From NCBI GenBank assembly GCA_022763285.1, contig JALEHB010000221.1, positions 1-33,259 on the forward strand: a stretch of 33,259 bases of DNA. Direction: 5' to 3'. The notes beneath the pieces were generated by a model. It did not search any database and was not told the origin of the DNA. It was given only the letters and a program-made list of their open reading frames with translations. Position 1 is the stretch's first letter, and every line of letters starts with the position of its first letter. The position numbers and the translations under genes are program-made. Shown here one piece after another: positions 1 to 33,259 of this stretch. Source of the DNA: Pseudomonadales bacterium. GTDB lineage: Bacteria; Pseudomonadota; Gammaproteobacteria; Pseudomonadales; Pseudohongiellaceae.

Positions 1-1
1 C

Positions 2-283
2 AGTGACACAGAGATCGTCAATCTGCGTGTGAATGTGCATGCCCGGCGTCAGGATTTCGATCTGCCGCAAATTGAGCAACAGCCCGGCAATGAGATTGCG
101 CCCGTCAGGGTCTTTGGTTGTGAGTCTGCGGTTAACGTGCGCGAACGTGATTCACTGGCGGTGGATGAGTTACTTGCAGGGCCTCTGATCATTACTGAAT
201 ATGCGGCCACCACCTATGTGGCGCCAGGTTGGCAGCTGTATCGTGATGCGATTGGCAATTTACGCTTGCAACGCTGCCAGTGA
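2..283 (+). CDS. Hydantoinase/oxoprolinase (HyuA) family protein, C-terminal fragment, truncated by the window start
   Basis: Frame open from base 2 (SDTEIVNLRVNVHARR...); C-terminus 'GPLIITEYAATTYVAPGWQLYRDAIGNLRL' resembles the HyuA/OplA C-terminal pattern GPAIIEEYDATTVVPPGW..D..GNL.L. Confidence 0.8.
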   Translation, partial: SDTEIVNLRVNVHARRQDFDLPQIEQQPGNEIAPVRVFGCESAVNVRERDSLAVDELLAGPLIITEYAATTYVAPGWQLYRDAIGNLRLQRCQ

Positions 284-483
284 TAAACAGGAATCTGCGT
301 GCCAGTGAGTTTACAGGGTAAATTTTCTGGTGATATAAGAAATTTCACAAAGGGGGCGGGCGAATGAATCCCGCAGGCGCTATGCTCCGTAGTTGCAACA
401 GGAGAAGCCGCCATGTGCCGCCAGCTATCACGGAAGTATTTCCGGGGAATTGTTAGCTGTGGAAAATAGGTTGATCGACTGAA

Positions 484-1884
484 ATGCAAGCCGCCGTCAG
501 CAAAATGACAAAACTGGGTCTGCTGGGGATCTTCATGACCCTGGCCTTGCCGCTCTGGGCCCAATCCGATCCGGCGGATGAAACCGGCAGTGATGCCTCC
601 GAGTCTGAACCCGTGCAACTGCGTGATCGCAGTCGCATACTCTATATCGATGTTCCGGTACCGCTGATTCCCGGTCAGGAACCGGAATTTCCCGAAGCCC
701 AATTCACCAGTCCCGCAGCGCAATCGGCAGAGTTTCAGGACCAGGCCCAGGTCATTGCAGACTATGCCCGGGCAATCAGCGACATTGAACGGCAGGGCGG
801 AGCCTGGGACCAGATGCTGGTGGAGGAATTAACGGCACTTGGCGCCTTGCAGCAGCAACAGGGTCAGCATCTTCAGGCAACCGAGACCCTGACCAGGGCC
901 CTGCATGTTAATCGTATTAACAGTGGCTTACATGCCATCGATCAGGTGCCGGTGGTCGAGCAATTAGTCGAAAGCTACCTGGCGCTTGGCGACTGGGCCA
1001 ATGTCGACCTGTATCAGAATTACCTCTATTACGTGCAACACCGGGCCTATGGTGGCAATGATCCCCGTCTGATCCCGGTGCTGAATACCCTTGGCCTGTG
1101 GAATATCGAAGCCTTCAATCTGGGTTTCGGTGAGCCCCTGGGAATTCGTCTCAGTACTGCCCAGTTACTGTTTGCCTCGGCGGCGCGCATGGTTGGCACA
1201 TATTTTGGATCGGAAGATGAGCGGCTGGTGCCCTATTTGCGCAATATTGCCAAATCCGCCTATCTGGTTTCCCAGTATCCGGACTACATGCGCGAGGTAG
1301 ACGGGCCCGAATACCGGGCCAGTCAGCAGGATTTCGGGCGGCAGCTGGGCTTCGATCGCCTGCGCAATCCCCGTGGTTTCGGTGCCGGTCGCGAGGCCTT
1401 GCTGGAGGTGGTGGAATACTTTCAGGTTCAGCCAGGGGCAGAGTATGAGCTGGCCGAGGCAGTGGCCAACCTGGCGGACTGGAATCTGATCTTCGAGCGT
1501 TATCGCCGCGCTGAGGAACTCTATGGCGAGGCGTGGAATATTCTCGCCGCGCAGGAAAATAGTGAGGAACTTATTGAGCGTTTATTTGGTCAAGTAATAC
1601 CCATACCCACGTTTGCACACCTGCCTACCAATCTGTTGCTGGGTGCATCGGACAGTCAGGACAAGCTGGGATTGCACCATGACTATGCAGATGTGCGTAT
1701 GGATGTGGGCCAGGATGGTGCGCCGCGACGAGTCGAGGTGATTACCGAAGAAAACGAGGCCAATGACAGGCAATTGTCACGCCTGCGACGGGAAGTGCGT
1801 GATACCGTCTTTCGTCCGCTTATCGTTGACGGCGAAATTCGAGAAAGCAGCGGGCATGTTTTTCGCTATCGCTACTGGTTTTGA
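484..1884 (+). CDS. Exported TPR-like protein with a TonB C-terminal-like domain
   Basis: Signal peptide (MTKLGLLGIFMTLALPLWAQ; ATG at 484 or 505), helical TPR-like middle, C-terminal 'RRVEVITEENEANDRQLSRLRREVRDTVFRPLIVDGEI' resembling TonB_C (xxFRPxxxdGexv). Confidence 0.7.
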   Translation: MQAAVSKMTKLGLLGIFMTLALPLWAQSDPADETGSDASESEPVQLRDRSRILYIDVPVPLIPGQEPEFPEAQFTSPAAQSAEFQDQAQVIADYARAISDIERQGGAWDQMLVEELTALGALQQQQGQHLQATETLTRALHVNRINSGLHAIDQVPVVEQLVESYLALGDWANVDLYQNYLYYVQHRAYGGNDPRLIPVLNTLGLWNIEAFNLGFGEPLGIRLSTAQLLFASAARMVGTYFGSEDERLVPYLRNIAKSAYLVSQYPDYMREVDGPEYRASQQDFGRQLGFDRLRNPRGFGAGREALLEVVEYFQVQPGAEYELAEAVANLADWNLIFERYRRAEELYGEAWNILAAQENSEELIERLFGQVIPIPTFAHLPTNLLLGASDSQDKLGLHHDYADVRMDVGQDGAPRRVEVITEENEANDRQLSRLRREVRDTVFRPLIVDGEIRESSGHVFRYRYWF

Positions 1885-2059
1885 GCGCGGCTGTCCCTGG
1901 GGACTGGCCATTGTCGGGCGCAGTGAAACTGTCCGGCAACGATTGTAGTACTAATAGTAATAACTTAGCGTTAGCATCAAGGCATGTTTGCCAGTCATGC
2001 CGCGCACCAGGCAGCCTGGAACACATCGGCACAGGCCGGAACAAAAGGACCGGCGCATT

Positions 2060-2079
2060 CAGGCGCGATTAAGCGCCTG
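2060..2079. repeat. Inverted repeat CAGGCGC-GATTAA-GCGCCTG in the 350-bp gap before the Ser-rich lipoprotein gene
   Basis: 7-bp perfect arms with a 6-nt loop; no T-tract follows. Confidence 0.45.
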
Positions 2080-2167
2080 CCCCGTACAGTGCAGGATGGC
2101 CCGTGGAGCGAGCGCAGTAAAACACGGCTCCGGCGCCGAAATTTGGCTTTATTGCCATGATATGTCG

Positions 2168-2195
2168 TTAAAATTCATGATTCTGTGGGTAATAT
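2168..2195 (+). promoter_or_regulatory. Possible sigma70-type promoter upstream of the Ser-rich lipoprotein gene
   Basis: TTAAAA (2168-2173), 16-bp spacer, TAATAT (2190-2195), about 40 bp before ATG 2236, inside the largest noncoding gap of this cluster. Confidence 0.3.
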
Positions 2196-2235
2196 CCCAT
2201 GCAGGGATCGCCAGACAGACTCCGGTGAGGCCTTT

Positions 2236-3459
2236 ATGAGAACCGCTTCAGACAAGATCCAATACGCTGTCCAGACCGGCCTGGGTAAAAAGGCTGGCCG
2301 TCTGCTTGTGCTCAGCGCCCTGAGCACGGTGCTTTGGGCCTGCGAGTCCACCAGCCAGAGCTCCTCCAGCAGCAGTATGCCGTCCATGCCTTCGGCCAGT
2401 TCCTCATCCAGCAGTTCCAGCAGTTCGCCGGCCATGCCGTCTTCGAGTTCTTCCTCCAGCAGTAGCTCCAGCAGCCTGCCATCGCCCAGCTCAAGCTCCT
2501 CCAGTTCCTCGTCGAGCCTGCCCTCGGCCAGTTCCAGCAGTTCTGCCGGTTCTCCCCAGCCCAGTATCAGTAGCAGTTCCTCGTCCGGGAGCCAGAGCAG
2601 CAGTCCCTCGTCGCGGAATGGCTCATTTCCCAGTGATAGTGGGTCCAGCCAGGGTCAAAGCTCCACTTCGGCCGGCTCCAGCCAGTCCAATTCGGGAAAT
2701 TCTCCCACCCAGTCTGCAGGTTCCCAATCTCGTCTGCCTACAGACGGAAATAGCGGTTCAAGTGGGAGAGATACCTCAACAGGAGACCTAGGTACCGGCC
2801 AAAGTGGGGATTCAGGTGAATTAAATGGCATTTCCAGGTCATCTGGTGGGGATTATAGCCTCGACACCCTGCCAGGCGGTGGCCTGAATCGGGGCGACAG
2901 CGGTAATAGAGGAGACAGCAGCAATAATAGTGCTGGCAATAACAACAGCAGCACCACCGGCACCGGTGGCAGCACTGCCAGCAGCCCCGCTCAGAACGGC
3001 AGCTCGCAGCAGCCGGGTGGCACTGGCGCCATGACCGCAGCCGAGCGCACAGCCGCTCTGGATGAAGCCCTGCAGCGGGGTTATGAAACCTTTGATGGCT
3101 TCATCCTGGGAGAAAGATCCCGGGCCCAGCAGGAAAGCAACCAGGCCGGTAGCATGGAGATTCCTGGCGAAGATTCCGGCAGTCGGGGTGGCATTGGCGG
3201 CAATGCCGGCCAGCCCCAGATTCTGAATGAGGGCGGCGCCACTGTCCCTGGCGGGGTGATTGCCGCCAGCCAGCCCGTGGTTTCTTCTTCGGCTCCGGCT
3301 GAAACCTTTCCGCCACCGGAGGATATTCCCAGTGGCCGGGATGACGATGTGGTGGCCCGCCAGATTCGGGAAGCGGCCATGACCGAGCCGGACCCCGAAT
3401 TACGGGAAGCCCTGTGGGAAGAGTATCGAAACTATACTGGCCTCAGTGCAGACCAGTAG
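2236..3459 (+). CDS. Ser-rich low-complexity lipoprotein with an ordered C-terminal region
   Basis: ORF track starts at 2185; ATG 2236 gives a lipoprotein signal (LLVLSALSTVLWAC, Cys codon 2341-2343), then poly-Ser tracts, then a non-repetitive C-terminus 'DDDVVARQIREAAMTEPDPELREALWEEYRNYTGL'. Confidence 0.8.
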   Translation: MRTASDKIQYAVQTGLGKKAGRLLVLSALSTVLWACESTSQSSSSSSMPSMPSASSSSSSSSSSPAMPSSSSSSSSSSSSLPSPSSSSSSSSSSLPSASSSSSAGSPQPSISSSSSSGSQSSSPSSRNGSFPSDSGSSQGQSSTSAGSSQSNSGNSPTQSAGSQSRLPTDGNSGSSGRDTSTGDLGTGQSGDSGELNGISRSSGGDYSLDTLPGGGLNRGDSGNRGDSSNNSAGNNNSSTTGTGGSTASSPAQNGSSQQPGGTGAMTAAERTAALDEALQRGYETFDGFILGERSRAQQESNQAGSMEIPGEDSGSRGGIGGNAGQPQILNEGGATVPGGVIAASQPVVSSSAPAETFPPPEDIPSGRDDDVVARQIREAAMTEPDPELREALWEEYRNYTGLSADQ

Positions 3460-3509
3460 AGCGAAGCGTGCAAGAGTATTTGCGTTAATGCATTTGGTGA
3501 AGGAGTAAG

Positions 3510-4709
3510 GTGAAGCATATGTTGAGAGCAAGCAGACAGGTTTTCAGTCTCATGCTGTTGGCCATTCTGGCCACGGCCTGTTCGACGCATACCGTCAAGA
3601 CCACAACCTATACTCCGGTGATTCAAAGTAGCGAAAACATTCCGGAAGAGTTGCTGCTCGATGTGGGAGTCTCCATTTTCGATCCGGGCCTGGATGAGGT
3701 GGAAGATGCCGACGAGGAAGTGACCAATGGTCAGATTCGCGTGGCTGAATCCCGCTACGCCCCCTACCTGCTGGCCAGCACCCTGCAGCGATCAGGCAAC
3801 TGGGGCATCGTGCGGGTGATGCCCAATGATTCCAGCCCTATGGATGTACAGGTAGATGCCACCATTCTGCGTTCCAATGGCGAGGCCATGGTAGTGCGGG
3901 TGGATGTCAGCGACTCCACCGGTCGGCAGTGGTACAGCAAGGAATACGAAGAAGTCATCAGCCAGTTCAGTTATGACCCGGCACAGCGGCAGCAGAATGA
4001 TCCTTTTCAGGTGTTGTACAACAATATCGCCAATGATCTGCTCGCCTGGCGCCAGCGCAATCTGGACAGCCAGCGCATCCTGGCCATTCGCACGGTTTCG
4101 GAAATGCTGTTTGCCCAGCGTTTTTCCGAGCAGGCCTTTGACGATTACCTGACCAGGGATAGAGATGGTCATTACCAGATTGCCTCGTTGCCGGCAGAGA
4201 ATGATCCGTTGTTGCAGCGCATTCGCCAGATCCGTGAACGTGACTTCATGTTTATCGATACGGTGCAGGACTACTACGCCACCTTTACCCGGCAGATGCG
4301 TCTGCCCTATGACTCCTGGCGCGAGCAGAGCTATCACGAAACCATTGCCCTGCGGGAATTGCGCGATTCTGCCCGACGCCGGTTCATTGCCGGTACAGCG
4401 GCGGTGATTGGCGGACTGGCAGCCGCCACCAGTGGTGGAAACTACGCCACCCAGGCCGGTGGTGCCGTGGGTGTTGGTGCCGGTGCCTATCTGATCAAGA
4501 GTGGCTTCGACAAACAGGCCGAAGCACGCATGCATATGGAGTCCCTCGAAGAGCTGGGCCAGTCACTGGAAAACGAGGTGGCCCCGCGCGTTATCAATCT
4601 GGAAGATCGCACAATCACGCTCACCGGTACTGTCGAAGAGCAGTATTCACAGTGGCGTGAAATCCTGGCAGATATCTATGCTGCAGAGATGGGCGAGTCC
4701 TGGCAGTAA
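3510..4709 (+). CDS. Conserved-looking lipoprotein with a Gly/Ala-rich hydrophobic segment
   Basis: GTG start preceded by AAGGAG; lipobox 'LLAILATAC'; internal 'AGTAAVIGGLAAATSGG...GGAVGVGAGAYLI'. Confidence 0.75.
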   Translation: MKHMLRASRQVFSLMLLAILATACSTHTVKTTTYTPVIQSSENIPEELLLDVGVSIFDPGLDEVEDADEEVTNGQIRVAESRYAPYLLASTLQRSGNWGIVRVMPNDSSPMDVQVDATILRSNGEAMVVRVDVSDSTGRQWYSKEYEEVISQFSYDPAQRQQNDPFQVLYNNIANDLLAWRQRNLDSQRILAIRTVSEMLFAQRFSEQAFDDYLTRDRDGHYQIASLPAENDPLLQRIRQIRERDFMFIDTVQDYYATFTRQMRLPYDSWREQSYHETIALRELRDSARRRFIAGTAAVIGGLAAATSGGNYATQAGGAVGVGAGAYLIKSGFDKQAEARMHMESLEELGQSLENEVAPRVINLEDRTITLTGTVEEQYSQWREILADIYAAEMGESWQ

Positions 4710-4727
4710 TCGAGTCCGTCAAAACCT

Positions 4728-6254
4728 ATGTCAGAACGAGAAGTTGAAAATGCCGCAGAGGCAGCAGGCAATGCTGACGATCTGCCGCTGAATCCCCCGC
4801 CCGCCAGCCCCAGAAATCAGCCCCCGGTCTGGTTGTGGATCGGTGTGGGCGTGTTGGCGGTGCTGGCCCTGTTTGTGGTGTTTGTCCTGCCGGGCATTGT
4901 CAGTGAGTACGAATTGCCCCTGGAAAGAAGAATAGAAACACCCCTTGCTACACCGGCCACCTCTGGTCAGCCCGAAGCACCGGCGGTGTCCCCTTTCGAG
5001 GAAGCGCAGCGTGCCAACCAGCGCAAACAAGCCCAGGATGTGCTGGCTGAATTGTTGGAAAACCAGAATGAACTGGATGGCCTGGAAGTCACCGCCTGGG
5101 CCGATTCGCAGTATCAGGCAGCCCTGGAGCAGGCCAGCAGTGGTGACGAGGCCTACCGGGCCCAGGAATTCCTGCAGGCCACCACGGCATACAGTGAGGC
5201 CAGGGATGAGCTACAGGCCTTGCTGGAGTCAGTACCCCAGGTACAACAGCGACTGCTCGAGGAAGGTAATGAGGCCCTGGCAGCAGGGGACAGCACAGTG
5301 GCTGAGGATCGTTTCTCCCTGGCCCGGCTGCTGGACCCGCAAAGTGAAGCTGCCGGTATTGGATTGCAACGGGCGCGCAGCCTTGATGAAGTCCTGGCTT
5401 TGATTGAACAGGCCGAAGACCTGGCCGAGATTGGTGAGCTGCGTGAAGCGCGCCAGATCTACAGCCAGATTCAGGCCCTGGACAGCTATAACGAAACTGC
5501 CATAGCGCGCATCCCGGAGCTGGATGCCGCCATCGCCCAGGCCGAGTTTTCACGCATTATGTCCGAGGGCTACGCCCGGCTGGAACAGGGCCAGCCTGAG
5601 CAGGCAATTACCGCCTTTGAACAGGCAGCAGCGCTGGGAGTCAATGAAGAACAGGCCAGGGCAGCCATCCTGCAGACCGAGACCGAAGTGGCCAATGCCC
5701 GTATCAATGCGGCAAGACAACGCATCGAGACAGCCGAAGCGGATGAGCAGTGGCAAACAGCAGTGGATGAATATGATGAAGTGCTGGCTATTGATCCGAA
5801 CCTGACCTTTGCCTTCAGTGGTCGCGAGTATGCAGAGAAACGGGCGCTTCTGGATCAGTTACTGGTCACTGCCATCAACAATCCGGAACGCTTCGCTGAC
5901 GAAGGTGTTTTTCAGGAAACAGTGGATGTGTATTACACCGGCCGCGATATTGAAAACCCCGGACCAAGGCTTCAAGGGCAGCTCGATGAATTGCAGGTCC
6001 TGCTGGAAAATTCCCAGGTGCCCGTCGAGGTCACCCTGGTTTCTGACAATCTCACTGAGGTGACCCTGCTGCGTGAAGCCGAACTCGGGCTGTTTGAACA
6101 AACCAGCGTGTCGCTCAAGCCTGGCCGCTATGTGGCCATCGGCCGCCGTGCCGGTTATCGCGAAGTGCGTGAGGAATTTGTGGTGGGTTTCGGTCAGACC
6201 CCGGAACGGGTAGTGGTGCAATGTGAAGAACGCGTTGTCGCGACGAGCAGGTAA
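4728..6254 (+). CDS. Single-TM protein with periplasmic TPR-like repeats and a PEGA-like C-terminus
   Basis: TM 'VWLWIGVGVLAVLALFVVFVLPGIV' after a short N-terminus; repeated TPR-like helices (e.g. GYARLEQGQPEQAITAFEQAAAL); C-term 'SVSLKPGRYVAIGRRAGYREVREEFVV' is PEGA-like. Confidence 0.75.
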   Translation: MSEREVENAAEAAGNADDLPLNPPPASPRNQPPVWLWIGVGVLAVLALFVVFVLPGIVSEYELPLERRIETPLATPATSGQPEAPAVSPFEEAQRANQRKQAQDVLAELLENQNELDGLEVTAWADSQYQAALEQASSGDEAYRAQEFLQATTAYSEARDELQALLESVPQVQQRLLEEGNEALAAGDSTVAEDRFSLARLLDPQSEAAGIGLQRARSLDEVLALIEQAEDLAEIGELREARQIYSQIQALDSYNETAIARIPELDAAIAQAEFSRIMSEGYARLEQGQPEQAITAFEQAAALGVNEEQARAAILQTETEVANARINAARQRIETAEADEQWQTAVDEYDEVLAIDPNLTFAFSGREYAEKRALLDQLLVTAINNPERFADEGVFQETVDVYYTGRDIENPGPRLQGQLDELQVLLENSQVPVEVTLVSDNLTEVTLLREAELGLFEQTSVSLKPGRYVAIGRRAGYREVREEFVVGFGQTPERVVVQCEERVVATSR

Positions 6255-6261
6255 GCAGAAA

Positions 6262-8340
6262 ATGGCCGAACGCGAAGACGACAACAAAATCGATCATGGG
6301 GCAACTGACCCCATTGTCCCAATTGATTTTACGCCGCAGGAAGAAACCACGCGGCACTTCAGTTATCAATTCCGCTGGCTACACCTGATACTGGCGACCG
6401 CCTCCATCTTTGTTGCAGTCGCTGTCTGGTTCGTGCTGACAGCGCGCTCTGTGGCCATTCAGGTTGAGCCGATCACCGCCGGGATCGAAATCGAGGGCGG
6501 ACTGCATTTCCAGCTTGGCCAGCGTTACCTGATTCGTACCGGCTCCTATGACCTGCGCCTGAGCAACCCGGGCTATCACGATTCCAATACCCAGCTTCTG
6601 GTGGATTCCCGGCAGAACCAGATTCACAATTTTGAAATGCGCAAACTGCCGGGCCTGGTAAGCATCGACAGTGAAGGGCTGACCGGAGCGCGTGCACAGA
6701 TCGATGGTGTCGATGTAGGCGTCACCCCCTTGAGGGACATCCCGGTAGAACCGGGCCAGCATAATCTGACCCTGACCATGGATCGCTATCTGAATCATAG
6801 TCAGACCATCGACATTGAAGGGCGGGAGGTGCAGCAGAGTTTCAGTGCCGAATTGCAACCGGCCTGGGCGGTGGTGAATTTCAGTACCAGCCCGGCCGGG
6901 GCGGAAGTACTGGTGGATGGTGAGTTGATGGGTAGCACACCGCTGGCTGCCGAGATCCTGCAGGGCAGCCACGAAGTCACCCTGAAACTGGCAGGCCACA
7001 AGGCCTGGCAGGATGAGCTGGATGTGATTGCTGGCGAAGATTTTTCCCTGCCTGCGGTGGCGTTGGAGCCGGCGGATGGCCTGGTGTTTCTGCAAAGCAA
7101 CCCCAGCGGCGCCAGTGTCACCGTCAGTGGTGAATTCAAGGGTTTGACTCCCCTTGAAGTTGCCCTGGCACCCGGCCAGAGCCATGAACTGACGTTTTTC
7201 AAGAGCGGCTATGAGTCCATCAAGCGCAGCATTCGCACCGAAGCGGACCAGGAAACGGAATTGCGGGTAGCACTCGAGCCGGTGACGGCGGCGGTGCAGA
7301 TTGCCGTAGAACCCAATGATGCCGAACTCTACATCAATGGTGAACTACGGGGGCCGGCCAATCAGACCATCGAATTGATGGCGGTAAGTCAGCAACTGGA
7401 AATACGCCGCGACGGCTATGTGCCCTATGTGACCGAGTTTACTGCTCGCCCGGGTCTGGACCAGCGTATTGAGGTGAATCTGAAATCCCTGGAGCAGGCC
7501 CGACTGGAGCAGATCGAACCGGTGATAAGCACGGCCGCCGGCCAGCAACTCAAACTGTTTTATCCCGGCGCCTTCACCATGGGTGCATCCCGCCGTGAGC
7601 CGGGACGCCGCGCCAACGAAACTCTGCGCGATATTCAGCTTGAAAAGCCTTTCTATCTGGCCGAGCGGGAAGTCACCAATGCCGAGTTCCGCCTGTTCGA
7701 ACCCGAACATAATTCCGGCACCGTGGCAGGGCTGACTCTGAACAACGAAGCCCAGCCGGTGGTACGGGTGAGCTGGACCCAGGCGGCCCTGTATTGCAAC
7801 TGGCTCAGTGAGCAGGAATCACTGCCCCTGTTCTATCAGGTCAGCGATGGCCAGATTACCGGCATCAACCCTGAAGCCACCGGCTATCGATTGCCCACCG
7901 AGGCTGAATGGGCCTGGGTGGCGCGCACCGACGGCAGTGGCAATGTACTCAAATACAGTTGGGGTGATGCGCTGCCTCCGCCGGAAAACGCCGGCAACTT
8001 CGGAGACGTCACCGCTCGCAATTATCTGGGTGAGGTGATGTTCGACTACGACGATGGTGTGTTCGCCACCGCAGCGGTCGCCTCCTACGCACCCAATTAC
8101 CATGGCATCTATGACCTGGCTGGTAATGTGGCGGAGTGGGTCCATGATTTCTACGGATCGGTGGGCAGCTTCGGCGGCGTGGAAGTGGATCCTCTGGGGC
8201 CCGCCAATGGAGAATTTCACACCATTCGTGGCAGTAGCTGGGCCCATGGTGCAATCACCGAGATGCGCCTGTCGTTCCGCGATTTCGGCGCCGAGCCACG
8301 AGACGACCTGGGCTTTCGAATCGCCCGCTATCTGGAATAA
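6262..8340 (+). CDS. Single-TM PEGA-repeat protein with a C-terminal SUMF1/FGE-fold domain
   Basis: TM 'LHLILATASIFVAVAVWFVLTA'; about four PEGA repeats (e.g. 'STSPAGAEVLVDGELMGSTPLAAEILQGSHEVTLKLAGH'); SUMF1 hallmarks 'YRLPTEAEWAWVAR', 'IYDLAGNVAEWVHD', 'IRGSSW', 'LGFRIAR'. ORF track start 6223; ATG 6262 also fits. Confidence 0.9.
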   Translation: MAEREDDNKIDHGATDPIVPIDFTPQEETTRHFSYQFRWLHLILATASIFVAVAVWFVLTARSVAIQVEPITAGIEIEGGLHFQLGQRYLIRTGSYDLRLSNPGYHDSNTQLLVDSRQNQIHNFEMRKLPGLVSIDSEGLTGARAQIDGVDVGVTPLRDIPVEPGQHNLTLTMDRYLNHSQTIDIEGREVQQSFSAELQPAWAVVNFSTSPAGAEVLVDGELMGSTPLAAEILQGSHEVTLKLAGHKAWQDELDVIAGEDFSLPAVALEPADGLVFLQSNPSGASVTVSGEFKGLTPLEVALAPGQSHELTFFKSGYESIKRSIRTEADQETELRVALEPVTAAVQIAVEPNDAELYINGELRGPANQTIELMAVSQQLEIRRDGYVPYVTEFTARPGLDQRIEVNLKSLEQARLEQIEPVISTAAGQQLKLFYPGAFTMGASRREPGRRANETLRDIQLEKPFYLAEREVTNAEFRLFEPEHNSGTVAGLTLNNEAQPVVRVSWTQAALYCNWLSEQESLPLFYQVSDGQITGINPEATGYRLPTEAEWAWVARTDGSGNVLKYSWGDALPPPENAGNFGDVTARNYLGEVMFDYDDGVFATAAVASYAPNYHGIYDLAGNVAEWVHDFYGSVGSFGGVEVDPLGPANGEFHTIRGSSWAHGAITEMRLSFRDFGAEPRDDLGFRIARYLE

Positions 8341-8343
8341 GCC

Positions 8344-8577
8344 ATGCGTTGTGCCATCCTGATTCTGATGAGTTTGCTTGCTCTGCCCCTGGCAGCGCAG
8401 GAAGTCAGCGCCGAGCAGAATGAAACCGATCAGGCGCAAACCGATGCGGCAGAGTCAGAACTGATTCTCGACGACTCAGAAGCTGAAGATGAAGACGAGG
8501 AAGAGTCGCCCGAACGTTTTATTCCCACCGAGGAAATCTCCCAGGATCTCGGGGTGGCATTCCCGGTTGATATCTAG
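8344..8577 (+). CDS. Small exported acidic protein (77 aa)
   Basis: Signal peptide 'MRCAILILMSLLALPLAAQ' then Asp/Glu-rich 'ESELILDDSEAEDEDEEESPERF'; starts 4 bp after the upstream stop. Confidence 0.65.
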   Translation: MRCAILILMSLLALPLAAQEVSAEQNETDQAQTDAAESELILDDSEAEDEDEEESPERFIPTEEISQDLGVAFPVDI

Positions 8578-8580
8578 ATC

Positions 8581-8604
8581 CAGCCCGGTTCCCGGGCCGG
8601 GCTG
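8581..8604 (+). repeat. Intercistronic hairpin CAGCCCGG-TTCCCGGG-CCGGGCTG
   Basis: Perfect 8-bp GC-rich stem with an 8-nt loop, 3 bp after the small acidic ORF; no U-tract follows. Confidence 0.6.
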
Positions 8605-8642
8605 TAACAGGCTGTAAGAGAAAGACTAGCAAAGGAAGTATT

Positions 8643-9458
8643 ATGAGGCAGGGTTCTTTATACGAAACATTGTTCCAGATCGGTACGCTGATATTTGCCA
8701 TTATCATCGTCCATGCCAGCTATGTGACCGTGATCCGGCCCAATGCCGAACTGATCCAGGAACAGCAGAATGTCCTGCAGCAGACCGATGAGAACTTTGT
8801 GCCGGAACGATCGGTCTTTATTATTCTGCGAGACTTCGAGCAGGAGACCTGCATTATTCTGATGCTCTGGGCCATGTCCATTATCGGTATGAAAGCGGGC
8901 CACACCCTGCGCCAGCGATCGCTGCTGGACCGCACCCTGATACAGGTTTCCGATGGCATGAGTATCTTGCCGGAAGATGCGCGCAATTACGCCAGGCCGG
9001 TTCAGGCCCTGCCAGAAAAAGAAAAGGAATACCTGCTGCCCCGAGCTCTGCTCGCTGGCCTGCATCGTTTTCAAAGCACCCGTAATATCCAGGACGTATC
9101 CAATACGGTCAAGGATGTCTGTGAGACTGAAGCCGACCGCATGGAAACGGAACTCACCATCGTCCGCTATATCGCCTGGGCGATTCCATCCATTGGCTTT
9201 TTGGGTACGGTGCGGGGCATCGGTACCGCCCTGGGGCAGGCCTATCAGGCTGTGAGTGGCGATATTGTCGGCGTCACAGTCAGCCTGGGGGTCGCCTTCA
9301 ATTCAACCTTTGTGGCCCTGGTGGTGAGCATATTGCTGATGTTCCTGTTGCACCAGTTACAGCTGCTGCAGGATCGTCTGGTACTGGACAGCCAGAACTA
9401 TTGCGATGAGAAGCTCATTCGTCATCTGCAGGTGCCGGAGCGGGATAGTGAAGCATGA
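8643..9458 (+). CDS. MotA/TolQ/ExbB-type proton channel family protein
   Basis: 'YIAWAIPSIGFLGTVRGIGTALGQAYQ...GVTVSLGVAFNSTFVALVVSILLMFLLHQLQ' matches the MotA/TolQ/ExbB core (P..GFLGTV.GI ... T..al..si); additional N-terminal TMs. Confidence 0.9.
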   Translation: MRQGSLYETLFQIGTLIFAIIIVHASYVTVIRPNAELIQEQQNVLQQTDENFVPERSVFIILRDFEQETCIILMLWAMSIIGMKAGHTLRQRSLLDRTLIQVSDGMSILPEDARNYARPVQALPEKEKEYLLPRALLAGLHRFQSTRNIQDVSNTVKDVCETEADRMETELTIVRYIAWAIPSIGFLGTVRGIGTALGQAYQAVSGDIVGVTVSLGVAFNSTFVALVVSILLMFLLHQLQLLQDRLVLDSQNYCDEKLIRHLQVPERDSEA

Positions 9459-10798
9459 GCACCCGGGTCATTGAGCTCAATGACAGCGCCATCAAGCTTG
9501 GAGATGAAAGCGGTGTGCTCATCAGCAGTCCAGGCTTTGCCCTGGCCGATGACAAAATCATTCATCTGGGTGAGGAGGCGGAGCGGCAGGCGCGACTCAA
9601 ACCCACCAGCAGTTTTAACAAATACTGGCATGAACTGAGCCTCGAGCCCTATTCCGGCGCCGGCAGTTTTCGCCATTACGCGGATATCGCCCACGCCCAG
9701 CTCATGCACCTGGCTGAACACAGTGGCAGCGAGGGTGAAGTGATCTTTGCCGTGCCGGGCAGTTTCTCCCAACAGCAACTGGCCATCCTGCTGGGTATTG
9801 CACAACAGACCCCCCTGCGACCGGTGGGGGTGGTGGACTCAGCCCTGGCCGCCGCCATTGTCAGTGCCAGCGCCGAAAGAATTATCTATGTGGATATGCA
9901 GCTGCATCAGGTGGTGCTGACACGCCTGCTGCTGCGTGATGAGCAGCTGGAAAGTGAAGAGGTGATCCAGATTCCCGGCGTCGGCAGCCAGAATTTCATG
10001 GACTTGCTGATGCAACTGAGCACCGATCTGTTTATTCAGCAGTGCCGCTTCAATCCCCAGCACAATGCCGAGTCGGAACAGCAACTCTACAACGCCCTGC
10101 CAGCCTGGCTACGGCAGGAGGAGAACGAGCAGGGCTCGCTGGTGGTGGAGTTGAACAGTGGTGGCAATGTGCATACTGCCAAACTGCCCCGGGAGGAACT
10201 GGTGACTTCCCTGGCCGGGCATTACCGCAAGATTGATCAGCAGATTCAGGCCTTGCTGGGGGACCACGGTGCCCAGCTGTTGTTGAATCCAAACATGGCA
10301 GCCTTGCCCGGATTGAACCGGGCTTTCAATCACCATGCCGATCTGGTGGTGGTGGATGATCAGGCGGTGCTGCAGGGCAGCCTGCGCAGCAAGCAGCATA
10401 TTGCCCTGGGGGATGCCGGTATCCGCCGCATCAAACGTCTGCCGGTACATGATGAGCTGAAGCTGAAACTGGACAGCCAGCCGGACAAGGCCCAACTGCC
10501 AACCCATGTACTGCTTGACAATCAGGCCTGGGCCGCGGCCGATCTGACCCTGTTGTCCAGTGCCAGATCCGGCAATGGCCAGGCAGCCGGCAGCCTGGCG
10601 CTGAACCTGCCGGGCCTGCCGGAAGTACTGGCCAGACTGGAACGTCGCGGTTCGGCCCTGGTTCTCACTGAAGCCTGCAAGCAATTACGGCTGAACGCCG
10701 CGCCGGCAGAGACGCAGGTCAGCCTGAAGGCGGGCGACACACTCAGTTTCGAGGGACAGTCCCTGAGCCTGAACCTGATTCGGGTACATAATGTCTGA
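9455..10798 (+). CDS. Actin/Hsp70-fold-like protein with degenerate nucleotide-binding motifs
   Basis: N-term 'VIELNDSAIKL', 'EVIFAVPGSFSQQQLAILLGIAQQTPLRPVGVVDSALAAA', 'IIYVDMQLHQVVLTRL', 'LLLNPNMAALPGL' follow Hsp70/actin-like order; 4-bp ATGA overlap with the upstream gene. Confidence 0.65.
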   Translation: MSTRVIELNDSAIKLGDESGVLISSPGFALADDKIIHLGEEAERQARLKPTSSFNKYWHELSLEPYSGAGSFRHYADIAHAQLMHLAEHSGSEGEVIFAVPGSFSQQQLAILLGIAQQTPLRPVGVVDSALAAAIVSASAERIIYVDMQLHQVVLTRLLLRDEQLESEEVIQIPGVGSQNFMDLLMQLSTDLFIQQCRFNPQHNAESEQQLYNALPAWLRQEENEQGSLVVELNSGGNVHTAKLPREELVTSLAGHYRKIDQQIQALLGDHGAQLLLNPNMAALPGLNRAFNHHADLVVVDDQAVLQGSLRSKQHIALGDAGIRRIKRLPVHDELKLKLDSQPDKAQLPTHVLLDNQAWAAADLTLLSSARSGNGQAAGSLALNLPGLPEVLARLERRGSALVLTEACKQLRLNAAPAETQVSLKAGDTLSFEGQSLSLNLIRVHNV

Positions 10799-11891
10799 CA
10801 CCAAGAACAAGCGCCGCCGCGTCAATCCCCTCAGTCTGGCCTTTCTGGACGTGATGTTCTGTGGCTTTGGCGCGGTGATCCTGATTTTCCTGATTCTCGA
10901 TCACACCAGTACCATCGCCGAATCGGAATCCAATCCGGTACTGACGGCAGAAGTGAATTTGCTGCGCGAAGAAGTTCTGGAAGGGGAGGAGGGCCTGGTG
11001 CGCCTGCGCAACACCCTGTCGGATCTGGATCTTGAAGTGGTCACGGCCCAGGGGCTGGCTACCCGTATCCAGGAGCAGATCGATGACTTCCTGCAGGAGC
11101 TGGCGGCGCTGGAAAATACCAGTATCGCCAGTGAGGACAGTGTCGAGCAGTTGCGTTCGGATATTCAGCAACTGGAAGAGGAGCTGCGGCGCCTCAGGGC
11201 CGAAGCGGAACAGCAGGAAGGCAATAATGTGCGGCAGTTCATCGGCGACGGCAATCGCCAGTACCTGTCCGGCCTGTTTCTGGGTGGTCAGCGCATTCTG
11301 TTGCTGGTGGACAGCTCTGCCAGCATGCTGGACAGCACCCTGGTCAATATCATCCGCACCCGTAATATGAGCGATCAGCGCAAACGCAATGCACCAAAGT
11401 GGCAGCGTGTTGTCAAAACCGTGGACTGGATCACCACCCAGTTGCCTATTACCAGCCAGTACCAGCTCTGGCGTTTCGATGATGACTACAGCAGTGTGAT
11501 CGATGGCCCGGCTGACAGCTGGCTGGAGGTGGCAGACCGGGACCTGCTCAATGAAGCCATTGACCAAGTCCGACAGCTGGTCCCCGAAGATGGCACCAAT
11601 CTGGAGCAGGTGTTCGCGGCAGTGGCCGGCATGAGCCCCTTGCCTGACAATATATTCCTGATTACCGACGGTCTGCCCACCCTTAACGGGCGTAACAGTT
11701 CTGACAGCGTAATCACCCCAAGACGCCGGCTGGAGTTGTTCGAAGACGCAGTTGAAGTGCTTCCCGAGGGAATTCCGGTCAATATAATACTGATGCCCCT
11801 GGAAGGAGATCCGAGTGCCGCCGCCGCCTACTGGCAATTGGCACAATACTCGCAAGGTTCCTTTTTGACTCCTTCAAAGGACTGGCCCTAG
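10791..11891 (+). CDS. N-terminal-TM (FLDV motif), coiled-coil, vWA-domain protein, paralog 1
   Basis: 'LSLAFLDVMFCGFGAVILIFLIL' TM, long coiled coil, vWA MIDAS 'LLLVDSSASM' (DxSxS) and 'IFLITDGLPT'; overlaps the upstream gene by 8 bp. Confidence 0.85.
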   Translation: MSDTKNKRRRVNPLSLAFLDVMFCGFGAVILIFLILDHTSTIAESESNPVLTAEVNLLREEVLEGEEGLVRLRNTLSDLDLEVVTAQGLATRIQEQIDDFLQELAALENTSIASEDSVEQLRSDIQQLEEELRRLRAEAEQQEGNNVRQFIGDGNRQYLSGLFLGGQRILLLVDSSASMLDSTLVNIIRTRNMSDQRKRNAPKWQRVVKTVDWITTQLPITSQYQLWRFDDDYSSVIDGPADSWLEVADRDLLNEAIDQVRQLVPEDGTNLEQVFAAVAGMSPLPDNIFLITDGLPTLNGRNSSDSVITPRRRLELFEDAVEVLPEGIPVNIILMPLEGDPSAAAAYWQLAQYSQGSFLTPSKDWP

Positions 11892-11902
11892 AGAGCAGAG
11901 TG

Positions 11903-12907
11903 ATGCGACGCAAGAACCGGGAAACAGATTCCTTTACCGTGTCCTTTCTGGACGTGGCCTCCTGTGGGTTTGGCGCCATGATCATTCTGCTGATGATCAC
12001 CAAATCCCAGGCACCCATTACCCTGGAGTTTTCGGAAGTGACGCCCCAGGCCACCGTCAGTGAGTTGCAGGAGGAGTTGTTCGCCATACGCGGCGAAACC
12101 CGTATTCTCAACCGGGAGCTGAATGCCAAGCAGGAGCAGCTGTCGGCCCTGGATGAGCGTATTGCCCGCCTGCGCCGGGATCTGAATGATGTGCAGGGCC
12201 GATATGAGGCAACCGCCCAGCTTTCCGAGGAGAATTCTGAAGAGTATGGTCAGTTGGCCATCGCCCGTCAGTCCCTGACCGAGGAGATGCAGCGTCTGCT
12301 GGCCAACACTGTGGCGCCGGAGAACAATGCCATTGGCGGGGTACCGGTGGACAGCGAGTACATCATCTTTGTGATTGATACCTCCGGCAGTATGTTCAAC
12401 AACCCCAGCTGGGGGAAAATGCTGGGGGTCATCGACGATACCCTCAATGTCTATCCGGAAGTGAAGGGAATCCAGGTCATGAATGACATGGGCGACTATA
12501 TGTTCGACAGCTACCGGGGAGACTGGATCCCGGATACACCCGGCCGTCGCACTCAGATACTGAACACCCTGCGCAGCTGGAATCCCTACAGCAACAGTAG
12601 CCCTGTAGAAGGTGTGACACGGGCAATAAATACCTTTTATTCCCCGGACAGGAAAATTAGTATCTACGTACTGGGCGATGATTTTCAGCCCGGTGGCTCC
12701 ATCGAGGAAGTGCTGAATACCATTGACCGCATCAATGTGGAGGATGCGGACGGCAATCGCCTGGTACGTATCCATGGCATTGGCTTTCCGACCATTTTCG
12801 CGGGGCCCCAGCGCTTCCAGCAGAGTGTTTATCGCTACTCAACACTGATGCGCGAGATGACACAAAGAAATGGTGGTACATTTGTAGGGCTGAACGACTT
12901 TCGCTGA
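11903..12907 (+). CDS. N-terminal-TM (FLDV motif), coiled-coil, vWA-domain protein, paralog 2
   Basis: 'FTVSFLDVASCGFGAMIILLMIT' TM, coiled coil, vWA MIDAS 'IIFVIDTSGSM'; GTG 11900 / ATG 11903 start. Confidence 0.85.
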   Translation: MRRKNRETDSFTVSFLDVASCGFGAMIILLMITKSQAPITLEFSEVTPQATVSELQEELFAIRGETRILNRELNAKQEQLSALDERIARLRRDLNDVQGRYEATAQLSEENSEEYGQLAIARQSLTEEMQRLLANTVAPENNAIGGVPVDSEYIIFVIDTSGSMFNNPSWGKMLGVIDDTLNVYPEVKGIQVMNDMGDYMFDSYRGDWIPDTPGRRTQILNTLRSWNPYSNSSPVEGVTRAINTFYSPDRKISIYVLGDDFQPGGSIEEVLNTIDRINVEDADGNRLVRIHGIGFPTIFAGPQRFQQSVYRYSTLMREMTQRNGGTFVGLNDFR

Positions 12908-12947
12908 ACGGTTTCGCAACTCTCAGTGCGAACGGGATTATCAGGCA

Positions 12948-13595
12948 ATGACGATGAACAGATTGACAGGCAAGACTACTTACACAGGCTGGTTGCGGGC
13001 AACGTTGCTGCTGCCCCTGGCACTGCTTGCTGCCTGTGGTGTGAATAATGTTGTAATCGAAGGCAGCTTTCCGACCCCCAATATCGAACCTTTACCGATG
13101 ACGGTGGCGGTGTACTACGATGATGCCCTGCGCCAGTTCAGTTATATCGAATATTCCGAGACTGGCCAGGAGGAATACAATATCGAGAGCGGGGTCTCCC
13201 ATATTGCCCTGTTCGACGCCATCCTGCCGGCCATGTTCAGTGAGGTGCTTGTAGTCAATTCCCTGGAAGAGGCCCGCAGTGCCGAGGTGGATGCGGTTTT
13301 CGCACCCGCCATTGAAGAGTTTCAACTGGCACTTCCAGCCAAAACCAAGCTTGACGTTTATGAAGTGTGGATCAAATACAATATGCGTCTGGTGTCTGCC
13401 GATGGCGAATCTATCGCCGACTGGGTACTGACCTCCTATGGCAAGACACCGACTGCTACTTTCCGCTCGGAAGAAGCCGCCATCAACGACGCCGCCATCG
13501 TGGCGCTGCGTGATCTGGCATCCAGCTTCTCCCTGAGCTTTACCCAGGTACCGGAAGTACGAGACTGGTTAACTAGCCGTGGGATACGGACTTGA
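12948..13595 (+). CDS. Lipoprotein of unknown function
   Basis: Signal peptide with lipobox 'LLPLALLAACG'; one globular domain ('VYEVWIKYNMRLVSADGESIADWVLTSYGK'). Confidence 0.75.
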   Translation: MTMNRLTGKTTYTGWLRATLLLPLALLAACGVNNVVIEGSFPTPNIEPLPMTVAVYYDDALRQFSYIEYSETGQEEYNIESGVSHIALFDAILPAMFSEVLVVNSLEEARSAEVDAVFAPAIEEFQLALPAKTKLDVYEVWIKYNMRLVSADGESIADWVLTSYGKTPTATFRSEEAAINDAAIVALRDLASSFSLSFTQVPEVRDWLTSRGIRT

Positions 13596-13605
13596 TGTGA
13601 GGTGA

Positions 13606-14280
13606 GTGATGACTGCGCCTGTTGAGTTCAAAAATTTGAAACTGTTATTGGCCGCCGTTCTGGTCGGCCTGACCGCCTGTACCAGCACAACCGTGGATGA
13701 GTTTCGCCAGGGCGAGACGGGTATAGAAAGCCATGAGTCGGTGGTGATTCTGGGCCGCCGCCAGGCCAGTGACTATGAAACCCGTTCGGAGTTTGTGGAA
13801 TGTGTCGGAGACCGCATGGCAAGGGGTGATGATGCCCTCAGTGTGGTGCCGGAGCAGGAGTTTATTGACGCCATGTTCCCCTGGTTCGAACCGCGCACGG
13901 CGCCGCTGCGCACCCGTGATCTGGAACAGCTCATGGCCGAGGACGTGGTGGCCAACAAGATGAACGAATTCGGTATTCGCTACATTGTCTGGGTAGACGG
14001 ACAAACAGAGACTACAGACAGAGCGGGCTCTATCTCCTGTACCATTGGCCCCGGCGGCGGTGGCTGCTTTGGTTTTGGTACCTGGGAAGACGACGCCAAT
14101 TTTGATGCCCGGGTCTGGGATGTGGGTTCCCTGACCAATGTTGGCACTATCAATGCCGATGCTTCAGGGCAATCCTATCTGCCGGCCCTGGTCGTACCCA
14201 TACCATTGATTGCCAGAGTAGAGGCCAATGCCTGTAATCGCCTGGCAACCCAACTCAAACAGTTTGTAAACGGCAGTTAG
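13606..14280 (+). CDS. Lipoprotein of unknown function
   Basis: GTG 13606 or ATG 13609 start; lipobox 'LAAVLVGLTAC'; C-terminal 'GPGGGGCFGFGTWEDDANFDARVWDVGSL'. Confidence 0.7.
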   Translation: MMTAPVEFKNLKLLLAAVLVGLTACTSTTVDEFRQGETGIESHESVVILGRRQASDYETRSEFVECVGDRMARGDDALSVVPEQEFIDAMFPWFEPRTAPLRTRDLEQLMAEDVVANKMNEFGIRYIVWVDGQTETTDRAGSISCTIGPGGGGCFGFGTWEDDANFDARVWDVGSLTNVGTINADASGQSYLPALVVPIPLIARVEANACNRLATQLKQFVNGS

Positions 14281-14317
14281 ACAGGTTCCCGTTCCTGGCT
14301 GCCCTGAAGGTGGCAAT

Positions 14318-15820
14318 ATGTTGTATTCAGGAATTCTCAGTCCGGTGATTAGTCCTACCCGCAAGCTGGCCAGGTTAGCCCTGGCCTCGGGTCTTGCCCT
14401 GTTCTTGCTACAGGGCTGTGCGGTAAATCCCGCCACCGGCGATGCCAATATGGTGTTCATGTCGGAGAGCCGGGAAAAGGAAATCGGCGCCGAAGAGCAT
14501 GAAAAAATCCTCGCCAGCATGCCCATGTATGAAGACGAGGAACTGCTGGCCTATGTCAACAAGGTGGGCCAGCGGGTGGCAGCAGTCAGTCACCGTCCCG
14601 ACCTGGAATATCAGTTTTTCATCATCGACAGCCCGGACATCAATGCCATGGCATTGCCTGGCGGCTATGTCTATGTGAATCGCGGCCTGCTTACCTTCAT
14701 GAATGAGGAAGCAGAACTGGCTGCCGTTCTGGCCCATGAGATTGGTCACATCACCGCCCGCCACGCCGTGCAGCAACATGCCCGAGGCGCGCTGGCCAAT
14801 GCGGCTTCCACCGTCGGTGGTTTTGTCACCGCCGTGGCAACCGGCAGTGGCTACGTCGGTTCCCAGATCAGCCAGGTGACCTCAATATGGGCTCAGACCG
14901 GTCTCAGCGGTTTCGGCCGTGAAGGCGAGTTGGAGGCGGACAGCCTGGGGGCAGAGTACCTGCTCCGGGCGGGCTATGATCCGGCCAATATGATCGACGT
15001 CATCACCGTGCTGAAAAACCAGGAAGACTTCAATCGTCGTGTGCAGGGCAATCGTGGCAGCTATCACGGGGTCTTTGCCACCCACCCGCGCAATGACACC
15101 CGATTGCAGCAGGCCATTGCTGCCGTGGGAGATCTGGATGAAAGTGAGCTGGCCGAGACCGACGATGCAGGGTTTCGCAAGCACATCGATGGTCTGATTC
15201 TGGGTGAGAGCAATGCTGCCCGGCAGATGGATACTCGCAATCGCTATTACCAGACCCTGCTGGGTTACACCCTGGTATTTCCCGATGACTGGGCTATTAA
15301 TGAGACTACCACCACGGCCACCGCCGGGAATCCGGAAGTGGGCAATCTCAGGATTGAGGTGCAACGTCTGCAGCAGAACATAGAGCCACGTGTCTTCATA
15401 AGAGACGTACTGGGCATCGAGGGCTTGCAGAAATCCGAACCCCTGCAGCAGTATCGCCTGATCGGCCATACCGGCATGACCAGCAGCGCCAATGGCAAAG
15501 CCGAGCGAGTGGCGGTGATCTACTTTGGACCCCGGGCCTATATTCTGCGTGGTGAAATTCTGGACAACAGCGCCGTCGACGAGATCGATGACCTGTTGCT
15601 GGCCTCGATCCGGACCTTTCGACCGATTCAGGCCGGAGAAGCGGGTAACAGCCGGGAGCCGCGTATCCGCTATGTTCAGGCCAGCGAACACTTCGACTTC
15701 GCGGTGGTCGCCCAGAGCAGCCCACTGGGCCCCAATGCCGAGCCCATGCTGCGTCTTCTCAATGGCTACTATCCCAGTGGGCAGCCCGAAGCGGGCGAAT
15801 GGATCAAGCTGGTCGAGTAG
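14318..15820 (+). CDS. M48 family metalloprotease, predicted lipoprotein
   Basis: 'VLAHEIGHITARHAVQQHARG' (HExxH), downstream 'EGELEADSLGAEYLLRAGYD'; lipobox 'LALFLLQGC'; long C-terminal extension. Confidence 0.9.
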   Translation: MLYSGILSPVISPTRKLARLALASGLALFLLQGCAVNPATGDANMVFMSESREKEIGAEEHEKILASMPMYEDEELLAYVNKVGQRVAAVSHRPDLEYQFFIIDSPDINAMALPGGYVYVNRGLLTFMNEEAELAAVLAHEIGHITARHAVQQHARGALANAASTVGGFVTAVATGSGYVGSQISQVTSIWAQTGLSGFGREGELEADSLGAEYLLRAGYDPANMIDVITVLKNQEDFNRRVQGNRGSYHGVFATHPRNDTRLQQAIAAVGDLDESELAETDDAGFRKHIDGLILGESNAARQMDTRNRYYQTLLGYTLVFPDDWAINETTTTATAGNPEVGNLRIEVQRLQQNIEPRVFIRDVLGIEGLQKSEPLQQYRLIGHTGMTSSANGKAERVAVIYFGPRAYILRGEILDNSAVDEIDDLLLASIRTFRPIQAGEAGNSREPRIRYVQASEHFDFAVVAQSSPLGPNAEPMLRLLNGYYPSGQPEAGEWIKLVE

Positions 15821-15961
15821 GACCTTACTCCGGGCGGACCCCCTGCTCAATTTCCCTGCCGCTGCCCCATTTTGTTTTTACAGGGCGCAGGGTTACACTT
15901 GCTTGCAGGAAATTGGCGGGCTGGCAGGGAACAGGCCGGGAAACACAGGAAAACGGCAGCA

Positions 15962-17755
15962 ATGACGGCAATGGAATCTCAGACACAGGGTCAGCATCGA
16001 CCCAATGAACCGCTGGATCTGCGGTTCTTTCTCGATGGTCTGATGGCAGCCGGTCGCATCGACCAGCAGGACTATGATCTGGCGGTCAAGGATCGTCATG
16101 CCGCCGATCACCGTGGCAAGCACGTCTTGCAGTATGTCGCCGATCTGGAGTTCACCGACAAGGCCGGCTCCGGCAAGACCCTGGATATCGAAGCCCTGAC
16201 CCGAGCCCTGAGTGAGCAATGCGGGCAGGACTACTATCGCATCGATCCGCTGAAAATCGATGTGGCCGCGGTGACCCAGGTCATGGATCACAAGTTCTCC
16301 CAGCGTCATCATATTCTGGCGGTGGAAGACAATGACAATGAAGTGGTTATTGCCAGTGCCGAGCCCTTTCTGAATTCCTGGGAATCGGTACTGGAACACA
16401 CATCCCAGAAAAATCTGCGCCGGGTTGTTTCAAACCCGCTGGACATTAAACGACTCACCACAGAATTTTACAGCGTTTCCAGGTCTATTCGCGGCGCCAC
16501 CGCCGGCACTGTACACAAGAAAGGCATCGGCAATCTGGAACAAATGCTGGAGTTGGGCAAGCTCAAGGACCCGGAGGCCAACGACCAGCACATCGTCAAT
16601 GTAGTGGACTGGCTATTGCAATACGCCTTCGAACAGAGAGCCAGCGATATTCATATCGAACCTCGGCGCGAACAGGGCAGTATCCGTTTTCGTATCGACG
16701 GGGTACTGCACACTGTCTATTCACTGCCCATGCAGGCCATGAGCGCAGTAACCAGTCGATTGAAAATTCTCGGCCGCATGAATGTGGCAGAGAAGCGCAA
16801 ACCCCAGGATGGCCGTATCAAGACCAAGAGCCCCAATGGCGACGAGGTGGAATTGCGATTGTCCACCTTGCCCACGGCGTTTGGTGAAAAACTGGTGATG
16901 CGGATCTTCGATCCGGAAGTACTGCTGAAGCCGTTTTCGGAACTGGGTCTGATCAACGAAGATCTGAAACGTTGGCAGGACATCACGGCCAACAATCATG
17001 GCATCGTTATCATTACCGGCCCCACCGGCAGCGGTAAAACCACCACCCTGTATTCCACCCTGAAGAGCCTGGCCACCGAAGAGGTGAATGTTTGCACCAT
17101 TGAAGACCCCATCGAAATGGTTGAAGACAGTTTTAACCAGATGCAGGTGCAGGAAAACATCGACCTGAATTTTGCCGATGGCGTCAAAGCCTTGTTGCGA
17201 CAGGATCCGGATATCATCATGATTGGCGAGGTGAGAGACCTGGCCACTGCCGAAATGGCGATCCAGGCGGCCCTCACCGGCCATCTGGTGTTTACCACTC
17301 TGCATACCAATGATGCGCCCTCGGCGGTCACCCGCCTGCTGGAATTGGGTGTGCCTCCCTATCTGATCAAGGCAACCGTGGTGGGCATTATGGCCCAGCG
17401 TCTGGTGCGGGTTTTATGCCCCCATTGCAAGGAGCCGGCAGAGGTGGACAAGGAAGCCTGGGAAACCCTGACCAGGCCCTGGAAAGTGAAATTGCCCAGC
17501 AAGGCCAACCATGCCCCCGGCTGTCTGGAATGCCGAGAAACCGGATTTCTAGGCCGCGAGGGTATTTATGAAGTCATGCCCTTTACCGAAACCCTGCAAT
17601 CCCATGCCGATGACAAATCGGCGCTTCCCGATTTGCGCCGCCAGGCCTACAAGGAAGGGATGCTGAGTCTGCGCCTCAGCGGCGCCCAGAAAGTGGCAGC
17701 CGGTCTGACCACAGTCAATGAAGTGTTGCGGGTGACACCGGACAACAAAAACTGA
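15962..17755 (+). CDS. GspE/PulE/PilB-family secretion-type ATPase
   Basis: Walker A 'GPTGSGKTTTLYSTL', 'DPDIIMIGEVRDLATAEMAIQAALTGHLVFTTLHTNDA', Zn motif 'CPHC...CLEC', 'GREGIYEV'. ORF track start 15872; ATG 15962 is more likely. Confidence 0.9.
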   Translation: MTAMESQTQGQHRPNEPLDLRFFLDGLMAAGRIDQQDYDLAVKDRHAADHRGKHVLQYVADLEFTDKAGSGKTLDIEALTRALSEQCGQDYYRIDPLKIDVAAVTQVMDHKFSQRHHILAVEDNDNEVVIASAEPFLNSWESVLEHTSQKNLRRVVSNPLDIKRLTTEFYSVSRSIRGATAGTVHKKGIGNLEQMLELGKLKDPEANDQHIVNVVDWLLQYAFEQRASDIHIEPRREQGSIRFRIDGVLHTVYSLPMQAMSAVTSRLKILGRMNVAEKRKPQDGRIKTKSPNGDEVELRLSTLPTAFGEKLVMRIFDPEVLLKPFSELGLINEDLKRWQDITANNHGIVIITGPTGSGKTTTLYSTLKSLATEEVNVCTIEDPIEMVEDSFNQMQVQENIDLNFADGVKALLRQDPDIIMIGEVRDLATAEMAIQAALTGHLVFTTLHTNDAPSAVTRLLELGVPPYLIKATVVGIMAQRLVRVLCPHCKEPAEVDKEAWETLTRPWKVKLPSKANHAPGCLECRETGFLGREGIYEVMPFTETLQSHADDKSALPDLRRQAYKEGMLSLRLSGAQKVAAGLTTVNEVLRVTPDNKN

Positions 17756-17827
17756 GTTTTGATGCTGGCTACTATCTCGCCTGTGCCTTTTCGACTTCAG
17801 CCAGATTTGCGCAGGAACTGATCCGCA

Positions 17828-18871
17828 ATGGCTGCCCCGGAAGAGAAAACACTGATCATCGGCCCCTCCTGGGTGGGGGATATGGTCATGGCCCAGTCCC
17901 TGTTCAAACTGATCAAGGAAAAACCGGGTCCGCAAACCCTGGCCGTTATGGCGCCGGACTGGAGTCGGCCACTGCTCAGTCGCATGCCGGAAGTGGATGA
18001 GATTATGGACTTGCCCCTGGCCCATGGTGAACTGGCTCTGGGGAAGAGGCGGGCCATTGGCCGGTCTCTCAGAGAGCGGCAATTTGATAATGCCATTGTC
18101 CTGCCCAATTCCTTCAAATCGGCCCTGATTCCCTTTCATGCCCGGATTCCCAGGCGTATTGGCTGGCGGGGCGAGTTAAGAGACCTGCTACTGAATGATT
18201 GTCGGCGCCTGAACAAGAGCGCCCTGCCATTGATGGTGCAGCGTTTTGCCGCCCTGGCCTTTGAGGCCGATGCTGCTCCACCCGGGGATTTTCCGGCCCC
18301 GGCGCTGTCTATTGATGGGGATAATCTTCAGGCCAGCCTGCAGGAATTTCAGTTGCAACAGGATCGGCCAATACTGGCCCTGGCGCCAGGGGCGGAGTTT
18401 GGTGATTCCAAGCAGTGGCCGCCGGAACATTTTGCCAGCCTCGCCAATGCCATGCTGGTCCAGGGTTGGCAGGTGTGGATATTCGGCTCGGCCAATGATG
18501 CCCTGGCCGCCGAATCGATTCTTGCCGACATCGAACCGCAATTTCTGGCCCAATGTCATAATCTGGCGGGGGCCACCAGCCTGGGCCAGGCCATCGACCT
18601 GTTGTCGCTCGCCGCAACTGTGGTCAGCAACGACTCCGGCCTGATGCATATTGCCAGCGCCCTGCAACGGCGCCTGGTGGCCATATACGGTTCAACCTCA
18701 TCAGAATTTACCCCTCCGCTGGCTGAACAGGTAGAATTGCTGGCGACGGATATCGAATGCCGTCCCTGTTTCAAACGTGTTTGTCCCTACGGTCATCGCC
18801 GCTGCCTTACCGAGTTGTTGCCCGAGAAGGCCATACAGGCAGTCAAGGATCTGAATTCGGCGGCGAGTTAA
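17828..18871 (+). CDS. waaF: ADP-heptose:LPS heptosyltransferase II
   Basis: 'LIIGPSWVGDMVMAQSLFKLIKEK', 'ALAPGAEFGDSKQWPPEHFASLA', 'SNDSGLMHIASALQRRLVAIYGSTS', 'CRPCFKRVCPYGHRRCL'. Confidence 0.93.
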   Translation: MAAPEEKTLIIGPSWVGDMVMAQSLFKLIKEKPGPQTLAVMAPDWSRPLLSRMPEVDEIMDLPLAHGELALGKRRAIGRSLRERQFDNAIVLPNSFKSALIPFHARIPRRIGWRGELRDLLLNDCRRLNKSALPLMVQRFAALAFEADAAPPGDFPAPALSIDGDNLQASLQEFQLQQDRPILALAPGAEFGDSKQWPPEHFASLANAMLVQGWQVWIFGSANDALAAESILADIEPQFLAQCHNLAGATSLGQAIDLLSLAATVVSNDSGLMHIASALQRRLVAIYGSTSSEFTPPLAEQVELLATDIECRPCFKRVCPYGHRRCLTELLPEKAIQAVKDLNSAAS

Positions 18872-18873
18872 TC

Positions 18874-19932
18874 ATGCGAGTACTTATAGTCAAAGTTTCC
18901 TCACTGGGGGACATTATCCATACCTTGCCGGCGGTAACCGATGCCTGCCGGGCCCACCGCGATCTGGAGTTTGACTGGGTGGTGGAGGAAAACTTTGTCG
19001 AGGTTCCCTCCTGGCATCCGGCCGTGAACCGGGTTATCCCGGTGGCCATCAGACGTTGGCGCCGCAACCTGATGCGCACCTATATGAAAAGCGAGGTGAA
19101 AGCCTTCAAGCAGGAATTGCAGAAGGTGCATTACGACCTCGTTATCGACGCCCAGGGCCTGATCAAGAGCGGCATCATCTCGCGTCTGTCCAAGGGCCTG
19201 ACTATCGGGCTTAGCAATCACACGATTCGCGAACCCATGGCGACGCTGTTCTATAACAAGATGTATTCGGTTCCCTGGAGTGAGCACGCCGTGGACCGGG
19301 TGCGCCAGTTATTCTCTAGAGCCCTGAAATACAATTATGACAAGCACAGCATCGATTACGGGCTGGACCTCAATCGCATCGATCCCGAGGCAAACTCCGA
19401 TGATGCCAGGCGGGTCATGTTCCTCCATGGCACCACCTGGACTACCAAACACTGGCCGGAGCATTACTGGCGCCATCTGGCACATATTGCTACCGAGGAT
19501 GGTTATGAAATTTTATTGCCCTGGGGTGATGAACAGGAAAAACGCCGGGCCGAGTTTATTGCGGCAGACATTGCCTCGGCCAGGGTGCTCGACAAACTTG
19601 ACCTGACCGGTCTGGCGAGACAGATCAACAGTTGTCGTGGTGTGGTGGCCGTGGATACTGGCCTGGGACATCTCGCGGCCGCATTGAACAAGCCAACCGT
19701 GTCCCTGTACGGGCCTACTGATCCTGGTCTGTCGGGAACCTGTGGTGAACGGCAACTGCATCTCAACAGCAATCTGAACTGTGCTCCCTGTGTCAAAAAA
19801 GTCTGCGGCTATTCCGGGCCGGGAGTTACCGACGAATTTGGCGATCAGGCCTTTGCTGTCATTCCACCCTGTTTCTCATCCCATAAACCAGAGCAGGTAT
19901 GGACCCGCTTCTCGGAATTACTGCAAGGCTAG
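18874..19932 (+). CDS. waaC: LPS heptosyltransferase I
   Basis: 'MRVLIVKVSSLGDIIHTLPAVTDACR', 'LHGTTWTTKHWPEHYW', 'VAVDTGLGHLAAALNKPTVSLYGPTDP'; ORF track start 18757 extended upstream, ATG 18874 chosen. Confidence 0.93.
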   Translation: MRVLIVKVSSLGDIIHTLPAVTDACRAHRDLEFDWVVEENFVEVPSWHPAVNRVIPVAIRRWRRNLMRTYMKSEVKAFKQELQKVHYDLVIDAQGLIKSGIISRLSKGLTIGLSNHTIREPMATLFYNKMYSVPWSEHAVDRVRQLFSRALKYNYDKHSIDYGLDLNRIDPEANSDDARRVMFLHGTTWTTKHWPEHYWRHLAHIATEDGYEILLPWGDEQEKRRAEFIAADIASARVLDKLDLTGLARQINSCRGVVAVDTGLGHLAAALNKPTVSLYGPTDPGLSGTCGERQLHLNSNLNCAPCVKKVCGYSGPGVTDEFGDQAFAVIPPCFSSHKPEQVWTRFSELLQG

Positions 19933-19935
19933 GTG

Positions 19936-21081
19936 ATGAAACTTGCTTTCCTGATCTATTCCTATTTTCCCTATGGCGGGCAGCAGCGGGACTTCATGCG
20001 CATCGTCAGGGAATGTCTGCAGCGGGGCCATGAGATTCATGTCTTTGCTTTTCGGTGGGAAGGTGAAATTCCCACAGGAGTCAATCTTCATATTGTGCCG
20101 ATAAAGGGCTGGTCTCGCCTGGCCCGGTATCGCAATTACACCGATGTGGTGGGCAGGCAGTTGGCAGATATGGGTGTGGACTGTGTCATCGGTTTCAACA
20201 AGATGCCGCATCTGGATATCTATTTCGCCGCCGACTCCTGCTTCCTTGAAAAGGCAGAGACCCAGCGAGGTGCCTACTACAGATTCACTCCCCGTTTCCG
20301 GCATTTCAGCCGCTACGAAGAGGCGGTCTTCGGTGAACGCAGCCAGTCCCTGTCCCTGCTGTTATCGGAATTGCAGCAACAGGCCTATCTCAAACACTAT
20401 CCCCATTGCGCCGAACGGCTTGAGTTGTTGCCGCCAGGCATTTCCGCCGATCGCCGGGTTGAGTGCCGCGACCCGGAAATACGCAGCGAGTTGCGCCGCG
20501 AACTTTCAATTGGTGAGGAAGAGTTGCTGGTATTGCAGGTGGGCTCGGGTTTTCGTATCAAGGGCGTAGACCGTTCCCTCAGGGCGGTGGCTGCCCTGCC
20601 TGGCAAATTGCGCCGGCGGGTCCGCTATGTGCTGGTGGGCCAGGACCGGGCCCGTCGTTTTCTCTGGCAGGCCAAAGGACTGGGCATCAATGAGCAGGTC
20701 ATGATTCTGCCGGGCAGGGACGATATAACGCGCTTTTTCGCGGCAGCGGATATTCTCTTGCACCCGGCTTATCAGGAGAGTGCCGGATATGTTTTACTGG
20801 AAGCTGCCATCGCCGGCTTGCCGGTATTGACCACCGCAAGCTGTGGCTATGCCAGTTATATCGAACAGGAAACGCTCGGCCATGTTTGCCCGGAGCCCTT
20901 CCGCCAAAGTGAACTTGATACCGCCCTCGAAGACATGCTGCAACAATTACCACAGGCGCCCTGGTCAGCCAATGGCCTGGCATTTGGAAAACAGGACCGG
21001 CTCTACCGCATGCCACAGCAGGTAGCGGACATCATCGAAGGCTGGGTTGTGCAGCACTCAGCGGGAGGGTCGCCGTCATGA
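19936..21081 (+). CDS. waaG: LPS core glycosyltransferase, WaaG-like (GT4)
   Basis: 'MKLAFLIYSYFPYGGQQRDFMRIVRECLQRGHEIHVFAFRW', 'GFNKMPHLDIYFAADSCF', GT4 motif 'ADILLHPAYQESAGYVLLEAAIAGLPVL'. Confidence 0.88.
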   Translation: MKLAFLIYSYFPYGGQQRDFMRIVRECLQRGHEIHVFAFRWEGEIPTGVNLHIVPIKGWSRLARYRNYTDVVGRQLADMGVDCVIGFNKMPHLDIYFAADSCFLEKAETQRGAYYRFTPRFRHFSRYEEAVFGERSQSLSLLLSELQQQAYLKHYPHCAERLELLPPGISADRRVECRDPEIRSELRRELSIGEEELLVLQVGSGFRIKGVDRSLRAVAALPGKLRRRVRYVLVGQDRARRFLWQAKGLGINEQVMILPGRDDITRFFAAADILLHPAYQESAGYVLLEAAIAGLPVLTTASCGYASYIEQETLGHVCPEPFRQSELDTALEDMLQQLPQAPWSANGLAFGKQDRLYRMPQQVADIIEGWVVQHSAGGSPS

Positions 21082-22826
21082 CCATGATTACCCTGGGACT
21101 TGCCGGAGCCATTGGTCACGACCCTGCGGCAGCCCTGTTTGTTGATGGCAAGCTGATTGCGGCGGTGGAAGAGGAGCGCCTGAGCCGGCGCAAACATGCC
21201 AAGGGTGAAATGCCTTATCTGGCCGCCAGGCAATGTCTTCGCATTGCCGGTATTCGCGCCGGTGATGTCACCCATGTGGCCATTCCCTTTGCGCCCATTT
21301 CCCTGTTTTCCCGGGCCCGCTGGCATTATGCCTATCGGCATTGGTATGCACCGGACCGTGCCATTGATTCCCTGTTCAACGGCAATCGACGCTATCGTCG
21401 TTATCTGAAGGAATTGCGGGCTCTGCTGGAAAAACTGCATATTCCCTATTCAAAGATCACCCTGGTGCCGGTGAAACATCTGCTGGCCCATTCCAGCAGC
21501 GGCTACCACCTGAGTGAAACCGATGAGAAAACCGCCATTTTCTGCATCGACTCCAAGGGTGAGTATTCCAATATGTTTCTGGGTTACGGCGAAGGTGGAC
21601 GAATCCACAAGATCAAGGCTTTTCACAACCCGGACTCACTTTCCGGGATGTATGCCGCCCTGACTGATTATCTGGGTTTCGAGATTCTCGATGGAGAATT
21701 CAAGGTCATGGGTATCTCACCCCATGGTGATCCGGAAAAATATGACCTGTCGGAACTGGCCCGTTTCGACGGCAAGAACTTCCGGGTGAACACCCGTCTC
21801 ATTACCACCGTCGGCCTGCGACGTTACAAGGCCAAGTCCAGGGGCCACTATTTCAGCAGACAGCTGGTGGAAAAACTGGGGCCGAGGCGAGCAGGAAATT
21901 TGCTGCAGGACCCCTATGTGCACTATGCCGCCGCGATACAGAAGCTCTATGAAGATATTGCCGTAGGTCTGGTGGATCACTATCTGGGTGATGTGCTGGC
22001 CGAATCCGGTCGCCTGGTGGTGGCGGGCACCGGAGCCATGAATATTCGACTCAACCAGCGCCTCAATGCCATGTCAAAGGTGAAGAAACTGATTGTGCAT
22101 CCGGCCTGTGCCGATTCAGGCACGGCGCTCGGCGCCGCCAGTTATGCAATTCGCCAGGCTGGTATCAAGCTGGAACCACTGAAACATGTTTACCTGGGGC
22201 CGCGCTATATCAGCGAAGAATGTATCGATGCCTGCATGAATCACCGGGACAAGCCGGAGTGGGAGATTCTCGACAAGCCCCATCAGAAAGCCGCGGAGCT
22301 GCTGGCCAATGGTCAACTGGTGGCCTGGTTTCGCGGCGCCATGGAATTCGGACCAAGGGGCCTGGGTAATCGCAGCATTCTCGCCAGCCCGTTGCAGACC
22401 GGCATTATCGACTCCATCAATCAGCAGGTGAAATTTCGTGAACATTGGCGGCCCTTTTCCCCCAGTATTCTCGACAGCACTGCCGATGAGTTTCTGCCCC
22501 GGGAATATCAGGATGAGTACATGTGCATGAGCGCCCCGGTGCCTGAATACTGGGGCGAGAAATACCCGGCCCTGGTCACCCGCGATGGCAGAACCCGGGC
22601 CCATGTGGTGCGCAAACAAAGCAATCCGGATTTCCACCAGCTGCTGGAAGCCTTCAAGGCCAGAACCGGCGAGGGCATGTTGATCAATGCCACCCTGAGC
22701 CGACCCGGTGAGGCCCTGATTTGCAGCCCGGAAGATGCGGTCAACATGTTCATGGGCACCGACCTTGATTACATGATCATGGAAGATGTACTGGTAACCA
22801 AGCGGGCCGAATCAGACAGTTGGTAA
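21078..22826 (+). CDS. NodU/CmcH-type carbamoyltransferase, probably acting on the LPS core
   Basis: 'GHDPAAALFVDGKLIAAVEEERLSRRKH' N-terminal and 'GAMEFGPRGLGNRSILASP...REHWRPFSPSIL' C-terminal carbamoyltransferase signatures; ATGA overlap with the upstream gene. Confidence 0.9.
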   Translation: MTMITLGLAGAIGHDPAAALFVDGKLIAAVEEERLSRRKHAKGEMPYLAARQCLRIAGIRAGDVTHVAIPFAPISLFSRARWHYAYRHWYAPDRAIDSLFNGNRRYRRYLKELRALLEKLHIPYSKITLVPVKHLLAHSSSGYHLSETDEKTAIFCIDSKGEYSNMFLGYGEGGRIHKIKAFHNPDSLSGMYAALTDYLGFEILDGEFKVMGISPHGDPEKYDLSELARFDGKNFRVNTRLITTVGLRRYKAKSRGHYFSRQLVEKLGPRRAGNLLQDPYVHYAAAIQKLYEDIAVGLVDHYLGDVLAESGRLVVAGTGAMNIRLNQRLNAMSKVKKLIVHPACADSGTALGAASYAIRQAGIKLEPLKHVYLGPRYISEECIDACMNHRDKPEWEILDKPHQKAAELLANGQLVAWFRGAMEFGPRGLGNRSILASPLQTGIIDSINQQVKFREHWRPFSPSILDSTADEFLPREYQDEYMCMSAPVPEYWGEKYPALVTRDGRTRAHVVRKQSNPDFHQLLEAFKARTGEGMLINATLSRPGEALICSPEDAVNMFMGTDLDYMIMEDVLVTKRAESDSW

Positions 22827-22833
22827 GCGGATT

Positions 22834-24339
22834 TCAGGGCAAGCGCCGGTAGATGGCCACTCGCTGTTCGCTTTCGCTGGGGAAGGCAGTGACGAACTCC
22901 AGCCCTGCGGCCACTTCCTCCATTTGCAGAAGCTGTTCTATCTCGTGAATCATTTCCAGCACGAGGAAATCCCCGGCCTCGCTGTCCAGCAGTTGCCGGG
23001 CAGTCAATAGCCTGGGAACCTCATCATAAGTATCGATCACTCCGCTTTGCCAGGCAATATTGTGATTATTGGTCAATAAACCTTCATTGCCACTGCGATG
23101 CACCATGACATAATCTACCGAATCCTGCAGATAGTCCTTGGAGCGCCCGAAACTGATATAGGCATCAAAGGCACAGAAAACGAAAAACAATAGCAGCAGT
23201 CTGTGTACCAGCTTGCCCCTGTTGTGTTGCTTGCCATAGTCGAGAATGCGCGAGATAACAAAGGGCAGCTGGGTCACCACGATCAGACAGAGTGGGATTG
23301 CATAGCGACTGGACAGGAAACGGGTGAAGTAGAGAAATACAAACAGGATAAGAAAATTGATCGCCGCAAAACAGAACAGGGCCCCGATACCCGGATGGGA
23401 CATATTCCAGTAGCGCTTCCAGGCGCCATAGGCCAGTAACCAGAAATAGGCGCCACTTATCCCATAGAAAATCGTCATCACCAGAATAACCAATAGCCCT
23501 GTCATGATGACAGCGCTCATATACTCGGCTGAAAAGGCAGCACCATGTTCTCCGAACAGCAGCCGTCCGAGTTCTGTGGTGGTAGCCGGATCCGGATTGA
23601 AGGTGCTCTCAATAAAAGGCAGGTACACCGAGAGAAAATTCAGGCCGAGCTTAATCGGGTTGAACCCGGCCAACAGGCAGAACAATAACACCAGCATCAG
23701 GCTTCCCCAGGTGATCATCCCGAAGCGTAAAAACAGGCTAAAAGCCTGTTGACGATCAAAACGGCTGTCCAGAAACAGGGCCAGAGGCATCAAGGCCAGC
23801 CAGGCAATGGCCTCGACGCGAAATACCGTGGCCAGGATCAGGGCCAGGGTAAATCCTGCCGCGTAGCGGCTGCGAGGATCGGCAGTAAACTTCAGGTATT
23901 GCCAGATGGCCAGCAGACCCAGGGCCCAAAAGCCTACATCCCGGATGACCATATAGCGGAACTCATTTAGCTCCGGATAGAGCAGAATTGTGAGGGCGGC
24001 AAGAATGGCGATGCTGCGCCGATCGTCCAGTTCCTGAACAATACTGATAAAGGCGTAAACCAGCAGGGCAAAAAACAGTGCATTGATCAGCAGGGCGCTG
24101 ATAAGCGTGGACAAGCCCAGCCTGGAAACCTCGGCGATCAGAACCGGATAGGCTGGCCAGCTGTAGTGCTCCAGTGCGGCTGCAAGTCCCTCGGCCAGAT
24201 AGATCTCTGCCGTGCGCATATAGACATAGGCATCGTCATTGGGAATTTCCGGTAGCAGCAGGGTATAGAGGGAAACAGCCAGTGAGGCCAGGACCGCCAG
24301 CCAGCGGATATCGATGTCTTGCCAGCGCCTGTTTGTCAT
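22834..24339 (-). CDS. Polytopic membrane protein, GT-C glycosyltransferase-like
   Basis: Many hydrophobic helices; first large loop 'LPEIPNDDAYVYMRTAEIYLAEG' with an acidic pair as in ArnT/PMT-type GT-C enzymes; M21 of the listed ORF (24339) chosen because the listed start overlaps lpxL-like. Confidence 0.6.
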   Translation of the reverse strand: MTNRRWQDIDIRWLAVLASLAVSLYTLLLPEIPNDDAYVYMRTAEIYLAEGLAAALEHYSWPAYPVLIAEVSRLGLSTLISALLINALFFALLVYAFISIVQELDDRRSIAILAALTILLYPELNEFRYMVIRDVGFWALGLLAIWQYLKFTADPRSRYAAGFTLALILATVFRVEAIAWLALMPLALFLDSRFDRQQAFSLFLRFGMITWGSLMLVLLFCLLAGFNPIKLGLNFLSVYLPFIESTFNPDPATTTELGRLLFGEHGAAFSAEYMSAVIMTGLLVILVMTIFYGISGAYFWLLAYGAWKRYWNMSHPGIGALFCFAAINFLILFVFLYFTRFLSSRYAIPLCLIVVTQLPFVISRILDYGKQHNRGKLVHRLLLLFFVFCAFDAYISFGRSKDYLQDSVDYVMVHRSGNEGLLTNNHNIAWQSGVIDTYDEVPRLLTARQLLDSEAGDFLVLEMIHEIEQLLQMEEVAAGLEFVTAFPSESEQRVAIYRRLP

Positions 24340-24341
24340 CA

Positions 24342-25274
24342 CTAATAGGGGTTCCGTTCCTGACCGGGTGGCGGTGTCTTGAAGCGCTTGTGCAGCCACA
24401 GGTACTGATCGGGTTGTTTGCGGATGGCCTGTTCCACCAGCCGGTTGATGATAACACCGTCCTGTTCATCATCGCCGCTTGGATAGTCTTCCAGCTGCTC
24501 GCTGAAATACAGATCATAGCCGGAATTGTCTTCACGGCGGTAATGACTGAAGAACAATACCGGTGAGTCATTGAAGGCAGCATAACGACTGCCGGCCGTG
24601 ATGGTGGCGGCGGGTCGGCCGAAGAAGGGGGCGAATACCGAGTGCTGGGCGCCGTAGTCCTGGTCGGGGGCGTACCAGAGCATCTTGTTCTGTTTCAGAC
24701 AGCGCATGGCGCCGCGAATATTCTTGCGTTCAAAGACGCCTTCGTAGAGCCGGCGGCGACCATTGAACATGAAGGCATCAAACAGAGGGTTCTTGTCATT
24801 GGCCCGGTAGGTCACATTGATATCGCCGTACATGCTGAACAGGAAGCCGGCAATCTCGAAACAGCTCAGGTGCAATCCCAACAGTAAAATGCCCTTGCCC
24901 TGGGCCAGGGCTGCTTCGATATTCTCCTGGCCGTGAATCCTGACCCGGTGTCGGTAGCGCTCAGGATTGCCACACCAGGCGATGGCAATTTCGATGAAGC
25001 CGATACCATTGGCAATAAATGTCTTGCGCACCAGTTGCCGGTGCTCTTCACTGCTGAGCTCCGGAAAGCACAGGGCCAGATTGACCTCGCAGACATGGCG
25101 ACGGCCCCGGGCCAGGTGATAGGAAAGCAGGCCCAGTTGTTTGCCAATTGTCATCTGCCAGGAATAGGGCAGCTGTGCCACGAGCCACATACTGCCGATG
25201 CCGAGCCAGGTCAACCAGTAGCGGGGCGCCCGGAACTGGCGCAGGGGAATCAATTCGGATTTGCTTGCTGGCAC
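24342..25274 (-). CDS. LpxL/HtrB-type lipid A (Kdo2-lipid IVA) acyltransferase
   Basis: 'GKGILLLGLHLSCFEIAG' (Hx4E acyltransferase motif), 'MLWYAPDQDYG', 'FAPFFGRPAATI' typical of LpxL/LpxM. Confidence 0.88.
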   Translation of the reverse strand: MPASKSELIPLRQFRAPRYWLTWLGIGSMWLVAQLPYSWQMTIGKQLGLLSYHLARGRRHVCEVNLALCFPELSSEEHRQLVRKTFIANGIGFIEIAIAWCGNPERYRHRVRIHGQENIEAALAQGKGILLLGLHLSCFEIAGFLFSMYGDINVTYRANDKNPLFDAFMFNGRRRLYEGVFERKNIRGAMRCLKQNKMLWYAPDQDYGAQHSVFAPFFGRPAATITAGSRYAAFNDSPVLFFSHYRREDNSGYDLYFSEQLEDYPSGDDEQDGVIINRLVEQAIRKQPDQYLWLHKRFKTPPPGQERNPY

Positions 25275-25407
25275 AATCTGCTCGGGGCTCGGAATCTTTA
25301 TCGGCTCAATTATTCAGGGCGGTCGCATTGTAGCAGAATCCCGGTTCTGGCTCATGGAGAGCCTGCCATCAACAGTGCTCTGGCGCTGTGATATGATTCT
25401 GCGCCAA

Positions 25408-25432
25408 TGACCCTGCCTGAAGGCGGGGGTCA
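25408..25432 (+). repeat. Hairpin in the hldE 5' leader: TGACCCTGCC-TGAA-GGCGGGGGTCA
   Basis: Near-perfect inverted repeat with tetraloop TGAA, ending 20 bp before the hldE ATG; no U-tract. Confidence 0.5.
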
Positions 25433-25452
25433 CTCAGTCCAGGGAGAAGACA

Positions 25453-26883
25453 ATGAAATTAGAGATGCCGCCGTTTCAGGATGCCCGATTGCTGGTCATC
25501 GGAGACGTGATGCTGGACCGATACTGGCATGGCGCGGCAAACCGGGTCTCTCCCGAGGCGCCGGTTCCGGTGGTCAAGGTCAGCAACCGGGAAGACCGGC
25601 CTGGCGGGGCGGGTAACGTGGCCCTCAATCTGGCTGCCCTGGGCAGCGCCACCAGTCTGCTGGGTGTGGTGGGTGATGATGATACCGGTCGGGATCTGCT
25701 TTCCCGGCTCAATGCGGCGGGAGTCTTTTGTGATTTTCTGGTCTCCCCCGACAAGCCCACCATTACCAAACTCAGGGTCATTGCCCAGCATCAGCAATTG
25801 ATCCGGGTGGATTTTGAACAAACCTTTGATGCCGACGACGTCAGGGACTTGCAGGCTCGTTCTGAAGCCCTGATGGACGGAGTCGGGGCAGTGATCCTGT
25901 CCGACTATGCCAAAGGTGCCCTGCAGGACGTGCAATCACTGATACAACTTGCCCGTGGCAAAGGTATTCCGGTGATTGTCGACCCCAAGGGTACCGATTT
26001 CAGCCGCTATCGTGGCGCTACCCTGATTACCCCCAATCTCAATGAGCTGGAGGCAGTAGTCGGTCCCTGTGAACACGAGGATGATCTGGTCAACAAGGGC
26101 CTGAAGATGCTCAGTGATCTGCAACTGGAGGCACTGCTGGTAACCCGGGGTGAGCATGGCATGACCCTGATCAGGCCGGATTCTCCGGAATTGCATTTAC
26201 CTGCCCGTGCCCAGGAAGTCTTTGATGTGACCGGTGCCGGTGACACAGTGATCTCGGTGCTTGCCGCTTCCCTGGCCGCTGGCGACGATCTGGCCGATGC
26301 CACGGCCCTGGCCAATCTGGCGGCCGGGCTGGTGGTTGGCAAACTGGGTACCGCTGCTATCAGTGGGCCGGAACTGCGCCGGGCCATACTGGCAGAACAG
26401 GGCTCGGGTCGGGGCGTCATGAGCGCCGAGCAGTTACAGATAGCCGTGCAGGACGCGCGGGATCATGGCGAGAAGATTGTCTTCACCAATGGTTGCTTTG
26501 ACATTATTCATGCCGGGCACGTAGGTTATCTGGCCGAGGCGCGCAAATACGGTGACAGACTGATCGTTGCCATCAATGACGATGATTCCGTGCGCAGGCT
26601 AAAGGGGTCAGGCCGCCCAATTAATCCGGTAGAGCGGCGCATGGCTGTGCTGGCCGGACTGGAAGCGGTGGACTGGGTAGTCTGCTTCAGTGAAGACACG
26701 CCCGAAAGCCTGCTGCAGGCCCTGCGGCCGGAAGTGCTGGTGAAGGGCGGGGATTACAGTATTGATCAGGTTGTGGGTGGTGAGTTTGTGCAGTCCTACG
26801 GCGGCGAGGTCAAGGTTCTGGAATTTCTCGACAACTGTTCCACTTCGGCCATCGTTGACAAGATGAAAGAAGTGGGAGACTGA
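25453..26883 (+). CDS. hldE: Bifunctional D-glycero-beta-D-manno-heptose-7-phosphate kinase / 1-phosphate adenylyltransferase
   Basis: PfkB-like 'VIGDVMLDRYWHGAANRVSPEAPVPVV', 'VTGAGDTV'; nucleotidyltransferase 'VFTNGCFDIIHAGHVGYL'. Confidence 0.96.
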   Translation: MKLEMPPFQDARLLVIGDVMLDRYWHGAANRVSPEAPVPVVKVSNREDRPGGAGNVALNLAALGSATSLLGVVGDDDTGRDLLSRLNAAGVFCDFLVSPDKPTITKLRVIAQHQQLIRVDFEQTFDADDVRDLQARSEALMDGVGAVILSDYAKGALQDVQSLIQLARGKGIPVIVDPKGTDFSRYRGATLITPNLNELEAVVGPCEHEDDLVNKGLKMLSDLQLEALLVTRGEHGMTLIRPDSPELHLPARAQEVFDVTGAGDTVISVLAASLAAGDDLADATALANLAAGLVVGKLGTAAISGPELRRAILAEQGSGRGVMSAEQLQIAVQDARDHGEKIVFTNGCFDIIHAGHVGYLAEARKYGDRLIVAINDDDSVRRLKGSGRPINPVERRMAVLAGLEAVDWVVCFSEDTPESLLQALRPEVLVKGGDYSIDQVVGGEFVQSYGGEVKVLEFLDNCSTSAIVDKMKEVGD

Positions 26884-26897
26884 GCTCAGCCCTGGTT

Positions 26898-27683
26898 TTA
26901 CTCCCCGGCCGCCAGTGCCGCTTCGGCATTGGCCTGCAGGTGACCAGGATTGATGGTGCCAACGATGACACTGCTGACACCTTGCTTGTTCAGGGAAAAG
27001 GCCAGATCGTCAGCGGCGCTGTGGCTTCCTCCCGTTGACAGATGACCACTGTTCAGCGCCTTCTTGATCAGCACGCCCTTGCCCAGCTCTGCCGCCTTGT
27101 CGATAACCGACTCCTCTTGCCGATGCCCCGGATTATAGGTCACCATCACCGCATCGCTTAATTCGGCCGCGCGAATACCGCCTTCCACGGTCTTGGTGGA
27201 CATGCCAATGGCACGCAGCAGGCCTTTCTCTTTCAGCTTCAACAGGGTTTCAAGACAGTCGCTGGATTCCAGAATAGCCAGATCATTGCCATCGGAATGA
27301 ATCAGCACCAGGTCGAGATAGTCAGTGGCCAGATTACGCAGACTGCGTTCGATACTGAGTTGAACCTGGTCGGCATTGAAATCGAATACGGACTTGCCAC
27401 TCAGAAACTGCTCACCCACCTTGGTGGCAATGACCCATTTTTCCCGTTCACGCAGCAAGCGTCCCAGTCGTTGTTCACTACTGCCATAGGCAGGAGCGGT
27501 GTCCAGCAGATTAATTCCGAGATCACGAGCCTGTCCCAGCAGGCGTTCGATCTCGGTATCTTCCGGCAGGGTAAATCCCTGGGGGTACTTGACATCCTGA
27601 TTGCGGCCAAACTTGACGGTGCCAAGACCGAGACAGGAGACATTGATTCCGGTGCTGCCTAAAGCGCGAGTGGGTAATTGCAT
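26898..27683 (-). CDS. Aldo/keto reductase family protein
   Basis: 'LGLGTVKFGRN', 'LLDTAPAYGSSEQRLGRLL', 'WVIATKVGEQ', 'YLDLVLIHSDG'. Confidence 0.88.
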   Translation of the reverse strand: MQLPTRALGSTGINVSCLGLGTVKFGRNQDVKYPQGFTLPEDTEIERLLGQARDLGINLLDTAPAYGSSEQRLGRLLREREKWVIATKVGEQFLSGKSVFDFNADQVQLSIERSLRNLATDYLDLVLIHSDGNDLAILESSDCLETLLKLKEKGLLRAIGMSTKTVEGGIRAAELSDAVMVTYNPGHRQEESVIDKAAELGKGVLIKKALNSGHLSTGGSHSAADDLAFSLNKQGVSSVIVGTINPGHLQANAEAALAAGE

Positions 27684-27689
27684 GGGCGA

Positions 27690-28892
27690 TCAGTTATTCC
27701 AGGGGCAAACACCGGGAACAGCCGCGGGCAGAAGATTCCGGATTGGGGACAGATCCGCTGCACTATTTCGCTGCAGCGCCTGTTCGTCCAGAAAATCTAC
27801 TACCCTGTCGGCCAGCGCCGGTGCGAGGGTGAATTTGGTTGGCCAGATTGCCAGGGTATGGTTTTCCTGCTGAAAAAAAGCATCATCCGGCCGGGCATTG
27901 CTGGCGGTGCTGGCTTCGGCGCGATCGACAGGCAGACAGTGCCATCTGGCATTGCTGCTGTCCACCCAGGGAAACAGGCTGGCCAGTTCTGTCCTGGCCC
28001 GCTGGATTTGCCGGGCATCGTCAAGACCGACTCCGGATTCAGCCAACTCACCGCCAAGGTACCAGGTAACCCTTCCATCGTCTGCGCGATGTGAAGTGAC
28101 AGTGAGGCGTGGTGTCAGGCTGAAATCACTGCCAATGCAATGCACAAACAATTCCGGTAAAGAGCGCGAAGTCAGATACACCATATTGAGGGGGCGGCGC
28201 TGGGCTTTGGTTTGACTACAGCCGCTGGCTTCAAGCAGGGCTTCATTGCCGCTGCCGGCGGTGAACAGAAAACGCTGGGCATCTATCTGCAGGGATTGCT
28301 CCGGGCTGTGCAATCGGCAACCGCGGACTACACCGCTGTCGTCCCTTTCGAAGTCAATGTCATAGCCGTCACTGTTGAATGTGGCGTCGGCGGCTTTGGC
28401 GTGCAGGCATTGAATCAGACTCTGGCTGTCAATGACGAAATCAGGGAGGCGATAAAGACGACCCTTGACGGTGGCTTGTCGGAAAAACTCCGGATACTCC
28501 GTTTCCGGCACCGGATCGATTCTGCCCCGCAGGCTCTTGCTGCCCAGAAAGGTCTTGAGCTTGGAGCGCATATCGGCACCGGACCACATATAATAGTGTT
28601 CGCTAAGCACCTTCACGTCAGTGAGATCAAGCTCTGCCTCGCCAGCCAGCAATTGCCGCCAGCGTGCCGGCATGTCGGCAATGGTCTGGCTGGCAGTACT
28701 GAGGCTGCCTGCCAGGGCATACTTGAGGCCGCCATGTATGATGCCCTGGGAGCAGAGAGTCTGGCCGCCACCGAGGGGACCCTTGTCCAGCAATACACAA
28801 GCATAGCCCTGTTGCTTGAGACGATTGAGTAACCAGAGGCCGGCGATGCCACCGCCAAAGATGACGATGTCAGTTGAATAGCTTGAAGTCAT
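27690..28892 (-). CDS. FAD-dependent oxidoreductase (DAO / glycerol-3-phosphate dehydrogenase-like)
   Basis: Rossmann 'DIVIFGGGIAGLWLLNRLKQQGYACVLLDKGPLGGGQTLCSQGIIHGG'. Confidence 0.85.
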   Translation of the reverse strand: MTSSYSTDIVIFGGGIAGLWLLNRLKQQGYACVLLDKGPLGGGQTLCSQGIIHGGLKYALAGSLSTASQTIADMPARWRQLLAGEAELDLTDVKVLSEHYYMWSGADMRSKLKTFLGSKSLRGRIDPVPETEYPEFFRQATVKGRLYRLPDFVIDSQSLIQCLHAKAADATFNSDGYDIDFERDDSGVVRGCRLHSPEQSLQIDAQRFLFTAGSGNEALLEASGCSQTKAQRRPLNMVYLTSRSLPELFVHCIGSDFSLTPRLTVTSHRADDGRVTWYLGGELAESGVGLDDARQIQRARTELASLFPWVDSSNARWHCLPVDRAEASTASNARPDDAFFQQENHTLAIWPTKFTLAPALADRVVDFLDEQALQRNSAADLSPIRNLLPAAVPGVCPWNN

Positions 28893-29037
28893 TGGTTACC
28901 TTAAGCAGGAATTTCAGGGCCCAGTGCATGCCGGAAGCGGCACTCACAAAGTATATCGACATCAAAGTCAATTTCCCAACGACGCCGGTGCCAAGCTGAT
29001 TCAATCCACTGCAGAGGCGGCTTAGCTCCCACATTTT

Positions 29038-30309
29038 ATGCGCTTGCTTTACAGTATCTTGCTGACTTTGGCCCTGCCGGTTCTGGTGGTGCGTCTTTAT
29101 CTCCGTTCTCTCAAAGCGCCGGCCTACCGACGGCGGATCGGGGAAAGATTCCGGCCTGCTCCCATGCCGGGTCTCGCCGAACGGGACAAGCTGATCTGGA
29201 TCCATGCAGTTTCCGTGGGCGAAGTGGCTGCCGCCGAACCACTGATTCGCAGTTTGCTGGCTCAGGCACCGGGCCTGAAGATTCTGCTTACCACCATGAC
29301 ACCAACCGGATCGGACCGGGCAAGAGCCCTGACGGGGGACAGGCTTGAACACTGCTATATACCCTACGATCTCCCCTTCTTGTTGACACCCTTTATCCGG
29401 CGCCTGGCTCCGGATCTGCTGCTGTTGATGGAGACCGAGCTCTGGCCCAATCTTCTGCATTGCTGCGCTCGACAGAATGTGAAGGTGATGCTGGCCAATG
29501 GCCGCCTGTCTGAAAAATCGGCCCGGGGCTATGGCCGCCTGCCAGGTTTGAGCAGAAACATGTTGCAGCGAATAGATTGTATCGCCGCCCAGTCTGCCGA
29601 CGATGCAGCGCGCTTTGAAAGATTGGGGGCAGATGCCGACAGGATAAGCGTATCCGGTAGTCTGAAGTTCAATGTCTCCATTGATGCGGTAGACAATAAG
29701 TACATCCTTCCCCTGAATTCACTGAAGGGGTCGGGTCGCCCTGTATTGATAGCAGCCAGTACCCGTGAGGGCGAAGAGGAAAAAGTGCTGACCGCCTTTA
29801 CCCGAATGCTGCAGCGTATACCGGAGCTGGTACTGCTGCTGGTACCAAGACACCCCGAACGCTTTGAAGAAGTGGCAGGCTTGCTGAAAGCACGGGAATT
29901 CCACTATGCCCTGCGCAGCAGTAACAGGGAGTTCAGCAAGGATCGCCAGGTTTTGCTGGGTGACTCCATGGGTGAAATGTCCAATTATTATGACTGTGCC
30001 ACATTGGCATTTGTGGGCGGTTCACTGGTGGACACCGGTTGCCAGAATGTACTGGAGCCGGCCGCCCGGGGTATCGCGGTATTGACCGGGCCTTCCCAGT
30101 TTAATTTCGCCAGCATCTGCCGGCAGCTGGAACAGTCGGGCGGTCTGATCACCGTCCGTGATGAAGCGATGCTGGCCGAGTGTTGTATTGAATTGCTGCA
30201 GGATGAATCGCGGCGTTTGACCATGGGTGCCGCCGGTAAGGTCCTGGTGGCTGAAAATCAGCAGGCCCTGCCGCGCCATCTCGCCCTGCTGCAGGAGTTG
30301 CTGCAGTAA
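29038..30309 (+). CDS. waaA: 3-deoxy-D-manno-octulosonic acid (Kdo) transferase
   Basis: 'YRRRIGERF', 'IWIHAVSVGEVAAAEPLI', 'LLMETELWPNLLHCC', 'NGRLSEKSARGYGR', 'FVGGSLVDTGCQNVLEPAARGIAVLTGPSQFNF'. Confidence 0.95.
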   Translation: MRLLYSILLTLALPVLVVRLYLRSLKAPAYRRRIGERFRPAPMPGLAERDKLIWIHAVSVGEVAAAEPLIRSLLAQAPGLKILLTTMTPTGSDRARALTGDRLEHCYIPYDLPFLLTPFIRRLAPDLLLLMETELWPNLLHCCARQNVKVMLANGRLSEKSARGYGRLPGLSRNMLQRIDCIAAQSADDAARFERLGADADRISVSGSLKFNVSIDAVDNKYILPLNSLKGSGRPVLIAASTREGEEEKVLTAFTRMLQRIPELVLLLVPRHPERFEEVAGLLKAREFHYALRSSNREFSKDRQVLLGDSMGEMSNYYDCATLAFVGGSLVDTGCQNVLEPAARGIAVLTGPSQFNFASICRQLEQSGGLITVRDEAMLAECCIELLQDESRRLTMGAAGKVLVAENQQALPRHLALLQELLQ

Positions 30310-31626
30310 TCAGCCAGGCCGGCTCAGGTTTTCATGGCCGTCGGCAGTGACCCGGATATTGTCCTCGATACGAATACCGCCCAGAGGATAGAGTTCCTCC
30401 AGCAGTGACCAGTTAATGCATTTGCCCAACTCCGTTTGCCGTTGGGGTTCCAGCAGCATGGGAATGAAGTAGCAGCCCGGCTCAATGGTAAACACCATAT
30501 CCTTCTCGATTGGCCGGGTATTGCGCAGGGCCGGTGCATGGGCGGGCGGGGCTTGCATCTGACCGGCGCTGTCGCGCTGATGCCCGCCCACATCATGGAC
30601 CTGGATACCGAGCAAATGCCCCACCCCATGTGGCATGAACAAACGCGCCAGTTCCAGAGTCCGGGCCTGATCGCCATTAGCCCGGATGATATCCAGATCC
30701 AGCAGCAGCTGAGCCAGGGCGGAGATCGTGGCTTCATGGAGATCCCCATAGTTCTTGCCCGGTGCCACCGTGGCTACCAGGTGGGCCTGCAGGGTTTCCA
30801 TGCTCTTGTGCAGTTCGGCAAAAACCGCATGAACATCCTCCCCCAGCCAGGTGCGGGTGATATCCGAGCCGTAGTTGTGAACCCGGCAGCCGGCGTCAAT
30901 CAAGAGTACCTTGTTGCTGTCACAGGCCTGGACCCGTTTGTGCTGGTAATGGAGTATGGCGGCCTTTTCATTAAGGGCGACGATATTGGTATAGGGTGTT
31001 TCATGTTCCAGAATCTGGCAACGGTTCAAATAGGCCATGTGAATGCCATATTCGCTGGCCCCTTCCAGAAAGGCCTGTCTTGCCGCCTCATGACCCTGCA
31101 GGGCGAGATCCACTGCCTGTTGCAATTGCAGCAGCTCATAGTCCGTCTTGAAGGCACGCTGGTAATCCAGATAATGGCACAGGGCTTCGGGATTGATGGC
31201 AGCGGGTTCAATACCGAGTTCAACAATGGCCTGCGCCGATTCACCCAGAAAGCTGAACTCAAGACCCTGCAAATGCTGTTTCAGTTCCATCAGGCTCTGC
31301 ACAATCGTGATTTCGACACAGTCCGCCCACCAGGGGTCGTTGTCGATAGTCTGATCGTGCCAGAAATCCTGCGGCAGGAACTGTAAATACCGGGGTTTGC
31401 AGCCGGCGCGAATGAGCAGAAACTGATCGGGCTTGTTGACTGGCAGCCAGTGACAGAAATGACTAAAGGCCTGGAATGGCACAGCCCGGTCGTCGGCAAA
31501 ATAAACCTGTTCCTGACCGCTGTGAATCAGCACTGCTTCGGTGGCGCTGGCACTATCCGCCTGCATTGCTGCCTCGTAGTGAGATTGAAGATGCTGAATA
31601 TGTTGTTGAAAGAGGGCTTTTGACAC
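30310..31626 (-). CDS. M24 family Xaa-Pro dipeptidase (PepQ-like)
   Basis: 'LLIDAGCRVHNYGSDITRTW', 'LFMPHGVGHLLGIQVHDVGG', 'VFTIEPGCYFIP', 'GGIRIEDNI' supply the dimetal-site residues of the M24 fold. Confidence 0.92.
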   Translation of the reverse strand: MSKALFQQHIQHLQSHYEAAMQADSASATEAVLIHSGQEQVYFADDRAVPFQAFSHFCHWLPVNKPDQFLLIRAGCKPRYLQFLPQDFWHDQTIDNDPWWADCVEITIVQSLMELKQHLQGLEFSFLGESAQAIVELGIEPAAINPEALCHYLDYQRAFKTDYELLQLQQAVDLALQGHEAARQAFLEGASEYGIHMAYLNRCQILEHETPYTNIVALNEKAAILHYQHKRVQACDSNKVLLIDAGCRVHNYGSDITRTWLGEDVHAVFAELHKSMETLQAHLVATVAPGKNYGDLHEATISALAQLLLDLDIIRANGDQARTLELARLFMPHGVGHLLGIQVHDVGGHQRDSAGQMQAPPAHAPALRNTRPIEKDMVFTIEPGCYFIPMLLEPQRQTELGKCINWSLLEELYPLGGIRIEDNIRVTADGHENLSRPG

Positions 31627-31649
31627 GTGGAATCCCGACGAATTTTGTC

Positions 31650-31678
31650 TGTGCAGTCACTGGTAATGCAATTATACT
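31650..31678 (+). promoter_or_regulatory. Possible promoter for the MAPEG-DUF1330 genes in a divergent intergenic region
   Basis: -10-like TATACT (31673-31678) with weak -35-like TGTGCA (31650-31655), 17-bp spacer. Confidence 0.3.
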
Positions 31679-31731
31679 GACTTGTGTAAAAAGTATCTTC
31701 AGACAATCAGATTCTTCATCAGGGGGTTGCT

Positions 31732-32136
31732 GTGCTTTATCCAATGTTCATGATGGTGATGCTGACCTATGTGGTCATGCTGATCACCGTTCGGGTCCGA
31801 ACCTCATCTGTGCGCAAGGGCGAAGTCCCCATCAGCTATTTCAGCATTTTTCAGGGCGACAATATTCCGGACATGGTGCACAAGACCAATCGCCATTTCG
31901 ATAACCTCTTCGAGATGCCGGTATTGTTCTATGTGGCCGGATTGCTGTATATCGCTCTGGACATTAACCAGCCCTTTGTCATCAATTGTGCCTGGGCTTT
32001 TGTTGTCTCACGCATAATTCATACCTGTATTCATCTGGGCTATAACAATATCCTGCACCGATTGCTGGTGTTTGCTATTGGTAATCTCTGTGTGCTGGCA
32101 ATGTGGGTCAGCATCATCATGACAGCCAGTAGCTGA
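31732..32136 (+). CDS. MAPEG family membrane protein
   Basis: Four-helix small membrane protein with 'GDNIPDMVHKTNRHFDNLFEMPVLFYVAGLLYIAL' and 'WAFVVSRIIHTCIHLGYN'; GTG start 31732 (or ATG 31744). Confidence 0.8.
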   Translation: MLYPMFMMVMLTYVVMLITVRVRTSSVRKGEVPISYFSIFQGDNIPDMVHKTNRHFDNLFEMPVLFYVAGLLYIALDINQPFVINCAWAFVVSRIIHTCIHLGYNNILHRLLVFAIGNLCVLAMWVSIIMTASS

Positions 32137-32165
32137 AATCTAACACTGTAACGAGGAGAATCAGC

Positions 32166-32480
32166 ATGGCGGATGTGCCTGCCTATGTCGTCGCAAATCT
32201 GGTTGTAACAGATGCACAGGAATACCGTAAATACGAGAAGGGCTTCTTTCCCATCCTGAAAAAATACCAGGGTGAATTCATCACCTATGATGATAACAGT
32301 GAATGTCTGGAAGGAAGTGATCCCCTGCCGGGCCGGGTGATTCTGTTCAAATTTCCATCTGCGGAAATCGCCCGGCAATGGTATGCCGATGAGGAATACC
32401 AGGCTCTGTCGGAATTCCGCCGTGCCGGTACCGAGCTGAAGAGCCTGACCCTGGTCAATGGCTTGCCGCCCCGTAGCTAG
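32166..32480 (+). CDS. DUF1330 family protein
   Basis: 'AYVVANLVVTDAQEYRKYEKGFFPILKKYQGEFI...RVILFKFPSAEIARQWYADEEYQAL' typical DUF1330 dimeric alpha+beta pattern. Confidence 0.88.
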   Translation: MADVPAYVVANLVVTDAQEYRKYEKGFFPILKKYQGEFITYDDNSECLEGSDPLPGRVILFKFPSAEIARQWYADEEYQALSEFRRAGTELKSLTLVNGLPPRS

Positions 32481-32555
32481 TCTTCTCGCTTAATCACAAA
32501 ATGCAGCCCGGCCAGAATCATCTGTCCACTGCAGTAGTCACAGGATGAAATTCTC

Positions 32556-32855
32556 ATGAAGTTGCTTGGTCGTGAAGACATCAGACCATTGCTTGAGGAA
32601 AGTTTTGCCAGCTCAGGACTGTTGCTGCATGAGCGGGAGCTGGGCGCAGAGTTTTTCAATCTGAGAAGTGGAATAGCCGGAGAGCTGTTTCAGCTTTTCG
32701 AAAATTATGGTCAAAAACTGGCGCTGGTGGTGCCTGACCCCCGTATCTACAGCAAGCATTTTCTGGATTTGGTGGCGGAGCACAGAAACCATAGTCGCAT
32801 ACGCTTTTTTGGTGACGAGAAAAAAGCTCGGGCCTGGCTGGGCCGGTCCGGATAA
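32556..32855 (+). CDS. DUF4180-like protein
   Basis: 'AEFFNLRSGIAGELFQLFENYGQKLALVVPDPRIYSKHFLDLVAEHRNHSRIRFFGDEKKARAWL' resembles DUF4180 (FFdL.tGlAGEilQkf.NY..klaiv). Confidence 0.7.
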   Translation: MKLLGREDIRPLLEESFASSGLLLHERELGAEFFNLRSGIAGELFQLFENYGQKLALVVPDPRIYSKHFLDLVAEHRNHSRIRFFGDEKKARAWLGRSG

Positions 32856-32870
32856 AACAGGGGAAGCATT

Positions 32871-33191
32871 ATGATCAGGTCTACAACACCCACCTTGCAG
32901 GGGCGTGAAATTACGGAATACAAAGGCATCGTCTTCGGCGAGGCAATTCTGGGAGCCCATATCTTCAAGGATATCTTTGGCGCAGTGCGCGATATCGTCG
33001 GAGGCCGCGCCGGTGCCTATGAGGAGGAACTGGGCCGGGCCAGGGATATCGCCTTCCAGGAACTCGAAGCCGAGGCTCACGCCATGGGAGCCAATGCCAT
33101 AGTTGGTATTGTCATGGATTACGAAGTCATTGGCATGAAAGGCGGCATGATGATGGTCAGCGTCAGCGGCACTGCCGTCAAGGTCAAATAA
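32871..33191 (+). CDS. YbjQ/UPF0145 family protein
   Basis: '[73 protein letters not shown]' matches the UPF0145 pattern; ATG 32871. Confidence 0.9.
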
Positions 33192-33259
33192 TCGCCGCCG
33201 ATTCGCACTTGTCTGAATCCTGACCTAGACTGTTGGCAAGGGCGCCAAGCCCGTGACAG

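Follow-up and report, generated by a model that had tools for sequence, protein, structure and literature searches.

What is the role of a domain that has the fold of a formylglycine-generating enzyme (FGE), is carried on a membrane-anchored array of PEGA domains and lacks the cysteines that such enzymes employ in catalysis? The question is raised by a gene in a stretch of 33,259 nucleotides from a Pseudomonadales bacterium (contig JALEHB010000221.1; this whole stretch is referred to as the window), where it lies in an operon with genes for a TolQ/ExbB-like protein and two vWA proteins (Table 1). Searches of the open literature gave no paper that describes the PEGA-SUMF1/vWA operon.

Table 1. 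Positions of the operon genes in the window and of features within the PEGA-SUMF1 protein
Feature	Positions	Strand	Basis
Lipoprotein, TolB N-domain-like fold, operon partner	3510..4709	+	AlphaFold2 pLDDT 78; Foldseek TolB E 3.5e-3; conserved neighbour
TM-TPR protein, operon partner	4728..6254	+	Weak TPR; conserved neighbour
PEGA-SUMF1 protein, 692 aa	6262..8340	+	Pfam PEGA and FGE-sulfatase; AlphaFold2 pLDDT 88
Cytoplasmic tail motif IVPIDFTP, residues 18-25, candidate Hsp70-like docking site	6313..6336	+	Locus co-occurrence, post hoc
Single TM helix, residues 39-60	6376..6441	+	AlphaFold2 helix, hydrophobic stretch
Five PEGA domains, residues about 62-407	6445..7482	+	Pfam stretches, AlphaFold2 model
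SUMF1/FGE-fold domain, residues about 421-692	7522..8337	+	Pfam PF03781; Foldseek FGE, PvdO, TvpA, PorK
Equivalent of FGE catalytic Cys loop, Cys-less, two residues shorter	8224..8283	+	Profile alignment to human FGE
Small secreted acidic protein, 77 aa, ends FPVDI-COOH, earlier overlooked	8344..8578	+	
MotA/TolQ/ExbB-like channel protein	8643..9458	+	Pfam 1.1e-14; T189, T222
Hsp70-like (actin superfamily) protein, degenerate phosphate loops	9455..10798	+	hhalign; alignment consensus
vWA1: ExbD-type TM, invariant Asp20, coiled coil, vWA with MIDAS	10791..11891	+	
vWA2: ExbD-type TM, conserved Asp18, coiled coil, vWA with MIDAS	11900..12907	+	
Two lipoproteins, frequent operon partners	12948..14280	+	Conserved neighbours
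M48 peptidase, frequent operon partner	14318..15820	+	Pfam 9.4e-36; adjoins in most loci of the order

The PEGA-SUMF1 protein and its Cys-less segment

The PEGA-SUMF1 gene is a real open reading frame with an ATG start. Its product matches the Pfam PEGA family in five stretches (E=6.5e-50) and, over residues 435-689, the FGE-sulfatase family (PF03781, E=5.5e-38), and an AlphaFold2 model built on 41 orthologs (mean pLDDT 88) contains five PEGA β-domains (residues about 62-127, 131-198, 202-268, 273-340 and 342-407). Pfam and model thus agree in making it a PEGA-domain protein, with five repeats rather than the four counted in the original prediction; the remainder of the architecture proposed there, i.e. 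a membrane-anchored PEGA stalk with an N-terminal TM helix and a periplasmic SUMF1 domain, is borne out by the Pfam matches and by the helix at residues 39-60 of the model. About 100 loci encode full-length orthologs, with identities of roughly 36-73%, so the observed architecture is far beyond chance.

The SUMF1 hallmarks first read from the sequence are confirmed by the fold. Foldseek comparisons with the SUMF1 domain give TvpA, PvdO and FGE at target-normalised TM-scores of 0.63-0.77, and PorK with weaker scores. TvpA of Treponema denticola is the first match, PvdO (5hha) has the highest target-normalised TM-score (0.77), and the values for FGE are about 0.7, which together with the PF03781 match place the domain within the FGE-sulfatase fold.

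In human FGE, C336 and C341 form the copper-binding catalytic Cys pair. In a profile alignment, C336 corresponds to H662 and C341 to I665, with a two-residue deletion between them. The segment concerned, IRGSSWAHGAITEMRLSFRD, is present exactly as originally quoted, without Cys, and the sole Cys is indeed the one in LYCNWLS (C512), which pairs in the profile alignment with the Cys of 'AYCTW' in human FGE, a non-catalytic residue. Neither the SUMF1 domain nor its orthologs have the FGE catalytic pair: the active segment has no Cys column in a 110-row ortholog alignment, 23 class- and phylum-level orthologs are likewise Cys-less there, and of 133 proteins, 128 are devoid of Cys over their last 75 residues; the other five comprise four relatives from outside the operon and a broken frame. 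Every intact operon ortholog examined lacks the catalytic cysteines, which makes it very improbable that the SUMF1 domain is an FGE; FGE activity was rejected on this family-wide loss, and the earlier assessment as 'probably non-catalytic' is, in the FGE sense, well supported.

The extra-operon PEGA-SUMF1 relatives (L060-L063) have two Cys near the C terminus, none of them at the FGE catalytic positions. The EgtB/OvoA sulfoxide synthases have an N-terminal DinB domain with an iron-binding His triad; an enzyme of this type was also rejected for PEGA-SUMF1, which has no DinB domain and only PEGA and FGE-sulfatase matches above the Pfam cut-off. The same genome encodes an OvoA-like DinB-FGE-methyltransferase protein (L003, 2-2194, minus strand) and, next to a multi-TM membrane protein, a further SUMF1 protein (L002, 1486-2493, minus strand).

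The stretch from the TM helix to the SUMF1 domain (residues 61-428) is 367 residues long with an SD of 2.1 (n=106 orthologs), and 366-369 residues long in a second class of the phylum; the divergent orthologs L177, L179, L180, L181, L183 and L184 have other stalk lengths. A stalk of nearly fixed length is a new observation here.

The operon and its constant or frequent partners

The gene order was compared in about 100 loci of Gammaproteobacteria, among them Pseudohongiella-like, Porticoccus, Litorirhabdus and Thiotrichaceae genomes. It runs: Ser-rich protein, lipoprotein, TM-TPR protein, PEGA-SUMF1, TolQ/ExbB-like protein, Hsp70-like protein, vWA1, vWA2, two lipoproteins and M48 peptidase. 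The core, comprising the first lipoprotein, TM-TPR protein, PEGA-SUMF1, ExbB-like protein, vWA1 and vWA2, is also found in other orders of the class and in another class of the phylum, and the order TPR, PEGA-SUMF1, ExbB-like, (Hsp70-like), vWA1, vWA2 is common to the Gammaproteobacteria, the second class and paralogous operons. The latter are second PEGA-SUMF1/ExbB/vWA operons in some genomes (L056-L059), with the small-protein tails LPKDI, LPQDI and YPEDI. Among 295 genomes of the order, vWA2 is present in 68, and the identical 68 have full-length PEGA-SUMF1; two further genomes have weak partial PEGA-SUMF1 matches only. A plasmid-borne system was rejected, since a search of the plasmid collection at E 1e-30 gave no match, as was anti-phage defence, with no PADLOC match for PEGA-SUMF1 or the ExbB-like protein and only a marginal coiled-coil match (LmuB) for vWA1.

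The TolQ/ExbB-like protein keeps the channel motif, and its invariant T189 and T222 align to TolQ Thr residues. Both vWA proteins, which are mutually homologous (E 5e-27), open with an ExbD-type helix, FLDxxxCGFGA, bearing a conserved Asp, which is invariant in vWA1 (D20) and present at 90% or more in vWA2 (D18). Their MIDAS motifs are constant (115/117 and 110/112, respectively). The ExbD/TolR genes of this genome are on other contigs only. The link to the vWA proteins suggested in the original prediction was right in spirit, the vWA pair being the ExbD-like half of the predicted motor.

The protein encoded between the channel protein and vWA1 resembles the nucleotide-binding domain of Hsp70 (hhalign against DnaK: probability 61%, E 8e-5); a PilM- or MreB-type actin protein was rejected, with hhalign probabilities below 1%. 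The alignment consensus has LDxQLHQ in place of the Gly-rich phosphate loop, and, judged from its sequence, the protein is probably not an ATPase. The Hsp70-like gene is missing from some operons, and its presence is tracked by a motif in the N-terminal tail of PEGA-SUMF1, which is a new observation here. Of the 93 loci that have the Hsp70-like gene, 78 contain the strict form of the motif, compared with none of the 15 that lack the gene (Fisher p 2e-10, a value that overstates independence because the motif was defined after the data had been seen and the loci share kinship). When the motif is relaxed, the counts become 93/93 and 0/15, respectively, and 2% of shuffled tails match. The 15 loci without the gene are spread over several separate lineages.

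A conserved small gene, absent from the original prediction, starts 3 bases past the PEGA-SUMF1 stop codon and occupies a gap upstream of the TolQ-like gene that is itself conserved in size (median 302 bases) and in which no convincing local promoter or terminator was found. The open reading frame in this gap ends in [FYLM]PxDI-stop in 117/121 loci, among them those of the paralogous operons and of the second class. About 30,800 frames of at least 40 codons in the same loci include 127 that end in PxDI, only two of which look unrelated to the small gene. No Pfam family reaches the cut-off with the small protein; the gene, with its PxDI-COOH tail, is new here.

The first lipoprotein is modelled with a TolB-like N-domain, after which come long helices and a Gly-rich stretch. 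Its likeness to the TolB N-domain (Foldseek probability 1.00 for the best TolB entry and above 0.9 for several) is suggestive, not proven. Neither of the two lipoproteins that start at 12948 and 13606 belongs to a known family in Pfam or the PDB; the second (13606-14280, plus strand) has five invariant Cys (C25, C66, C145, C154, C210), a pattern that suggests disulfides. A secreted Ser-rich low-complexity protein (2185-3459, plus strand) heads the operon in most loci. Downstream lie a PilB/MshE-type secretion ATPase (15872-17755, plus strand), then heptosyltransferases and lipid A genes, a linkage seen in close relatives only.

A probable docking post beside a predicted motor, and other explanations

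An enzyme-like domain without its active site, constantly present with genes of a predicted motor, is probably a motor scaffold or docking post and not an enzyme. The explanation that we favour, and hold to be probable if not strongly so, is that PEGA-SUMF1 is a structural, non-enzymatic part of a pmf-driven trans-envelope machine, i.e. a docking hub on a post of fixed height. We infer that it assembles physically with the motor, that it docks other proteins, that its fixed height is functional and that the PxDI tail has a binding partner. The motor would comprise a TolQ/ExbB-like pentamer and the two vWA proteins, with the ExbD-type TM helices of the latter carrying the proton-binding Asp. 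Beside it PEGA-SUMF1 would stand as a static post in the inner membrane, which it would cross once, leaving its N-terminal tail in the cytoplasm, where the Hsp70-like subunit, in those operons that encode it, may dock on the tail. The five PEGA domains would form a rod that holds the Cys-less FGE-fold domain at a set height in the periplasm, and this domain would act, as in PorK, as a docking hub for partner proteins, candidates being the TolB-N-like lipoprotein, the vWA heads and the PxDI-tailed small protein. Regarding the output of such a machine, the presence of a TolB-N-like lipoprotein and an M48 peptidase makes us guess first at envelope maintenance, as with Tol-Pal; protein export comes second.

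A more detailed proposal, which is offered tentatively, as a possibility rather than an expectation, is that the operon encodes a distinct proteobacterial machine spanning the envelope, in which a vWA-headed, proton-driven motor works against the PEGA stalk of fixed height, the Cys-less FGE fold or a vWA MIDAS captures the PxDI-COOH tail of the small secreted protein and the degenerate Hsp70-like protein binds the cytoplasmic tail of the stalk. The FGE fold would then serve structurally in a pmf motor beyond the type IX system of Bacteroidota.

The SUMF1 domain could itself be the specific receptor for the PxDI tail, via a peptide groove inherited from FGE, though we consider this rather unlikely. 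FGE folds bind Pro-containing peptides (CxPxR), and the small gene, with its well-kept tail, lies directly downstream of PEGA-SUMF1; PorK, moreover, docks a C-terminal segment of PorN (PMC12421860). Against it, the family-specific Arg-rich loop of the SUMF1 domain (residues 441-455) is lost in L180, L183 and L184 whereas PxDI is retained there, which weakens the case for this loop as the receptor. In other systems vWA MIDAS motifs bind acidic ligands, and since those of the two vWA proteins are equally constant, they are at least as good candidates for binding PxDI, a point that also counts against the SUMF1 domain.

That the domain is a non-canonical enzyme, which uses other residues for another periplasmic reaction, e.g. 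a PvdO-like oxidation, with the operon supplying energy or position, appears improbable. By target-normalised TM-score no structure matches better than PvdO, which carries the annotation of a dihydropyoverdine dehydrogenase (NF051459), so an FGE fold of unusual kind can be an enzyme, and residues at the core of the FGE fold show strong conservation here, including E470 (equivalent to E130 of human FGE, as counted in the alignment); such conservation is, however, also expected of a purely structural fold. In some orthologs, as well as in the second class, H662 is replaced by Ser, Lys or other residues, thus it is not a fixed metal ligand, and the operon is without biosynthetic genes, its context fitting a motor instead.

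Least probable, indeed very unlikely, is a periplasmic module that binds a ligand other than a protein (e.g. a glycan or peptidoglycan) and uses the SUMF1 fold as does TvpA, a C-type-lectin-fold variable protein, since, although TvpA is the first structural match and PEGA arrays are a plausible presenting stalk, the SUMF1 domain is well conserved across orthologs with no hypervariable region, no lectin or peptidoglycan-binding domain was found and the obligate linkage to motor genes is better accounted for by protein docking. Of the original idea of a stalk presenting a ligand-binding module, the periplasmic stalk stands; glycan or peptidoglycan binding is not supported, conservation and the pmf-motor context pointing to no free ligand.

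In many Gammaproteobacteria, genes that carry the name 'formylglycine-generating enzyme family' probably encode structural motor parts and are misannotated. The module also supplies a predicted class of motor with defined partners through which it can be tested, namely a stalk of fixed length, a PxDI tail and a cytoplasmic docking motif.

Comparison with known systems

The SUMF1 domain shares with FGE (human SUMF1; S. coelicolor 6muj) its fold, with target TM-scores of 0.63-0.73, and the motifs RLPTEAEW, GNVxEW and GFR. It differs in the replacement of the catalytic pair and the accompanying deletion, and in that no sulfatase is present among the window genes scanned with Pfam. The likeness to PvdO is in the fold; PvdO, however, is a stalkless protein of the pyoverdine pathway, whereas the present operon is a predicted motor operon without siderophore genes, and the NCBIfam PvdO model gives 46.7 bits, compared with an equivalog cut-off of 500.

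The operon resembles Tol-Pal in its TolQ-like channel, the ExbD/TolR-like TM Asp, the TPR protein and the TolB-N-like lipoprotein, but no TolA, TolB propeller or Pal is present among the window genes scanned with Pfam. Canonical TolB is encoded separately in 8/8 relatives searched.

A TolQ-like gene with paired vWA proteins that replace ExbD/TolR has been described as encoding putative 5:2 motors (Williams-Jones et al. 2025, PMC12204202), in a paper whose main text mentions neither SUMF1 nor PEGA. The operon studied here has the same features, i.e. a neighbouring TolQ-like gene, a heterologous vWA pair with the ExbD-type TM Asp and no local exbD or tolR. To these motors it adds PEGA-SUMF1, the TolB-N-like lipoprotein, the Hsp70-like protein and the PxDI small protein as constant or frequent partners.

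The closest parallel to the proposed role is PorK, an FGE-fold protein that has lost the catalytic Cys and serves as a non-enzymatic docking hub beside the pmf-driven PorLM motor of the T9SS; it is a lipoprotein of the outer membrane that forms a 33-fold ring together with PorN (PMC12421860). As in PorK/GldK, a Cys-less FGE fold is here linked to a pmf motor, albeit a predicted one, GldK is the best NCBIfam match of PEGA-SUMF1 (5e-29) and there is a strong PDB profile match to PorK (E 7e-27). Nevertheless, the GldK score of 101.7 bits is far below the equivalog cut-off of 350, PorK has its own insertions and no PEGA domains, and no PorN-like gene was identified here; PEGA-SUMF1 thus lies outside the PorK family. 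The present protein is tethered to the inner membrane via a TM helix and five PEGA units, and the predicted motor axle bears vWA heads. By analogy PEGA-SUMF1 may nonetheless work like PorK, and the parallel suggests that either the FGE fold was recruited repeatedly as a scaffold for proton-driven machines of the envelope, or its use there is an ancient shared trait.
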